Shown piece by piece: positions 1 to 62,123 of a stretch of 62,123 nt of DNA (the stretch's first letter is position 1; the number at the start of each line of letters is the position of its first letter). The stretch is from an uncultured Flavobacteriales bacterium. Lineage in GTDB: Bacteria; Bacteroidota; Bacteroidia; Flavobacteriales_D; Sanyastnellaceae. The DNA lies in contig CAJQLF010000024.1 in the NCBI GenBank assembly GCA_905479115.1, positions 1-62,123 on the forward strand, given 5' to 3'. The position numbers and the translations under genes were made by a program. The notes beneath the pieces are model-generated. The model made no database searches and was not told the origin of the DNA. It worked only from the letters and a program-made list of their open reading frames with translations.

Positions 1-1451
1 ACCAAAGCGCTCAATCCGCGCTCTTGAGGTTTGCCTTTTATAGTCAACCACGTATCAAAAACTTCTTCCACCAGAGCGCATTGATCGCTGTGCTGTTGCC
101 GCCAAATTTTCCTCCATTTCTTGCGGACTTGTTGCAGCTCCTGTTCCATCCGGGACAATGCCGCCCGAGTCGTTGGGACCGCATCACCTGGAATGCCTTC
201 GGCATAAGCCACGAGCGCTTTGGACCACGCATCAAAAGGACCGGCTACCTCGCCCAATCGATTCAATTCCAAATCCACCCAATACGTGCGAGCGACCTCG
301 CCTGTCCACCATCCTTTAAGTGGATTCCATTGGATCCATTCGACTGCATGGCTCGCTCGTTCGTCGATAACTAAGGCACCATCTCGAAGCAACAGGGCCG
401 GCTGGGAAATCCGATGATGGACAAAGCTCTTTCCGAGAGATAGCCAATATGCCACTTCCGAGGGGCCTCCAACGAATGCCGCACTTTGCAACAACCACTC
501 TTGATAGAGCGGACGCAACGCCGCATTGGGACTATTCTGTTCCGGACGAAGAGTCTTCCAAGCTTCGTCCCCCTTACCCTGTTTTTGCTGGTCGGTTGAC
601 CAGCGGTCAGCCCTCGTTCGCAAACCATTAGCGTCCAAAACGAACAGGTTGTTATCCCTTGGCTGCAAAGGCGCTTCACCCCAGCGGCTAGAAAAAGCTG
701 CGTTCGATTCTTTCAAACTGCCCTTGATTCCCTGCCCGTTCCACTCAGATTTCCAGAGAAATTGGACCATTTCCTTGAGTTGAACATCGTTGCCATCGAT
801 GAGCAATACGTCATCATCGGGAAACCAATCCAGCAACCACCCTCGCATGCGATCGGCCAAGGTAACCGCCTTCACAGGTGATACGCCTGGACTCACCCCT
901 TGGCGCTGACACCATGCATTCCATGACGCCTCCGCCTTGAAGTCCCATGGTATCATACCCACCGGAGTCGTCGGTTTGTAAGTACTAGGATTCCACCGAA
1001 AGGAATCCCCGCGAGCTCCATTCGTCTCCGAAATTTCTTCAAAATCATGGTCCTCCGATGCCATCCAAAAAACAACAATGGAAGGTGTGCCACTTGCGCG
1101 AAGTTTTCTCGACCAACGCAGAGCGGATAGAATTTTGTAATGAAAATAAGCCGGGCCCCCTCCTGCCTGCAATTGATGTCCAACGCTTATCACTTCCGCA
1201 CCCGACCGGAATTCTTCCAGCGCATGTGGTGCAGCCATCGCCAGTCTTTCGTACTGCCCCGAAATGGCATCAGCAACGCGAGAGCGGCGATCCATTTCAA
1301 TGCCTCCACGTCGGTTTATTGCGGCCCGAACCCCGTGAAAATCTCCTGTTCCAGGCCAAAATGCGTTGCACGAATCTGCATCGTTGCACCAATCCGCTGC
1401 CGGCGAGTCGGCAGGGAGCAACTGCGATTGAGGAATCAACTGCTCCATCAT
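1..1451 (-). CDS. bshC: Bacillithiol biosynthesis cysteine-adding enzyme BshC (C-terminus cut by window edge)
   Basis: BshC adds cysteine to glucosaminyl-malate, the last step of bacillithiol synthesis, in the cytoplasm. Reading the minus strand from the ATG at 1451 gives an uninterrupted frame of 483 codons running off the left edge. The family's nucleotide-binding signatures are visible: SVGHQLQAGGGPAYFHYKIL at about residues 89-108, and WMASEDHDFEEIS at about 129-141, matching the GHQ and EDHD motifs of BshC. The usual length is about 530 residues, so about 45-50 C-terminal residues are missing. An in-frame TAG two codons upstream of the ATG pair fixes the start. It lies 14 bp downstream of the T9SS type B gene on the same strand. 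No bshA or bshB is in the window; in Bacteroidota these are often unlinked. Confidence 0.93.
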   Translation of the reverse strand, partial: MMEQLIPQSQLLPADSPAADWCNDADSCNAFWPGTGDFHGVRAAINRRGGIEMDRRSRVADAISGQYERLAMAAPHALEEFRSGAEVISVGHQLQAGGGPAYFHYKILSALRWSRKLRASGTPSIVVFWMASEDHDFEEISETNGARGDSFRWNPSTYKPTTPVGMIPWDFKAEASWNAWCQRQGVSPGVSPVKAVTLADRMRGWLLDWFPDDDVLLIDGNDVQLKEMVQFLWKSEWNGQGIKGSLKESNAAFSSRWGEAPLQPRDNNLFVLDANGLRTRADRWSTDQQKQGKGDEAWKTLRPEQNSPNAALRPLYQEWLLQSAAFVGGPSEVAYWLSLGKSFVHHRISQPALLLRDGALVIDERASHAVEWIQWNPLKGWWTGEVARTYWVDLELNRLGEVAGPFDAWSKALVAYAEGIPGDAVPTTRAALSRMEQELQQVRKKWRKIWRQQHSDQCALVEEVFDTWLTIKGKPQERGLSAL

Positions 1452-1465
1452 TGAACCCTACTGAA

Positions 1466-2524
1466 TCAACGAATCAAATTAATAGCGCCCGATTCAGAAA
1501 TGGTCATTCCGTCAGCATCCTGCAACTCCATTTGCCAGATATACAAACCAGCTGCTGCCGCTTCGTTGGAAAATGATTGCCCATCCCATCCGTTCGATTC
1601 TCCTCTCAATTCATAGACGAGTTCCCCCCACCGGGAGTACACTTCAAATCGCAGCATGGTCAAGTTTTTCCAAACGGGCAGAAACACATCATTTTCGCCA
1701 TCGTCATTGGGGGTGAATGCGTTTGGCACAAACCAAGCTGGCTCGGTTTCCAGGTCAATGACATCCGTCACCGGTTTGCGATCGGGACCGCGAACATCCA
1801 CCTCATCCTGTGTCATTTCACCTTCCGAAACAACCAAACTAAAATCATCCACAAAACAGTAGGCCATGGAAGGCTGATTCCCTTCAATCACTTCAATCGT
1901 CCGGTCAGCATCGGCGCCAAATGCACCCCAAGTGAAATGGGTCCACGCGGCATCCGCTACGAAGGTGAATGAAATCGTCTCCCACTCTCGGCTAAAAAAA
2001 ACGGGTGACAGCACGAAGTGTGGCAACTCTGTCATGGGATTAGCGCCCTGTTGTTGAAGAGGTCCCATGGAAAAGTGCATGCCCAATTCCCCGATCCCCA
2101 GACCACCTTCCGAGAAAGGCGTAAGTTCTCCGCTGGTCATGCGAAAAGTTAACCTGTAGCGAGCGCCTACATTCAAAGGACTAGAAAAGGTCCCCGAGAG
2201 GTATTCACGGCGGTTTGTACCGCCTGCACCGCAGGCCATAAATCCAGCTACAGCCATGCCTTGATAAGGCGAAACAAGAGCAACTGGCGTTTCGGGAAGG
2301 TCTCCTCCCCCAGCGCCTTGAATGTGAAAAACATCCGGGCTGTTTTCAGAACTGCCTGTCGAAGTCCAACCCGACGCCAGCGACCATTGTCCCGTCGTTG
2401 TTGGCAAAGCAAGCAAATCTTCGAACCCACCATTCACAATCACTTGACCCGACACAGAGTGTCCAGCCGCGAGCGCCATTAATAGGCTCAAAGCCAAGAG
2501 GTAGGAATGTAAGTTGCGTTTCAT
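1466..2524 (-). CDS. Secreted protein with T9SS type B (CHU_C-like) sorting domain
   Basis: A 352-residue exported protein. Residues 1-26 form a signal peptide ending near VSGQ. The mature N-terminal half, starting VIVNGGFED, resembles the jelly-roll, carbohydrate-binding-like domains that often begin 'NGGFE'. The last ~85 residues are a type B sorting domain of the gliding-motility family: VPNAFTPNDDGENDVF, then FEVYSRWGELVYE and GLYIWQMELQDADG. Such domains send proteins through the type IX secretion system to the cell surface. No catalytic motif is visible, so adhesion or sugar binding is only an inference. A TATCTTTT box ends 9 bp upstream of the ATG. Confidence 0.85.
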   Translation of the reverse strand: MKRNLHSYLLALSLLMALAAGHSVSGQVIVNGGFEDLLALPTTTGQWSLASGWTSTGSSENSPDVFHIQGAGGGDLPETPVALVSPYQGMAVAGFMACGAGGTNRREYLSGTFSSPLNVGARYRLTFRMTSGELTPFSEGGLGIGELGMHFSMGPLQQQGANPMTELPHFVLSPVFFSREWETISFTFVADAAWTHFTWGAFGADADRTIEVIEGNQPSMAYCFVDDFSLVVSEGEMTQDEVDVRGPDRKPVTDVIDLETEPAWFVPNAFTPNDDGENDVFLPVWKNLTMLRFEVYSRWGELVYELRGESNGWDGQSFSNEAAAAGLYIWQMELQDADGMTISESGAINLIR

Positions 2525-2533
2525 GGTTCTTGG

Positions 2534-2541
2534 AAAAGATA
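2534..2541 (-). promoter_or_regulatory. Candidate Bacteroidota -7 box for the T9SS type B gene
   Basis: On the minus strand this reads TATCTTTT, 7 of 8 matches to TAnnTTTG, 9 bp before the ATG at 2524. No convincing -33 TTG was checked. It would give a short leader. Confidence 0.4.
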
Positions 2542-2573
2542 CGACAATCTGCTTATTTCAGCGAAATGGTCGG

Positions 2574-3416
2574 TCACTCACTTGCAAGGGAGTAAACAAC
2601 CTTTAACCCCATGTAATGGTTCTGTTGGGCCAAAGGCGTCAACAATCCAGTGGCACAAACGGACCACCTCGGAGAGGCGAGTTTCCAGCCCATGGTCCAG
2701 GTGATGCGCGGTTGCCATATCGATCGATCCAACGCTCCCTCTATGAACGGCGTGGAATCCAATTCAGGCGATTGAAACTGAATGCGCCCTTGGCGTTTGG
2801 TTCCCACCGCAATACCCAATCCCAATGAAGCCAAAAACCGATCCGAATGGGCGGAAAGTCGAATCATCACGAACGGGGAAACCGTTTGTTGGAAGTCAAT
2901 GGGGACGGCCAATGTATCCGTTTCCACGCCCGTGCCAGCGCCTATGGGAAATCGCTCATACGTCACCTGCTGCAGCCCTTCTGCTCCAGAAGCTGGGAGA
3001 AACCCAATCAAGGAATCGGCCAACAGGTTGACCCGGACTGTTTGAAGGGAAGACGCATTCAATCCAACCCATGCCGACCAGTCAATCGAAAATGGTTTGC
3101 GAAAATCACGTGGTCGCTGCATCTGCCAGACGACCGATTGAATTTCAAGTGCTCGGTCGTATCTCCCTGTCCATTCATGCCAACGATCTTCGACTCCTCG
3201 CCCCCCTATACCTATCACCAATCCCACATCGATTCGAGACAAATTCCATGAATCCGTTCGTTTAGTGCGGGATGTTGCGATGGAGTCAAATTGAACCTGA
3301 GCATCAATCGCGATGACGCGTTGGTCTATGATCAACGAATCTTGCTCAGTCGCCGATGCCGTCATGGCGACGAAGAGGGCGGATGCGGCCGCGAAGCCTC
3401 GATGAAATCGGCTCAT
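2574..3416 (-). CDS. Exported hypothetical protein, probable outer-membrane beta-barrel
   Basis: 280 residues. A signal peptide (residues 1-22, cut near ASATEQ) precedes a sequence with alternating polar and hydrophobic residues and a C-terminus GLKVVYSLASE, which resembles the final strand of an outer-membrane barrel although it does not end in an aromatic residue. I recognise no family. It is the third gene of a tight minus-strand unit: ECF sigma factor, anti-sigma-like protein, then this gene 9 bp downstream. That position suggests an envelope component whose expression or sensing is tied to the sigma pair. This is inference from context. Confidence 0.6.
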   Translation of the reverse strand: MSRFHRGFAAASALFVAMTASATEQDSLIIDQRVIAIDAQVQFDSIATSRTKRTDSWNLSRIDVGLVIGIGGRGVEDRWHEWTGRYDRALEIQSVVWQMQRPRDFRKPFSIDWSAWVGLNASSLQTVRVNLLADSLIGFLPASGAEGLQQVTYERFPIGAGTGVETDTLAVPIDFQQTVSPFVMIRLSAHSDRFLASLGLGIAVGTKRQGRIQFQSPELDSTPFIEGALDRSIWQPRITWTMGWKLASPRWSVCATGLLTPLAQQNHYMGLKVVYSLASE

Positions 3417-3425
3417 GCCGGAAAT

Positions 3426-3968
3426 TTACTCCTTCACTCTCACAGTTGCGGGCATCACCCACACTTCTGAATCGGTTTCATGCAAAATCGCTGGCAATTC
3501 CTGGGAGTTAGAGACAACAGGCTGAACAGAACGACTTGCCACCGCTTCGAGGTTATCGGGTCGGGCGTTCTCCACAGCATCTGAGTCCTCGAGGACAATG
3601 GATGCACTGGCAGCAGCAGCAGCAGCGGGCAGGACATCATCGTGCACTTCCTGTTTCTGAATTGGCTGTTCCTCCTGATCCAGGACCTCCAACGTAACAG
3701 GCATAGCAACAGGCGCAGCAACAGGAACAGCAACAGGCGGAGTTTCAGTGACAACACGGGTTGTATTCATCGTTCCATTTACTCCGTATGCGAGCGCACC
3801 CAGAACCAGGATTCCGGTCCCAATCACACCTAGTTTTTTGCGGCGACTGTTCTTCGCCATGGCCGCGAAAATAGCGCCCTCGATTTGCTGGGGAGGCGTG
3901 ATGGCCTCGTCGGCAAACTGAGACTGGATGTAGTGGTCAAATTCTTCGTTCTTCATCTTTTTCTGCAT
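3426..3968 (-). CDS. Putative anti-sigma factor, single transmembrane segment
   Basis: 180 residues. The start overlaps the sigma-factor stop by one base (TAATG), typical of a coupled sigma/anti-sigma pair. The N-terminal ~40 residues are a short charged cytoplasmic part (KNEEFDHYIQSQFADEAITP). One transmembrane helix follows (about residues 45-62, LGVIGTGILVLGALAYGVNG). The periplasmic tail is rich in Pro, Val and Ala (TPPVAVPVAAPVAMPV). It lacks the ZAS zinc motif HxxxCxxC, so it is not a classical ZAS anti-sigma factor. The function is inferred from its position, topology and small cytoplasmic domain. Confidence 0.65.
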   Translation of the reverse strand: MQKKMKNEEFDHYIQSQFADEAITPPQQIEGAIFAAMAKNSRRKKLGVIGTGILVLGALAYGVNGTMNTTRVVTETPPVAVPVAAPVAMPVTLEVLDQEEQPIQKQEVHDDVLPAAAAAASASIVLEDSDAVENARPDNLEAVASRSVQPVVSNSQELPAILHETDSEVWVMPATVRVKE

Positions 3969-4531
3969 TATTCCTTCTTGGCGCGCTGTGACATCGCATG
4001 CAAAACATCCTGCAAATATCTGCGTGCCCGACTCAACTGGCTCTTGGACGTGTTCAAGTCGATTCCCAATTGCTCGGCAATCTCCTTGTGCTTGAATCCA
4101 TCAATGACATATAACTTAAACACCATTCCGTATCCCTTTGGCAATTGAGCGATGGCTTTCGCCAGTTCGTCTTTTGTGAAGTCTATTTCCTTGAACGCTT
4201 CAAAATCGTTGGGGGTTGCATGCACCTCCTCAATATCCAATTGAAATTGGTGCTTTTGATTGCGACGATAATGGGTAATGGCGGTATTGACGACAATTCT
4301 TCTTAACCACCCTTCAAAGCTATTGTGCTCACTGAATGACTTGATGTGGCGGAATACCTTGATCCACGCCTCTTGCATCACATCTTCTGCATCCACTCGG
4401 GCATTGGTATACCGAATCGCTACTGCAAACATCATGGAACTGTAGCGCGCATAAACCTGACGCTGGGCGTTTGAATCACCCTTTTTACACCTTTCGATGA
4501 TATGTATGTCTGCCGCTTCCATTGCTCGCAT
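3968..4531 (-). CDS. RNA polymerase sigma-70 factor, ECF subfamily
   Basis: 187 residues with both ECF domains. Region 2 holds DAEDVMQEAWIKVFRHIKSF followed by FEGWLRRIVVNTAITHYRR. Region 4 is a helix-turn-helix, LPKGYGMVFKLYVIDGFKHK then EIAEQLGIDLNTSKSQLSRA. There is no C-terminal extension. I start at the ATG at 4531; a TTG one codon upstream and a second ATG at 4522 are alternatives. GGGAGG lies 8 bp before the 4531 ATG, a rare Shine-Dalgarno-like sequence here; the overlapping TTCTTTTG also resembles a -7 box and would favour 4522. The gene probably drives its own operon with the two genes downstream. Confidence 0.9.
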   Translation of the reverse strand: MRAMEAADIHIIERCKKGDSNAQRQVYARYSSMMFAVAIRYTNARVDAEDVMQEAWIKVFRHIKSFSEHNSFEGWLRRIVVNTAITHYRRNQKHQFQLDIEEVHATPNDFEAFKEIDFTKDELAKAIAQLPKGYGMVFKLYVIDGFKHKEIAEQLGIDLNTSKSQLSRARRYLQDVLHAMSQRAKKE

Positions 4532-4564
4532 CAAAAGAACCTCCCGATCAGCGCATTGGTTGCG

Positions 4565-5593
4565 TCAGGATGGCGCGTTGAAATAATCTGGGGGCACACC
4601 CAACCAAGCCAGAGCAGCTCCACTGAATAATTGATTCAATTGGTCTTGTGACAATCCCATTTCAAGCATGTAGGCACCCAATTCCAAATCTCCCAACGGA
4701 AAAGGATAGTCTGACCCCATGCAGATGCGCTCAGCCCCTTGCATTTTGAGCACGTAATTCAACAGGTCCGCATCGTGCGTGATGCTATCAATCCAAAATT
4801 TCCCCAAGTATTCCCGAGGATTGACTTCATTGTCCACGGCCACTAAATCTGGTCGGCAACGGTAGCCGTGTTCAAAGCGTCCCAACGTCGGCAAAAACGA
4901 GCCCCCCGCATGACTGAACATAACACGCAGACCGGGCAACCGCTCGAGCACTCCACCAAAGATCATCGAACTCGCTGCGCGGGCGGTCTCTGCCGGCATC
5001 CCAACCAGCCATGGAAGCCAATACTTCTCCATTTGTTCTTTGCCCATCATGTCCCAGGGATGAACCATCACCGCCATACTCAACTTATCGCAGGCCTCAA
5101 AGAAGGGAAAGAATCGATCATCCGAGAGGTTCATTCCGTTGATATTGGAGCCAATCTGCACCCCCAAATGACCCTGAGCTTGAGCACGCTCTAACTCCCG
5201 AATGGCTCGGTCCGTATCCTGCATAGGAACCGTTGCGAGTCCCGCATAATGCATCGGGTCATTCGCTACAAGATTCGCGATGTGGTCGTTCAAAAACTGA
5301 GCGATTTCCTCGGCATATGCCACAGGCGCGTCATAATTAAACATCACAGGAATCGTACAAACCACCTGCACCTGGGTCGAATGCGCGGCGTATTCCTTCT
5401 TTCTGACGTTCTCATCCCAGCAATTTTCGCCGATTTCACGAAAAAAATGATTTCCCTGCATCATCCGTGCAAAGCCTTTGCGGCTGCCGTGTTCTAAATG
5501 AATAAATTGTCCTCCACCGAAACGCTCGGACCATTTGGGCATTTCCCGGGGAAGAATGTGGGTATGGGTGTCAATTCTGAGCATGGAATTCAT
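4565..5593 (-). CDS. 2-amino-3-carboxymuconate-6-semialdehyde decarboxylase (ACMSD-like amidohydrolase)
   Basis: 342 residues, close to the ~336 of animal ACMSD. The enzyme decarboxylates the ring-opened 3-hydroxyanthranilate product, steering tryptophan/kynurenine catabolism away from quinolinate and NAD. The metal-binding motif DTHTHILPRE (residues 8-17) starts the TIM barrel. Other signatures that align with ACMSD are ENCWDENVR, VPVMFNYDAP, VHPWDMMG, KYWLPWLVGMPAET, MFSHAGGSFLPTLGRFEHGY and GSDYPFPLGDLE (metal-ligand Asp). No other kynurenine-pathway gene is in the window. It is 18 bp downstream of the oligopeptide-binding lipoprotein gene, so the two probably share a transcript. A relative acting on another hydroxylated aromatic acid is possible. 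Confidence 0.85.
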   Translation of the reverse strand: MNSMLRIDTHTHILPREMPKWSERFGGGQFIHLEHGSRKGFARMMQGNHFFREIGENCWDENVRKKEYAAHSTQVQVVCTIPVMFNYDAPVAYAEEIAQFLNDHIANLVANDPMHYAGLATVPMQDTDRAIRELERAQAQGHLGVQIGSNINGMNLSDDRFFPFFEACDKLSMAVMVHPWDMMGKEQMEKYWLPWLVGMPAETARAASSMIFGGVLERLPGLRVMFSHAGGSFLPTLGRFEHGYRCRPDLVAVDNEVNPREYLGKFWIDSITHDADLLNYVLKMQGAERICMGSDYPFPLGDLELGAYMLEMGLSQDQLNQLFSGAALAWLGVPPDYFNAPS

Positions 5594-5611
5594 TGCTTCG
5601 TGCTCTCCAAG

Positions 5612-7300
5612 TTACGGGTTATGACCTAAGTCTTCGTCTGGACTGAACGTTCCGTTGCTGTATTCCTCATTCCGTTTGTGCACTCGCCTCAAATCCAACC
5701 GATTGACCGCATTGATTTCCCATCCCTTGATTTCTTTTCGCAAAAAGTGGGTCACCTGATCATGAAACAAAGGAATTACGGGGAGATCCCGAGCGATCAT
5801 CGCATTCAACTTTCTGTACATCGCTAACCGACTGGTCTCCTGCGGTTCGTTGATTGCCTCTTGCATCAAAGACTCAAACTCCTCAGAAGTGTAGTGCGTG
5901 TAATTGGGTCCGCCAGGAGCAAAGTTAGCTTGAGAAAACAGCGAGAGGAAGTTCTCTGCGTCAGGGTAATCTGCAAGCCATGATTTTCGGAACATTTGTG
6001 CCTTTCCGTTTGCCACACGCTCCCGGTGCGTAGAAGGTGAAACCACATCCACCGCCACTTTCAAACCGAGGGATTCCCATTGAAATTGCAACGCCGAGCA
6101 TAAGTCGGTGTAATCTGAGGTCGTCAAAATGACCAATTCTGACCATGGCTGAGGACGCACTTTCCGGATGGAATCTAGCATGGCCTGAGCCCGCGCAAGA
6201 TCGCGCTCGAACGCGCTCGGCTGAGTCATTCCTAACAGGGCGGGCGGAACAAAATCCGTCGTGGGAACCACCGACCCCCGCCGCAACGAAGTGGCGATGC
6301 CCTGCCGATCAATAGCCAAGGAGAGGGCTCGCCGAACCTCGACGTCCAGCCAAGGTTGCCATGCCTCACTATCTGATTCCACATGAATGCCCACATAATC
6401 TGTTTTCAAAAAGGGCGTCTTCTCCATGCGCAACTTCTCGGCATGTCGAGGTCTTAACCCACCATTCCCATCCAGTAACTCCTCCATGTAAGCAGGATGC
6501 AAGCCACTCATGAAATCGTAGCGCCCTTGAAGTAATCCTTGGTACTCCGCCCCCATGTCAGCGGCAAAACCAATGTGGACAGCATCGAGGTAAGGCAAGG
6601 CTTCCCCTGCCTCATCTCGCTCCCAATAAGTGGGGTTCTTATGCAGCACACAAGCCACATCCTCCATCCACCAGGCCAATTGAAACGGGCCCGAACCCAC
6701 CGGATGACGTCTAAAATCCTCTCCAAAATGCTCTACAGCTTCTCGGGGCACAATGTTGGCATAGGCTGTGGCCAGCAACCCCAAGAAAGGCGGGAAAGAT
6801 TCGCGGAGGTAAAACCGGACGGTATCCCTTCCAAGTGCAACCATCCCAGCACCCGGCGCATTCCGGTCCAATGGATCCAGAATCCATTGACCCGCCGAGG
6901 CCCATTGGGGATCCCGGATTCGGTTGAGACTATAAATAACATCGGCCGCGACGACCTCTCGGCCATTCTCCAAGCCTGAGACCTCCGGTGAATGAGAAAA
7001 TCGCACACCATCGCGCATCACAAACGTCCAAGTCCTGCCCGAATCTGAAGAAAAAAAAGATTCAGCAACACATGGCTTCACTTGTAATCCAGCGTCCAAT
7101 TCCACCAAGCCATCAAACAGTTGATCCACTACCCACATCGGTTCGAGTGTGCGTGCAAAAGCGGGATCAAGCGAATTGATGTTGGCACTTTCGTTGTATC
7201 GAAAAACGCTTGGGTCCGATTCCAAACCCGACGTGCAACCCAAAAAGCAACCGGCCATACAGGCGATCAAAATGGTCAGCTTTGACTGGTTCAATTTCAC
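5612..7300 (-). CDS. ABC transporter substrate-binding lipoprotein, peptide/nickel family (SBP_bac_5)
   Basis: 562 residues. It begins with a lipoprotein signal (IACMAGCFLGCTSG, lipid-modified Cys near residue 22), followed by the family N-terminus FRYNESANINSLDPAFA. Further family landmarks are the AADVIYSLNRI segment, VGSGPFQLAWW, ALSLAIDRQGI and the late DYPDAENFLSLF. Binding of oligopeptides or a related small ligand outside the inner membrane is expected. No permease or ATPase genes accompany it; in Bacteroidota these lipoproteins are often solitary. The start is GTG, chosen because it immediately precedes the Lys-containing lipoprotein signal and sits 4 bp after a TATCTTGT box. It is divergent from the TonB receptor. 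Confidence 0.9.
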   Translation of the reverse strand: MKLNQSKLTILIACMAGCFLGCTSGLESDPSVFRYNESANINSLDPAFARTLEPMWVVDQLFDGLVELDAGLQVKPCVAESFFSSDSGRTWTFVMRDGVRFSHSPEVSGLENGREVVAADVIYSLNRIRDPQWASAGQWILDPLDRNAPGAGMVALGRDTVRFYLRESFPPFLGLLATAYANIVPREAVEHFGEDFRRHPVGSGPFQLAWWMEDVACVLHKNPTYWERDEAGEALPYLDAVHIGFAADMGAEYQGLLQGRYDFMSGLHPAYMEELLDGNGGLRPRHAEKLRMEKTPFLKTDYVGIHVESDSEAWQPWLDVEVRRALSLAIDRQGIATSLRRGSVVPTTDFVPPALLGMTQPSAFERDLARAQAMLDSIRKVRPQPWSELVILTTSDYTDLCSALQFQWESLGLKVAVDVVSPSTHRERVANGKAQMFRKSWLADYPDAENFLSLFSQANFAPGGPNYTHYTSEEFESLMQEAINEPQETSRLAMYRKLNAMIARDLPVIPLFHDQVTHFLRKEIKGWEINAVNRLDLRRVHKRNEEYSNGTFSPDEDLGHNP

Positions 7301-7304
7301 CTGG

Positions 7305-7312
7305 ACAAGATA
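7305..7312 (-). promoter_or_regulatory. Candidate -7 box for the peptide-binding lipoprotein gene
   Basis: Minus-strand TATCTTGT, 4 bp before the GTG at 7300, resembles TAnnTTTG. A TTG lies 20 bp further upstream, the spacing expected for a Bacteroidota -33 element. If real, the mRNA is nearly leaderless. Confidence 0.45.
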
Positions 7313-7380
7313 GTGACCAACAAATGCTAATTCAATTTGTTATTCCATCGATTGATGTCTGACCGTCTTAATTTCGCGCC

Positions 7381-9762
7381 GTGCATTTATACCGCCTATC
7401 TCTTTTTTTTGTTCTGCTGTCGACTTTAACCTTTGCGGCATCAGCTCAATTCACCGTCAGCGGCACGGTTACCGATGCGACAACAGGTGAGACCATCATT
7501 GGAGCTACCGTCTTTCCAACTAATTCCAGCCGTGGCACGTCGACTAATGCTTATGGATTTTACAGTTTAACCTTGTCAGAAGGTGCGCAGGAAATAGCGA
7601 TTAGTTTCATCGGCTACGAAACCCAAGTGAAACAATTCAACCTCACTGCGCCGTTGACTTTCAATGCAGAGCTGCGGCCAGCTGTCGTTGCCTTTGACGA
7701 GGCGACCGTGGTAGGTGACCGCTCGAATCATACCCAAGGTACAGACCTCGGAAGAGAATCAGTAGAGGTCGATCAAATCAAAGCCCTTCCGGCATTGCTG
7801 GGTGAGGTCGATGTGCTCAAAGTCCTGCAATTCTTGCCAGGCGTATCTAGCGCGGGAGAGGGAAATTCAGGTTTTTACGTGAGAGGGGGTGGTCCAGATC
7901 AAAACTTGATTCTGCTTGATGATGCGACCATATACAACGCTTCGCACTTGTTCGGCTTCTTTAGTGTCTTCAATGCAGATGCCATCAAACACATCGATCT
8001 GATCAAAGGCTCCATGCCCGCAGAATATGGTGGGCGGGTCTCTTCCGTCTTAAACATCGCATTGAAAGAAGGGAACTCCAAAGAGTGGACCGCATCTGGA
8101 GGGCTTGGTCTCATCAGTTCTCGGCTCACCGTCGAAGGTCCGGTCATTAAAGACAAATGCAGCCTGATTTTATCCGGACGACGCACCTACATTGATGTAT
8201 TGACGAAGCCCGCGCTCAAGGGAACCGCGTTTGAGGGTACGGGGTACTATTTTTATGACCTCAATGCCAAAATCAACTACAAAATATCCGACAAAGACCA
8301 GCTCTTTCTGTCAGGCTATTCTGGACAAGATGTCTTTAGCTTTACCAGTGCAGATGTAGGGTTTAACACAGAAATTCCATGGGGAAACACCATGGCTTCT
8401 CTGCGGTGGAATCGCATCCTCAATGACCGCATGTTCCTGAATGTAGGAGCGACGTATTCAGCGTACACATTTTCATTTTTAGCCGGTCAAGATGAGTTCC
8501 AGTTCGGTTTTGAAAGCGGAATCAAGGATTTGGCGGGCCGAACAGAGTGGAGTTATTACCCCAACCTCCGGCACAGTATCAAGGCGGGAATCGACTATGT
8601 GCATCATGATTTTATTCCCACTGACTTCACGGCCCGCAGCGGAGATACAGAGTTCGATACGGGTGCCTCAGAACAAACATTCAGCCACGAGGCAGCGGTT
8701 TACCTTCAGGATGATGTGGATCTTACGGAAAAGGTCCGACTCCATGCAGGATTGAGGTGGTCGGGGTTTTGGCATGTCGGACCGTTTACGCGCTACCCAC
8801 TTGATGCACCCGGGATTCAGTCCCAAAGTCCCGTTGTGTACGAGGCTGGTGAACTCGTGAAGTTTTACAAAGGCTGGGAGCCGCGTTTGGCCGTCCGGAT
8901 TACCAGTGGCCCACGGTCGAGCATCAAGGCCGGTTACAGCGAAAATTACCAGTACGTCCACCTGACCTCGTTGGGCACGAGTTCGTTGCCCGGGGACATC
9001 TGGATTCCCAGCTCCGATCGCGTCAACCCGCAATGGGGCAGGCAAGCCAGTTTAGGCTACTTCCAAACCCTGGGAAAGGACAGCCAATGGGAAGCGTCGA
9101 TTGAGGGCTACTGGAAAGAACTGGAAAACTTGGTTGCCTATGGGGAAAACACGAGCCCTGAGGATAACATCGGCAACAACGTAGACAACAACCTGGTCTT
9201 TGGAGACGGCTGGTCATATGGACTGGAGACGTTCGTCAAAAAACGGGAAGGACGCCTGACCGGTTGGATTGGATACACCTGGAGCAAGACCGAACGCCAA
9301 TTCGATGAGTTGAACAATGGACTGGATTTTCCGGCGAAATATGACCGCCGACACGATTTAAGCGTTGTCCTCGATTGGACCATCAATAAGCGGTGGAGGA
9401 TGGGAGGTGCATTTGTTTATGCGACAGGAAATTCCCTGACCCTGCCGGTACAGCGGTATCTTTTTGAAGGACGCATCACCGATGTATACGGAGCGCGCAA
9501 CGGTTACCGGATGGCTGCATATCACCGAGCTGACATCAGCGCAACCCTCACTCCCGACCGAAGCAAATCCAAAAAAAGGCGCGACCTTCGCGCGGAATCA
9601 AGCTGGACGTTTGGTTTCTACAATGTGTACAATCGGATGAACCCTTATTTTATATTTTTCTCCAATGAAGGAGATTTAAGTTCAGGCACGTTAGATCTGA
9701 AAGCCAACCAAGTGAGTTTGTTCCCCATTATTCCATCGGTGACATGGAACTTTAATTTCTGA
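7381..9762 (+). CDS. TonB-dependent receptor with N-terminal carboxypeptidase-regulatory-like domain
   Basis: 793 residues, GTG start immediately followed by a signal peptide ending near SAQ (residue 23). Residues 24-105 form the CarboxypepD_reg-like domain (TVSGTVTDATTGETIIGATV, IAISFIGYETQ) typical of Bacteroidota receptors. The plug follows at about 125-230 (VLQFLPGVSSAGE, FYVRGGGPDQNLILLDD, SMPAEYGGRVSSVLNIALKE). The rest is a 22-strand barrel ending in the aromatic terminal strand VTWNFNF. Transport across the outer membrane with TonB energy is expected; the substrate is not evident and there is no SusD partner. The length is short for a SusC, closer to iron, vitamin or peptide receptors. 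The ABC exporter gene begins 7 bp downstream. Confidence 0.92.
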   Translation: MHLYRLSLFFVLLSTLTFAASAQFTVSGTVTDATTGETIIGATVFPTNSSRGTSTNAYGFYSLTLSEGAQEIAISFIGYETQVKQFNLTAPLTFNAELRPAVVAFDEATVVGDRSNHTQGTDLGRESVEVDQIKALPALLGEVDVLKVLQFLPGVSSAGEGNSGFYVRGGGPDQNLILLDDATIYNASHLFGFFSVFNADAIKHIDLIKGSMPAEYGGRVSSVLNIALKEGNSKEWTASGGLGLISSRLTVEGPVIKDKCSLILSGRRTYIDVLTKPALKGTAFEGTGYYFYDLNAKINYKISDKDQLFLSGYSGQDVFSFTSADVGFNTEIPWGNTMASLRWNRILNDRMFLNVGATYSAYTFSFLAGQDEFQFGFESGIKDLAGRTEWSYYPNLRHSIKAGIDYVHHDFIPTDFTARSGDTEFDTGASEQTFSHEAAVYLQDDVDLTEKVRLHAGLRWSGFWHVGPFTRYPLDAPGIQSQSPVVYEAGELVKFYKGWEPRLAVRITSGPRSSIKAGYSENYQYVHLTSLGTSSLPGDIWIPSSDRVNPQWGRQASLGYFQTLGKDSQWEASIEGYWKELENLVAYGENTSPEDNIGNNVDNNLVFGDGWSYGLETFVKKREGRLTGWIGYTWSKTERQFDELNNGLDFPAKYDRRHDLSVVLDWTINKRWRMGGAFVYATGNSLTLPVQRYLFEGRITDVYGARNGYRMAAYHRADISATLTPDRSKSKKRRDLRAESSWTFGFYNVYNRMNPYFIFFSNEGDLSSGTLDLKANQVSLFPIIPSVTWNFNF

Positions 9763-9769
9763 ACAAGGC

Positions 9770-11701
9770 ATGCGCGAGTTATGGAAACTGAACAGCCTCA
9801 TCAAAAGGTATCCGCAACTGCTGCTTGGAGGTGTTGTGTTTATTTTCTTGACGAATGTGTTCGCGGTCTACGCCCCATCGCTCATAGGCGAAGGAGTCAA
9901 TGCCCTGAAAGACATGGATTCTGCAGTGTTAGAACCCTTGCGCGAAGGAGCGAAGGAAGAGGCTCTTTTTTCAGAGCCCATTCGGATGGATCTCCCGCCT
10001 TCCTTGCGCTGGATCAGTTCCGTCTTTGCGCCGGATGCTGAAATCTCATTGATCGCATCCAAAGACAATGCCCTTGCGTGGATGAAGCAATTGGCACTTT
10101 GGCAAGCGGGACTTTTTTTGTTGGCCTACCTCATCAAAGGGATTTTTCTGTTTTTTACCCGGCAAACCATTATTGTGATGTCGAGGAGGATTGAGTTTGA
10201 CCTCAAGGGCAAAATCTTTGATCAATACCAGCGGTTGGACGCCTCATTCTACAAGGCAAATGACACGGGAGATCTCATGAATCGAATCAGCGAGGATGTG
10301 AGCAAGGTTCGCATGTACCTCGGTCCGGCCATTATGTACACGCTCAACCTGACCATGCTGATTTTTCTCGTCGTAGGCGTCATGGTCTACATCGACTGGC
10401 AGTTAACGCTCTTTGCGCTTCTGCCCTTGCCCTTGATGTCTGTAGGCATTTACCTGGTCAGCACGCGCATCAATCGTCAAAGTGAGGCCGTGCAACGGCA
10501 GCAAAGTGGCCTGAGTACGTTTGTTCAACAACACATCGCAGGCATCCGTGTGCTCAAGTCATTTCAACGCGAACACGACGCCACAGAGCGGTTCACCGAG
10601 GCGGCTGATTTGTACAAAATGAACGCGCTCAAACTGGTCAAAACGGAGGCGCTGTTCATGCCCATCATTGTAATGCTGGTGGGGCTGAGCACCATTCTGA
10701 CCATTTATGTCGGTGGCCAGCGGGTCATCGCCGGAGAATTGGAAATCGGGCATGTATTTCAGTTTGTCTTTTACGTCAACTTGCTCACTTGGCCCTTTGC
10801 TTCCGTAGGCTGGGTAACCTCACTCGTTCAAAAGGCTGAAGCCTCAATGAAGCGGATCAATGCCTTCATGGAGGCGACACCGGTGATTCAATCGGCTCCG
10901 AGTGAAACGGCTTATTCCGCTGATAAGTTGGAGGAAATCACCTTTGATAAGGTCAGCTTCACGTACCCTGAAACTGGAATCGTAGCTGCAAAAGATGTCA
11001 GCTTTACCATCAAGCCTGGTCAGATCGTCGCTATTACAGGGCGGACAGGAAGCGGGAAATCTACCCTTGCCCAGCTGGCCATGCGCATCTTTGACCCTGA
11101 ATCAGGTGAAATTCGCATCAACGGCAAGTCGCTTCCAGAATGGAACCTCACATCTTTTCGCTCCCTATGCGGCTACGTCCCTCAGGATGTTTTTTTGTTT
11201 TCCGATACGATTCAAAACAACATTGCATTTGGCATTGAAGGAGGTGACGCTTCGCTGGATGACGTCAAAGCTGCTGCGCTTGAAGCGCACGTCGCCCACA
11301 ACATCGAGGGGTTTCAGAAAGGCTATCAAACCCTACTTGGAGAGCGGGGTGTCAATTTGAGTGGAGGTCAAAAGCAACGGATCTCGATCGCTCGAGCATT
11401 CATTCGCCGTCCACAATTGCTGATCCTCGATGATTGCCTTTCTGCTGTTGACACGGAAACGGAAGAGACCATCCTCAATTCGATTCGGAAGCAGGGCAAA
11501 GAATCAGCCGTCTTGCTCGTTAGCCATAGAATTAGCAGTATTCGAGGTGCGGACCATGTGCTGGTATTGGATGCAGGACAAGTGGTCGAATCTGGGCATC
11601 CCAATGAACTCGCCAGCGCCGGAGGCCCCTATGCACGGATGGTTGAGCAACAAAGCCAGCAAGGTGAAGACGGCAAGGAGGAAAACGGTGAAGACCGATA
11701 A
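9770..11701 (+). CDS. ABC exporter half-transporter (transmembrane domain fused to ATPase)
   Basis: 643 residues. The N-terminal ABC_membrane domain (about residues 15-360, six helices, with an unusual ~75-residue extracytoplasmic insert after helix 1) precedes the ATPase. Walker A is GRTGSGKST at 424-432, Q-loop Gln472, signature LSGGQ at 530-534, Walker B LLILDD at 550-555 and the switch His in SHR near 586. The residue after the Walker B Asp is Asp555 rather than the usual catalytic Glu, followed by CLSAVD. It belongs to the multidrug/lipid exporter family. The start is 7 bp after the TonB receptor stop, so the two are co-transcribed. The substrate is unknown. Confidence 0.93.
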   Translation: MRELWKLNSLIKRYPQLLLGGVVFIFLTNVFAVYAPSLIGEGVNALKDMDSAVLEPLREGAKEEALFSEPIRMDLPPSLRWISSVFAPDAEISLIASKDNALAWMKQLALWQAGLFLLAYLIKGIFLFFTRQTIIVMSRRIEFDLKGKIFDQYQRLDASFYKANDTGDLMNRISEDVSKVRMYLGPAIMYTLNLTMLIFLVVGVMVYIDWQLTLFALLPLPLMSVGIYLVSTRINRQSEAVQRQQSGLSTFVQQHIAGIRVLKSFQREHDATERFTEAADLYKMNALKLVKTEALFMPIIVMLVGLSTILTIYVGGQRVIAGELEIGHVFQFVFYVNLLTWPFASVGWVTSLVQKAEASMKRINAFMEATPVIQSAPSETAYSADKLEEITFDKVSFTYPETGIVAAKDVSFTIKPGQIVAITGRTGSGKSTLAQLAMRIFDPESGEIRINGKSLPEWNLTSFRSLCGYVPQDVFLFSDTIQNNIAFGIEGGDASLDDVKAAALEAHVAHNIEGFQKGYQTLLGERGVNLSGGQKQRISIARAFIRRPQLLILDDCLSAVDTETEETILNSIRKQGKESAVLLVSHRISSIRGADHVLVLDAGQVVESGHPNELASAGGPYARMVEQQSQQGEDGKEENGEDR

Positions 11702-11723
11702 AGCAGGCGTGCCTCAGCCTTAA

Positions 11724-13568
11724 TCAATCTGGACACCCGTCTCCGAACACGGCAAGGAACCCCAACAGGTCATTGATAACGACCACGCCATCGCCGTCAA
11801 AGTCCGCTGCGCAATTCACCTCACACCCAAATTCACCGAGGAACACCAAGAGATCGGCAACAGAGATGGCTCCATCTGAGTTGAAGTCCCCCGGACAGCC
11901 CAACTCTTCAGCAGCATCAATCACTCCGTTGCAATCATTGTCCAACCCTTGACCGGTCCCCGGTGCACCCGGGTAGACGACAGAGGAAGCATCATTGCAG
12001 TCCTCCGCATTCTGCACATAGCCCGAGGGTATAGCGCAGGAGTTCACCGGAGACTCCGGGTTTCCATACCCATCGCCGTCCAAATCGGCGTACCAAATGG
12101 AACCAGGGTCCACTGAAAAAACAAAGTGCTGCGTCACCGTATTGAGTTCTGATGCCAATTCGATGGTCAGGCTGTTCGTTCCGCTCAGACCATTTAGGCC
12201 AGAAATCGAAAAGACAAAACTTCCCGGGCCATCCATTTCTGTCTGGAAATCCACCAACGCGGCGCCATCAGGCAGGTCTGGGATGGAAAGTGTAAAGGGG
12301 GGCAAGAAACCTCCCAAGACCTCGGCATAGACCACCAACTCCTCCTCCACACAAATCTCCGGATCAATGATTTCCACTTCAATGAATTGGGGCCGAACCA
12401 CGTAAATGCCTTCGTCAATGGATGTCACAACCACAATACCCGACTCGAAATAGGGATAGGTTGACCACGACCCCGAAAATTGCGCCGCATTGCTGTTCGG
12501 GTCCACATCAAAATAGGCGATTTCCGTCAGCTCACCCGCAGCTACATCCGTCAATTCAAGCATGCGCAATCCCGCCCGATAGTTGGCCTGGAACAGCAAG
12601 TTGCCCACCACGTATTGGTTGTGATCGATCGCCTGTAAATCTGAGAAATGTTCACCAATTAGCACGGGATTGGACAAATCAGCTACATCAAAAATCAAGG
12701 TTCGCGTGTTCATCCCTTGGTTTTGCTCATCCAATTCATCGCCCAACATCAAATACCGGTGATCCTCCGTGAGCCAGCATTGGTGGGTATAGGAATAATC
12801 ATAATTCGTGATGCTCACCGAGGCAATGTCAGAGGGGTCCGTCGCATCCAGAATAGCCAACTTATTGGCATTTGCGCAAAACAACATCGACTTTCCCGCA
12901 TAGTCGGTATCCGGACCGTTATACACCACTCCTTGCGCATCGTGGGTATATCCCGCCTCACTGTAATCCCCCATCAAAATAGGGTTAGCAGGGTTACTGA
13001 TGTCATACGCTACGATTCCTCCGCCTGCCAAATTGGTCCCAACCGCATACAGCATGGCCGATTCCTCGTCAATCACAACATTGTGCGCATCGGAAAAGCT
13101 GGAAATCCATGTCGTCGGCAAAAGCGTCGTTGGAAACGAGGTTAAATCACGCAATTGGTTCAAATCAAGCACCTGCAACCCATGGCCATTGGCCTCCGAA
13201 ACGACATACACATGATCCGAATAGACTTTCATATCACGCCAGGTGCTGCTGGATGTTTGCGTTTCCATGAAGGCCACCAAGACGGGATTGATCGGATCGC
13301 TCAAGTCCACCATAGCCAATCCTTGGCGCTCCCCTACCAAGGCATACTCCACGCCCGTCTCCGGGTCCGTCCATCCCCATATATCATTGGCACCCGTCCC
13401 CATCAGATCTGCGTTGCTCATGGAAGAAAGAAGCTCCATTCGATCGCATGGAAATCCGTCTGCAAACCCACCTTCGCAGGGAGTTTGACTGGTTGATTCA
13501 ACTGCACTCCCCACGAGGAATATGAGCAGCGAGAAAACTGTTTGGTAAAGTCGTAAAGGTCTGTTCAT
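11724..13568 (-). CDS. Choice-of-anchor B family secreted protein with MopE-like and dockerin-like C-terminus
   Basis: 614 residues from the ATG at 13568; an ATG 30 bp upstream is also in frame but would precede the signal peptide MNRPLRLYQTVFSLLIFLVG. The body (residues ~35-390) is a beta-propeller-like series of LVIVP-type repeats: GLAMVDLSDPINPVLV, GLQVLDLNQL, YDISNPANPILMGDY. It matches choice-of-anchor B proteins, including the conserved His/Asp-rich blades (HNVVIDEES, YTHDAQGVVYNG). Then come a MopE-type metal-binding segment (DCNDASSVVYPGAPG, LDNDCNGVID) and a tandem EF-loop pair (GDFNSDGAISVADLLVFLGE and ADFDGDGVVVINDLLGFLAV), each flanked by cysteines. No T9SS tail is present; the protein ends GDGCPD. 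Confidence 0.85.
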   Translation of the reverse strand: MNRPLRLYQTVFSLLIFLVGSAVESTSQTPCEGGFADGFPCDRMELLSSMSNADLMGTGANDIWGWTDPETGVEYALVGERQGLAMVDLSDPINPVLVAFMETQTSSSTWRDMKVYSDHVYVVSEANGHGLQVLDLNQLRDLTSFPTTLLPTTWISSFSDAHNVVIDEESAMLYAVGTNLAGGGIVAYDISNPANPILMGDYSEAGYTHDAQGVVYNGPDTDYAGKSMLFCANANKLAILDATDPSDIASVSITNYDYSYTHQCWLTEDHRYLMLGDELDEQNQGMNTRTLIFDVADLSNPVLIGEHFSDLQAIDHNQYVVGNLLFQANYRAGLRMLELTDVAAGELTEIAYFDVDPNSNAAQFSGSWSTYPYFESGIVVVTSIDEGIYVVRPQFIEVEIIDPEICVEEELVVYAEVLGGFLPPFTLSIPDLPDGAALVDFQTEMDGPGSFVFSISGLNGLSGTNSLTIELASELNTVTQHFVFSVDPGSIWYADLDGDGYGNPESPVNSCAIPSGYVQNAEDCNDASSVVYPGAPGTGQGLDNDCNGVIDAAEELGCPGDFNSDGAISVADLLVFLGEFGCEVNCAADFDGDGVVVINDLLGFLAVFGDGCPD

Positions 13569-13644
13569 ACTATTGCGTAAAGATGGAAAGTACAACATTC
13601 TCTAGGGAAACAACAAAACCTCACCAAGGGTTGTTTCAATTCAC

Positions 13645-14556
13645 ATGAAGGCAGCGTATCTCATAACAGGTGGAACCGGATTGGTTGGTCAGCGGATCAT
13701 CCAAAAACTGGTGGCGCGCGGCGAACGCGTGCATATTTTAACTCGTCGCCCTGCATCCTCCAGCATCTCCGGTGTCACATTCTATCGTTGGAACCCCGAT
13801 GAGGGAACGATGGACGCGGAAGCGCTCAAGGACGTGCACACGGTAATTCACCTGGCTGGAGCCCCTGTGGCCCAGCGCTGGACGCCTTCGAGCAAACGAG
13901 CAATCCTCGACAGCCGGACCAAGACCTCCGCACTGCTCCATTCCCACATCGCCCAACTCAACGAAAAAGACCGTCCTGAAGTCTGTATTGGCGCAAGTGC
14001 CATCGGTATCTACCCCTCCGGCAATGAAGAATTAACGGAGACCTCTCCTGCAGCAACGGGATTTTTAAGCGATGTAGTTCAACAATGGGAATCCGGTGTA
14101 GAAACTTTTGAATCCATGGGCTTGCGTACGGTCCGACTCCGCATTGGATTGGTTTTAGCTGAAGACGGTGGGATGTTGGGAAAGCTTCTGCCGATCTTCC
14201 GTTTGGGCCTAGGATCTGCTGTAGGATCAGGAAAGCAATGGCAATCGTGGATCCACATTGAAGACCTTGCCGATATGTTTCTTTGGGCAGCCGAAGAAAA
14301 AACCGTGAGTGGCATTTTCAACGCGGTCGCCCCTCATCCCGTGACGAATTACGCATTAAGCAAGTCCCTGGCGCATGCCTGTAAGCGACCATTTTGGGCA
14401 CCGGCTGTCCCAGCTTGGGCATTGCGATTGGTCTTCGGTGAAATGGCCTCCGTGGTCCTTGCATCGCAGAAGGTGCGAGCCGAGCGAGTCGTGGCTGCCG
14501 GCTTTGCCTTTTCTCATCCAGCCCTTGACGACGCGCTCCGCGATATCCTTCACTAG
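13645..14556 (+). CDS. TIGR01777 family NAD-dependent epimerase/sugar nucleotide reductase-like protein
   Basis: 303 residues. The N-terminal Rossmann motif GGTGLVGQRI (residues 8-17) binds NAD(P). The core carries the family signatures FYRWNPDEG, HLAGAPVAQRWTPSSK, GASAIGIYPSGNEELTE and LRIGLVLAEDGGMLGKLLPI, then WIHIEDLADMF and FNAVAPHPVTN. The last ~45 residues (WAPAVPAWALRLVFGEMAS) are the C-terminal DUF1731 domain. Members are extended short-chain dehydrogenases of unknown substrate. It is divergent from the choice-of-anchor B gene, with 76 bp between the starts. Confidence 0.9.
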   Translation: MKAAYLITGGTGLVGQRIIQKLVARGERVHILTRRPASSSISGVTFYRWNPDEGTMDAEALKDVHTVIHLAGAPVAQRWTPSSKRAILDSRTKTSALLHSHIAQLNEKDRPEVCIGASAIGIYPSGNEELTETSPAATGFLSDVVQQWESGVETFESMGLRTVRLRIGLVLAEDGGMLGKLLPIFRLGLGSAVGSGKQWQSWIHIEDLADMFLWAAEEKTVSGIFNAVAPHPVTNYALSKSLAHACKRPFWAPAVPAWALRLVFGEMASVVLASQKVRAERVVAAGFAFSHPALDDALRDILH

Positions 14557-14591
14557 CGCTTCATCGATCATCGAAAGTTGAGGGCAAAAAA

Positions 14592-14622
14592 GAACGGGCG
14601 AACCCTGAGGGGTCGCCCGTTC
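14592..14622 (-). terminator. Intrinsic terminator downstream of the fasciclin gene
   Basis: A 14-bp stem with one mismatch and a TGA loop: GAACGGGCGAACCC at 14592-14605 pairs with 14609-14622. On the minus strand the stem is followed by TCTTTTTTG, giving the U tract, so it terminates the gene ending at 14644. The plus-strand side lacks a T run. Confidence 0.85.
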
Positions 14623-14643
14623 ATCAGTCAATCGGTCTGAGAA

Positions 14644-16539
14644 TCAATTAACCAGAAACATCTTATTCACGCTGTAAGCACCTTCGGTCACCCGAACGAT
14701 GTAGAGACCAGCGTTCCATGTTTGCGTTGAAAGCCGTTCCCATGATTGGTTCGCCGTAGTCTCTGCTACTTGGCGTCCGGCGCCGTCCCACACTTGAATC
14801 AACGCACCCGCATTCCAATTACCGCGGATGTTCAATTCGCCTTCGCCCGCAGGGTTTGGGTAGACCATTACCGCCAGTTGATCCGCTTCGTTTACCGCAT
14901 TCGCTGTCGGTGGAAGAAGTACCGCATCGATAACATGCACAACACCGTTGTCGGCTGCGATGTCCGCAACAATAACCATGGCGTTGTTGATCATGACGCC
15001 CTCGGCTGTGATGGATACCGTAACATCCTCACCTAAGAGGGTTGTAATCATTTGTCCGTCCGACAAATCAGCCGCGTAAGCAGAAGCTCCTACGACGTGG
15101 TACTGCAAAATCTCACCGAGGTTGGGCAACGCCAATAACTCCTCAGCGGTAATCCCCAAGGCTTCTGTCAAAGCCACCACAGCAGCATCGTTTGGAGCGA
15201 ACACCGTGAATGGGCCTTCACCGCTCAAAGCTTCCACCAAACCGGCTTCTATCACTGCGGCTTCGAGCAATGTATGATCATCCGAGTTGACGATGATGTC
15301 CACGACCGTGTTGGACGGTGGAGTTGGCGGCAACAATACCGCATCAATTACATGCACTACACCGTTGCCGGCTGTTACATCGGCCACTATTACCTGAGCC
15401 TGATTGATGAACACACCATCAGCCGTAATGGAGACCACAACATCGGCATCCAACAACGTGGTGATTTGCTGGCCATCTGACAAGTCTGACGCTAGCGCCT
15501 GACCAGCTACGACATGGCCCAACAATACATTCGTCAATTCTGGATATTCGAGAAGATCTTCAACTGAAACTCCTAAGGCCGCCATCAGCGCTTCGAATGC
15601 CGCATCCGTTGGAGCAAAAACCGTGAATGGACCTTCTCCACTCAACGTCGTAGCCAGATCTGCAGCAATCACCGCAGCCTCCAAAATCGTGTGCAATTCA
15701 CTTTCGACAATGATGTCTACAACCGTTGTTTCTGCAGGTGGTGGCAATAGAACCGCGTCGATAACGTGCACTACACCATTGTCTGCAGCGATATCTGCAA
15801 CAGTGACCATGGCGTTATTGATCATCACACCGTTCTGGTTGACGGTCACCGTGACCTCTTCACCTAGCAATGTCGCAATGGATTGACCATCGCTTAAGTC
15901 CGTGGAAAAAGCTGCCGCAGCAACTACATGGTACTGCAGAATCTCACCGAGGTTGGGCAATGCCAGCAAATCTTCGGCTGTAATACCCAGTTCCTCTGTC
16001 AAGGCTACAATCGCATCATCTGTTGGAGCGAAAACGGTAAAGGGGCCGTCGCCGCTCAGCGCTTCTGCCAATCCTGCTTCGATTACCGCTGCTTCGAGCA
16101 GTGTGTGATCGTCTGAGTTGACGATAACATCCACAACTGTGTTCGACTGCTGCGTCGGCACAACAGTGATCGTCGCTACCATTCCGTTCGCGGCGTGAGA
16201 GCCAATAGAACAGTCGTAGTTGTAGGTTCCTTCAACCGTAAACGTGTGCGAGCCGATGCACACCCCTTCGGTGCTTCCGTTCACCGCACCAAATGAAAAG
16301 GACTCTGGGTTGTTCCACATGTCACCCAGCGTGCTTTCGGCTCCATTCACATCGTGGAAGCCATCTACATTGACCCAAACGACTGTTTGACCCGATTCAA
16401 TTTCCAAATCCGAAGGTGTGTAGGAGAAGCTCTGAGCTTCAACAACAATTCCTTCAACCCCACACGGGTTGTCTTGCGCGGTAGCTACCGACATCATTCC
16501 AGCCATCAAAAGGCCAAAAGCGTAAAAAACTTTTTTCAT
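14644..16539 (-). CDS. Secreted cupredoxin / three-fasciclin-repeat / T9SS type A fusion protein
   Basis: 631 residues. A signal peptide (1-21, ATAQ) is followed by a plastocyanin-like domain (about 28-127). Its candidate type-1 copper ligands are His62 (in GFHDV) and Cys110, His115 and Met120 in the C-x4-H-x4-M motif CSIGSHAANGM. Three FAS1 domains follow (about 133-266, 271-405, 410-543), each with TVFAP[TN]D, HVV and NGVVHVIDAVLLPP signatures. A type A sorting domain ends the protein (MVYPNPAGEGEL, WNAGLYIVRV, NKMFLVN). FAS1 domains mediate adhesion; the copper domain suggests electron transfer or copper binding at the cell surface. An intrinsic terminator sits just downstream. Confidence 0.92.
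   Translation of the reverse strand: MKKVFYAFGLLMAGMMSVATAQDNPCGVEGIVVEAQSFSYTPSDLEIESGQTVVWVNVDGFHDVNGAESTLGDMWNNPESFSFGAVNGSTEGVCIGSHTFTVEGTYNYDCSIGSHAANGMVATITVVPTQQSNTVVDVIVNSDDHTLLEAAVIEAGLAEALSGDGPFTVFAPTDDAIVALTEELGITAEDLLALPNLGEILQYHVVAAAAFSTDLSDGQSIATLLGEEVTVTVNQNGVMINNAMVTVADIAADNGVVHVIDAVLLPPPAETTVVDIIVESELHTILEAAVIAADLATTLSGEGPFTVFAPTDAAFEALMAALGVSVEDLLEYPELTNVLLGHVVAGQALASDLSDGQQITTLLDADVVVSITADGVFINQAQVIVADVTAGNGVVHVIDAVLLPPTPPSNTVVDIIVNSDDHTLLEAAVIEAGLVEALSGEGPFTVFAPNDAAVVALTEALGITAEELLALPNLGEILQYHVVGASAYAADLSDGQMITTLLGEDVTVSITAEGVMINNAMVIVADIAADNGVVHVIDAVLLPPTANAVNEADQLAVMVYPNPAGEGELNIRGNWNAGALIQVWDGAGRQVAETTANQSWERLSTQTWNAGLYIVRVTEGAYSVNKMFLVN
14911..16143 (-). repeat. Three tandem FAS1-encoding repeats (about 400 bp each)
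   Basis: Repeat 1 is about 15742-16143, repeat 2 about 15325-15729, repeat 3 about 14911-15312. Repeats 1 and 3 are much closer to each other than to repeat 2 (shared LLALPNLGEILQYHVV and GVMINNAMV), pointing to a recent duplication with repeat 2 older. Confidence 0.85.
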
Positions 16540-16648
16540 TCTTATAGGTTTATAACAGGTTTATACGAGCGTAACTTACTTGGTGTGACATTTGTTCAAA
16601 ACACATCGACTCAAAGCGCACATTAACCGATAATCTCCCGAAAGCACC

Positions 16649-18010
16649 ATGACATTTTCTGCGCCTGCGTCCAGCATTTCAATCCACTGGATTCGCCGTG
16701 ATATGCGGATGGAAGACAACCGCACCTTGCTTTCGGCAATGCAAACGAATAAGCCGGTTCTAGTCGCCTTTATTTTTGACCAGAACATTCTCTCCCAGTT
16801 GGATAACCCGGAGGACCGGCGCGTCACCTTCATCCACCAAGAACTCGCGAAGCTGCAGCAACAATTGGAAAAATTTGGCAGCACCTTGCACGTTGGCTAC
16901 GGGGAGCCTGAGGCGGTTTGGCGGCAATGGCTTCGAGACTTTGAACAAGCGGGAATCCACATTGATTCCGTCCACGTGGGCCGTGACTACGAGCCTTATG
17001 CCCAAACCCGAGACCGAGCATTGGCATCGCTTTTTGAGCAGCACGGCATTGGATTTAAGGGCGTCAAAGACCACGTAATTTTTGAAAAATCTCAAGTCAC
17101 CAAAGACGATGGTTTGCCGTATACGGTCTTCACACCCTACAGCAAGAAATGGAGAAAGGCCTTAACACCTCACGACTATGCGGCAGCGGATTCATTGGAC
17201 CGGTGCTCCAAACAAACCCTTGTTCAACGAGACCACTTGTCCACCGGTGCACTTCCGACCTTGGCGTCGATGGGATTTCGACCAGTCGAACGCGCCCATG
17301 AATGGATTCCCGACAAGACGATTCAGCGCCAAATCCTCAAATCTTACGGAGACAAACGAGATTTTCCCGCCGTTGCCGGCACGTCCCGCCTATCGCTCCA
17401 CTTGCGTTTCGGAACCGTTAGCATCCGTGAAGCCTTGCGCGCAGGCCTCCAGCACAGTGAAAAATGGACCACAGAATTGATTTGGCGGGATTTCTACCAA
17501 AGCATCATTTACCATTTTCCACATTCCGCAACGGACAGTTTCAGACCGGCGTACGACGCCATCCCATGGGACAACAACGAAGCACATTTTGCCGCGTGGT
17601 GCGAGGGCCGAACGGGCTATCCATTGGTTGATGCGGGCATGCGCGAACTGGTGCAAACAGGATTCATGCACAACCGCGTCCGCATGGTGGTCGCCTCCTT
17701 TTTATGCAAGCATTTGCTGACAGATTGGCGATGGGGTGAGCGATTCTTTGCACGCCACCTCCTAGATTTTGACCTCGCATCGAATGCTGGTGGTTGGCAA
17801 TGGGCCGCAGGGTCAGGATGCGATGCTGCGCCGTACTTCCGGGTTTTCAACCCCACCGCCCAATTTGATAAATTTGATAAAGACAAGGCGTACGTCCGAA
17901 AGTGGGTGCCGGAATACGGCACGTCTCAGTACCCTGAGCCCATCGTCGACCATGCAACTGCGCGCATTCGCGCCATTGAAACGTACAAATCGGTCTTGAA
18001 ACCGGTCTAA
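16649..18010 (+). CDS. phrB: Deoxyribodipyrimidine photolyase (class I CPD type)
   Basis: 453 residues, the usual length. It uses FADH and light to split cyclobutane pyrimidine dimers. The N-terminal antenna domain starts HWIRRDMRMEDNRTLL and continues VLVAFIFDQNIL. The FAD domain shows AGTSRLSLHLRFGTVSIREA, ELIWRDFYQSIIYHFP, GYPLVDAGMRELVQTGFMHN, RVRMVVASFLCKHLLTDWRW and NAGGWQWAAGSGCDAAPYFR, all standard class I photolyase blocks. The spacing to the next gene (18 bp) suggests co-transcription with the CoA-transferase. The second-chromophore binding type cannot be read with confidence. Confidence 0.93.
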   Translation: MTFSAPASSISIHWIRRDMRMEDNRTLLSAMQTNKPVLVAFIFDQNILSQLDNPEDRRVTFIHQELAKLQQQLEKFGSTLHVGYGEPEAVWRQWLRDFEQAGIHIDSVHVGRDYEPYAQTRDRALASLFEQHGIGFKGVKDHVIFEKSQVTKDDGLPYTVFTPYSKKWRKALTPHDYAAADSLDRCSKQTLVQRDHLSTGALPTLASMGFRPVERAHEWIPDKTIQRQILKSYGDKRDFPAVAGTSRLSLHLRFGTVSIREALRAGLQHSEKWTTELIWRDFYQSIIYHFPHSATDSFRPAYDAIPWDNNEAHFAAWCEGRTGYPLVDAGMRELVQTGFMHNRVRMVVASFLCKHLLTDWRWGERFFARHLLDFDLASNAGGWQWAAGSGCDAAPYFRVFNPTAQFDKFDKDKAYVRKWVPEYGTSQYPEPIVDHATARIRAIETYKSVLKPV

Positions 18011-18027
18011 GAACGTATTTTCGTTTC

Positions 18028-19095
18028 ATGGCCGCATTGGAATCTGTCCGTGTTTTAGAATTGGCGAGTGTACTGGCAGGCCCATTGGCAGCCACAGCAT
18101 TGGCGGAACGTGGCGCCCATGTCACGAAAGTCGAACGGCCACCCCTTGGAGATGTGACGCGAAGTTGGAAAGGGGCCAATGAGGATGCTGCATCCGAAAC
18201 ATCGGCCTACTACGAAGCTGCCAACGGATCCAAGCACTTGCACTGGATGGACCTGGCTTCTGAGGAGGGCCAGCTATGGTTGGAGGAACAGCTCACCTCC
18301 CATGATGTACTGATTGAGAATTTCAAAGCGGCCGATCTCGCTAAATTCAACCTCCAACCGGAAGCCGTTGCTGCGCGACATCCGCACCTCGTGCGGGTGC
18401 GCCTCATTGGATTCACGGATGCACCGGAACGGTTGGCCTATGACGTGGTCGTCCAGGCCGAAACCGGGTTCATGCACCTGAACGGAGAATCAGACGGACC
18501 GCCTTTGCGAATGCCCGTCGCCTTGATGGATGTGCTTGCCTCCCATCAAATACGCCTCGCCGCATTGGAGGGTTTACTCAGCAGGTCGCACGGCAAAACG
18601 GGTTTTTTTGCCGAGGTATCCCTCGCAGGAAGCGGCGTCACAGCCTTGGTCAATCAAGGCACGAATTGGCTTGTTGCAGGGAGCTCCCCTCACCGCAACG
18701 GGGGGGTGCACCCGAACATCGCACCATACGGCGATGTGCTGTTGTGCAAGAACGGCCACCTTGTATTGGCCATCGGAAACAACCGACAATTTGAGGGGTT
18801 GTGCCAGGTTTTAGCGCAACCAACACTGCTTCAAGACGAGCGATTTAGCTCAAATCAACGAAGAGTCATGCACCGAAAGGCATTGATGGATTCGCTCAAC
18901 CTCGCATCATCGGATTGGGAAAAGGCTCCGCTCGAGTTGGCCCTTCGCCAAGCAGGAGCTCCAGCGGGTGTTGTCAGGACCCTCGAGGAGGTGTTTGAAC
19001 CCGACGGACCCCATGCCGAGTGGATTCAAACCAATGCTTCCGGAGCCAATCGCCCAGCGGCCATCGCCTACAGGGTTCATCATTTCGGCCACTGA
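18028..19095 (+). CDS. CaiB/BaiF family CoA-transferase (family III)
   Basis: 355 residues. Family signatures are VLELASVLAGPLAATALAER at the start, then TKVERPPLGDVTRSWKG, DVLIENFKAADLAKF, the conserved YDVVVQAETGFMHLNGE and an Asp in ALMDVLASHQIR, the likely acyl-anhydride-forming residue. Such enzymes move CoA between carboxylic acids; a racemase activity (AMACR-like) is also possible from this family. At 355 residues it is somewhat shorter than the ~390-400 of most members. It follows the photolyase by 18 bp and converges with cysQ. The substrate is not indicated by neighbours. Confidence 0.88.
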   Translation: MAALESVRVLELASVLAGPLAATALAERGAHVTKVERPPLGDVTRSWKGANEDAASETSAYYEAANGSKHLHWMDLASEEGQLWLEEQLTSHDVLIENFKAADLAKFNLQPEAVAARHPHLVRVRLIGFTDAPERLAYDVVVQAETGFMHLNGESDGPPLRMPVALMDVLASHQIRLAALEGLLSRSHGKTGFFAEVSLAGSGVTALVNQGTNWLVAGSSPHRNGGVHPNIAPYGDVLLCKNGHLVLAIGNNRQFEGLCQVLAQPTLLQDERFSSNQRRVMHRKALMDSLNLASSDWEKAPLELALRQAGAPAGVVRTLEEVFEPDGPHAEWIQTNASGANRPAAIAYRVHHFGH

Positions 19096-19115
19096 AAGAG
19101 GGCGGTCAGACGCGA

Positions 19116-19970
19116 CTATTCTTGACTTCTTAACGCGCGGGGACCGCGAACCAAAAACCAAGGATTCAGCAATTCTTCTCGGTTATACGTCAGCGCCGAT
19201 TTGGTTTCCCAATTCATCACTTCACATCCAGCTGCCAAACACACGGCTTGGCCTGCAGCGGTATCCCACTCCATGGTCGGGGCAAATCGCGGGTAACAGT
19301 CAGCGAATCCGGCCGCAACCATGCACAGTTTGAGCGAGCTCCCTCTGGATATCAGATCCACCGTTCCATGCAGTTGACGGAGCTCTTCGATGTAGGCCTC
19401 GGTCTCTGGTGACATGTGACTGCGGCTCGCCACCGCCGTGAAGGAACGCTCTTCTGACGGCTGAGGCATGGTGCATGCTGCGGCTTTCCAATCCGCCATT
19501 TCCCACGTCGTACTTCCCCCTTCCGCGAGATAGGCGCCATTGAACTGATCCCCATAAAACAACTGCCCTTTCGCCGGAGCATACACGACGCCTAAGATGG
19601 GCACACCGTTTTCGACCAAGGCGATGTTGACGGTAAATTCTCCGTTCCGTTTGATGAATTCTTTGGTGCCATCGATGGGGTCAATGATCCACAGCCTTTT
19701 CCAATCTTGGCGCTCCTGGTAAGAGATAGAACGGCCTTCTTCGGAAAGCATTGGAATGCCGGTTCCACTCAAGTGGGATTTTATTTCTTCGTGAGAAGCG
19801 AGGTCTGCGCGCGTCAGCGGACTTTCGTCCCCTTTGGTTGTGATATCAAAATCACCGGAGTCGTAAATTTTCATGATCACTTGACCCGTAGTAATCGCGG
19901 CTTGCAAGCTGAGCTGAAGCAGATCATTTAGCGGGGCCTCCGCCATGTCACTTGTCGCAGTTTTATCCAT
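19116..19970 (-). CDS. cysQ: 3'(2'),5'-bisphosphate nucleotidase CysQ
   Basis: 284 residues from the ATG at 19970, which overlaps the transglycosylase stop as TAATG; an in-frame extension to 20036 exists but would lie inside the upstream gene. The enzyme removes the 3'-phosphate of PAP, a by-product of sulfate assimilation, using Mg or Li-sensitive catalysis. The inositol-monophosphatase signatures are SEEGRSISYQER (Glu), WIIDPIDGTKEFIKRNGEFT (Asp-Pro-Ile-Asp-Gly-Thr) and TMEWDTAAGQAV (third metal Asp). No other sulfate genes are in the window. Confidence in the family is high. Confidence 0.9.
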   Translation of the reverse strand: MDKTATSDMAEAPLNDLLQLSLQAAITTGQVIMKIYDSGDFDITTKGDESPLTRADLASHEEIKSHLSGTGIPMLSEEGRSISYQERQDWKRLWIIDPIDGTKEFIKRNGEFTVNIALVENGVPILGVVYAPAKGQLFYGDQFNGAYLAEGGSTTWEMADWKAAACTMPQPSEERSFTAVASRSHMSPETEAYIEELRQLHGTVDLISRGSSLKLCMVAAGFADCYPRFAPTMEWDTAAGQAVCLAAGCEVMNWETKSALTYNREELLNPWFLVRGPRALRSQE

Positions 19971-20899
19971 TAAATTGGAAATGCAATGGCCACAGAATCG
20001 CCTGACGCAATGGTCAATCGATTGGAACGGAGCCACGGATTTAAAGTCTTGAGTGTCTTCAAATTCGCCCCCTCCCTTAGCGCAAACGCCGCAGCATCTT
20101 CAATGGAAGACGTCGCCCAAACAGTCCGCGTCTGATACGGCTCATACAGGGCGTCCTCATCGATTGAAAACCCAAAGGATTCAGGAGCCTCGAAGATGGC
20201 CTTGATCGCGAGCAATCGATAAACGTAGCGTGCCGTTTCGGCATTCAAGTGCAATTCCCAATACGTCTCCACCCCTTGCTCTTCCATCTCCCTTCGCACA
20301 CCAGCCTTGCCCATGTTGTACGAGGCGGCAGCCAGTGCCCACGTTCCGAATTCGTCCTTGGACTCCAGCAAATACGCGCATGCCGCATGCGTTGCCTTTT
20401 CAACGTGGTAGCGCTCGTCCACATCCCGAGTCACCTTCAATCCATATTGCGGTGCTGTTCCTTTCATGAATTGCCAAAATCCCGCTGCACCGGCTGGGGA
20501 TACCACCTGAGCCAGCCCACTTTCTATGATCGCGAGGTATTTGAGGTCTTCGGGCAATCCATTTTCGCGCAAGATGGGTTCGATGACCGGAAACCAACGC
20601 GCAGCGCGCTTAAAGTACAGCATGGTGGAGCTGTGATGGTAGGTGTTGACGATGAGTTCACGGTCCAGTTGCTCCCGCACTCCAAACGCATCCAGCGGAA
20701 CCACTTCGCCCGCCAGGTCCTCCTCCTTCGGCAATTGAGGCGCTTCGTTTTGTATCCACCCCCCGATTGTATCGGGCTTCTTAGCTTCTGTCATTGCCGG
20801 ATTGGACACCGACGCTGTGAGGCCAACGCCAAACACGACAAACGCAAGGCACTTCAAGAAAATGGAGCGCACATTCTTCCTGGAATTCAATTTACTCAT
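19970..20899 (-). CDS. Lytic transglycosylase, SLT domain (MltD-like)
   Basis: 309 residues. An N-terminal hydrophobic segment (residues 13-31, IFLKCLAFVVFGVGLTASVS) acts as a signal or anchor. The SLT domain has the catalytic Glu in YLAIIESGLAQVVSPAGAAG, followed by FWQFMKGTAPQYGL, DERYHVEKATHAACAYL and WALAAASYNMGKAGVRREM. It cleaves peptidoglycan glycan strands, leaving 1,6-anhydro ends. The C-terminal ~45 residues (FALREGANLKTLKTLNPWL, SGDSVAIAFPI) look like one LysM-like repeat, as in MltD. It overlaps cysQ by one base. Confidence 0.9.
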   Translation of the reverse strand: MSKLNSRKNVRSIFLKCLAFVVFGVGLTASVSNPAMTEAKKPDTIGGWIQNEAPQLPKEEDLAGEVVPLDAFGVREQLDRELIVNTYHHSSTMLYFKRAARWFPVIEPILRENGLPEDLKYLAIIESGLAQVVSPAGAAGFWQFMKGTAPQYGLKVTRDVDERYHVEKATHAACAYLLESKDEFGTWALAAASYNMGKAGVRREMEEQGVETYWELHLNAETARYVYRLLAIKAIFEAPESFGFSIDEDALYEPYQTRTVWATSSIEDAAAFALREGANLKTLKTLNPWLRSNRLTIASGDSVAIAFPI

Positions 20900-20993
20900 T
20901 TTTCTTGCGGGGCTAATCGAGGCTCACGAAATTACCGCGAAGGCTCCAATCAAAAAAGAAATTCGAGGCGCATTCCGCCAACTTTTCCACACT

Positions 20994-21563
20994 TCATTTA
21001 AAGGGCCATCCCCCGGCATTCAGAAGAGGAGCCACGGCATCCTTTTCGGATAAAAAAGGCCCCCCTTCGGGCATAACAAATCCGGTTGACTCCCACGCTA
21101 TGGCCAATTCCGGATCATTCCATAGAATAGACCCCTCTGATTCCGGATGGTAAGAAGCTGTGCACCGGTATTCCACTACCGCCTGGTCCGTCAACGCAAG
21201 AAACCCATGGGCAAACCCAGCGGGAATCCACAATTGGCAACCGTTCTGGTCCGATAATTCACTCGCGTACCACTGTCCCCGCGTGAGAGACGAAGAACGC
21301 ACGTCCACTGCAACATCAAGGATTTTTCCGGAAGCCGCCCGAACCAACTTTCCCTGAGCATGCGGCTCGCGTTGATAATGCAGACCACGCAGGGTTCCCG
21401 CCTTTGAGATGGAGAGGTTTTCCTGAACAAATTCCAATGACTTCCCCGAGTCACCGACCACCATTCCGTCGCGCCATGTTTCCCAAAACACCCCACGATC
21501 GTCCCGGAATTGGCGCGGCGTTAATTTCAAAAGCCCCTCCAGTGGCAAAGCTTCAATTTCCAT
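20994..21563 (-). CDS. rfbC: dTDP-4-dehydrorhamnose 3,5-epimerase
   Basis: 189 residues, normal for RmlC. It epimerises dTDP-4-keto-6-deoxyglucose at C3 and C5 on the way to dTDP-L-rhamnose. The cupin core shows LEFVQENLSISKAGTLRGLH (catalytic His) YQREPHAQGKLVRA, WIPAGFAHGFLAL and the catalytic Tyr in VVEYRCTASYHPES. It starts 1 bp after the stop of the wza-like gene, so the two form an operon for surface polysaccharide. rfbA, rfbB and rfbD are not in the window. Confidence 0.93.
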   Translation of the reverse strand: MEIEALPLEGLLKLTPRQFRDDRGVFWETWRDGMVVGDSGKSLEFVQENLSISKAGTLRGLHYQREPHAQGKLVRAASGKILDVAVDVRSSSLTRGQWYASELSDQNGCQLWIPAGFAHGFLALTDQAVVEYRCTASYHPESEGSILWNDPELAIAWESTGFVMPEGGPFLSEKDAVAPLLNAGGWPFK

Positions 21564-21564
21564 C

Positions 21565-22368
21565 TCAATTGGGATTTACAATGAACGCGTAAAAGAAGGT
21601 CAAGGTCGAAATCAACGACGCAATGGGCGTCAAACTTTCGGTCGCCTCCCGCACGATTTGAGGCAGAGGCTCGACATAAATGATGTCGTAAGCCTGCACC
21701 ACCACATTCGCTGCATCCAATCCATCAATGGTAGATAAATCCATTTTGTACACTTCATTGCCCGAGGCGGTTCGCCGAATCAACTTCACTTTTGAGGCGT
21801 TAGCGCGGTTTCCAATCCCGCCAGTCATGGCCAAAACTTCGAGCAAAGTGGTGTTCATGTTGACCAGCGTCACCACCGATGCCCTTCCCGACTCTCCAGG
21901 AAAAATGTACACGCGATTATTCATAATGCGCAATATCACGTACGGCTCATTGTAATAACTCGCGTACGCCTCCTCCAAAAGTTCTTCCGCCTCTTCAAGC
22001 GTCAACCCTTCTAAGCGTATGTTTCCCAACTCAGGCAGTTCAATAAGGCCATCGGGTTTCACCAAGTAGCTCATTCCGCCCTGCTGATTCATCTGCTGAT
22101 TCATCTGCTGATTGCCGCCTTCAGACCCACCCGGAGCACCAGCCGTCATCTGATTCAGGCGCTGGCCTTTGTTCGTAAACAAGCGAAATTGCAGCATGTC
22201 ATTGGGGGCAATCCGATATCCGCTTGACTCCATTTCCTCCAATGGAGAGAAGTCAAAGTTATCACCTGTGCTGAACATGATGTCACGGTTGATGGTGCAT
22301 CCCGATAAAAACAAGATGGTCAGGCCGAGGAAGGCCCATTGCTTACTTAAAATGTGCGGCATCGTCAT
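21565..22368 (-). CDS. Polysaccharide export outer-membrane lipoprotein (Wza/Poly_export family)
   Basis: 267 residues from the ATG at 22368 (22362 is also possible). The open frame continues upstream to 22503, but the lipoprotein signal LTILFLSGCT (Cys near residue 23) sets the start. The Poly_export domain begins GYRIAPNDMLQFRLF and continues YLVKPDGLIELPELGNIRLE; a SLBB-like domain follows (VYIFPGESGRASVVTL, YDIIYVEPLP). The protein would form the outer-membrane channel for an exported polysaccharide. A Gln/Asn/Met-rich insert (NQQMNQQMNQQGGM) interrupts the first domain. No Wzc kinase is adjacent. The C-terminus ends with one hydrophobic helix (FFYAFIVNPN). Confidence 0.88.
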   Translation of the reverse strand: MTMPHILSKQWAFLGLTILFLSGCTINRDIMFSTGDNFDFSPLEEMESSGYRIAPNDMLQFRLFTNKGQRLNQMTAGAPGGSEGGNQQMNQQMNQQGGMSYLVKPDGLIELPELGNIRLEGLTLEEAEELLEEAYASYYNEPYVILRIMNNRVYIFPGESGRASVVTLVNMNTTLLEVLAMTGGIGNRANASKVKLIRRTASGNEVYKMDLSTIDGLDAANVVVQAYDIIYVEPLPQIVREATESLTPIASLISTLTFFYAFIVNPN

Positions 22369-22470
22369 ATTTCGTATCGTGTATCGTCGTGAAATCTCCC
22401 CACGATGGGTCGGAAATCGCTGCAAATTACCAATGAATTTCGCACCTCCCACATTCCAGAGGAACAACGG

Positions 22471-22478
22471 TATCTTTG
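22471..22478 (+). promoter_or_regulatory. Bacteroidota -7 box TATCTTTG for the GNAT gene
   Basis: Exact match to TAnnTTTG, only 4 bp before the ATG at 22483. This implies a nearly leaderless mRNA and argues against the longer in-frame start at 22405. Confidence 0.7.
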
Positions 22479-22482
22479 CGGC

Positions 22483-23028
22483 ATGTTGAAGAGCTCCTCG
22501 CATCGATTACGGGCCATGGAACCCACGGACTTGGATTTACTCTTCCAACTCGAAAATTCACCCAGCGAGTGGTGGTTGGGCGCTCAGCTGGCTCCTTTGA
22601 GCAGGGCCACTCTGGAACGGTACATTGCCGGCGACCATGACCTTTACCGGGATCTCCAATTGAGGCTGATCATCGAGACACGCAATGGGAACGCCGTAGG
22701 TGCTGTTGACCTGTATCAACTCGACCCCCGAAACCGCAGAGCAGGTGTTGGAGTCGCAATCGCCCCCGGCCATCGCAAAGCAGGACACGCCAAAGCTGGC
22801 TTGGAATTGCTGGTGAGCTATGCGTTTGAGCATTTAGATCTCCATCAATTGTGGGCCGAAATTCCTGCGATGAACGACCGGAGCTTAACCTTGTTCGAAA
22901 AAGCAGGATTTACTACCGGCGGGCGCTTCACTGATTGGATCCGCGCCGAAGGGACGTGGCACGATGCCATCTGGGTTCAATGCATTTCCAATTTTTCTGC
23001 CGCAACGACTCCAATTCACAATGAATAA
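22483..23028 (+). CDS. GNAT family N-acetyltransferase (RimJ/RimL-like)
   Basis: 181 residues from the ATG at 22483, chosen because a TATCTTTG promoter box lies just upstream and the N-terminus then reads as a normal GNAT (HRLRAMEPTDLDLLFQLENS). Acetyl-CoA binding is shown by NRRAGVGVAIAPGHRKAGHA (the R/Q-x-x-G-x-G/A loop) and the family's NDRSLTLFEKAGFTTGGRF tail. It transfers an acetyl group to an amine or protein N-terminus; the substrate is unknown. Its last 8 bp overlap the start of mltG. Confidence 0.88.
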   Translation: MLKSSSHRLRAMEPTDLDLLFQLENSPSEWWLGAQLAPLSRATLERYIAGDHDLYRDLQLRLIIETRNGNAVGAVDLYQLDPRNRRAGVGVAIAPGHRKAGHAKAGLELLVSYAFEHLDLHQLWAEIPAMNDRSLTLFEKAGFTTGGRFTDWIRAEGTWHDAIWVQCISNFSAATTPIHNE

Positions 23029-23989
23029 GCGCTTGAGAAACTTCCTGCTCATTTGGGGGGCAGCAGCCGCGACAGCTGGCGTTTGGGCCTTGGGTAAATA
23101 CCAACTGTGGACTGCTCCAGTTGGACAAGCTGAGAATTGGTGCATTGAAATTGAGCCCGGTATGAACGCGGCAGATGCATTGGAAGCTTCCCATCCCGAG
23201 GTCGCATCGGTGATCGACTGGCGCGGTTGGAGCATCTACCCGGGTAAATATTGTGCCGTCGGGATTCAACAAGCCAATGAAGTGGCACGAAGAATTGCCA
23301 CTGGGCAGCGCGAGGAAATTCGGTTGCCCCTTCCCTCCAAACGGACCCTGGCCGAAATCGCAGGCCATCTCGCCCCGCGCATTTGGGCCGATAGCGCAGC
23401 AATTATGGAAGCGCTCGACACGGACAGCATGCTCTGGCAAATCATCCCCAATACCTACCGGGTTTATTGGGAATGTGACGCCAATCAATTGGCCGATCGA
23501 CTGCGGTCGGAAAGCCGCAATTGGTGGACCGCTGACCGGCTCAAACAAGCTTGGAGCCTCGGACTTACGCAACGGGAAGTCGTTACACTCGCCTCCATTG
23601 TTCAAGAAGAGACAGCCACGGTCGAAGAGGCTCCTCGTGTTGCGGGACTCTACCTGAACCGGCTGAAGAAGAAAATGCTCCTTCAAGCAGATCCGACCTT
23701 AAAGTTTGCCTTAGGCGATTGGACGATTCGCAGGCTCTTGGACGAGGATAAAAAAATCGCTTCGCCTTACAATACCTACCGCAATCCCGGCTTACCACCG
23801 GGTCCGATTCGCATACCTGAACCAACGTACCTCGAAGCTGTTCTCCAAGCAGAACAACACAATTACCTGTACATGTGCGCCAAACCCGATGGATCAGGAA
23901 CTCACGCTTTTGCCAGAAATTACGCTCAGCACTTGCGCAACGCCAGGGAATACCAAACCATGTTGAACCGCCAACGCATCTACCGATAA
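23021..23989 (+). CDS. mltG: Endolytic murein transglycosylase MltG
   Basis: 322 residues from the ATG at 23021 (an earlier in-frame ATG would lie deep in the GNAT gene). An N-terminal membrane helix (FLLIWGAAAATAGVWAL) is followed by the YceG/MltG domain with LASIVQEETATVEEAPRVAG (catalytic Glu), YLNRLKKKMLLQADPTLKFA, SPYNTYRNPGLPPGPIRIPE and the substrate-side HAFARNYAQHLRN. It cuts nascent peptidoglycan strands and sets their length. It overlaps the GNAT gene by 8 bp and is 11 bp before the DUF5916 gene, so the three are likely co-transcribed. Confidence 0.94.
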   Translation: MNKRLRNFLLIWGAAAATAGVWALGKYQLWTAPVGQAENWCIEIEPGMNAADALEASHPEVASVIDWRGWSIYPGKYCAVGIQQANEVARRIATGQREEIRLPLPSKRTLAEIAGHLAPRIWADSAAIMEALDTDSMLWQIIPNTYRVYWECDANQLADRLRSESRNWWTADRLKQAWSLGLTQREVVTLASIVQEETATVEEAPRVAGLYLNRLKKKMLLQADPTLKFALGDWTIRRLLDEDKKIASPYNTYRNPGLPPGPIRIPEPTYLEAVLQAEQHNYLYMCAKPDGSGTHAFARNYAQHLRNAREYQTMLNRQRIYR

Positions 23990-24000
23990 AGGCAAGATCT

Positions 24001-26376
24001 ATGAGAGAGCGTGGAAATTTCGGGGCAATTTTTGCCGCCATTGGCTTGGTCACCTGCTCCTTCGCGTTTGCCCAAAATGAAGCACAACGACAGGCCTTAG
24101 GGCAGCGGATTACCTCTCCTATTTCCCTGGATGGGAACCTCGATGATGATGCTTGGCAATTGCTTCCTGACCAAGGCGATTTTAAGCAATATTCCCCCAA
24201 TCCGGGCGCAGCACCGTCGCAGCCAACGACTGTCCGATTCGGATACGATGACAACGCGCTTTACATCGGCGCGCGCATGTGGGATGCTGCTCCAGATTCC
24301 ATTCTGCATCAATTGAGCGAGCGGGATCGAACGATGAATACCGACGAGTTTGGCCTTTGGTTTAGCCCGTTCGACGATGGCATCAACGCCGTGCGATTCA
24401 TAACAACGCCGGACGGCATCCAAATTGACGAGCAAATTTCCAATGACGGAGACGACTCGTCATGGGACGCCGTGTGGGATGTGGTTTGCCGCATAGACTC
24501 CTTGGGCTGGGTCGCGGAATTCCGAATCCCGTGGATGGCTTTTCGCTTTCCCGAACGACCCAGCCAATCTTGGGGCATGAACATGTTCCGCAGCATTCGC
24601 CGGCACAGGGAAGAAAGTGTTTGGAATCCCATGGACCCCACCCAGCGGCTGCTCAACCAAGGAGGGCTTTTGGAGGGCATAGAGGGAATTACCCCCCCCT
24701 TGCGGCTCAGTCTTTTTCCTTACCTCAGTGCGTATCAAAATTGGAACAGCGAAGAGTTCGCACAATCCTACAACGGGGGGATGGACATGAAGGTGGGAAT
24801 CGGCAATGCGTTCACCTTGGACATGACGTTGATTCCTGATTTTGGTCAGGTTGTCACGGACAACTTGGTTTTGAATCTTTCTCCATTCGAAATTCGTTTT
24901 AATGAGAACCGGCAATTTTTTAAAGAAGGCACCGAGCTCTTCAATAAGAACGAAATTTTCTATTCCCGAAGAATCGGTGAGGAAGGGAGGCTATTGAATG
25001 CTTCCAAGATTTCTGGCCGCTTGTCGAATGGACTCGGACTGGGCCTGTTGCAAGCGGTTGCTACCGCTGAAGAAGACACCTCCCTTGTATCCTATACAGT
25101 GGCTGTCGCAGATCAAAACTTGCCCAACAATGGCTATGCTACAACCACGACGAGCCTGGTCACTCGGGAAGGTGCAGGATACGATGCATGGGTTCAAGCC
25201 GCAGATTTTGAGCTGCGCAATCCCGCCAATACGTGGGCGCTCAGCGGAGGCGGGTCATTCAACCAAAAATTTGCTGCAGACTCGCTGGACGATGATGAAG
25301 GCCACACTTGGAATGTGTCGGTGAATAAGATGGCCGGAAACTTTACATTCAACGCCGGGCATTTTGTGGAGTCTGCCGGATATGACCCGAACGACCTGGG
25401 ATATTTGCAAGCTCCCAATGAAGTCGCCACGTTCCTCAATGTCAATTACGGCATTTTTGAGCCGCGAGGTCGGTTCAATCGCATCAACTGGTCGTTTGAT
25501 GCCTTTTACAATCAGATTGAAACACCGAGGCTATTCAACAACTGGTTCTTATCCGCCTCCTGCAGAGCAACGACACGTCAGTTTAACACGTGGAACCTGG
25601 AGCTGAATTCGCAACCGGTGGATGGCAACAATTACTTTGCGTCCCGCATAGAGGGGCGGATTTGGAAAGAACCCGCATGGTATAGTGTCAATGGCTGGTA
25701 CAGCAGCGACTACCGAAAACCCTTCGCTATCGACTTGGGCTATTGGCATGCGGGTGGAGGGACCTACCGAGATTGGAAGGAAAACACCTACCGCTTAGCA
25801 CCGCGCATCCGTTTCAATGACCGAATGATGTTGACGTATGTTTGGAAGCTTACCGACCGAACTCGGGAACGAGGATGGGCCTTTCTGGACACCCTCGAAT
25901 CCGGTGAACTCACGAGCATTTTTGGCATGCGAGAAAACACAGAGCTCACTCAGGTACTCAATCTCTCGTACATCTTTACGAACCGCATGAGCCTCACGAC
26001 CCGTGTACGACATGCATGGAGCCAAGTCGTTTATCATTCGTTTCATGAATTGCCGACCTCGGGCAGTCTGTCTCCAGCTGCGTACAACACCTCAGCACCG
26101 CCCAGCGATTACGACTTGAACTACAATGCTTGGAGTATTGACATGGTCTACCGATGGAATTTCGCTCCAGGATCTGAAGTGAACATCGTTTGGAAAAATC
26201 AATTATTTCAACAAACCGAAGCGGGTCAAGCTCCCGGATTTGAGCTGCCCCAAACCTATGGAGACAACTTTGAGCAAATGCTCGAGTCAGGATTCATTAA
26301 TAGCTTGTCTTTCAGGGTTATATCGTTTATCGACTACAGTAGATTCAAGCAAGGTTTGCGCGGGTTTGAGAAATGA
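24001..26376 (+). CDS. DUF5916 outer-membrane protein with CBM9-like N-terminal domain
   Basis: 791 residues from the ATG at 24001, which begins a signal peptide ending FAFAQ; the open frame runs upstream to 23875 inside mltG. Residues ~40-220 resemble the CBM9/DOMON-like carbohydrate-binding domain: ISLDGNLDDDAWQLLP, VRFGYDDNALYIGARMWD, GWVAEFRIPWMAFRF. The C-terminal ~540 residues are the DUF5916 barrel-like region (FTLDMTLIPDFGQV, FEIRFNENRQFFKEGTELF). Members are large Bacteroidota envelope proteins of unknown role. The final residues (FKQGLRGFEK) do not give a classical aromatic barrel end. Confidence 0.82.
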   Translation: MRERGNFGAIFAAIGLVTCSFAFAQNEAQRQALGQRITSPISLDGNLDDDAWQLLPDQGDFKQYSPNPGAAPSQPTTVRFGYDDNALYIGARMWDAAPDSILHQLSERDRTMNTDEFGLWFSPFDDGINAVRFITTPDGIQIDEQISNDGDDSSWDAVWDVVCRIDSLGWVAEFRIPWMAFRFPERPSQSWGMNMFRSIRRHREESVWNPMDPTQRLLNQGGLLEGIEGITPPLRLSLFPYLSAYQNWNSEEFAQSYNGGMDMKVGIGNAFTLDMTLIPDFGQVVTDNLVLNLSPFEIRFNENRQFFKEGTELFNKNEIFYSRRIGEEGRLLNASKISGRLSNGLGLGLLQAVATAEEDTSLVSYTVAVADQNLPNNGYATTTTSLVTREGAGYDAWVQAADFELRNPANTWALSGGGSFNQKFAADSLDDDEGHTWNVSVNKMAGNFTFNAGHFVESAGYDPNDLGYLQAPNEVATFLNVNYGIFEPRGRFNRINWSFDAFYNQIETPRLFNNWFLSASCRATTRQFNTWNLELNSQPVDGNNYFASRIEGRIWKEPAWYSVNGWYSSDYRKPFAIDLGYWHAGGGTYRDWKENTYRLAPRIRFNDRMMLTYVWKLTDRTRERGWAFLDTLESGELTSIFGMRENTELTQVLNLSYIFTNRMSLTTRVRHAWSQVVYHSFHELPTSGSLSPAAYNTSAPPSDYDLNYNAWSIDMVYRWNFAPGSEVNIVWKNQLFQQTEAGQAPGFELPQTYGDNFEQMLESGFINSLSFRVISFIDYSRFKQGLRGFEK

Positions 26377-26397
26377 TGCGCTCCCTCCATTTGGCCT

Positions 26398-28122
26398 TCA
26401 CTCAAATTGAACGGTCCCCCGCCATTCGACCCGGTTTCCTGAAGCGTCTCGCGCCCAAATTTCCAAAACATGCTCTGATGACTGCCGATGCTTTTGATCG
26501 CTGACTTCATACCAAATCCGTTCTCGCTTCGGGTCCCATCGGAAAAGAATCCAACGCCCATCTAATCGAGCCTCGTAGGCATCGATGCCGGAAAGATCAT
26601 CTGCCAAATCAAACCTCAACTCCTTCGCTCCTTGCACATTGAGCACGTTGGGGTCACCTGTCCTAAACTGCCGGTGCGGTCGCAAGTTTGGAGCGACGGT
26701 ATCCTGCATTAATCGGTAGACCCCGCATGTTTTGGTTTCAAAGGAAAAAAGATCCGGACGAATCACCTTTCCTGTGTACACTCCTTCAATTTTACCGCCC
26801 CTTCCCTTGCGCACTGCCAATGTATGATCCCTCGCGCCCGGGTCCACTGGTAATTCTACCCGAATGGACCTGGATGTCGGCATGTCTTGAGGGCCTATTT
26901 GCCACCAAGCTTCATCTCCTGACTTCGGCTCGAATGGAAACTCGAAGTCCTCATAAAAAACGCGCGCGGGACCAGAGGCTGAGGCAACTCCATTCCGAAC
27001 GTCAAATGGCTGGTCGTATCGGTACAAACCTGAATCCTGCTCAAGCGGAGCCGACTCAAACGTGACCTGCCACTTCCCCGCAGTCTGATTGCCGTGCACA
27101 TCCCAAATTCGAACTTCAATGTCTTGCGCAAGTGAATCACCGCCGTCCAGGACTGCGCTGGTTCGGTAAGCCTCATAAATCGGAAGGCGGTTTCCAGGCA
27201 ACCTGTGCAGCCGATGCACTTGCTCACCCGTCCGCTCCCAAGCATCGTAAAGTGCATGAGCATTCATGTCGCGACTCACCGCAAAGTTCAGGGTGTCCAA
27301 TTCCCATGCAAACCAAAGCACCTCATCAACGTAGAGCTCAGCCCTGTAAACCCCGCAGCGGTTTGTCGCTCCGTCCAGTCGATCCAGCGCCTCCAGTCCC
27401 AAACGCGCTTTTCCCGTTATCCGAATCGTTTGAGCTCCAGGACTGAAGCGAACCGGACGCTGCGAACCATTGACCCGCGAACCATCCACTGGAAGAACCC
27501 AAAGCCCCTGCAATTCCGGAGCTACCTCATCCGGCACATCAAACCCCCAAAAGAAGGGGTTGATTGGATGTTGTGTTTTTGTTTCGCGCACCTCAAAATG
27601 CAAATGCGGCCCTCCACTGCTCCCGGAGTTTCCCGACCACCCAATCGTATCACCTTGGACAAAACTGAAGGCTCGTTTGGGACTTTGATCTATGCCAAAC
27701 CGCTGTTGGGCATACTGCTGCTCCAACGCATATTGCTCAAGCATCGGCGCGAAGCGCTGCAAGTGGGCGTAGACTGTTGTCAAGCCCTGGGGATCCGATA
27801 GGTAGAGCGCTCGGCCGTATCCGTAAGGAGAGATCTTGATTCTCGCCACCACCCCATCGCTGGCGGCAAGGACAGGCAATCCCTCTCTTCCCTCTGTTTT
27901 GAAATCCAACCCCGTATGAAAATGGTCCTGGCGCAATTCACCAAAGTTTCCCGAGAGAACCAAAGGGATATGCAGGGGGGAATTGAGCCCTTGAAACTTG
28001 CCGAAAACGGGTGGATGCAATGCCTCTTGGGCCCGCGAAACCTCGGGCCTCAGTCCACCCAAGGCGCACCACACCATGAAAATCAGTATACCAATACCCG
28101 GTTTTTTTTCGTTCATCAACAT
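26398..28122 (-). CDS. M23 family metallopeptidase, secreted
   Basis: About 574 residues from the ATG at 28122; the open frame reaches 28152, but a perfect TAGTTTTG box lies between the two, so the upstream start would not be transcribed. An ATG at 28116 is equally possible. A signal peptide (GIGILIFMVWCALGGL) precedes the lysostaphin-type domain: FHTGLDFKTEGREGLPVLAA (zinc His and Asp), SDGVVARIKISPYGYGRALY, then GWSGNSGSSGGPHLHFEVRE (HxH). It would cut peptidoglycan cross-bridges or peptides in the periplasm. The remaining ~380 residues hold beta-rich domains of unknown function. It converges with the DUF5916 gene, with a 21-bp gap. Confidence 0.88.
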   Translation of the reverse strand: MLMNEKKPGIGILIFMVWCALGGLRPEVSRAQEALHPPVFGKFQGLNSPLHIPLVLSGNFGELRQDHFHTGLDFKTEGREGLPVLAASDGVVARIKISPYGYGRALYLSDPQGLTTVYAHLQRFAPMLEQYALEQQYAQQRFGIDQSPKRAFSFVQGDTIGWSGNSGSSGGPHLHFEVRETKTQHPINPFFWGFDVPDEVAPELQGLWVLPVDGSRVNGSQRPVRFSPGAQTIRITGKARLGLEALDRLDGATNRCGVYRAELYVDEVLWFAWELDTLNFAVSRDMNAHALYDAWERTGEQVHRLHRLPGNRLPIYEAYRTSAVLDGGDSLAQDIEVRIWDVHGNQTAGKWQVTFESAPLEQDSGLYRYDQPFDVRNGVASASGPARVFYEDFEFPFEPKSGDEAWWQIGPQDMPTSRSIRVELPVDPGARDHTLAVRKGRGGKIEGVYTGKVIRPDLFSFETKTCGVYRLMQDTVAPNLRPHRQFRTGDPNVLNVQGAKELRFDLADDLSGIDAYEARLDGRWILFRWDPKRERIWYEVSDQKHRQSSEHVLEIWARDASGNRVEWRGTVQFE

Positions 28123-28130
28123 GAGGATTG

Positions 28131-28138
28131 CAAAACTA
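28131..28138 (-). promoter_or_regulatory. Bacteroidota -7 box TAGTTTTG for the M23 peptidase gene
   Basis: Exact TAnnTTTG match on the minus strand, 8 bp before the ATG at 28122. It faces a second exact box at 28186 on the other strand, making a compact divergent promoter pair. Confidence 0.6.
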
Positions 28139-28185
28139 ACATAGGAACCCAACGCGAAACACTATGAATTCGCACTTGCAATCCT

Positions 28186-28193
28186 TAAGTTTG
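28186..28193 (+). promoter_or_regulatory. Bacteroidota -7 box TAAGTTTG for the zapB-like/zapA/rny operon
   Basis: Exact TAnnTTTG match 15 bp before the ATG at 28209. It shows that the in-frame ATG at 28164 is not the start. Confidence 0.6.
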
Positions 28194-28208
28194 TATGGAA
28201 CCACGGAA

Positions 28209-28571
28209 ATGAACAACGACTCCGCAATAGCGACACAAAAACAAACGACAGCCCAAAGGCTTGAGTCTTTTGTGAAGCGGGCTGAAATGTTGGTGACGGC
28301 CTATGAGAAGCAGTCTCGATTGCTTGAAAGTACCCGGCTAGAATTGCAGGAATTACAGATGCAGAATGCGGCGATGAAAGATGAATTGGAACGAGTAAAT
28401 TCCAGTCATCAGCGGAAAGCGGCTCAGCAACTGACTTTGGATGTTTCCGAAGGTTCACCCTCTACACTTTTACCCCATTCTCAATTATCAGATACCCCAA
28501 GCATTGACCGCACAGACGTTCAATTGCTTTTGAGTGAAATAGAATCGTGCATCGCATTACTTGAAGCTTAA
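28209..28571 (+). CDS. Small coiled-coil protein upstream of zapA (ZapB-like by position)
   Basis: 120 residues from the ATG at 28209, placed just after a perfect -7 box; an in-frame ATG at 28164 lies upstream of it. Residues ~15-70 form a heptad-rich coiled coil (FVKRAEMLVTAYEKQSRLLE, RLELQELQMQNAAMKDELER). The tail has a second short helix (RTDVQLLLSEIESCIALLEA). There are no membrane segments. The stop overlaps the zapA start (TAATG). By position and coiled-coil form it may be the ZapA partner in division-ring assembly, but I see no sequence match beyond coiled-coil character. Confidence 0.7.
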   Translation: MNNDSAIATQKQTTAQRLESFVKRAEMLVTAYEKQSRLLESTRLELQELQMQNAAMKDELERVNSSHQRKAAQQLTLDVSEGSPSTLLPHSQLSDTPSIDRTDVQLLLSEIESCIALLEA

Positions 28572-28855
28572 TGGAAAGCATTCGAATCAACATAGCAGGG
28601 CGGGAATATCCGCTGAACGCTCCTTCTCACGAGGTGGCGAATTTGAAGCAAGCAGCAGCCAAAATCAATGCACAGTACGAGGCCTTTCAAGAACAGTTCC
28701 AAGTGGATGACCCGGTGGATTTATTAGCGCTAACCGCCCTTCATTTATCGGATTCCACCTCGCCTGCATCATCCAAAGCAGATGAGCTACCTCTGGAAAC
28801 ACTCAATCGCATGAACCGCATTTCTGAGCGCATTCAAAAAGCTTTGGAGGTCTGA
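28571..28855 (+). CDS. zapA: Cell division protein ZapA
   Basis: 94 residues, normal for the family. The N-terminal strand-turn pattern ([20 protein letters not shown]) and the following helix ([20 protein letters not shown]), then a second helix ([13 protein letters not shown]), match ZapA, which binds FtsZ and bundles its filaments at mid-cell. It overlaps the upstream coiled-coil gene by one base and precedes rny by 16 bp. The zapA-rny order is a known Bacteroidota arrangement. Confidence 0.88.
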
Positions 28856-28871
28856 TCTACATCAGACACCT

Positions 28872-30413
28872 ATGGACATAACGACGATTTTAATTGGATC
28901 ACTTGCGGGCCTTGTGGTCGGCGGCGGATTAGGCTATGCGCTCTTCAACCGCTTCCTATCAAGTCAAAGGGACCAAATACTCGCGAAAGCCGAAGAGCAA
29001 GGCGAAAACATCAAGGAGAAAAAAATCCTGCAAGCCAAAGAAAAGTTTATCCAACTCAAAGAAAAACACAGCACCGAATCAAAGGAGCGCAATGCGGCCC
29101 TTCAATCCAAAGAGGATAAGCTTCGAAACGAGTTCAACCAACTCAAGAAAGAGCAAGACCGGGTGAAGGCCAAAGAAAGCCACGTCAACCGAGAGCAGGA
29201 TAAGATTACACAGCGACTTGAAGCTTTGCAAAACAAAGGCAAGGACTTAGACAAAGAGCGGCAACGCGCAGTCGATTTGCTCGAGAAAATCGCCAACATG
29301 TCCGCCGACGATGCCAAAGAAGCGCTCAAGGAGCAAATTTTGAATGATGCCAAAGCCATGGCCTCATCCCAAGTCCAAGACATTCTGGATGATGCCAAAC
29401 TCAGAGCAAGTCACGACGCCAAAAAGATTGTCATTCAGACCATCCAGCGCGTAGCCACGGAGCACAGTGTTGAAAATTCTGTATCCGTCTTCAATATCAC
29501 CAACGACGACATCAAAGGGCGCATCATCGGACGAGAAGGTCGAAACATTCGCGCCTTGGAAGCCGCGACCGGTGTTGAATTTATTGTGGACGACACACCC
29601 GAGGCCATCATCTTAAGTTGCTTCGACCCCGTTCGCCGTGAGATAGCTCGACTGTCTCTCCATCAGCTGGTCACAGACGGACGCATCCACCCCGCCCGCA
29701 TTGAGGAAGTGGTTGCGAAAGTCACCAAGAAACTCGACGAAGAAATCTTGGAAATCGGGAAACGAACCTGCATTGACTTGGGGATCCACAATATGAAAGG
29801 CGAACTGACCCGCATGGTGGGTCGCATGAAGTATCGGTCTTCTTATGGTCAAAACCTACTTCAACACAGCCGTGAAGTTGCCAACCTCTGTGCCACCATG
29901 GCCGCTGAATTGGGATTGGATACTAAAGCTGCCAAACGAGCAGGCCTGCTTCATGACATTGGTAAAGTAAGCGATGAAGAAAGTGAATTTCCACACGCGT
30001 TGCTGGGCATGAAAATTGCCGAACGATGTGGGGAAAAACCCGACATCTTGAATGCCATTGGAGCCCACCACGATGAGATTGAAATGACGACGCTGCTCTC
30101 TCCCATTGTGCAGGTTTGCGATGCGATTTCTGGTGCACGCCCAGGTGCACGTAGGGAAATGGTCGAAGCCTACATCCAACGCCTTCGGGACCTGGAAAAC
30201 CTAGCCCTGGAATTCCCTGGAGTCACGAAATCATACGCAATCCAGGCAGGCCGTGAATTGCGTGTTATGGTGGAAAGCGACCAAGTATCAGACGAAGATG
30301 CAGATCAACTTTCGGTCGACCTCTCCCAACGCATCATGAATGATATGACATATCCCGGCCAAGTAAAAGTCACGGTCATCCGTGAGAAACGATCCGTGAG
30401 CATAGCGAGATAA
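28872..30413 (+). CDS. rny: Ribonuclease Y
   Basis: 513 residues. One N-terminal membrane helix ([20 protein letters not shown]) anchors the enzyme. A long charged coiled coil (about 30-180) follows, then a KH domain ([39 protein letters not shown]) and an HD domain with the metal motif GLLHDIGKV and the second ligand group GAHHDEIEM. RNase Y starts bulk mRNA decay by endonucleolytic cleavage. The length and order of domains are standard. The next gene starts 2 bp after its stop. Confidence 0.95.
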
Positions 30414-30415
30414 GT

Positions 30416-31966
30416 ATGAGACGTAAGCCGCCTGCATTTGCAACCTCGATTCGATGGCAATCGGTCAACGTTGTGAGCCAGGTATTGCTGCAATTGGTCT
30501 TCATCATGCTTCTTGCACGCTTGATTTCGAAGGCTGATTTCGGCGTAATGTCCATCGCCTTGGTGGTCGTTGGTTTCATCGAGATTTTCGCCCAAATCGG
30601 CATCGGTCCGTCCTTGATTCAGCGCAAAAACCTGCAACCGGAAAATATCCGAGCGGCATTTCATTTCTCGCTGGCACTGGGGGGCGTCTTTTTTGCGATG
30701 ATGTACGTTGCCGCACCTTGGGTTGGAGCTTGGTTCAACAGCGATACTTTGACCGAAGTTTTGCGATGGATCGCCTTTAGCTTCATTTTATCGAGCATCG
30801 CTTTGGTTCCAAGAAGCTTGTTGATTCGGCAGATGCAATTCAAACGCTTATTTCTGGCAGCCTTGTTCAGCATGGCCCTTGGCAACCTGGGGATTGGACT
30901 CGGATTGGCCTACGCAGGATATGGTATCTGGGCATATGTCGGAGCCTTGTTGAGTCAAAATGCGCTCCTAGGATTGGCCTATTGGATTATACGGCCCGAC
31001 GGCTCGCGTCAAATCTGGGGCGCTTGGTCCTGGCCCGACTTGCGCAGCATGTTGGTTTATGGAGGAAAATCGACCGTGTTTAATTGGCTGAATTACACTT
31101 CAACCAAGGTCGACACGTTAATTGTTGGAGAATTCAATCAATCTCATGCAGCATCCACGGGTGGATGGAGCTCAACGGGAGTGTATGACCGGTCTGCGCA
31201 TTTGATGTCCCTTCCCATTACCATTCTGGGCAAATTGGGCGACAGTGTCTTGTTCAGTGGCATGTCGGCGCTTCAATCGGATGCGAAGGCGCTCAACCGC
31301 GTCCTGGTTCGAGGATTGGGCCTCATCGCCTGGGTGATTTTTCCGGGGAGTTTAGCTTTGGCTTGGTTTTCCACAGAGGTAGCTGTGATATTGCTTGGGG
31401 AGGAGTACATAGAGGCCGGATCCGTTGTTCGTGTTTTATTTCTGGGGGTCGGTTTCCGATCACTCATCAAATTGGCAGACGCAGTGGTCCGTGCAACCGA
31501 CAGACTCGTTCCAGCCATAGCCATCAAAAGCCTCTACCTCATTGGACTCTCGGGCTCCGCATGGTGGACGATGCAACAAGGGTTTGGCATAGAGGGAGTC
31601 GCCTGGGCTGTAACAGGCTGCACGCTATTGCAATTTGTGGTGTATTTCTCGTGGATGACACCCGCGTTAAAACTGCCTTGGAACACTTTCTTCCGTTCCA
31701 TTGCCCCCGGCCTGAGCGGACTGATTCTCGCAGCACCCGGCTATTGGGTCATTGGATCCTTCGGCTTTGAATGGATTGACCAAGACGGAACACTGGTGGC
31801 CTGGGCCCTCGGTGTTCAAGTTGCACTGGTCGTTTGCTGGTCCATCTTGGTCTGGACAATCCTCGCCATGCGGAACCCTGCGGTGCTTGATGGGGGCGAT
31901 GAAGAACTTCGGACAAAGTGGACTGCATACCTTCCGAAATGGAGCCAAAAATTAATTCGTAAATGA
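30416..31966 (+). CDS. Oligosaccharide flippase, MOP superfamily (Wzx/WzxC-like)
   Basis: 516 residues with about 14 hydrophobic segments. The N-terminus (VVSQVLLQLVFIMLLARLIS followed by DFGVMSIALVVVGFIEIFAQ and IGIGPSLIQRKNLQ) matches the lipopolysaccharide/colanic-acid exporter branch. It moves undecaprenyl-linked sugars across the inner membrane. It directly follows rny (2-bp gap), an unusual partner, and may reach the same mRNA. The downstream gene overlaps it as ATGA. It may work with rfbC and the Wza-like gene 8 kb away, though they are not in one operon. Confidence 0.88.
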   Translation: MRRKPPAFATSIRWQSVNVVSQVLLQLVFIMLLARLISKADFGVMSIALVVVGFIEIFAQIGIGPSLIQRKNLQPENIRAAFHFSLALGGVFFAMMYVAAPWVGAWFNSDTLTEVLRWIAFSFILSSIALVPRSLLIRQMQFKRLFLAALFSMALGNLGIGLGLAYAGYGIWAYVGALLSQNALLGLAYWIIRPDGSRQIWGAWSWPDLRSMLVYGGKSTVFNWLNYTSTKVDTLIVGEFNQSHAASTGGWSSTGVYDRSAHLMSLPITILGKLGDSVLFSGMSALQSDAKALNRVLVRGLGLIAWVIFPGSLALAWFSTEVAVILLGEEYIEAGSVVRVLFLGVGFRSLIKLADAVVRATDRLVPAIAIKSLYLIGLSGSAWWTMQQGFGIEGVAWAVTGCTLLQFVVYFSWMTPALKLPWNTFFRSIAPGLSGLILAAPGYWVIGSFGFEWIDQDGTLVAWALGVQVALVVCWSILVWTILAMRNPAVLDGGDEELRTKWTAYLPKWSQKLIRK

Positions 31967-32652
31967 AGGCAATGCTGTGCCTTTTGCTTCTGCATCTTGG
32001 AAGCGCCTGCGGGGCGGTTTCAGATAGCTTGTTGGTCGCAGACAGTTTGTCAGCTCCTTCAGTTCGCGTCAGGAGCGTGGATGCGATGGTGCAAATAGAC
32101 AGCCTCTGGACCGATACGATCTGGTCTTGGAGCGGTCCGTGTGAAAACAACTCACGGCTATTCCGTTTTGAATTTGGCGATAGTCTGTACCGGTCCGTAT
32201 CCGTGCCTTGCCCAGTTGCCGTGGGCCATGCGATTCAGATGGCTGCAGCTTCACTTTATGCAGAGCCAGGTTCCGACCATGCCCCGCCGCAAAGGGAGGG
32301 AGACATTCGATTATCCCTCAATGAATTGCTGAAAATTCACAGTCAAAGCATTCAAGAGGGCTGCTATCCGCCACTGCCCCAATCGGAATTCCAACTGCTT
32401 TTCGATGAATTGAATGCAGCAATATTTGAATCCGATAAATGCGCGCTTCTTTCCACCCGTGGTCAGCAATCGTGTTTGACTTCTCATCAAGTCAAGGAAG
32501 CTTTGCTCTTGATCCCAAGCGAGGATAAGCGCCTACAAACGATGCAAGATGCCTTTGCTAAACCTGGTTTTTGGAGCCGAGAGGACCTGGAATCGCTCTT
32601 TCAATTAAGGTACATTTTTGAGCAAGCCCTAGAATCCTTTGAAACCTTTTAA
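31963..32652 (+). CDS. Exported hypothetical protein
   Basis: 229 residues, ATGA overlap with the flippase stop. The N-terminus (MKAMLCLLLLHLGSACGAVS) is a signal peptide; a Cys at 16 makes a lipoprotein possible but the surrounding residues (GSAC) are a plausible lipobox only at the small-residue level. The mature region is acidic with no recognised domain; several Cys (around PCENNS, VPCPV, GCYPP, DKCALLST, QSCL) may form disulfides. I recognise no family. Its coupling to the flippase suggests an envelope role. Confidence 0.6.
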   Translation: MKAMLCLLLLHLGSACGAVSDSLLVADSLSAPSVRVRSVDAMVQIDSLWTDTIWSWSGPCENNSRLFRFEFGDSLYRSVSVPCPVAVGHAIQMAAASLYAEPGSDHAPPQREGDIRLSLNELLKIHSQSIQEGCYPPLPQSEFQLLFDELNAAIFESDKCALLSTRGQQSCLTSHQVKEALLLIPSEDKRLQTMQDAFAKPGFWSREDLESLFQLRYIFEQALESFETF

Positions 32653-32703
32653 ATCACGTTGAAAATTTGGCTCTAATTTTCAGGAGAAGCCAAAATCATA
32701 GCA

Positions 32704-32711
32704 GAACTTTG
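32704..32711 (+). promoter_or_regulatory. Candidate -7 box (GAACTTTG) for serC
   Basis: GAACTTTG, then CGGC and the ATG at 32716. The 11 bases ACTTTGCGGC... before the start resemble the TATCTTTGCGGC before the GNAT gene. The TA of the consensus is GA here, so the match is imperfect. Confidence 0.4.
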
Positions 32712-32715
32712 CGGC

Positions 32716-33783
32716 ATGAAAATCCACAACTTTTCGGCTGGTCCGTGCATCTTGCCAGACGAAGTACTTCAGGAAGCAGCAGAGGCTGTTCAAGATTTCA
32801 ATGGCCTCGGCCTCTCGTTGATTGAAATCTCACACCGGAGCAAAGACTTTGTCGCCGTTATGGAGGAAGCACGCTCACTCGTGAAAGAAATGCTTCACCT
32901 CCCTGAACGGTTTGATGTATTATTTCTGCAGGGAGGAGCCAGCCTCGGGTTTTATACCGCGGCAATGAATTTTTTACCCGAAGGGGGAAAGGCAGCCTAC
33001 ATTGATTCAGGCACGTGGTCCAATAAGGCCATCAAGGAGGCCAAACTGTTGGGAGACATCGACGTCTTGGGCTCTTCCAAAGAAACGAATTACAACCACA
33101 TTCCCGCCTTCAAAAACGTTGACCCCGCAAGCGCTTTCTTACACTACACGTCGAATAACACCATTTTTGGCACGCAGTTTAGCGGAACCCCGGACGTCTC
33201 CGTTCCGCTCGTTGCGGACATGAGTTCGGACATCTTTTCCCGCACATTCGATGCCAATCCGTTCCACTTGATTTATGCCGGTGCCCAGAAAAACATGGGA
33301 CCTGCTGGAACGGTCATGTATGCATTCGACCGCGAAGCTTTGGGCCATACGGGCAGGACCATTCCTTCTTATCTGGACTTGGCCGTCCATGCGAGCAAAG
33401 ACAGCATGTTCAACACACCGCCTGTCTTCCCTGTCTATGTGACCATGCTGACATTGCGGTGGATGAAATCCATGGGCGGTGTCTCAGCCATCCAACAGCG
33501 AAATGAGGCGAAATCCAGCTTGATTTACAACGAAATTGACCGCAATCCTCTGTTCGAAGGACATGCAACCCCTGAAAGCCGTTCGCACATGAATGCCACT
33601 TTCCGTCTCCGCGATGATGCGCATGCCGCGCGATTCGATGCGCTTTGGACAGAGGCGGGTATCAGCGGGTTAAAAGGACACCGCAGCGTTGGAGGCTACC
33701 GCGCTTCGATGTACAATGCCCTTCCCCTCGAATCCGTGCAAGTGTTAGTCGATGCAATGCAAGCCTTGGAACAAAACAGCTAA
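32716..33783 (+). CDS. serC: Phosphoserine aminotransferase
   Basis: 355 residues, normal for SerC. It converts 3-phosphohydroxypyruvate to phosphoserine with glutamate. Signatures are NFSAGPCILPDEVLQEAAEA at the start, LFLQGGASLGFYTAAMNFLP, FLHYTSNNTIFGTQF, VADMSSDIFSR, then the PLP-lysine block YAGAQKNMGPAGTVMY and the C-terminal GLKGHRSVGGYRASMYNALP. It heads the plus-strand unit serC-serA-DUF1015-yggS; serA begins 24 bp after its stop. Confidence 0.95.
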   Translation: MKIHNFSAGPCILPDEVLQEAAEAVQDFNGLGLSLIEISHRSKDFVAVMEEARSLVKEMLHLPERFDVLFLQGGASLGFYTAAMNFLPEGGKAAYIDSGTWSNKAIKEAKLLGDIDVLGSSKETNYNHIPAFKNVDPASAFLHYTSNNTIFGTQFSGTPDVSVPLVADMSSDIFSRTFDANPFHLIYAGAQKNMGPAGTVMYAFDREALGHTGRTIPSYLDLAVHASKDSMFNTPPVFPVYVTMLTLRWMKSMGGVSAIQQRNEAKSSLIYNEIDRNPLFEGHATPESRSHMNATFRLRDDAHAARFDALWTEAGISGLKGHRSVGGYRASMYNALPLESVQVLVDAMQALEQNS

Positions 33784-33807
33784 TCCCCCCTACCCAGATT
33801 CCCGCTC

Positions 33808-34773
33808 ATGAATATTTTGGCCAATGACGGCATCAGCCCTGCAGGGTTGACCGCCTTAAAAAACGCCGGACACACCGTCTGGACTGACTTCATCGAAGCC
33901 CGTGACTTGGCATCGTTCATCAACGAAAATCACGTGGAAGGTCTCCTCGTTCGCAGTGCCACGAAAGTCCGCGAACCCTTAATTGATGCGTGCCCTAACT
34001 TGAAGTTCATCATCCGCGGAGGCGTCGGCATGGACAACATCGATGTCGCTTACGCGAGAGCCCAAGGAGTGGACGTCCGTAATACGCCAGCCTCGAGTTC
34101 ACAAAGCGTCGCGGAATTGGTCATGGGACACCTATTCAACTTGAGTCGTTTCTTACACGACAGCAATCGCCGCATGCCGGTCGAAGGGGTCGAGCAATTC
34201 AAATCGCTGAAAAAAGCGTACGGCAAAGGCCGGGAATTGCGGGGCATGAAACTCGCCGTCGTTGGTTTTGGTCGCATTGGCCAGTCGCTCGCACAGTACG
34301 CTTTGGGATGTGGCATGGACGTTATTGGCGTAGATCAAAAAACGGGCACTCATTCGCTGGATGTGAAAGTTGGAACGCAACATGTCCGTGTGGACATTCC
34401 ACTGGTCACGTTGGACGAAGCCATCTCAACCGCTGATGCTATCAGCTTACATATTCCAGCTCAACCCAACGGGGACGCCGTCATCGGAGCAGCCGAGTTT
34501 GCGCGGATGAAACCGGGTGTGATGCTATTAAATGCAGCCCGTGGTGGTGTCGTAGACGAAGACGCATTGATTGAAGCTTTGGATTCAGGCCAGGTCGCTG
34601 GAGCTGGACTGGATGTTTTTGTAGGGGAGCCCAAACCTCGGCAAGACGTGGTAAGACACGCACGCATTTCTCTGTCCCCTCACATTGGTGCTGCCACCGG
34701 TGAGGCACAAGAACGCATCGGTTTGGAAATTGCCTCCATTGTAGAGGAAATTAGCGCAAAACAACCCGCTTGA
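33808..34773 (+). CDS. serA: D-3-phosphoglycerate dehydrogenase
   Basis: 321 residues, the short form without an ACT/regulatory C-terminal domain. It oxidises 3-phosphoglycerate to start serine synthesis. NAD-binding GFGRIGQSLAQYALG (about 149-163) and the 2-hydroxyacid dehydrogenase signatures VRSATKVREPLIDACPNLKF, GVGMDNIDVAYARAQGVDVR, MKPGVMLLNAARGGVVDEDA and the catalytic His in SLSPHIGAATGEAQERIG are present. The stop is shared with the TTG start of the DUF1015 gene. Feedback control by serine through ACT is not expected from this form. Confidence 0.93.
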   Translation: MNILANDGISPAGLTALKNAGHTVWTDFIEARDLASFINENHVEGLLVRSATKVREPLIDACPNLKFIIRGGVGMDNIDVAYARAQGVDVRNTPASSSQSVAELVMGHLFNLSRFLHDSNRRMPVEGVEQFKSLKKAYGKGRELRGMKLAVVGFGRIGQSLAQYALGCGMDVIGVDQKTGTHSLDVKVGTQHVRVDIPLVTLDEAISTADAISLHIPAQPNGDAVIGAAEFARMKPGVMLLNAARGGVVDEDALIEALDSGQVAGAGLDVFVGEPKPRQDVVRHARISLSPHIGAATGEAQERIGLEIASIVEEISAKQPA

Positions 34774-36005
34774 GATCGTTCCGTCCGTTTGAGCTCATTG
34801 TCCCAGCTTGGGATAAACCCCATTTGGTGGCTTCTCGTTCATATCTCAGTTACGGAAAGGCCGAGCTGCAGGATAAACTGGACCGAAACCCGTACTCCTT
34901 TCTGCACGTCATTAATCCAGCAGGAACGAAGGCAGCCAAAGCCAAGCGAGGCTCAGAAGGTTTCTTTGCCCTCGTTCGAAATCGCTTTGAAGAATTCGTT
35001 GCGGACGGACTGCTCCAACGACTGGAAGGAAACCACATCGCCATCTACCGTCAAACCACGCCGACATCGAGTTGCACGGGGGTAGTTGGCACATTGGCTG
35101 TGGAAAGTATCCGGTCAGGCAGATTGAAAGTCCATGAACAAACGTTGCAAAAACGAGAACGCTTGTTCGCAAAGTACCTGAATACGGTCGGGTGCCATGC
35201 TGAACCGATTCTGTGCATGTTCCCCGACCAAGATGCTCCTGGACGGGCGACTCAGCAGTGCATCGATGCATGGATCCAGAACCACTCACCGGAAATAGAC
35301 TTCAGCACCACTGACCGCATTCGCCATACCGTGTGGATTGTGGGAGAAATCGCCTCTTTGGAAATTTCTGACGCCATGGAAAATGTATCCTCCATGTACT
35401 TGGCCGATGGACATCACCGGGTGGCCTCGAGCTTGATACTGAGTGAAAAGTTTCCTCACGATTCAGCGAAACAACACGTATTGACATTTGCGGTACCCGA
35501 ATCCGAATTGGTTGTCAGAGGGTACCACCGGGAAATCATTGGCATGCCTTGGAGTCCTGAAGAGTGGGATGAGGCATTTCGGCGCATGACCGAAATAGAC
35601 CATGTACAGCGCATACCCAATCATGCAAGCCCCCCCAGCGATGTCGGAATTGTTCATGTCCACCACGCACAGGCCAATTGGGTGCTTCACTTGAAAGAAC
35701 CCGCTGACCAATTGGGTCGCATGGAAGTGGATGCTGCTCAATTGCAGCGCACCTTTTTCGAGCCGGAACTGAACATCAAGGATCCCAGAAATGACAAGCG
35801 TCTCGCCTACATTCCTGGCACACTGAATAGTGCAGACCTGCGAGCACGCGTCATGAAGCAACCCGATTCCGTGGTGTTTGAATTGCATCCTGTCCCCACC
35901 CGCCTGATCAAGGAAACGGCGGACCGTGGTGGATACCTGCCGCCCAAAAGCACGTGGGTGGAGCCTAAATTGCGCAGCGGACTTTTCATTCACGACATTC
36001 AATGA
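34770..36005 (+). CDS. DUF1015 family protein, candidate serine-metabolism enzyme
   Basis: 411 residues. Translation starts at a TTG overlapping the serA stop (TTGA); the next sequence, RSFRPFELIVPAWDKPHLVA, aligns with the family N-terminus, so the start is well supported. Family signatures are SYLSYGKAELQ, VHEQTLQKRERL (HE-x-T, residues 122-125) and LADGHHRVAS (211-220). The DGHHR motif also occurs in ParB-fold serine kinases. Some relatives of DUF1015 have, to my recollection, been reported to act as free-serine kinases; I cannot verify that here. The gene lies between serA and yggS, in coupled order, which supports a role in serine or phosphoserine handling. Confidence 0.85.
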   Translation: MRSFRPFELIVPAWDKPHLVASRSYLSYGKAELQDKLDRNPYSFLHVINPAGTKAAKAKRGSEGFFALVRNRFEEFVADGLLQRLEGNHIAIYRQTTPTSSCTGVVGTLAVESIRSGRLKVHEQTLQKRERLFAKYLNTVGCHAEPILCMFPDQDAPGRATQQCIDAWIQNHSPEIDFSTTDRIRHTVWIVGEIASLEISDAMENVSSMYLADGHHRVASSLILSEKFPHDSAKQHVLTFAVPESELVVRGYHREIIGMPWSPEEWDEAFRRMTEIDHVQRIPNHASPPSDVGIVHVHHAQANWVLHLKEPADQLGRMEVDAAQLQRTFFEPELNIKDPRNDKRLAYIPGTLNSADLRARVMKQPDSVVFELHPVPTRLIKETADRGGYLPPKSTWVEPKLRSGLFIHDIQ

Positions 36006-36664
36006 CCCCAAATCCGCTCCTCATCGCTGACCGCTTAGCGTCCATTCGAATGGACCTTCCCCAAGAGGTGACCTTGGTTGCCGTCAGCAAAACCAAGCCA
36101 GTCGAATTGTTGGCTGAAGCATTGGACGCCGGTCAATTGGATTTGGGGGAAAATCGAACGCAGGAAATGGCTCAAAAGGCCGCTCATTTTGATCGGTCCG
36201 ATATTCGTTGGCACCACATTGGCCACCTGCAAACCAACAAAGTAAAACAAGTGGTCCCGCACGCGCACCTCATTCACGCGGTTGATAGCCGGCGACTGCT
36301 GGACGAAATTGACAAACGAAGTCGCAACGCCAATCGAAACACTTCCGTGCTGCTCCAATTGCACATTGCACAAGAAACTCAAAAACATGGGCTGGACGAT
36401 CAAGGGTTGGAGACCCTTCTCGAATCGCTCGCAACGCATCCCTTGACTAACACGGTGGTCCAAGGTCTGATGGGCATGGCAACCTTTACCGATGACACGT
36501 CCCAAGTTACCCGGGAATTCAAACGGCTGAGAAAGCAGTTCGATGCATTGAATCCAGGCGGGTGGACCACCTGCTCCATGGGCATGAGTGGCGATTGGAA
36601 AATCGCAGTCGATGAGGGATCTACCTTGGTCCGAATCGGAAGCGCTATATTCGGCGAGCGCTGA
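36002..36664 (+). CDS. yggS: YggS family pyridoxal-phosphate homeostasis protein
   Basis: 220 residues, overlapping the DUF1015 stop as ATGA. It binds PLP and keeps free PLP and amino-acid pools balanced. The PLP lysine is in TLVAVSKTKPVELL, followed by LGENRTQEM, WHHIGHLQTNKVKQ, HAVDSRRLLDEI, GLMGMATFTDD and the phosphate-cup block CSMGMSGDWKIAVDEGSTLV, RIGSAIFGER at the C-terminus. In this cluster it sits after the PLP enzyme SerC, a sensible metabolic link. Confidence 0.93.
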   Translation: MTPNPLLIADRLASIRMDLPQEVTLVAVSKTKPVELLAEALDAGQLDLGENRTQEMAQKAAHFDRSDIRWHHIGHLQTNKVKQVVPHAHLIHAVDSRRLLDEIDKRSRNANRNTSVLLQLHIAQETQKHGLDDQGLETLLESLATHPLTNTVVQGLMGMATFTDDTSQVTREFKRLRKQFDALNPGGWTTCSMGMSGDWKIAVDEGSTLVRIGSAIFGER

Positions 36665-36669
36665 AAACC

Positions 36670-36981
36670 ATGAAGCACTTGAACACCAAGCATCACAAGC
36701 ATAACGCAAAAACCCTCTATGAACCTTGGTTTCGAGCCTGGCTGATCCTGGCTCCCATCGTGGGATTAGGAAGTTATTATTTGATGCGAAATTCATGGAG
36801 GCGTATTCGCGCTATTCTTCATGGTGAAGCAGGGAGCGTTTGGGATGCACCGCCCGTCCCCTCTGTCGCTGAACCTTTCCAATTTGTTCTCTATGCATTC
36901 GGTGCGACCGCTTTATTTTCTTTGTTTTGGTTTGGCATCACCCGACTTTACGTAAAATCTCAATTATCCTCCTCAGAATGA
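36670..36981 (+). CDS. Small membrane protein, unknown
   Basis: 103 residues, 5 bp after yggS. The N-terminus is His/Lys-rich (KHLNTKHHKHNAK), followed by two hydrophobic segments: AWLILAPIVGLGSYYL (about 24-39) and FQFVLYAFGATALFSLFWFG (about 71-90). The loop between contains a short basic stretch (RNSWRRIRAIL). No family recognised. Its stop is shared with the start of the next gene (ATGA), so it belongs to the operon. Confidence 0.6.
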   Translation: MKHLNTKHHKHNAKTLYEPWFRAWLILAPIVGLGSYYLMRNSWRRIRAILHGEAGSVWDAPPVPSVAEPFQFVLYAFGATALFSLFWFGITRLYVKSQLSSSE

Positions 36982-38054
36982 AACACATTCTTTTGCTCCT
37001 GGGCACTGCTCTGCCTCTCCTACTCGTGCATGCACAAACACCCGGAAACATCGAAGCGGCCGAATATGACCCGTCCGAAAACCGTTGGTTCATTTCCAAC
37101 AACACTTCAATTCTCTCGACAGCAGATGGTGGTCTGAGCTACGACTATTTTGGAAATGCAACCGCAAGCCATGGGATGGAAGTCATGGATGGTCATTTAT
37201 ATGCCATTGGCAACAATGTCGTCCGAGCCTACGATCTGACCACTGCAGCATTGGTCGGGAGCACCAATATTTCAGGTGCTGTTTTTTTGAATGGGATGGG
37301 AAGCCGATCCGGCGAATTGATCGTCAGTGATTTTTCCACGGGTAAGCTCCATCGGATTGACATATCCGATCCAGCCAACATGGTGAGCGAGGTGCTGGTT
37401 TCTTCGACCGGCACCACCCCCAACGGAGTGGTCATTGACGACGAAAATAACCGTGCTTTGGTCGTCAATTGGGGCAACAACGCTTCCATCATAAGTGTCG
37501 ATTTGGAGACGGCTGCATTGAGTGAGATCGTTCCCAACACCGGAATGGGCAACCTAGACGGCATCGATATGGATGGAGAAGGAAGGTTCTACGTTAGTTC
37601 GTGGTCTCCTGCCCGCATCACCCGATACTCCAACGATTTTAGCACATCTGAAATCGTCGTCCAAGGTGCAGGTTCTGGCCTTTCAAATCCCGCCGACATC
37701 AGCTATGCGATTGCTACTGACACGCTCGGAGTGGCGAACAGCGGCAGCGGCACTCCGTCCTTTCATGCATTCGGTGCCATCAGTGCGATTACTGAGCCAC
37801 TCGAAATAACCGAATCTGTGCAGTGGACCGCCAACGCTTTGCGCGTGGAATCACCCATTGCGGGTACATGGACCCTCCGAGTGTACAATCCCGTTGGACA
37901 ACTGATGCACGAGTCAAACATGGATTTGCCCAACGCACCGGTGCACATTGCAACAGACCGCTTGGGGTTTGTCATTGCAGCAAATCAAATCTGGCAAGTC
38001 CAATCACCCTCTGGACGTTCGTTCGCGATCAGGCCGGGTCAACGTCCGCAGTAA
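36978..38054 (+). CDS. Exported SMP-30/NHL-like beta-propeller protein
   Basis: 358 residues from the ATG at 36978, which overlaps the upstream stop (ATGA) and begins a signal peptide (KHILLLLGTALPLLLVHAQ); the open frame starts earlier at 36927. The body shows propeller repeats with sugar-lactonase-like phrases (SRSGELIVSDFSTGKLHRID, GTTPNGVVIDDENNRALVVN, GNLDGIDMDGEGRFYVSSW). The C-terminal ~70 residues (TWTLRVYNPVGQLMHESNMD) resemble a degraded T9SS type A domain but lack the PNP motif and the final Lys-rich strand. The last 26 bp overlap the 3' end of priA on the other strand. Confidence 0.75.
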   Translation: MKHILLLLGTALPLLLVHAQTPGNIEAAEYDPSENRWFISNNTSILSTADGGLSYDYFGNATASHGMEVMDGHLYAIGNNVVRAYDLTTAALVGSTNISGAVFLNGMGSRSGELIVSDFSTGKLHRIDISDPANMVSEVLVSSTGTTPNGVVIDDENNRALVVNWGNNASIISVDLETAALSEIVPNTGMGNLDGIDMDGEGRFYVSSWSPARITRYSNDFSTSEIVVQGAGSGLSNPADISYAIATDTLGVANSGSGTPSFHAFGAISAITEPLEITESVQWTANALRVESPIAGTWTLRVYNPVGQLMHESNMDLPNAPVHIATDRLGFVIAANQIWQVQSPSGRSFAIRPGQRPQ

Positions 38055-40521
38055 TTCGGATTCGCTTAAAGCGCTCATCCGACTGAAAAGCTTCGAGATC
38101 AGCAGCCAACAATGGCTTGTAATGAGCCGGAGGCATTTCCCGCTCAAACTTGAGCAGAATAACGCGGTGATGCAGGTCATTGATGCGGCTGATCATCGGA
38201 GTTTCCGGACCAATTGCTCTGCCCACAAAACGCTGCTTGAGCCGATTTGCAAGCACCTCGGCTGCAATATCCAATCGAGCGACATCGGTATGCCTAAGGG
38301 TTAACCGAATCAACCGGACAAACGGTGGATACCGATAGTTTTTGCGCTCGATCAGCTCTTGCTGCACCAGTCCTTGGTAATCATTCGCCATCACCTTGGT
38401 GATGACCCAATGGTCCGGATTGTAGGTCTGCAAAATGACCTTGCCCCGGTCACCTGCCCGGCCAGCCCGGCCGGCAACTTGGGTGAGCATCTGGAACGCT
38501 CGCTCAAAACTGCGAAAATCCGGGAAGTTCAGCATGCGATCGGCACTCAAAACGCCAACAAGGCCGACATGTTCAAAATCCAGCCCCTTGGTCACCATTT
38601 GGGTGCCCACAAGGATTTCAAATTGGCGGCTCGCGAACGCCTGTACCAGCCGTTGATGGCTGTTTCGACTTCGCGTCGTGTCCGCATCCATCCGTGCCAC
38701 GCGGGCCGATGGAAACAACTCAGCCAATTCCTCCTCAATCCGCTCCGTGCCTAAGCCTTTGGGCTTCATCACCGATTTCCCGCACGAAGCGCAACTCGGT
38801 GGCGGAGGATCCACCCGGTAGCCACAGTGGTGGCAGTTCAGTTCATTCTTCCATTTATGCACCGTCAAAGGCACATCGCATCGCTCGCACTCAGGAATCC
38901 AAGCGCACATTTCACATTGCCACATGGGGCTGTACCCGCGGCGATTTTGAAACAAGATTACTTGGCGCCCCTCTTTCAGTACGGCCTCCATTTCCTGCTT
39001 GAGCAACCGCGAGAAGTGACCGTGCATCGCCCGCTGCCGATGGGCCTTTTTCATATCCGCACACCAAATCTCAGGCAACATCACACCGCCAAATCGCTCA
39101 TTCATTTTCACCAAGTCCATTTTACCACTTTGCGCAAACCAATGCGACTCCACGGAAGGCGTAGCGGAGCCTAACACTACGAATGCCGAGGCCTTTTGAG
39201 CCATCCACATGGCGACATCACGCGCCTGGTAGCGCGGAGCAGGATCAAATTGCTTGAAACTGGGCTCGTGTTCTTCATCGACCACAATCAACCCGAGGTT
39301 TTGCATCGGTAAAAACAACGCGGAGCGAGGACCAATGATCAATTGAGGGTTCATCGGATTCCCGGGTTTTCCCAAAACTTTGAGCCAAGTTTCGGTTTGT
39401 TCTCGGGTAGTAAATCGGCTATGATAGACGTGCATGAACCGTTCAAAGTGAATGGACATGCGTTGAATGAGCTGCGTCGTCAGGGCGATTTCAGGCACCA
39501 AAAACAACACGGTTTGTCCACGTTCCAATGCATCGGCTATGAGATGAATGTAAACTTCCGTTTTTCCCGATCCCGTGACGCCATGCAACAGTGCCATCCG
39601 CTGGTTCTCGCGGCTCAACGACAATGCCTGAAACGCTCGGTTCTGCAAGTCACTCAATTCAGGCAAGGGCTTCTGCTCACCGCTTTCTAAAGCGAGCTCC
39701 CCCTTAACCGGCCGCTCACCTCGCTCCCAGATGCCCTTTTCCTCCATGCGCTTCATCGTCGCGGTGGTGGCTTCGGCGTGTGCAAGCACTTGTTTCTCGA
39801 TCAGGACTTCTGTGAATTCGCCTTCCGAAGCCTTGGACAAGGCCAAGTATGCTTCCAAAATCCGCGCTTGTTTCGGAGCACGCGCATCCAAATGACTCAA
39901 AAGCTCCATCAACACCTCTTCCCGCTGGAAGTCGACATGCAGTTGAAGCGTCCGTTCCATTTTGGGCCGATAACGCTCCTTCCATTCTTCTTCTGAGACG
40001 ATCAATTGCGCTTCCAGCAACTGATTCACCCAACGCTGAGGATTCTTCAAGTCCAAGATCGGCCCCGCTTCGGAAAGCTGAATACCACCTCGTGCCTGAA
40101 TAGATTGAAACAAAACCTTTGCCCGAGAATCCAGTGCATTCACGACCGATTCATTGGCTTCAGGATGTATCACCAAACGGGACTGACTCGACAACTTCAG
40201 ACCGGCAGGCAATGCGGCAGCCATGACTTCCCCTCGCGTGCACATGTAGTATTCGGACATCCACGTCCAAAGCGCTCTTTGTTCATGGGTAATGACTGGA
40301 CGCACATCAATCAATGTTTCAATGGGCCGAGCAGCATACGCCGTGGGAGCATCATTGTGCAGATTCCATATCAACCCCGTATACATCTTTCTAGCACCTA
40401 CTTGAACGACCGCCCGCATGCCCTCAATCACCTCTTCCTCAACCCCTTCGAGGGAATACGTTAGAAGCTTGGGCAACGGCAACGGCACGAGGACGTCTAC
40501 GTATTGATGAGGATTCGACAT
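38029..40521 (-). CDS. priA: Primosomal replication protein N' (PriA helicase)
   Basis: 830 residues, a little longer than the ~730 of E. coli PriA. It restarts stalled replication forks. The N-terminal DNA-binding domain starts YVDVLVPLPLPKLLTYSLEG. Walker A is HGVTGSGKTEVYIHL near residue 315, DEEH motif VVDEEHEPSFKQFDPAPRYQ near 415, and the zinc-binding Cys pairs are in QCEMCAWIPECERCDVPL and NCHHCGYRVDPPPPSCASCG. The C-terminal helicase blocks include GTQMVTKGLDFEHVGLVGVL and QVAGRAGRAGDRGKVILQT. The 3' end overlaps the convergent propeller gene by 26 bp. Confidence 0.95.
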   Translation of the reverse strand: MSNPHQYVDVLVPLPLPKLLTYSLEGVEEEVIEGMRAVVQVGARKMYTGLIWNLHNDAPTAYAARPIETLIDVRPVITHEQRALWTWMSEYYMCTRGEVMAAALPAGLKLSSQSRLVIHPEANESVVNALDSRAKVLFQSIQARGGIQLSEAGPILDLKNPQRWVNQLLEAQLIVSEEEWKERYRPKMERTLQLHVDFQREEVLMELLSHLDARAPKQARILEAYLALSKASEGEFTEVLIEKQVLAHAEATTATMKRMEEKGIWERGERPVKGELALESGEQKPLPELSDLQNRAFQALSLSRENQRMALLHGVTGSGKTEVYIHLIADALERGQTVLFLVPEIALTTQLIQRMSIHFERFMHVYHSRFTTREQTETWLKVLGKPGNPMNPQLIIGPRSALFLPMQNLGLIVVDEEHEPSFKQFDPAPRYQARDVAMWMAQKASAFVVLGSATPSVESHWFAQSGKMDLVKMNERFGGVMLPEIWCADMKKAHRQRAMHGHFSRLLKQEMEAVLKEGRQVILFQNRRGYSPMWQCEMCAWIPECERCDVPLTVHKWKNELNCHHCGYRVDPPPPSCASCGKSVMKPKGLGTERIEEELAELFPSARVARMDADTTRSRNSHQRLVQAFASRQFEILVGTQMVTKGLDFEHVGLVGVLSADRMLNFPDFRSFERAFQMLTQVAGRAGRAGDRGKVILQTYNPDHWVITKVMANDYQGLVQQELIERKNYRYPPFVRLIRLTLRHTDVARLDIAAEVLANRLKQRFVGRAIGPETPMISRINDLHHRVILLKFEREMPPAHYKPLLAADLEAFQSDERFKRIRITADVDPA

Positions 40522-40593
40522 GAATTGGCAAATTGGGAAGAATAATGCAGAGAAGGGTAACGAACTTGCAGGAAAAAAAACGGTTATTCACAT

Positions 40594-41070
40594 ATGGAAC
40601 AAATAGCTTCACCATTAACAGCCGGAACGACGGCTCCTTCGTTCTCAACAACCGTACAAAACGGAACGGAACGATCGCTATCAGATTATGCTGGTAAAAA
40701 ACTCGCTCTTTATTTTTATCCCCGTGACATGACACCGGGATGCACAGCCCAAGCCTGCAACCTTACAGAGAACTATGATGCACTCGCTGAAGCGGGCATT
40801 TCAATTCTGGGCGTTAGTCCCGACCCTGCTGCAAAGCATCAAAAGTTCATCGATAAGTATGGAATCCGATTCGATTTGGCCTGCGACGAAGATCACTCAC
40901 TGCATCAAGCTTTTGGGGTTTGGGGGTTGAAAAAATTCATGGGAAAAGAATATGAAGGCACCCACCGCACGACTTTTTTAATCGACGAAAAGGGGATCAT
41001 CCAATCTGTGATTCTCAAGCCAAAAACGAAAGACCACGCAGCTGAAGTTCTAGCCGGATTTGGCCTGTAA
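40594..41070 (+). CDS. bcp: Peroxiredoxin, BCP/PrxQ type (thioredoxin-dependent thiol peroxidase)
   Basis: 158 residues. It reduces peroxides using thioredoxin. Signatures are AGTTAPSFSTTVQNG at the start and YFYPRDMTPGCTAQACNLTE with peroxidatic Cys50 and resolving Cys55, the C-x4-C spacing of the atypical 2-Cys PrxQ group. GVSPDPAAKHQKFIDKYGI and the DEDHSLHQAFGVWGLKKFMG block follow. The gene is divergent from priA (72-bp gap) and upstream of recA by 103 bp with no terminator seen. Confidence 0.93.
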   Translation: MEQIASPLTAGTTAPSFSTTVQNGTERSLSDYAGKKLALYFYPRDMTPGCTAQACNLTENYDALAEAGISILGVSPDPAAKHQKFIDKYGIRFDLACDEDHSLHQAFGVWGLKKFMGKEYEGTHRTTFLIDEKGIIQSVILKPKTKDHAAEVLAGFGL

Positions 41071-41173
41071 CTCCTTCACGAAGACAAAAGTGGGCACATC
41101 GTTGACAAAAAAGACCCCACTCCGTAAGTCCATTACGATGTAGGTAGGATACCTTCGTCCAAAACAAGAAAAA

Positions 41174-42205
41174 ATGTCTGTAGATACACAAAAATTGAAG
41201 GCGCTCCAATTGACATTGGACCGCATGGACAAAACCTACGGCAAAGGAGCCGTAATGAAACTGGGGGATGAAGTGGTGGAAGCCGTCGAGTCCATTCCTT
41301 CAGGTTCCTTAACCTTGGATCTGGCCCTCGGTATTCAGGGGTATCCTCGCGGCCGGGTAGTGGAAATCTACGGCCCTGAAAGTTCAGGCAAAACCACCCT
41401 GGCTGTGCACGCCATTGCGCAAGCGCAAAAGCAAGGTGGAATTTGTGCCTTCATTGACGCAGAACACGCGTTTGATAAATTCTATGCCGAAAACTTGGGC
41501 GTAGACACCGAAAACTTGCTTATTTCTCAGCCTGATAACGGTGAGCAGGGTTTAGAGATTGCCGACAACTTAATCCGATCTGGCGCCATTGACCTCATTG
41601 TCATCGATTCTGTAGCGGCCCTTACTCCTCGGGCAGAGATTGAAGGTGAAATGTCCGATTCGTCCGTCGGTTTGCAAGCGCGGTTGATGTCAAAGGCGTT
41701 GCGAAAGCTCACCGGATCCATCAGCAAGACAGGATGCTGTTGCATCTTCATCAATCAATTGCGTGAAAAAATCGGAGTGATGTTTGGCAATCCCGAGACA
41801 ACCACGGGTGGAAACGCTTTGAAATTCTACTCTTCTGTGCGCCTGGATATTCGCCGATCAACACAACTGAAAGACGGCGATAAAGTACTCGGCAATCGGA
41901 CCAAGGTAAAAGTGGTAAAGAACAAGGTCGCCCCACCATTCCGACGTGCAGAATTCGACATTCTTTATGGACAAGGCATTTCCAAATCAGGCGAAATTAT
42001 CGACCTGGGTGTGGACATGAACATCATCAAGAAATCCGGATCGTGGTTCAGTTACGGAGAGACCAGATTAGGCCAAGGCCGCGACGCGGTGCGCAATCTT
42101 ATTGAGGACAACCCAGAACTCATGGAAGAGCTCGAAGGCAAAATCAAGGAAGCCATCCGAAAGGAAACTGCACCTAAGCTCGTAGAAGAAGTCGAGGCAG
42201 TTTAA
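41174..42205 (+). CDS. recA: Recombinase RecA
   Basis: 343 residues, full length. It pairs homologous DNA and activates LexA cleavage where present. Walker A is GPESSGKTT (67-75), and further blocks are [59 protein letters not shown] and [27 protein letters not shown] box (41150-41157) resembles a -7 element 16 bp before the ATG. I see no SOS box, but the lineage's LexA site is not known to me, so SOS control is undetermined. Confidence 0.97.
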
Positions 42206-42229
42206 CCACACGGTCAACCGAAAAGATTG

Positions 42230-43291
42230 ATGCACTCAACTCTTGCACACCAGTTCAGGGCACTTCTTCCGAGTGCCCTTGCTGTTTTCATTGCTGGCAT
42301 CTTCTGTGCTGGCCTGTTCTCAGGTTGCAGTGAGCCTGACCCAACGTCAAATGTTTCGGCAGAGCCTTCAGCGAACTTAGCGGACATGTTAGCGGATATG
42401 GATGCCAAAATCATTCAGAATCCGAATGACCCAGAAGGATACCATCAGCGCGCGCTTTGGAAAGTAAATCAAAGTGACCCGCAGGGCGCATATGAGGATT
42501 GGGGATTGGCCTTGAAGGCCGACTCCAGTTTTGCACCTGGCTGGGAGAATCGTGCCGACATGCTGTACCGCATGCAAAATTTTGATGCATGCATGGAGGA
42601 ATTGGATAATTGCATCGCTTATGCTGACGGAAGTACCATGTGTTTGCTCAAACGTGCTGAGTTCAATATTCACCTCAACCAATTCGAACGTGCGTTTGAT
42701 GACTTAAACGAGGCCCTTCGAATCAACGACCAACTTCATGAAGCCTACTGGATGAAGGGTAAAATCTATGCATCCACCGGCGCAACTGATAAGGCAATAA
42801 GCTCATACCAAACCGCATTGGAGGTCAACCCGGGCTTTTTTGATGGTTTCATTAGCTTGGGCCTCTACTTGGCTGAGCAAGGCAATCCGCTCGCAGAAGA
42901 ATTTTATAAATCGGCCATCGAACTGAGACCCCAGTCCGTTGAGGCTCGGTACAATCTCGCCATTTACTTGCAAGGAGAATCCAGAAATGAACAAGCGCTA
43001 GAGCTGTACCGAGAAATCCTTTCGATTGATTCAACCAATGCAACAGCGTCGTTCAATCAGGGGTATATTCATTTAGAATACTACAGCGCGTACGACAGCG
43101 CAGAATATTGGTTCACGAAGGCAATTCAACACCTCCCTTATTATCATCAGGCGTTTTTAAACCGCGGGCTTGCGAGGGAAAGTCAAGGCAATATTACAGG
43201 TGCCCTTACCGATTACAGCGAAGCTCTGCGGATAAAACCTGATTACACTGTCGCTGCACTCGCCAAAGAGAGAGCCTTGAAAGCGAAGTAG
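42230..43291 (+). CDS. Tetratricopeptide-repeat lipoprotein
   Basis: 353 residues from the ATG at 42230 (a TTG one codon upstream is a weaker option). The N-terminus is a lipoprotein signal (AGIFCAGLFSGCSEPD; lipid Cys near residue 33). At least six TPR units follow, e.g. EGYHQRALWKVNQSDPQGAY, HEAYWMKGKIYASTGATDKA, FFDGFISLGLYLAEQGNPLA, VEARYNLAIYLQGESRNEQA and HQAFLNRGLARESQGNITGA. Such repeats bind partner proteins; the partner is unknown. It follows recA by 24 bp, and a bidirectional terminator lies 48 bp after its stop. Confidence 0.85.
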   Translation: MHSTLAHQFRALLPSALAVFIAGIFCAGLFSGCSEPDPTSNVSAEPSANLADMLADMDAKIIQNPNDPEGYHQRALWKVNQSDPQGAYEDWGLALKADSSFAPGWENRADMLYRMQNFDACMEELDNCIAYADGSTMCLLKRAEFNIHLNQFERAFDDLNEALRINDQLHEAYWMKGKIYASTGATDKAISSYQTALEVNPGFFDGFISLGLYLAEQGNPLAEEFYKSAIELRPQSVEARYNLAIYLQGESRNEQALELYREILSIDSTNATASFNQGYIHLEYYSAYDSAEYWFTKAIQHLPYYHQAFLNRGLARESQGNITGALTDYSEALRIKPDYTVAALAKERALKAK

Positions 43292-43339
43292 ATGATTGAA
43301 GAGAGTCCTTTCATTTGATGCTTTCGTTCAGAGATAAAA

Positions 43340-43367
43340 AAAATCCCGAGAGTAATCCCGGGATTTT
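43340..43367. terminator. Bidirectional intrinsic terminator between convergent TPR genes
   Basis: AAAATCCCG at 43340-43348 pairs with CGGGATTTT at 43359-43367, a 9-bp stem with a 10-base loop. T-rich sequence follows on the plus side (TTTTGTTCTTTT) and an A run precedes it, giving a U tract on the minus strand as well. It serves the genes ending at 43291 and 43411. Confidence 0.85.
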
Positions 43368-43410
43368 GTTCTTTTAAGGTGATCCTTTCACACCACCAAT
43401 GGCAGACTAT

Positions 43411-44535
43411 TTAAGAATCGAGTTCAGCCATTTTTTTCTTCGAAGACTCAAACGAATCGTCCAATTCAATGGCTTTGGCATAACATGCACGGGCACTTTC
43501 GTTATCCCCTTTTTTCGCATAGAAATCACCCATGCTATCGTGAGCATTCGCTACATCAGGAGCCAAGCGTACATAACGCTTGAAGCAAATTTCCGCACTT
43601 TCCATGTCACCTTCGCGCATATTCAAATACCCTAAGAGGTTATTCGGCGCCCCCAGAGCTCCCCAGCGCTTCGCCGTTTGCTCCAAAATAAGCCGTGCTG
43701 CAGCAGCATCCACAGCCATCAAATGCCAAGCATACTGTATTTGAGTTAGCGGTGAATCAGATGCCAGAGCGTAGGCCTTTTGTGCATTCTCTAACTGATC
43801 CCCAAAAACATCTGAGTGCGACATGAAGTAATACTTTGTAGCAGAATCTTGGCTCTTCTCCACAGCCTCTGCAACATTCGCCTCCCACGCCTCTCCGTCT
43901 CCTGCAAACCAGGCTCGCCACAAAGATCCAACGTGTGCTAAGGCCATGGAAGGATCCATAGCTATGAGTGAATCCGAAACCTCACCAGCCGCAGATCCAT
44001 CGCCTTGAAGCGCCATCCACGCCATAGAATTACAAAGAGCTACGGCCCCTTCCACATCAGAATTGTTGGGGATGTAATTCTTAGCCAACTGTCCATGATC
44101 TTGATGAAACCAACGATCCCATCGAAGCCGATCACCATCTCGGACCACTGTACCATGAAACGATCGCTGTCCTACGGCACCCAGCGTATGAAAGTACATC
44201 ACTCCCATGACACTGGCAGCAGAACCATACAGCTGTACATCCATGACGTCCGCCTTCACCGAATCTTCAAAAAACCAAGCTCCGTCAACGTTTTCTAAGT
44301 TGGCATTTTTCGGCTCATCCTGATTTGTTGTGAAGTATTTGGTTTCAGATGACAACCCGGACTTGTAAGGTTCGACAGCTTCATCGAATCCCACCTGAGA
44401 TTCGATGTGATTGACAGCAAATTCCCTTACTTCCTGCTCGCTCAATGGAGTTGCGGAGTCCCCCGCACAACCGATGAGTGCCACAGCAAAAAGAACTCCA
44501 CTCAAGTACCACCCTGTTTTCATTCGAATTTTCAT
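43411..44535 (-). CDS. Tetratricopeptide-repeat lipoprotein
   Basis: About 374 residues from the ATG at 44535; the open frame starts at 44583, and an ATG at 44523 is an alternative. The signal GVLFAVALIGCAGD gives a lipid Cys. The N-terminal half (VREFAVNHIESQVGFDEAVE, FHTLGAVGQRSFHGTVVRDG) resembles a nuclear-transport-factor-2-like fold of the type found in secreted Bacteroidota proteins. The C-terminal part holds TPRs (LGYLNMREGDMESAEICFKR, AHDSMGDFYAKKGDNESARA). It lies 66 bp downstream of rplT and shares that strand, so read-through from the thrS operon is possible. Function unknown. Confidence 0.75.
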   Translation of the reverse strand: MKIRMKTGWYLSGVLFAVALIGCAGDSATPLSEQEVREFAVNHIESQVGFDEAVEPYKSGLSSETKYFTTNQDEPKNANLENVDGAWFFEDSVKADVMDVQLYGSAASVMGVMYFHTLGAVGQRSFHGTVVRDGDRLRWDRWFHQDHGQLAKNYIPNNSDVEGAVALCNSMAWMALQGDGSAAGEVSDSLIAMDPSMALAHVGSLWRAWFAGDGEAWEANVAEAVEKSQDSATKYYFMSHSDVFGDQLENAQKAYALASDSPLTQIQYAWHLMAVDAAAARLILEQTAKRWGALGAPNNLLGYLNMREGDMESAEICFKRYVRLAPDVANAHDSMGDFYAKKGDNESARACYAKAIELDDSFESSKKKMAELDS

Positions 44536-44601
44536 TTTTTGACGTGTTAATTTAATCACGCAATTATACGTGATTTGAGTCACAAATAACAGCCTGTGAA
44601 A

Positions 44602-44946
44602 TCACTTCACCTGATCAACCACAGCCTTAAAAGCCTCTGGGTGATTCATAGCCAAATCGGCTAGGACCTTTCTATTTAATTCGATTCCTTTCTTGGTGCA
44701 CTTTCCCATGAACTCGCTGTACGACATTCCATGCTGACGGGCACCCGCATTGATTCGTTGAATCCACAACGTGCGGAATTGACGCTTGCGTTGCTTCCGT
44801 CCTGAATAAGCATATAACAGTCCTTTTTCAACGGCGTTCTTTGCGACGGTCCAAACATTCTTCCGGGCACCGTAGTACCCTTTGGCCATCTTGAGGATTT
44901 TTTTTCGTCGAGTCCTCGATGCGACGGAATTGGTTGCTCTTGGCAT
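44602..44946 (-). CDS. rplT: 50S ribosomal protein L20
   Basis: 114 residues, normal length. The family N-terminus [20 protein letters not shown] and the blocks [40 protein letters not shown] and [18 protein letters not shown] are all present. L20 is an early assembly protein of the large subunit and a known autoregulator in some bacteria. It is the last gene of thrS-infC-rpmI-rplT, separated from rpmI by an unusually structured 101-bp gap. Confidence 0.97.
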
Positions 44947-44973
44947 TTTAAATTGTTTTTTTGGTAGACGGCG

Positions 44974-45027
44974 CTGGGTTAATCCAGGCTTCTGGGCCGG
45001 TTACCGGGTTCAACATGACCGGGTTCA
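44974..45027 (-). promoter_or_regulatory. Structured rpmI-rplT intergenic element (candidate L20 control site)
   Basis: This part of the 101-bp gap contains two direct copies of ACCGGGTTCA (45003-45012 and 45018-45027, 15-bp period), the near-perfect palindrome CCGGTTACCGG (44997-45007), and a small hairpin CTGG-GTTAAT-CCAG (44974-44987). L20 binding to an mRNA that imitates its rRNA site is known in E. coli and in Firmicutes; whether this element does the same is inference. Confidence 0.4.
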
Positions 45028-45047
45028 GTGGTAGACTTGCGGAGTGC

Positions 45048-45242
45048 TTATGCACAAAGTTGGCGCTTGATGCTTGGCACGTCAGCCTTGTCGACTGTCG
45101 TGGTGTGCGTCAAATTGCGCTTCTGCTTCGTGCCCTTCTTCGTCAAGATGTGACTCTTGAAGGCATGCTTCCGCTTGATCTTTCCACTCCCCGTAAACTT
45201 GAAACGCTTCTTCGCGCTTCCTTTGGTTTTCATCTTCGGCAT
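45048..45242 (-). CDS. rpmI: 50S ribosomal protein L35
   Basis: 64 residues, normal length. The highly basic sequence [20 protein letters not shown] followed by [20 protein letters not shown] is the standard L35 pattern. It starts 20 bp after infC. With infC and rplT it is one of the most conserved bacterial operons. Confidence 0.96.
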
Positions 45243-45262
45243 GGCCTTAGATTTTTAATTGA

Positions 45263-45817
45263 TTATTTCTTCGTCGGATTGAATAAGACGGTCATTCGCT
45301 TCCCCTCGAGCTTTGGCAGCTGTTCCACTGTTCCAAATTCTTCGAGTTCCTGCGCAAACTTTAGAAGTAAAATCTCTCCACGCTCCTTGAAGACAATGGT
45401 TCGACCTCGAAAGAAAACATACGCCTTCAACTTGGAGCCTTCTTGCAGAAATTTCTTCGCGTGCTTCAATTTGAATTGAAAATCGTGGTCATCGGTGTTC
45501 GGACCAAACCGAATTTCCTTCACAACCACTTTTTGCTGCTTCGCTTTTATTTCCTTCTGCTTCTTCTTTTGGTCGTACAAGAACTTCTTGTATTCAATGA
45601 CACGGCAAACAGGTGGGTCAGCATTGGGCGAAATTTCGACCAAATCTAAACCCAACTCGCGTGCCAATTGGATCGCATCAGTGGTTCGCATGACGGCAGG
45701 TTCAACATTGTCCCCTACCACACGTACCTCTGCCACTTCAATTTTTTCATTGATTCGGTGAAGATCTTCTCTCCTGACGCGGCCCCGATAAGGGGTCCTT
45801 TTTCTTCTAATGGCTAT
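45263..45817 (-). CDS. infC: Translation initiation factor IF-3, apparent AUA start
   Basis: 184 residues if read from the AUA codon at 45817. A GTG at 45736 would remove essential sequence: the in-frame codons before it read [20 protein letters not shown] then [19 protein letters not shown], the usual Bacteroidota IF-3 N-terminus. No ATG, GTG or TTG occurs in that extension, so initiation must use AUA (45817, giving M-A-I-R-R) or the AUU at 45811. The rest is standard: [58 protein letters not shown]-3 rejects non-canonical start codons, so such a start would allow feedback control. It lies 26 bp after thrS. Confidence 0.85.
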
Positions 45818-45842
45818 AACGCTCGGGTTTTAAATGATACAT
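45807..45842 (-). CDS. Possible 11-codon leader ORF overlapping the infC start
   Basis: ATG at 45842, stop TAG at 45807-45809, encoding [11 protein letters not shown] in a different frame from infC. It starts one base after the thrS stop, preceded by AAGGAG 4 bp away, the best Shine-Dalgarno-like site in this region. Its stop lies 6 bases past the infC AUA, so a terminating ribosome would be next to that start. It may be chance; no conservation data. Confidence 0.25.
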
Positions 45843-45843
45843 C

Positions 45844-47781
45844 TCACTCCTTTAGCATCGCTGCGATTTCCGAACGGATGTGTTCGGCAAAGGCTTCGAC
45901 GCTCATACCTCCCAAGTCCCCTTCTCCCTGCCTTCGCACAGAGACGGTTCCTTCTTTGGCCTCATTTTCTCCCAGTATGAGCATGTAAGGCACCTTTTCC
46001 AATTCAGCATCGCGAATCTTCTTGCCCACCTTCTCAGACCGGTCGTCAACGAGGGCGCGAATATCGTGATTTTCAAGGACTTTTGAAACCCTTTCTGCAT
46101 ATTCGTTGAAACGGTCCGATATCGGCAGGATTTTCACTTGTTCTGGCGTGAGCCACAAGGGGAACTTCCCTGCACAATGCTCGATTAAAATGGCCACAAA
46201 TCGTTCCATCGATCCAAATGGAGCTCGGTGGATCATTACAGGACGGTGTTTGGCGTTGTCTGCTCCAACATACTCCAGCTCAAAACGCTCCGGCAAATTG
46301 TAATCGATTTGAACCGTACCCAACTGCCATTTCCGTCCAATTGCGTCGCGTACCATGAAATCAAGTTTCGGTCCGTAGAAGGCAGCTTCGCCGAGCTCTA
46401 CCACGGTTTTCAAGCCCTTTTCATCGGCCACTTCTTGGATGGCCTTTTCGGCATTGTTCCAATTTTCATCCGCACCAATGTACTTATCTGGGTTCTCCGG
46501 ATCGCGCAAGCTCACCTGAACTATGAAGTCCTCAAACTTCAGCGTCCGGAAGATGTACAAGACCAAATCAATCACCTGGCTCACCTCCTTCTTCACCTGG
46601 TCGACCGTGCAAAAAATGTGCGCGTCGTCCTGGGTGAAACCGCGCACGCGGGTCAGTCCATGCAATTCCCCTGATTGCTCATAGCGATAAACGGTGCCAA
46701 ATTCCGCAAAACGCACCGGCAAGTCACGATAACTGCGCGGACGTGCCTTGAATATCTCACAATGGTGAGGACAATTCATCGGCTTGAGCAAGTACTCTTC
46801 ACCTTCTGCTGGGGTGCTGATGGGCTGAAAACTATCTTCACCGTACTTGGCATAGTGGCCACTCGTGATGTACAATTCCTTGTTGCCTATGTGCGGGGTA
46901 ATCACAGGCTCGTAACCGGCTTTTCGCTGCGCATTCTTCAGAAAAGCTTCCAATCGCATCCGAAGATCTGCGCCTTTGGGCAACCAAAGTGGCAGCCCTT
47001 GACCGACTTTTTCAGAGAAATGAAACAAGTCCATCTCCTTGCCCAGCTTACGATGATCTCGTGCCTTTGCTTGAACCAACAATTCCAAGTAAGCATTGAG
47101 TTCTTGCTTCTTGGGAAAAGTAATCGCGTAAACACGCGTCAACTGTTTGTTGGAATCATCTCCCTTCCAATATGCACCAGCAATGGCCATAACTTTCACC
47201 GCCTTGACAAACCCCGTGTGCGGCATATGGGGTCCTCTGCACAAATCGGTGAAATTGCCCTGCTTATAAAAAGTAATGGTCCCGTCTTCAAGACCTTCCA
47301 GCAGATCTAACTTGTATTCGTCGTCCTTCTCTTTGAAGTATTGAATCGCAGCTGCCTTGGACATTTCTGACCGGACAAACGGATTCTTTTGTTTGGCCAA
47401 CTCCATCATCTTGGCCTCTATCGCCGGGAAATCCTTGTCGGAAATGGTGTGCTCGCCAAAATCTACGTCGTAATAAAAACCGTTCTCAATCGGTGGACCA
47501 ACCCAGAACTTGACCCCGGGGTACATTGCTTCGAGTGCTTCGGCCAAAAGATGGGCAGAACTATGCCACATCGTTCGCTTGCCCTCGTCGTCGTTCCACG
47601 TCAGCAACTTCAAAGCAGCGTCCTCATCAATAGGTCGTTGGGGGTCCCATACCTCACCATTGATTTCGGCTGCCAAAACATTTCGAGCAAGCCCCTCGCT
47701 AATGCCCATCGCCACGTCGAGCGCAGTGGTCCCTTTTTCAACTTGTCGCTGAGATCCGTCTGGTAAGGTGATGTTGATCAT
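45844..47781 (-). CDS. thrS: Threonyl-tRNA synthetase
   Basis: 645 residues, full length. Domains in order: TGS ([20 protein letters not shown]), editing domain ([20 protein letters not shown] with HSSAH zinc/editing histidines; [19 protein letters not shown]), catalytic class II core (motif 2 [21 protein letters not shown]; the zinc Cys in [34 protein letters not shown]) and anticodon-binding domain ([20 protein letters not shown]). It heads thrS-infC-rpmI-rplT and has a perfect -7 box 26 bp upstream of its ATG. Confidence 0.97.
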
Positions 47782-47807
47782 GGTGCTTTCGCTCTAAATT
47801 TCGTGTG

Positions 47808-47815
47808 CAAAGATA
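47808..47815 (-). promoter_or_regulatory. Bacteroidota -7 box TATCTTTG for the thrS operon
   Basis: Exact TAnnTTTG match on the minus strand, 26 bp before the ATG at 47781. The leader is too short for a T-box or tRNA-like operator, so E. coli-type ThrRS feedback is unlikely. Confidence 0.65.
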
Positions 47816-47861
47816 CGACCTTGATCGCAGCGGAAAGGCAAGATAAGCGGACTTTCGAACG

Positions 47862-48380
47862 TCAAGACGTTGGTTTGAAACGCACATCATCCCAAGCCTT
47901 CACGTGCCAATGCACCATCGCCTTTGCGACCTCTTTTCCCTCTCGATCTTTGAGAATGGATTCCATCTGAAAGCGCGCAGCCCCGTCGGTGGCTTCTTCC
48001 ATCATCGTCGAAATTTCAGCAGCCAAAGTCGCAGGGATCTCAGCGTGGGCCGTACAATCCCCCTTGGCAGGTCGCCGCACATAATTCACTTCCAATCTAT
48101 TCATAATCAATCGATAAGAAGACATATCGAACCGCGAAAGGACGGCCATTCCGGAGCAAAATTCACACGCTGTCGCTATGGCGCAAGCATGCATTCCCTT
48201 GAGGTGGTTTTGATTGGCCCTTCGCGAAGGCAGCATGACCTGGACAGCTCCCGCGTCAAATGATCGGATCCGAATACCGTGCGGGGCATTGAACGGAAGA
48301 ATTCGTCTAAAAATCGCATTGAGCCAAAAGAATTGACCTCGTTTTGCCCGCTCCAAGGCCCAATTGAATGCTCGTTGCAT
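47862..48380 (-). CDS. DUF4442 domain protein, hot-dog thioesterase-like
   Basis: 172 residues from the ATG at 48380, which overlaps the upstream stop (TGATG); a GTG one codon earlier is possible. Signatures are FRRILPFNAPHGIRIRSFDA, VQVMLPSRRANQNHLKGMHA and CAIATACEFCSGMAVLSRF, typical of DUF4442 proteins in the hot-dog fold superfamily that handle acyl-CoA. No substrate is indicated. It is the second gene of a two-gene unit with the MazG-like gene. Confidence 0.85.
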   Translation of the reverse strand: MQRAFNWALERAKRGQFFWLNAIFRRILPFNAPHGIRIRSFDAGAVQVMLPSRRANQNHLKGMHACAIATACEFCSGMAVLSRFDMSSYRLIMNRLEVNYVRRPAKGDCTAHAEIPATLAAEISTMMEEATDGAARFQMESILKDREGKEVAKAMVHWHVKAWDDVRFKPTS

Positions 48381-48799
48381 CACTCCACTATATCCCCGGT
48401 GAGCACGGCAGCGATATTTGGCCTGAAATAATCAGGGCCTTTCATGACTTTTCCGTCTTCGCGGTAAATGGGTTGGCCGTCAGCGCCAAGTTTGGACATG
48501 TTGCTCGATTGAATTTCCATGAAGACCTCTTCGATAACATGTTGCATACCATGGCTCAAAATCGTTCCGCACAAGATATACAATTGATCCCCCAGCGCAT
48601 CGGCAATTTCAACTGCATCGCCTGCCAATGCCGCTTCGAGGTATTCTTCGTTTTCCTCTGCCATCAGCCGATGCCGCAAGCGCACTGTGTTTTCGTGCAA
48701 TTGGCCTTGAGGAGACTCCGCGTTGGCAATGCCAAATGAATCGTGGAATTCTCTGACGCAATCAATCAAGGTGGTGAAGTCGTGTTTTTTTTTGTTCAT
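48380..48799 (-). CDS. MazG-like NTP pyrophosphohydrolase family protein
   Basis: 139 residues. The all-alpha NTP-PPase pattern is visible: RLRHRLMAEENEEYLEAALA (E-x2-E-E-type metal site) and AGDAVEIADALGDQLYILCG (E-x3-D), with the C-terminal EDGKVMKGPDYFRPNIAAVL that marks the phosphoribosyl-ATP-pyrophosphohydrolase-like subgroup found in Bacteroidota. It probably hydrolyses nucleotide triphosphates as house-cleaning. It is divergent from the moxR gene, with about 80 bp between starts. Confidence 0.85.
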   Translation of the reverse strand: MNKKKHDFTTLIDCVREFHDSFGIANAESPQGQLHENTVRLRHRLMAEENEEYLEAALAGDAVEIADALGDQLYILCGTILSHGMQHVIEEVFMEIQSSNMSKLGADGQPIYREDGKVMKGPDYFRPNIAAVLTGDIVE

Positions 48800-48853
48800 G
48801 ACGCTTTAACATGATTTTATGAAGTTGACCCAACCCGGCTCAAGCCCGAAAGG

Positions 48854-48861
48854 TATATTCG
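48854..48861 (+). promoter_or_regulatory. Candidate -7 box TATATTCG for the bat operon
   Basis: TATATTCG, 7 of 8 matches to TAnnTTTG, 17 bp before the ATG at 48879. It supports that start over the open-frame ATG at 48819. Confidence 0.5.
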
Positions 48862-48878
48862 CGGGACCTCGAAGTCAA

Positions 48879-49985
48879 ATGTCAAAGGAATCTAACCAAA
48901 TGGATCAAGAATCGAATCAATTTTCGAGCGAAATAGAAGCAACAGCAGCGACTGATGTGGTAACCAATGAAACCACTGCAGCGCCATCCTCTTCTGCTCC
49001 AGACATTCGCGCATTGAATGAGCGCATCGGAAAGGCAAGTCAATTTATTGATTTGCTCCGCATGGAACTTAACAAAGTCATCGTGGGCCAAAGCCACATG
49101 GTAGATCGCCTGCTTATTGGCTTACTTGGAAACGGACACGTATTGCTTGAAGGTGTCCCCGGTTTGGCAAAAACTCTCGCAATCAAGAGCCTGTCCGAAT
49201 CCATTGAAGGACAATTTAGTCGCATCCAATTCACGCCGGATTTGCTTCCAGCTGATTTGGTTGGCACCATGATTTACAACCAAAAATCCGAATCATTCAG
49301 TGTGAAGAAGGGGCCGATTTTCGCCAATTTTGTTTTGGCTGACGAGATTAACCGAGCTCCGGCCAAAGTGCAAAGCGCGCTCCTCGAGGCGATGCAAGAG
49401 CGTCAGGTAACCATTGGACCTGAGTCGTACCCCTTGCCGAGCCCCTTTCTTGTGCTCGCTACACAAAATCCAGTCGAGCAGGAAGGGACCTACCCCCTTC
49501 CCGAGGCTCAAGTAGATCGCTTTCTCCTGAAAGTGGTCATCGGATACCCGACCAAATCAGAAGAACAGAAAATCGTTCGGGCCAACTTGTCACCCGAGGG
49601 TTTACCGAAGCCGCATCCCGTCGTGAAACCAAGCGATGTGATCCAAGCGCGGAAGCTCGTTAAGGAAATTTACCTGGACGAAAAAATTGAGCGGTACATC
49701 GTTGACTTGGTTTTCGCTACTCGAGAGCCGGGTCAGTATGGTATGGGCCATCTTTCCCAATTGATTAATTTCGGAGCATCTCCGCGGGCCAGCATCGGTC
49801 TGGGGGTGGCATCCAAAGCACACGCGTTCTTGAATCACCGGGGCTATGTGACTCCCGAAGATGTGCGTGCCGTGGCTATGGACGTGATGCGACACCGCAT
49901 AGGCTTGACGTTCGAGGCCGAGGCCGAAAACATCAGCACAGAGCAAATCGTCACCGAAATCATGGACAACGTTCAGGTGCCGTGA
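48879..49985 (+). CDS. MoxR family AAA+ ATPase
   Basis: 368 residues from the ATG at 48879; an upstream in-frame ATG at 48819 would lie before the promoter box. A ~40-residue acidic Ser/Thr/Ala-rich N-terminus precedes the ATPase core: Walker A GVPGLAKT (92-99), Walker B FVLADEINRA (151-160), sensor ATQNPVEQEGTYPLPEAQVD and the C-terminal lid (PRASIGLGVASKAHAFLNHR). MoxR proteins act as chaperones that load metals or assemble partners with VWA domains. It heads the operon of DUF58, BatA, BatB, BatC, BatD and BatE, where it is thought to act on them. Confidence 0.95.
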   Translation: MSKESNQMDQESNQFSSEIEATAATDVVTNETTAAPSSSAPDIRALNERIGKASQFIDLLRMELNKVIVGQSHMVDRLLIGLLGNGHVLLEGVPGLAKTLAIKSLSESIEGQFSRIQFTPDLLPADLVGTMIYNQKSESFSVKKGPIFANFVLADEINRAPAKVQSALLEAMQERQVTIGPESYPLPSPFLVLATQNPVEQEGTYPLPEAQVDRFLLKVVIGYPTKSEEQKIVRANLSPEGLPKPHPVVKPSDVIQARKLVKEIYLDEKIERYIVDLVFATREPGQYGMGHLSQLINFGASPRASIGLGVASKAHAFLNHRGYVTPEDVRAVAMDVMRHRIGLTFEAEAENISTEQIVTEIMDNVQVP

Positions 49986-50014
49986 GGCGAGCCTGAGCCG
50001 TGCAATCCCGCAAC

Positions 50015-50881
50015 ATGGACACAGCAGAACTGATTCAGCGTGTACGCCGGGTAGAATTAAAAACCCGAGGGTTGAGCGACAGGATCTTCTCTGGAGAATA
50101 CCACAGCGCGTTCAAAGGACGCGGCATGGCCTTTAGTGAAAACCGTGAATATCAGCACGGCGATGAAATCCGAACGATTGATTGGAACGTAACTGCCCGC
50201 ATGGGACACCCCTATGTCAAGGTCTTTGAAGAGGAGCGCGAACTGACTGTTTTTCTGCTCATTGATGTAAGCGGATCCAATTCAACGGGGACCCGTCAAA
50301 AAAGCAAGCGAGATTTAATCACTGAATTAAGCGCATTGCTGGCGTTCAGCGCCATGGGCAATAATGATAAGGTGGGGGCGATTTTATTCAGTGATCGGAT
50401 TGAACGATTCATCCCTCCAAAGAAAGGGCGGTCGCATATCCTGCGCATCATTCGAGAAATCATTGAGATTGAGCCGGAGGGCAAAGGCACCGACATCGAC
50501 TCCGCACTCAGTCACTTTTTGTCGGCTATGAAAAAAAGGACCATCGCCTTTCTCATTTCAGATTTTCGAGATCAAGGCTTTGACAAAACGCTCCGCCAAG
50601 CGGGCAGAAAGCATGATTTAGTCGCCCTGCGGGTCACCGATCCCCTCGACCGATTGCTCCCTTCGGTTGGGTGGATCATGGTGCAAGATCCGGAAACCGG
50701 ACACGCCAAATGGGTCTTTACCGGACGAAGAAAGACCCGTGAAAATCACGCCAAACAAGAAAAAATCCGCGAAGCGGAATTGAAGGCAACGTTTGCTCGA
50801 TCGGGAGTGGATCAAGCGGTGCTCTGCACGGACCGGCCCTATGTCCAACCTTTGATGCAATTATTTGATCGCCGTGGATAA
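50015..50881 (+). CDS. DUF58 domain protein
   Basis: 288 residues from the ATG at 50015; the GTG at 50000 adds five residues and is less likely since the family starts MDT-ELL-like. The domain signature SGEYHSAFKGRGMAFSENRE, YQHGDEIRTIDWNVTARMG is intact, and a VWA-like metal motif DVSGS lies at 84-88. It is a cytoplasmic partner of the MoxR ATPase. It is 29 bp after moxR; the next gene starts before its stop. Confidence 0.93.
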   Translation: MDTAELIQRVRRVELKTRGLSDRIFSGEYHSAFKGRGMAFSENREYQHGDEIRTIDWNVTARMGHPYVKVFEEERELTVFLLIDVSGSNSTGTRQKSKRDLITELSALLAFSAMGNNDKVGAILFSDRIERFIPPKKGRSHILRIIREIIEIEPEGKGTDIDSALSHFLSAMKKRTIAFLISDFRDQGFDKTLRQAGRKHDLVALRVTDPLDRLLPSVGWIMVQDPETGHAKWVFTGRRKTRENHAKQEKIREAELKATFARSGVDQAVLCTDRPYVQPLMQLFDRRG

Positions 50882-51842
50882 GAAAAACCAGATCAATAAG
50901 TGGAGCCTGACGCTCTTGATGGCAACTGGAATTTGCTCCGCATCAGCCCAGTCTGTGACACAGGTGTTGGACACCAATGTCATTGCCATTGGCGAACCAA
51001 CAGCGTTGCACATGTATGCTGACTGGGATGTATCCAAGGGACCCGGTTCGTTTACCTGGCCTACCTGGAACGACACCCTTCCGGGCGGATTGGAAATTTT
51101 GGAACGGCTTCCTCTGGATACCCTAGCTCTAGAAGCTTTGGAATATCAGAACATCATTCGGGTAGAGCAAACCTTCCTGGTTACCAGTTGGGACAGTGGA
51201 TTTCGGGCGATTCCTCCTGTTCAATTGGTCTGGAACGACACCGACACATTGGCTTCAAACCCCTTGTTGCTCGAGGTCAGACTCAGCCCCCCGGGAGAAG
51301 CGGGGAAAATTGCAGCCCCGGCACAAATCAAGCAAGTCGAATGGACCTGGCAAGAAAAAGCGAGAAAATGGCTGCCGCTCCTTCTTGCCATTTTGGCGTT
51401 GGCAGGTCTGGCCTACTGGCTTATTCGAAAAATCAAAAACAAGCCAAGCATTCCTGTTGCCGACGAGACTCAACCTGAGCCACTTGAGCCTGCCCATATC
51501 ATCGCACTGCGTGAGCTGGAACGCGTCCAAACCGAAGCGATTTGGAAGCAAGGACGAGTGAAGGAGCACCATGCCGCAGTGAGCCTCATCTTGCGCGCTT
51601 ATTTCGAAGGGCGATTTGCTTTCCCAGCCATGGAACGATCCACGGATGAAATCCGAAGCGGTTTGACCTTACTGCCTCTTAAAAAGGAAGAGCAAGAGCT
51701 GGTCTTTGAAGTCTTGGCCCTGACGGATCTGGTCAAATTCGCCAAGTTGACTCCGAGTGCAGATGACCACCATCGCATCATCGAGCGCAGCATGCGTTTT
51801 GTTGAACTCACCGCAATTCACCCCACTGAATCCCCCGAATAA
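50874..51842 (+). CDS. Bat-operon membrane protein between DUF58 and BatA (DUF4381-like)
   Basis: About 322 residues from the GTG at 50874; a TTG at 50865 is the longer option. A signal peptide (SLTLLMATGICSASAQ) is followed by a beta-rich ~140-residue region. A transmembrane helix comes next (LLLAILALAGLAYWLI, about residues 168-183), then a basic/helical cytoplasmic part with HIIALRELERVQTEAIWKQG and YFEGRFAFPAMERSTDEI, similar to DUF4381 proteins often seen beside MoxR/BatA. Topology suggests a periplasmic sensor half and cytoplasmic contact with MoxR or BatA. The stop overlaps batA (TAATG). Confidence 0.75.
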   Translation: MDKKNQINKWSLTLLMATGICSASAQSVTQVLDTNVIAIGEPTALHMYADWDVSKGPGSFTWPTWNDTLPGGLEILERLPLDTLALEALEYQNIIRVEQTFLVTSWDSGFRAIPPVQLVWNDTDTLASNPLLLEVRLSPPGEAGKIAAPAQIKQVEWTWQEKARKWLPLLLAILALAGLAYWLIRKIKNKPSIPVADETQPEPLEPAHIIALRELERVQTEAIWKQGRVKEHHAAVSLILRAYFEGRFAFPAMERSTDEIRSGLTLLPLKKEEQELVFEVLALTDLVKFAKLTPSADDHHRIIERSMRFVELTAIHPTESPE

Positions 51843-52918
51843 TGCGGACTCTAGCCACGCTTCTTCCTCATATTCTAGCACTCTTCATGGTGGGTTCCGC
51901 ATTTACATATGCCGCCCAACACTTCGAGTTTGCCCATCCCGCATGGTTGTGGCTTGGAACCTTGGCTATTTTGCACGTGGTTTTTCGCCTCGCCATTCAA
52001 TCCAAGGCCGGATTTGCTGGATTAATTTGGAGCTGGGAATCTCCTGAAAGCCAGCTAAAATGGAGGACCATGGGATTTCAAAGCATCCCTGAAATTCCGT
52101 TTGGACTCCGGACTTTGTCCTTGGGTTTGTTGAGCATCGCTGCAGCGCAACCCCAGTCCTCTTCATCCGTGGAGGACCTGACCCGGGAAGGCATCGACAT
52201 CGTTCTCAGCATGGATTTATCCGCATCCATGCTCAGCAAAGACTTCGACCCCAACCGACTGGAGGCATCCAAGGCGGTGGCAACAACCTTTGTGGAAGAG
52301 CGTCCCAATGATCGGATCGGTGTCGTCGCTTATGAAGGTGAGGCTTTCACGCAAATTCCCTTGACGACGGACCAGCGTGTTGTGATGAATGGCATCTCCC
52401 AACTTGAAACAGGATTACTCGAAGGGGGAACGGCAATTGGCATGGGACTTGCCACTGCTGTCAATCGCCTCAAGGAATCAGAAGCGGAAAGCAAAGTCAT
52501 CATTTTGCTCACGGATGGGGTGAATAATTCCGGACAAATTGAGCCTCTCGACGCGGCGCAATTGGCGAAACTCAACAAGATTCGTGTTTATACGATTGGT
52601 GTTGGGTCCATTGGCAAAGCCCGAAGCCCCGTGCGCAAAGTAGGCAACACCTATCAATACGACTGGATTGAAGTCAACATCGATGAGGATGTCTTGAAAA
52701 AAATCTCCTCAACCACTGGCGGTCGGTACTTCAGAGCAACAAGTGAGGATAAGCTCGCCAGCATTTACAAGGAAATCGACCTGTTGGAAAAAACCCAATT
52801 CAACGTTCTCCGGTACAACCAGAAAACAGAGGAGTTCCTGCCCTTCGGTTTGGTTGCCGCTCTGGCTTTCTTTATCGAGTTTTTCTTGCGCCAATTCGCA
52901 ATCCGGACCTTGCTATGA
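51842..52918 (+). CDS. batA: VWA domain membrane protein BatA
   Basis: 358 residues. Two N-terminal membrane segments (LATLLPHILALFMVGSAFTY; WLWLGTLAILHVVFRLAI) and one C-terminal segment (FLPFGLVAALAFFIEFFL) flank the VWA domain, whose MIDAS motif DLSAS is at 125-129 and second metal residue set lies in TLTDG-type sequence VIILLTDGVNNSGQIEPLDA. Bat proteins support aerotolerance and stress survival; the molecular role is not settled. It starts at a TAATG overlap and ends at an ATGA overlap. Confidence 0.94.
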   Translation: MRTLATLLPHILALFMVGSAFTYAAQHFEFAHPAWLWLGTLAILHVVFRLAIQSKAGFAGLIWSWESPESQLKWRTMGFQSIPEIPFGLRTLSLGLLSIAAAQPQSSSSVEDLTREGIDIVLSMDLSASMLSKDFDPNRLEASKAVATTFVEERPNDRIGVVAYEGEAFTQIPLTTDQRVVMNGISQLETGLLEGGTAIGMGLATAVNRLKESEAESKVIILLTDGVNNSGQIEPLDAAQLAKLNKIRVYTIGVGSIGKARSPVRKVGNTYQYDWIEVNIDEDVLKKISSTTGGRYFRATSEDKLASIYKEIDLLEKTQFNVLRYNQKTEEFLPFGLVAALAFFIEFFLRQFAIRTLL

Positions 52919-54087
52919 AGAAATCAGTTCCCACTCCATCTTCCGCTGTTTCGGCATCCTCGCGCTTTCGTGTCTTCGCACAAAGTATGGGGCTGATATT
53001 GGCTGAAATTGGGTTTTGGTTGGCGATTCTACTGACCTGGTATGGCGTGCAGCGTGTAGCACCAAACGTTCAGCTTGAGCAGGTGGATTGGTGGGGAGCA
53101 TTGCTTCTTTTACCTGCCTCTCTTGTTTTTTTCTTGTTGGGGCTGAGGCAAAAACAACTTTGGGCAAAGACCCTCGCGGATGAAGAATTATGGCCCCGGC
53201 TTTTTCCATCGTGGCGCCCTCAATTGCACGGCTGGCGGTTTTTCTTGTGGCGATTGGCATTTGCAAGCATCTTGATTGGAATCTTGGATATCAAGGTGGG
53301 TGCGCGATTAAAAGAAGTCAAAAGTGAAGGGGTGGATGTTATGATTGCGCTGGATGTATCAACCAGCATGAGAGCAGAAGACACCGGTACGAGCCGACTG
53401 GATTTAGCCAAGCAAAGTGTGCAACGTATCGTCAATGAATTGGAAGGCGATCGGGTTGGCCTGGTGATCTTCGCAGGGGATGCCTTTGTTCAATGCCCCA
53501 TTACGACAGACTACGGAGCGGTTAAGTTATTTTTGGATGGAGTCACCACTGACTTGGTCCCCATCCAAGGAACTGCCGTGGGTCGAGCCATAGAAGTTTG
53601 CGCCAATGGATTTGACCAGGAGTCTTTGGCTTCAAAAATGATTGTCGTGTTGACGGACGGAGAAAACCACGAAGACGATGCCATCGAGATGGCTGAGTCC
53701 ATCGCATCCCAGGGAATCGAAGTACATACCATAGGAATGGGAACAACCTCAGGCGCTCCAATTCCGTTGTTTGATCGCCTTGGTCGTCCGCGAGGGTTCA
53801 AGAAAGATGCCGATGGAGATCCTGTTGTCACAGCTTTGGACGAGGCCACACTGATTCAGGTGGCGGAAGCAGGCAATGGCACCTATGTTCAGGCAGGCAT
53901 TGGAGTGGTCAACATTGCTCCTGTCCTCAGCTCAATGGCGGCGCTGGAACAAGCGGAAGTCTCCACCGTTGCCTACACCGAATTTGACCATCAATTCCGC
54001 TGGTTCTTCCTTGTGGCAATGGTTCTCATAGTGCTGGAAAGCATTCTCCATTGGCCTTTTGTTTCATCAAAACACCGAATCGCATGA
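52915..54087 (+). CDS. batB: VWA domain membrane protein BatB
   Basis: 390 residues; ATGA overlap with batA. The N-terminus has two helices (SMGLILAEIGFWLAILLTWY; WGALLLLPASLVFFLLGL) and a C-terminal helix (WFFLVAMVLIVLESILHWPF). The VWA domain has the MIDAS motif DVSTS at 147-151, with TAVGRAIEVCANGFD and MIVVLTDGENHEDDAIEMAE. A glycine-rich late segment (GMGTTSGAPIPLFDR) is normal for BatB. It is the second VWA paralogue of the operon; BatA and BatB are probably paired. Confidence 0.94.
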   Translation: MKKSVPTPSSAVSASSRFRVFAQSMGLILAEIGFWLAILLTWYGVQRVAPNVQLEQVDWWGALLLLPASLVFFLLGLRQKQLWAKTLADEELWPRLFPSWRPQLHGWRFFLWRLAFASILIGILDIKVGARLKEVKSEGVDVMIALDVSTSMRAEDTGTSRLDLAKQSVQRIVNELEGDRVGLVIFAGDAFVQCPITTDYGAVKLFLDGVTTDLVPIQGTAVGRAIEVCANGFDQESLASKMIVVLTDGENHEDDAIEMAESIASQGIEVHTIGMGTTSGAPIPLFDRLGRPRGFKKDADGDPVVTALDEATLIQVAEAGNGTYVQAGIGVVNIAPVLSSMAALEQAEVSTVAYTEFDHQFRWFFLVAMVLIVLESILHWPFVSSKHRIA

Positions 54088-54947
54088 CGTGGATCAGGAT
54101 GTTCAGTAAAATGGGCGGCTTTTTTACGCTGCTGGCTTGCCCGTTGATTGGGCTAGCCCAAGGGGGAGATTATTCGGCCAAACAGTCCATCATTCAAGGA
54201 ATTGACCGGTTCGAACGCGGAGAGGCTGGATCGGACAGTCTTTTTGCCCAAGGCGAATCACATTCAACGCTTTCCGCCGTTGCATCTTACAACAGAGGCC
54301 GCGCATTAATGGAGTCTGCCGAGAAGGGGGCGGAAGCTCGGCAAGCCTTCCAGAAGTCGCTCAAAGGAAACGATGACACCCGCATGCAATCGGATGCTTG
54401 GCACAACATCGGGAACTCCTTGTTGATGGAACAAGATCCTGAAAATGCCATTGAGGCGTATAAGGCTGCTTTGCGAGCGAACCCACAAAACGAGGCCGCT
54501 CGTTATAACCTATCGTATGCGCTTCGTATGCTCAATGACGAGCAAGAGCAAAACGAGCAAGATCAGCAAGGCGAGGGAGAGCAAGAGCAAAACGAGCAAG
54601 AGCAAAACGAGCAAGATCAGCAAGGCGAGGGAGAGCAAGAGCAAAGCGAGCAAGATCAGCAAGGCGAGGGAGAGCAAGAGCAAAACGAGCAAGAGCAGCA
54701 AGGCGAGGGAGAGCAAGAGCAAAACGAGCAAGAGCAACAAGGCGAGGGAGAGCAAGAGCAAAACGAACAAGAGCAGCAAGGTGAGGGAGAGCAGCCAGCT
54801 GCACCAGAACAAATTGAAGGTCAGATTTCAAAAGAAGATATGGAGCGTATATTGGAGAGCCTTGAGCGAGGTGAAGAAGAAGTCCAAGCCAAACTGATGC
54901 GGGCAAAGAGCCAAGGGAAAAAGAAAAAAATCGAGAAGGATTGGTAA
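54084..54947 (+). CDS. batC: TPR protein BatC with long Glu/Gln-rich repeat tract
   Basis: 287 residues from the ATG at 54084, which overlaps the batB stop (ATGA). A signal peptide (MGGFFTLLACPLIGLAQ) is followed by TPR units (AVASYNRGRALMESAEKGAE, SDAWHNIGNSLLMEQDPENA, EAARYNLSYALRMLNDE). From residue ~153 an 83-residue acidic low-complexity tract made of EQEQNEQxQQGEG units follows, then a helical C-terminus with basic end (KKKKIEKDW). The tract is the distinctive point; BatC in other species has only short Q/E-rich tails. The TPRs probably bind BatA/B. Confidence 0.92.
   Translation: MTWIRMFSKMGGFFTLLACPLIGLAQGGDYSAKQSIIQGIDRFERGEAGSDSLFAQGESHSTLSAVASYNRGRALMESAEKGAEARQAFQKSLKGNDDTRMQSDAWHNIGNSLLMEQDPENAIEAYKAALRANPQNEAARYNLSYALRMLNDEQEQNEQDQQGEGEQEQNEQEQNEQDQQGEGEQEQSEQDQQGEGEQEQNEQEQQGEGEQEQNEQEQQGEGEQEQNEQEQQGEGEQPAAPEQIEGQISKEDMERILESLERGEEEVQAKLMRAKSQGKKKKIEKDW
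54540..54788 (+). repeat. Tandem 39-bp repeat array inside batC
   Basis: Five 39-bp units plus one 54-bp unit, exactly contiguous: 54540-54578, 54579-54632 (contains an extra 15 bp), 54633-54671, 54672-54710, 54711-54749, 54750-54788. Each encodes E-Q-E-Q-[NS]-E-Q-[DE]-Q-Q-G-E-G. Later units differ by synonymous changes (CAG/CAA), so the array is not freshly made. Because its units are multiples of 3 bp, gain or loss of units keeps the frame. Confidence 0.95.
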
Positions 54948-56671
54948 TGCAACAGCACCTCACAGCATCGCATTTCTTCGGAATGATCTTCCTTTTGATG
55001 ACCGGCTTCACCGGCTCAGCCCAGGAGGCTTTTGAAGTCAGTGTAGATCGAAATTCTGTCCGGACGGGAGAACAAGTCCAGGTCACCTTTACCCTAAAGA
55101 ATATCAAGCGAAACATTGACGCTCCTGACATCGAGGGACTCAAATTGCTTTTCGGGCCAAGCACCTCGAACAGCACCTCCATCTTCAATGGCACGCGAAC
55201 TTCAGAACGCACATACACTTTCACCTATCAGGTCACAAGCAAATCCAACATCACCGTTCCAGCTTTTGAATTAAGAGGCTCTAAAAGCCCGCTCAAAAGC
55301 AAGGCTTTTACTATTCAAGTCACCCCGCGTGGCCAAACATCCAAGGGCGGAGGCCAGCGAGACTTGGGCAATGTGGCCTGCATCATTGAAGCGTCGAAAC
55401 GCAATGTTCACATTGGAGAACCGCTCACCGTTTCATTCAAGATTTTTAACCGAGCCAACAACCTTGATGTTAGGAATTATACCATTCCTGAGACTCCAGG
55501 GTTTTGGAAGGAAACTGTCGAAACATCGGAACCTCGCTGGGAGCCTCAAATTATTTCAGGGAAGCGATACAATGTTGCCACGGTGCGAACCATGGTGCTC
55601 TTTCCCCAGCAAACGGGAACCTTGATCATTGATGGATTTGATTTGGTCGGCTACATGCGCACCAGTTTTTTTGACGGGCAAAATGTTACTGCATCTGCTG
55701 ATCCGATCAAAATAACCGTCACCCCCCTTCCTGAGCCGATTCCGCGCTCATTTTTGGGTTCGTTCGGAAGGTTGCGTGTCTCGGCGGAGCAGTCTCAACG
55801 GGAGTGCAGTACCAACGAAGCCATCACGTTGGACCTCACTTTCTCCGGAGAAGGGAATATTAAGTTCATCCAAGATCCTGATCTAAACTGGCCCGGCGAA
55901 TTTGAAGTTTTCGATCCAGAAGTCATTGACCGTGTCAAAATCACGGAAAATGGAGAGACCGGGAGTCGAACGTTTCGCTATGTGGTCATTCCGAGAGCAC
56001 CCGGTGACTATGCAATGCCTCTGCCTTCTGGCCAATGGTTCAATTGGCGAACAAACGCATACAGCACATTGAATGCCAACCCATTGAAGTTAAGTGTGAA
56101 CAGAAACGACTCAGCGGCTGCGGGCCCTGTGAACTACAACGCCAAGACGGACGTTCAGGTTCTCAACCAAGACATCAACTTCATCCATACCGAATGGAGT
56201 GGCCCTTGCCTGCCCAAGACGCGCTGGGACCTTCGGAAACCCCTCACGGCCAGCCTCCTTGCAATAGGCCCCATGCTTTTTGGGCTTTCGGCATGGGTTC
56301 GGAGGCGCAGGAATGAGTGGGAACAAAACCCCAAGAGCGCGCGCAAAAGGAAAGCCCGACAAAACGTTCGCAAGGAATTGCGCGCCGCCCGCAACCAGGT
56401 TAACACACCGAATGCATTTTACCCCGCATTGGGCAGCGGACTGGAGCAATACCTGCTTGCAAAACTGGAGTGGAACTCTAGTCAAATGCAGCGAGATGCT
56501 CTTCTGGTTGAATTGCAAACTCATGTCCCAAACTTAGTGGCTTCATGGAAAACACTCTTGGACGACCTGGACTTGGCTCGGTACGCTCCGGCGCAAGTCT
56601 TGCAGCCCAATGACATGCTTCAGAAAGCTGAATCTTTGGTAAGTGAAACCGAAAAAGCATGGAACGCATGA
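54947..56671 (+). CDS. batD: BatD family protein
   Basis: 574 residues from the ATG at 54947 (TAATG overlap with batC). A signal peptide (FFGMIFLLMTGFTGSAQ) precedes a beta-rich periplasmic region: FEVSVDRNSVRTGEQVQVTF, LLFGPSTSNSTSIFNGTRTS, VPAFELRGSKSPLKSKAFTI and GNVACIIEASKRNVHIGEPL, the BatD signature. A C-terminal transmembrane helix (ASLLAIGPMLFGLSAWVRR) and a basic cytoplasmic tail follow. It is 2 bp before batE in coupled order. Confidence 0.92.
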   Translation: MQQHLTASHFFGMIFLLMTGFTGSAQEAFEVSVDRNSVRTGEQVQVTFTLKNIKRNIDAPDIEGLKLLFGPSTSNSTSIFNGTRTSERTYTFTYQVTSKSNITVPAFELRGSKSPLKSKAFTIQVTPRGQTSKGGGQRDLGNVACIIEASKRNVHIGEPLTVSFKIFNRANNLDVRNYTIPETPGFWKETVETSEPRWEPQIISGKRYNVATVRTMVLFPQQTGTLIIDGFDLVGYMRTSFFDGQNVTASADPIKITVTPLPEPIPRSFLGSFGRLRVSAEQSQRECSTNEAITLDLTFSGEGNIKFIQDPDLNWPGEFEVFDPEVIDRVKITENGETGSRTFRYVVIPRAPGDYAMPLPSGQWFNWRTNAYSTLNANPLKLSVNRNDSAAAGPVNYNAKTDVQVLNQDINFIHTEWSGPCLPKTRWDLRKPLTASLLAIGPMLFGLSAWVRRRRNEWEQNPKSARKRKARQNVRKELRAARNQVNTPNAFYPALGSGLEQYLLAKLEWNSSQMQRDALLVELQTHVPNLVASWKTLLDDLDLARYAPAQVLQPNDMLQKAESLVSETEKAWNA

Positions 56672-57423
56672 AGCGGATATCATCGATTCTCATGACCGGG
56701 CTGTTGTGCACCCTCGTCGCAGCGCAAGAGGATATTCGTCTCCAATTTGATTCTGCCAATTCGGCTTATCAGGAAGGCAATTACACCCTTGCCATTGAAG
56801 GATATGAGAATATCCTTTCAGAGCACATGCACTTTGAGAGCGAATACAATTTAGGCAATGCCTATTTCAAAACGCAGTCGTGGGGACCTGCGATTTTACA
56901 CTATGAAAGGGCCGCGCGGCTCTCGCCAGGAAACTCCGATCTCAAGGCGAATTTGACGCTCGCCAATGCGCAAGTGAAAGACCGCATTGAATCCCTTCCC
57001 TCCAATGGCATATTGGATGTGTGGGACCGGATCGTCGCACCCGGGCGGTTTAGGTTATGGATGCTCATTATGGTGTTGACTTGGACACTCGGTTTTGTTG
57101 CGTTGGCGTGGAGGATTTGGTCTGTTCGGTTGGAAAACCGAAGAATCCTGGGAACCAGTGCTGCGGTGCTTTTGGTCATGGGTGCTTTATCAGCGGTCCT
57201 CGTGGCATCCACTTCTCAGCGTATTGAAACCAGCAAGGCCGCCATTGTCATGGCCACAGAATCTTCCGTACGAAACGAGCCCGGCGCCTCAGGCATGACA
57301 CTTTTCATGCTCCATGAGGGCACCAAAGTAACGGTGCTGCAACGGTCGGAGACGCACTGGAGGATTCAACTTGCCAACGGCAATGTAGGTTGGATGACAG
57401 CCGAGGACCTCTCCGAGATTTGA
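56668..57423 (+). CDS. batE: BatE: TPR plus SH3-like domain membrane protein
   Basis: 251 residues from the ATG at 56668, overlapping the batD stop (ATGA). A signal peptide (SSILMTGLLCTLVAAQ) and TPRs (ANSAYQEGNYTLAIEGYENI, SEYNLGNAYFKTQSWGPAIL) come first. Two membrane helices follow (LWMLIMVLTWTLGFVALAW; AAVLLVMGALSAVLVAS), then an SH3-type domain (ATESSVRNEPGASGMTLFML, GTKVTVLQRSETHWRIQLAN, GNVGWMTAEDL). It ends the operon; the M36 protease gene begins 7 bp away on the other strand. Confidence 0.93.
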   Translation: MKRISSILMTGLLCTLVAAQEDIRLQFDSANSAYQEGNYTLAIEGYENILSEHMHFESEYNLGNAYFKTQSWGPAILHYERAARLSPGNSDLKANLTLANAQVKDRIESLPSNGILDVWDRIVAPGRFRLWMLIMVLTWTLGFVALAWRIWSVRLENRRILGTSAAVLLVMGALSAVLVASTSQRIETSKAAIVMATESSVRNEPGASGMTLFMLHEGTKVTVLQRSETHWRIQLANGNVGWMTAEDLSEI

Positions 57424-57430
57424 CCGATTT

Positions 57431-60400
57431 TCAATCAACCACTTCCAACGTCCACTGGGCGCTCTTTCCTTCTGAATCCGCACCTACCACTTGGTACATT
57501 CCAGCGGACCAACCCGAAACATTCATCCTCGTCACGCCTTGACGAGCTCGCAGTTCATGCACCAACTGACCTGTAGTCGCATGGAAAACTCGAAGGGTCG
57601 CTCCGGGCATCCATCCCTTCATTTCAATGGCATCTCGCGCTGGGTTAGGATAACCCTCGACTGAAGATACAGAAAGGCTTCCGACGGATTGGCCGCTGGG
57701 AAGGTCGTACAAAATGATATCATCCACCGCAGCTTCAATGAGGGAGCCGCCGTCAAGGTATTCTCCAAGAGTCGTACTATCCGAAGCAATGAACCGCATT
57801 TGGAACGCGTCGGTGGGCTCGATTACATCAGCCACACGAAACGCCTTTCTTCTCCATGAAACATCTTGTTGAAGCGTGTTTTCCAAATATTGCCATGTCT
57901 GACCTCCATCGTTGGACAACTCTACTTGCCACCAATCCGAGGCGGGATTTGCCCCTGTAGCGGGAGCATTGACATACCAGCGCCAATAGGTCATCACAGG
58001 ATTTTCATAGGCCGTCAAATCGATCATGGGGGACAGCAACGTGGTTTTGCCTGCATCCACATCGTTCACACCAATGCCGTCATTGACCCCGGGATTAAGT
58101 CCTGTTACAAACGCATAACCCGCAAAGCCGACTGTATGGTCTTGCGTTGGAGCCACAACGGAACTGGGGTCATTGGCTTCCGCGTAAGAACCCACCGGAA
58201 TGGCTTCCTCCCAGATACCCGTCGTTGCGTTGTCTTGGCCGGGCAATCCGGTGGTCCAATTTCCGAAGTCAGAATATTCATCCGAATCGTTGATCAAAAC
58301 AGGCTCTACTCCCACCAGCAAGTAATGCGGTAAGTTGGGGTAGCTTTCATTCGCTGCCGCCACCGGATTCACCGCCGACAGCCCTCCAAAATCATCCGTA
58401 ATCCCCATATAATAGGCGAGTACGGAGCCCGCAGGTTGAGCTGGAATTTGCGCAGTGAAGAGGGCGTTTCCGTCGGGGTTGTCCATGACAACCTGCGTCC
58501 ACTCTCCCCCAGCCTCCGTTTGATACCAGAGATTAACGGCTTCAAAGTAGAGGTTGTACGGGAAGATGATAAAGGTCTCGGCTTCGATCACAATGTCCGT
58601 TTCTGCAGGCGAAAATTCTTCTGGGTTGTGGTCGATTTCCGCATAACTGAAGACCGAAATACCATGGATATCAAATCCTTCGACGATGGCCAAATCATTG
58701 GGCGTACCGTTGGATAAGTCCCCGTCATCATCGTCGGCTTGCAAAACATCAATGAGCACATCCGTAAACGCTTGCCCTTCGCTGCCATTGGGGGCCGTGG
58801 CCTGCAAGCCCGGATATGCATCAATGAACAGGGACATCGTTTGCATCCAATCCCCTCCCATCAGCAAGTGCGTATCGTACCATGCTCCGCAAATGATTTC
58901 TCCGTCCGCGTGCACCTCTCCAACCAGGTCTTGCGGGTACACCTTAGGCTCCTGGTCATACGCTCGAATGCCGTCCTCGTTGTCCGTGTAAAACCCTTTT
59001 CCAATCTCCGCAATGTTTCCTAGACTCATGGCCCATAAATCAGCATAGCCTTCGTTCATGGCTCCGTTGCTGAAATTGTAGCCCAAGCTGCTGTAGAAAT
59101 AATCATTGATCCCGTGGCCGTATTCGTGCCAGACAACATCGGCAATCAAGGAGGTCGCATTGCAGCCTCCGCCCGCATCATAAAAATTGACACTTTGACC
59201 GTCGTAAAAAGCATTGCATTCTCCCGCTACATCAATGTTGGTGGGGATGGACCAATCAAGATCTGTGAAGTCCGGCATATAGCTCTTCATGTGGTCGTGA
59301 ATCAAGGAAACTGAACGGTAGGCTGAGCGCTCTTTCAAATTTCCCAAATCAGAGAGATCCATTGCATTGTAGCCATCTTCGAACTGTACATCCAGTGAAG
59401 GCGTGCTTCCATTGGTAAGCACGGTGCTCCATCGTCCTTCTAGCGCCACGGACACCAGTTGAGGTCCTGACGCGTCACTTATAAATCCGCCTTCGTTATC
59501 TGTGTAGACAGCACCTCCCGTAATCGGCAAGGACAAAGATGGCATGGGAAGGGTAACGTCACCTTCGTATGGATACATTTCATGCACTTGCGATGAAATG
59601 ACTCCACTGATCACCATGGCATCAGCCGGTCGATCCAATCCCATTCGCAATACCGCTCGTTCAGGTTTCCCATCAGCCGCAGGCACGCTCCATTTGCCGT
59701 CGATGTGAACGACGCGATTTTGTCGCCAAACGATTTCGCCTGTGCTGACGTCGACCGCTGTTTCGTAGCGCCTTGGTATCGCACCATCACGACCCGACAC
59801 CATCCACTTTTGAACCAAATGCCAATCCAGCTCGTCTCCCTGTCCGAGCACGGGCACCCAGGCCTGATCACCCATCTCCACCTCGTACCATTCATCAAAC
59901 TCCACGCCAGCAGTGGCTGCTTCCATTTGAGCCAATTCAGTAAGCGGCGATTCCGATTCAGCCGGCACGTCTCCGTACCAATCTGCGCCCCACATAATGA
60001 GTTGACCTTCCCACCATTTGGTCACGATTCTCCCTCCTTCCACGGGAATTCCATTGACAGTTTGCTGCGCAAAAGCCCAATCGTGTTGACCTGTCTTGGT
60101 TTCCACCGTCCACTCACCTTCGAAACCGATGCCGAAATCAACCAAATCGTTGGCTACGAAATGTTGCGCACGACTCACAAGATCCGAGCCGGGAACTTCG
60201 ATGGCTGGTCCGAACGCGCGGTGCGGCAATCCTGTTACAGACCCCATAATGCTGCGCCAGCGAGGATGATTCGCCGCCCATTGATTCCACCCAGACTGCT
60301 CCCTCAAAGTACGCTGCTGGGCATCTGTCGGAGTAACATTGAGCGGTTGCATTCTAACTTCAAGCGGGTCGAGTGCGACATCAATTTGATAGGTCGTCGG

Positions 60401-60463
60401 AGATTGAGCCTGCATGGTTCCAACCACAGCCAGACAAGCAAAAACTAAAATCGAATTTCTCAT
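57431..60463 (-). CDS. Secreted M36 (fungalysin-type) zinc metalloprotease with T9SS type A domain
   Basis: 1010 residues. A signal peptide (ILVFACLAVVGTMQAQ) and an FTP-like propeptide (about 90-250) precede the catalytic domain, whose zinc motif HEYGH (His446, Glu447, His450) and third ligand Glu471 (NEGYADLWAMSLGNI) are intact. Later regions include a concanavalin-like domain near 720-940 (SDFGNWTTGLPGQDNATTGI, ASDWWQVELSNDGGQTWQYL) and a C-terminal type A sorting domain (EGYPNPARDAIEMKGWMPGA). It likely degrades protein outside the cell. It converges with the bat operon. Confidence 0.93.
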   Translation of the reverse strand: MRNSILVFACLAVVGTMQAQSPTTYQIDVALDPLEVRMQPLNVTPTDAQQRTLREQSGWNQWAANHPRWRSIMGSVTGLPHRAFGPAIEVPGSDLVSRAQHFVANDLVDFGIGFEGEWTVETKTGQHDWAFAQQTVNGIPVEGGRIVTKWWEGQLIMWGADWYGDVPAESESPLTELAQMEAATAGVEFDEWYEVEMGDQAWVPVLGQGDELDWHLVQKWMVSGRDGAIPRRYETAVDVSTGEIVWRQNRVVHIDGKWSVPAADGKPERAVLRMGLDRPADAMVISGVISSQVHEMYPYEGDVTLPMPSLSLPITGGAVYTDNEGGFISDASGPQLVSVALEGRWSTVLTNGSTPSLDVQFEDGYNAMDLSDLGNLKERSAYRSVSLIHDHMKSYMPDFTDLDWSIPTNIDVAGECNAFYDGQSVNFYDAGGGCNATSLIADVVWHEYGHGINDYFYSSLGYNFSNGAMNEGYADLWAMSLGNIAEIGKGFYTDNEDGIRAYDQEPKVYPQDLVGEVHADGEIICGAWYDTHLLMGGDWMQTMSLFIDAYPGLQATAPNGSEGQAFTDVLIDVLQADDDDGDLSNGTPNDLAIVEGFDIHGISVFSYAEIDHNPEEFSPAETDIVIEAETFIIFPYNLYFEAVNLWYQTEAGGEWTQVVMDNPDGNALFTAQIPAQPAGSVLAYYMGITDDFGGLSAVNPVAAANESYPNLPHYLLVGVEPVLINDSDEYSDFGNWTTGLPGQDNATTGIWEEAIPVGSYAEANDPSSVVAPTQDHTVGFAGYAFVTGLNPGVNDGIGVNDVDAGKTTLLSPMIDLTAYENPVMTYWRWYVNAPATGANPASDWWQVELSNDGGQTWQYLENTLQQDVSWRRKAFRVADVIEPTDAFQMRFIASDSTTLGEYLDGGSLIEAAVDDIILYDLPSGQSVGSLSVSSVEGYPNPARDAIEMKGWMPGATLRVFHATTGQLVHELRARQGVTRMNVSGWSAGMYQVVGADSEGKSAQWTLEVVD

Positions 60464-60548
60464 GGTCTACATTTGTGAGGGTAATTTAGCTCAGTCTTTG
60501 AGTTTTGACTTCATCTGTCAAGGATAAAGGGCACAGTATGACTAAACC

Positions 60549-61577
60549 ATGACATCAATCCTTCGCGTTCGATACCTCATGTGCTTCACAACAGCGACCA
60601 TGGTACTCTCAGGCTGCGGTGCGCTGCAAAGTCCACTTGAACTCACATGGGACAAGGGAGAGGCTCCACGGTACGATGATCCAATCGCCTGGTTTTCATT
60701 GCCATCGAGGTTCGACACATCAGACGAGCTCCCCAAAAAAATTCCTTCGACTGCATCACCAGCGCGATGGGATTCCATCGATGTCGATGTATTCTTTGTC
60801 CATCCCACTATGTACTTCCGTGGGGATCATTGGAATGCGCACCTGGACAACGACCAAGTCAATCGCGACACGGAGCACATGCCCATGCGAGCACAAGCAA
60901 GCGCCTTTAATATTGGAGGGAGGATGTACGCTCCACGTTACCGACAGGCTCACATTGGAGTCTTCACATGGCAAGACAGTACAAGTTGGGCCGCATTGGA
61001 ATTGGCGTATGAAGACGTGCGTGCTTCATTTGTCCATTACCTCGAGCACTGGAATGATGGACGGGATATCATCTTAGCAGGACACAGCCAAGGAAGCTGG
61101 CATTTGCGCTGGCTGCTTCAGGAATTTTTTGATGGAAAACCACTGCAAGATCAGCTTGTGGCGGCCTACGGTCCTGGCTTTGACTGGTACGCGACAGACT
61201 TTGACCACATCCCATTTTGCGAAGAGCCCAACCAAACGGGCTGCGCCTGTTCCTGGATGTCATACGGAGCGGGATTTTTCCCAAAATGGCTGGACACTAA
61301 ATCCGCGCCTCCCATGTGTGTTAACCCTATCACGTGGACCCTTGGATCCGCTTCAAGCGCCTTGCAGGATCATGAGGGTGTCGTTTTGTCCCAAATGCGG
61401 TTTGCCTTTCCTCATAGTATTCGCGCCAACATTGAACGTGGCGTCTTACAAATCGAGCAACCTCAAGTGAGGTTTGGGCGGTGGCTTCAACGCGAAAATT
61501 GGCATGTTGGTGACATCAATTTATTTTGGATCAACATCAACAAGAACGCACGCCTTCGCTGTGAGAATCATCGATGA
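60549..61577 (+). CDS. DUF3089 lipoprotein, alpha/beta-hydrolase type
   Basis: 342 residues. The signal ends with a lipobox MVLSGCGALQ (Cys near residue 23). The DUF3089 signatures are VFFVHPTMYFRGDHWNAHLD, QASAFNIGGRMYAPRYRQAH, ALELAYEDVRASFVHYLEHW, the nucleophile elbow ILAGHSQGSWHLRWLL (Ser180 within GHSQG, 178-182) and DGKPLQDQLVAAYGPGF. The domain is an uncharacterised serine hydrolase of the alpha/beta fold, here on the cell envelope. The C-terminus ends with Arg/Asn/His (NKNARLRCENHR), with no T9SS signal. Its substrate is unknown. Confidence 0.88.
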   Translation: MTSILRVRYLMCFTTATMVLSGCGALQSPLELTWDKGEAPRYDDPIAWFSLPSRFDTSDELPKKIPSTASPARWDSIDVDVFFVHPTMYFRGDHWNAHLDNDQVNRDTEHMPMRAQASAFNIGGRMYAPRYRQAHIGVFTWQDSTSWAALELAYEDVRASFVHYLEHWNDGRDIILAGHSQGSWHLRWLLQEFFDGKPLQDQLVAAYGPGFDWYATDFDHIPFCEEPNQTGCACSWMSYGAGFFPKWLDTKSAPPMCVNPITWTLGSASSALQDHEGVVLSQMRFAFPHSIRANIERGVLQIEQPQVRFGRWLQRENWHVGDINLFWININKNARLRCENHR

Positions 61578-61674
61578 AACTCATTTTTTTTATATCAAAT
61601 ACCCAAATACAGTCTTTAATCGTCTCAAAAAGGCTTATATTGCCACTGCGAATAGTGAAGCTAATCCTGCTGTT

Positions 61675-62123
61675 TTGAAAAAACCGTTTTTACCCCTTGT
61701 TCTCCTGAGCCTTGCGCTCTTGACCCTTGTATCCAAAACAGCATACAGCCAAGAGGATGGTTTATTTCCATGCAACAGCATTCCGTACAATCCGGATAGT
61801 AATTGCGATGGAACGATCAACTTCGAAGACTTACTTGATTTCTTGGGGTATTACAGTGACGACTTCACACCAGACCTCCTGGAATTGATAGACGATGATA
61901 TTGACGTTATGAATGAGCTACAATGGCTCGTTTTAAACAACGATACGTTGTACCTGCTGATGCCGGACTCATCTATTTACAGTTCGGTATACATTGGAGG
62001 TGCAGATGGATTGAGTGCTTATGAGCTCTGGCTGCTAGAAGATGGAAATGAGGGAGATGTGAATGCTTTCTTGGCGAGCTTGGTTGGAGCCGACGGTGCC
62101 CAAGGCCCTGAAGGCCCGCAAGG
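61675..62123 (+). CDS. Secreted collagen-like protein with dockerin-like N-terminus (cut by window edge)
   Basis: The frame is open to the last base. It starts at a TTG (61675) immediately followed by KKPFLPLVLLSLALLTLVSK, a clear signal peptide ending TAYSQ. Next is an EF-loop module CNSIPYNPDSNCDGTINFED then LLDFLGYYSDDF, then a leucine-rich linker (DDDIDVMNELQWLVLNNDTL). At the edge Gly-X-Y triplets begin (GADGAQGPEGPQG), the start of a collagen-like domain. No in-frame ATG precedes the signal peptide. Such proteins are cell-surface fibres or adhesins. Total length unknown. Confidence 0.8.
   Translation, partial: MKKPFLPLVLLSLALLTLVSKTAYSQEDGLFPCNSIPYNPDSNCDGTINFEDLLDFLGYYSDDFTPDLLELIDDDIDVMNELQWLVLNNDTLYLLMPDSSIYSSVYIGGADGLSAYELWLLEDGNEGDVNAFLASLVGADGAQGPEGPQ

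Follow-up and report, generated by a model that had tools for sequence, protein, structure and literature searches.

The window, by which we mean the whole 62,123-nucleotide stretch of contig CAJQLF010000024.1 that was analysed, carries the genes thrS, infC, rpmI and rplT on its minus strand, in an order identical to that of E. coli K-12. These genes are located as follows.

45844 to 47781, minus strand: thrS, the upstream gene, ending in the stop codon TGA at 45846-45844
45263 to 45817, minus strand: infC coding sequence (IF-3), from a putative AUA start to a TAA stop
45048 to 45242, minus strand: rpmI (L35), used as an AUG control gene
44602 to 44946, minus strand: rplT (L20), used as an AUG control gene

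We take the upstream gene to be thrS, judging by its translation and by the order of the genes in E. coli; likewise, the two downstream genes are presumably rpmI and rplT, to judge by their translations. The infC product matches TIGR00168 as an equivalog (E = 3.4e-56) over positions 2-170 of 170 and PF05198 (E = 7.1e-28), and it aligns to PDB 5lmn across residues 21-182 of 183, so that it is a complete IF3 with both the N and C domains. The 2.27 Mb genome holds a single match to IF3_N, which is the infC of the window and begins at 45754. A search of positions 44000-48500 against Rfam found no L20-type or other known RNA leader up to an E-value of 1, and the predicted RNA fold of 45777-45857 has a z-score of -0.40, with 63 of 200 shuffled sequences being equally stable.

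An in-frame TAA at 45832-45830 precedes the infC frame, which is open from 45829 and begins N-P-S-V-I(ATA 45817-45815)-A-I(ATT 45811-45809)-R-R-K. As the initial annotation had stated, with coordinates that proved right, the IF-3 frame runs upstream of a GTG at 45736 and this upstream part contains no ATG, GTG or TTG. Three codons of the frame therefore come into consideration as the start.

45815 to 45817, minus strand: AUA, the probable initiation codon, separated from the thrS stop by 26 nt
45809 to 45811, minus strand: AUU, codon 3, an internal Ile codon that varies in relatives and is very probably not the start
45734 to 45736, minus strand: GTG, almost certainly an internal Val codon and not the start

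We compared this region among 279 infC loci drawn from the genus, the family, 80 named loci, and samples of the order, class and phylum. The window's own locus is present twice in this set (L001, L002), alongside 20 other species of the genus, which is known from draft genomes, those with named records being metagenome-assembled genomes (MAGs); 21 of the 22 genus genomes searched, the window's own included, have an infC match. Removal of 22 loci whose start region was identical to that of another locus left 257. The alignment of infC starts, which had been proposed as a check on the AUA, bears it out: ATA-GCN opens the frame in all 21 distinct genus loci, and none of them has an ATG, GTG or TTG ahead of the conserved core. 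Of the 257 Bacteroidota loci, 170 lack a canonical start in the stretch that runs from the in-frame stop to this core, while 46 were labelled AUG, 14 were UUG/GUG-like and 9 were undecided. As a control, we considered the two downstream genes at those order-level loci whose match begins within the first four residues; L35 begins with ATG in 123/124 and L20 in 125/125. These controls, together with the counts for infC, indicate that the missing canonical start is specific to infC, old, and beyond what chance would produce. The one exceptional L35 locus has AGA at the start position.

Coding constraint in the genus begins at codon 2 after the AUA. Codons 2-18 have a site diversity of 0.114, 0.053 and 0.380 at their first, second and third positions, the low-low-high pattern typical of a protein, and this pattern gives way to 0.302, 0.306 and 0.396 at positions -12 to -1. 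Of the codon pairs that differ by a single change, 1167 are synonymous and 155 nonsynonymous within the extension, against 46 and 218, respectively, upstream of it. Codon 1 is invariant in the genus, including its wobble base, and codon 2 reads GCN, the wobble base of which varies freely. Across 70 reduced order-level loci, a set selected to have AUN-GCN, 63 have ATA and 7 have ATC as codon 1, and 22 have a codon 3 outside AUA, AUC and AUU (AAG, AAA, CAG, TTA, CGT and others). Given this constraint boundary, the variability of codon 3, and the register of an A-tract described below, we take AUA 45817, rather than AUU 45811 or GTG 45736, as the probable start, in agreement with the initial annotation.

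That annotation had also offered AUU 45811 as an alternative, from which the product would begin MRRK. Some relatives are indeed opened by ATG-AGA-AGA at about the same place, and one family member (L030) has ATG at codon 3, but the GCN codon 2 with its free wobble base, the 22/70 order-level loci without an AUN at codon 3, and an A-tract that would sit 6 nt too far upstream make initiation at the AUU very improbable. Initiation at GTG 45736, the first canonical start codon of the frame, would yield a shorter IF3. It is scarcely credible: the codon is GTG in only 10/21 genus and 13/187 order-level loci, the extension upstream of it is under coding constraint, and the truncation would cut into IF3_N, which matches from 45754. 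The start region of L030 reads GCT ATA GCA ATG CGC; it has the codon-3 ATG, yet it keeps ATA-GCA at codon 1. The ATA-GCA start is also present in cultured flavobacteria, Dokdonia and Leeuwenhoekiella among them.

Two features lie immediately upstream of the AUA.

45828 to 45831, minus strand: A-tract AAAA at -14 to -11 of the AUA, in a register shared with L35 and L20
45818 to 45820, minus strand: GTT at -3 to -1, a purine-pyrimidine-pyrimidine (R-Y-Y) context conserved by base class

Counted from the AUA, the 4-nt window richest in A is -14 to -11, both in the genus (88% A, n = 21) and in the order set (82%, n = 70), and the same window is the richest before the AUG control genes (78% for L35, n = 61; 94% for L20, n = 56). 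Both -13 and -12 are A in 21/21 genus loci and in 58/63 order-level loci without a Shine-Dalgarno (SD) sequence, and the complete AAAA is present in the window and in 11/21 genus loci. Adenines at -14 to -11 have been reported for Bacteroidota initiation regions; in Flavobacterium johnsoniae such adenines are stimulatory for translation, and those at -13 and -12 matter in reporters (PMC6847099). The A-tract rule is not universal, since infC loci with AUG are exceptions: 27 reduced loci of this kind have their A-rich window at -10 to -7 (65%), and both A-13 and A-12 occur in 1/27. Nearer the start, the window has A at -6 and G, not A, at -3. A change of A-3 to G led to a loss of about 70% in one F. 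johnsoniae reporter, where folding was possibly involved according to the authors, and of about 10% in an E. coli one (PMC6847099).

The R-Y-Y context was examined in 81 AUN-GCN loci, a set reduced by IF3 identity. It has a purine at -3 in 79 loci, a pyrimidine at -2 in 80, and a pyrimidine at -1 in 78. On a tree of these loci, position -2 underwent at least 22 base changes and 1 change of purine/pyrimidine class, and position -5 underwent 37 base changes and 22 class changes. Among the 70 order-level loci, -3 is G in 84% and A in 14%, -4 is A in 81%, and -5 is T in 23%. A purine at -3 is also usual before L35 (90%) and L20 (96%); pyrimidines at -2/-1 are found at 54%/53% before L35 and 64%/78% before L20. 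Pairing of the R-Y-Y bases, either in a mini-hairpin or with the initiator tRNA, was considered and found to be unsupported: C is the commonest base at -1, and +4 and +5, being invariant in the loci picked, offer no covariation.

We scored an SD sequence wherever at least 5 bases matched the consensus, a threshold at which counts in mock windows mark single calls as noisy. By this measure, all 20 genus loci tested lack an SD before the infC AUA. More widely, an SD was called at 21/143 AUN-GCN loci (2 of 145 having been dropped for want of 75 nt upstream), against 10 and 4 of 143 in mock windows, at 22/43 AUN loci of another type, for which any AUN codon in the extension was accepted, and at 0/46 AUG infC loci. 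Within the order set, both A-13 and A-12 are present in 0/7 SD-bearing loci, a count obtained by subtraction, as if the A-tract and the SD replaced each other. A search of the genome for the tail of 16S rRNA matched a place whose flanks are unlike 16S rRNA, and the genome's own anti-SD was not seen.

In several Flavobacteriales families, infC starts of the AUC, AUU or AUA type are preceded, at a distance of about 3-8 nt, by GGAGG-type sequences, often AAGGAGG (SD-like loci L126, L129, L131, L136-L138, L142, L144, L148, L187, L196, L200, L202, L203 and L238). A published survey limits SD-dependent control in Flavobacteriales to rpsU (PMC9976891). The repeated occurrence of AAGGAGG or GGAGG before AUN infC starts suggests that infC should join rpsU as an SD-using gene in this order. 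Automatic annotation is known to misplace infC starts in Streptomyces (PMC5472188). Similar misplacement may occur elsewhere, hiding the AUN codon and, in some relatives, the SD that precedes it, and this may be the reason that the SD sequences of infC went unnoticed. The probable ATG of rpsU in the window's own genome (L282) has no SD within 20 nt, unlike that of many published Flavobacteriales.

The initial annotation had also drawn attention to a short leader ORF that overlaps the infC start, and had proposed that infC translation could be coupled to termination on this leader. The ORF and the sequence before it exist as described.

45807 to 45842, minus strand: 11-codon ORF spanning the infC start, from ATG 45842 to TAG 45809-45807, the stop beginning 6 bases past the AUA; judged accidental
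45847 to 45852, minus strand: AAGGAG, formed by the final two sense codons of thrS, 4 nt before the leader ATG; SD-like probably by coincidence

We compared the frequency of such ORFs with that expected from a single-base shuffle of the 60 upstream bases. An ORF that begins with ATG and runs past the infC start is found in 8/20 genus loci (6.9 expected), 9/43 family loci (12.1 expected) and 12/114 order loci (29.6 expected); with ATG, GTG and TTG all allowed as starts, the counts are 16/20 in the genus (12.6 expected) and 34/114 in the order (50.6 expected). That the order falls short of expectation agrees with published work in which AUG is avoided close to start sites in this phylum (PMC6847099). 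Leader translation from the AAGGAG, with infC coupled to leader termination, would draw support from the stop just past the AUA and from the fact that all 8 genus ORFs share this TAG. The common TAG, however, arises because the infC codons ATT AGA contain it, and the ORFs fall into two forms that differ from one another in start and peptide. Moreover, the leader frame of the 8 loci contains 16 synonymous and 21 nonsynonymous single changes, with no clear protein-like constraint. The AAGGAG is private to the window, being absent from the 20 other genus sequences compared (one of which, L020, covers only 31 nt), and of the four positions from -14 to -11 before the leader ATG, a single one is A. 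In addition, the anti-SD is reported to be hidden in Bacteroidia ribosomes (PMC9976891). By these comparisons, the leader ORF occurs at about chance level and appears to have no conserved part in infC expression, which makes coupling through it improbable.

In six of the eight loci, each from a different species (L004, L006-L009 and L011), the leader ATG overlaps the thrS stop as ATGA. Overlaps of this type are known from coupled genes elsewhere, so infC coupling is still conceivable within this subclade and may occur there. A +1 frameshift that fuses the leader ORF to the infC frame would use the facts that the two frames are one base apart and that the TAG lies just past the AUA. We give it almost no credence, as 12/20 genus loci lack an ATG leader ORF and no protein-like constraint is seen upstream of codon 1. 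A conserved upstream ORF ending at a UAG within the AUA-GCN was also considered, and was dropped by reasoning, as its own frame can read TAG at -5 to -3. Of the proposals in the initial annotation, the AUA start and its likeness to E. coli infC are supported, and the AUU alternative and the leader coupling are not.

Comparison among relatives shows where infC starts, that this start is conserved, in which register the A-tract lies and that an SD is lacking; we further infer that the A-tract acts on infC and that feedback by IF3 is the best reading of the window's infC. Initiation at AUA 45817, placement by the A-tract in place of an SD, and IF3 feedback together form the best explanation of the locus, to which we assign a probability of roughly 0.8. 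Translation would begin at the AUA and give a product fMet-AIRRKR.... SD pairing is little used by Bacteroidota ribosomes, and the infC site has no SD; the AAAA 11-14 nt upstream would position the AUA as it would the AUG of genes in the same operon. AUA belongs to the class of codons that IF3 rejects. When IF3 is plentiful, its own mRNA would therefore be initiated less often, and when it is scarce, more often, in a feedback loop like that of E. coli. A different explanation is that most of the ribosomes on infC come from thrS, re-initiating 26 nt past its end, with the AUA as a second-choice site. Only a short gap follows thrS, both in the window and among the genus sequences compared, and the gene order is the same in E. 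coli, but the presence of an A-tract and an R-Y-Y context suggests that the site is recognised in its own right, and we regard re-initiation as unlikely.

Placement of the AUA by the A-tract, with IF3 feedback, can be compared with systems described elsewhere. IF3 discriminates against non-standard start codons, and in E. coli the AUU of infC is the means by which it limits its own synthesis. The annotated MG1655 record confirms that AUU, which bears out the comparison drawn in the initial annotation. The window shares with E. coli the thrS-infC-rpmI-rplT order, an AUN start and a complete IF3; it differs in having no SD but an A-tract at -14 to -11, whereas E. coli has GGAGG 8 nt before the AUU. 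Measured against what would be expected of a non-AUG infC under IF3 autoregulation, the window has a conserved AUN start with no usable canonical start and a full IF3, and it lacks an SD; we treat the missing SD as a variant feature and not as what defines the feedback. Staphylococcus aureus infC also has AUA, where initiation was detected by retapamulin profiling and autoregulation was proposed by the authors, but an extended SD is predicted for non-canonical sites there (PMC13009471) and none is present at the window's site. Streptomyces infC likewise has an AUN start, AUC, with IF3 feedback described (PMC5472188), though the codon and the phylum are different, and B. subtilis infC starts with AUU (PMC1805508). 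The A-rich, Kozak-like regions of F. johnsoniae resemble the window in the A-tract at -14 to -11 and the A at -6, and differ from it at -3, which is G in the window and not A; the main text of that report contains no occurrence of infC, AUA, AUU or non-AUG (PMC6847099). Finally, in Flavobacteriales rpsU (bS21) a translation component controls initiation on its own mRNA, as we infer for infC, but extended SD pairing acts there (PMC9976891) and the infC of the window has no SD.

Homologues with AUG at this site, which the initial annotation had held would count against the AUA, do occur in other lineages (the 46/257 loci given above, including two members of the window's family, L227 and L228) and are found in 0/21 genus loci. 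On a tree of 141 IF3 cores, built without loci from the phylum's other classes and with 129 rows labelled AUN or AUG and 12 labelled neither, the start switched between the AUN and AUG classes at least 5 times. Given this repeated change of class, the IF3 feedback loop is dispensable in some lineages. We would give roughly even odds to a broader reading, in which Bacteroidota infC has an SD-independent element for initiating at a non-AUG codon: the A-tract at -14 to -11 places the AUA, and a conserved A-R-Y-Y context adjoining it tunes how strongly IF3 rejects it. On this reading some lineages would have kept AUN while exchanging the A-tract for an SD, and the codon, rather than the way in which it is found, would therefore be the conserved sensor.

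Non-AUG infC starts are already known (AUU in E. coli, AUC in Streptomyces, AUA in S. aureus), and it is the absence of an SD that differs here. A literature search by title and abstract, with most subscription journals outside its scope, returned no paper on infC starts in Bacteroidota and no non-AUG infC start described without an SD. Gvozdjak and Samanta (2020, arXiv) are said to treat genes that prefer non-AUG starts, and may cover infC broadly. Bacteroidota infC starts were not found in passages of PMC8266586, PMC10783764, PMC8710568 and PMC9845219. A conserved infC that combines AUA with the lack of an SD offers a natural test case for how Bacteroidota ribosomes choose a start codon when SD pairing is absent; it would isolate the contributions of the A-tract and of the context at -4 to -1, and it suggests an IF3-sensitive reporter for this phylum.

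Two further observations concern individual loci of the collection. Three loci whose records are titled Euryarchaeota archaeon (L054), Actinomyces viscosus (L077) and Candidatus Kuenenia (L080) carry a Flavobacteriales-like infC at 71-79% identity, and their contigs perhaps belong to mislabelled or contaminated MAGs. At G070:C3:15431-15972, the infC match falls into two overlapping pieces with 3 in-frame stops, which perhaps reflects a frameshift or an assembly error.
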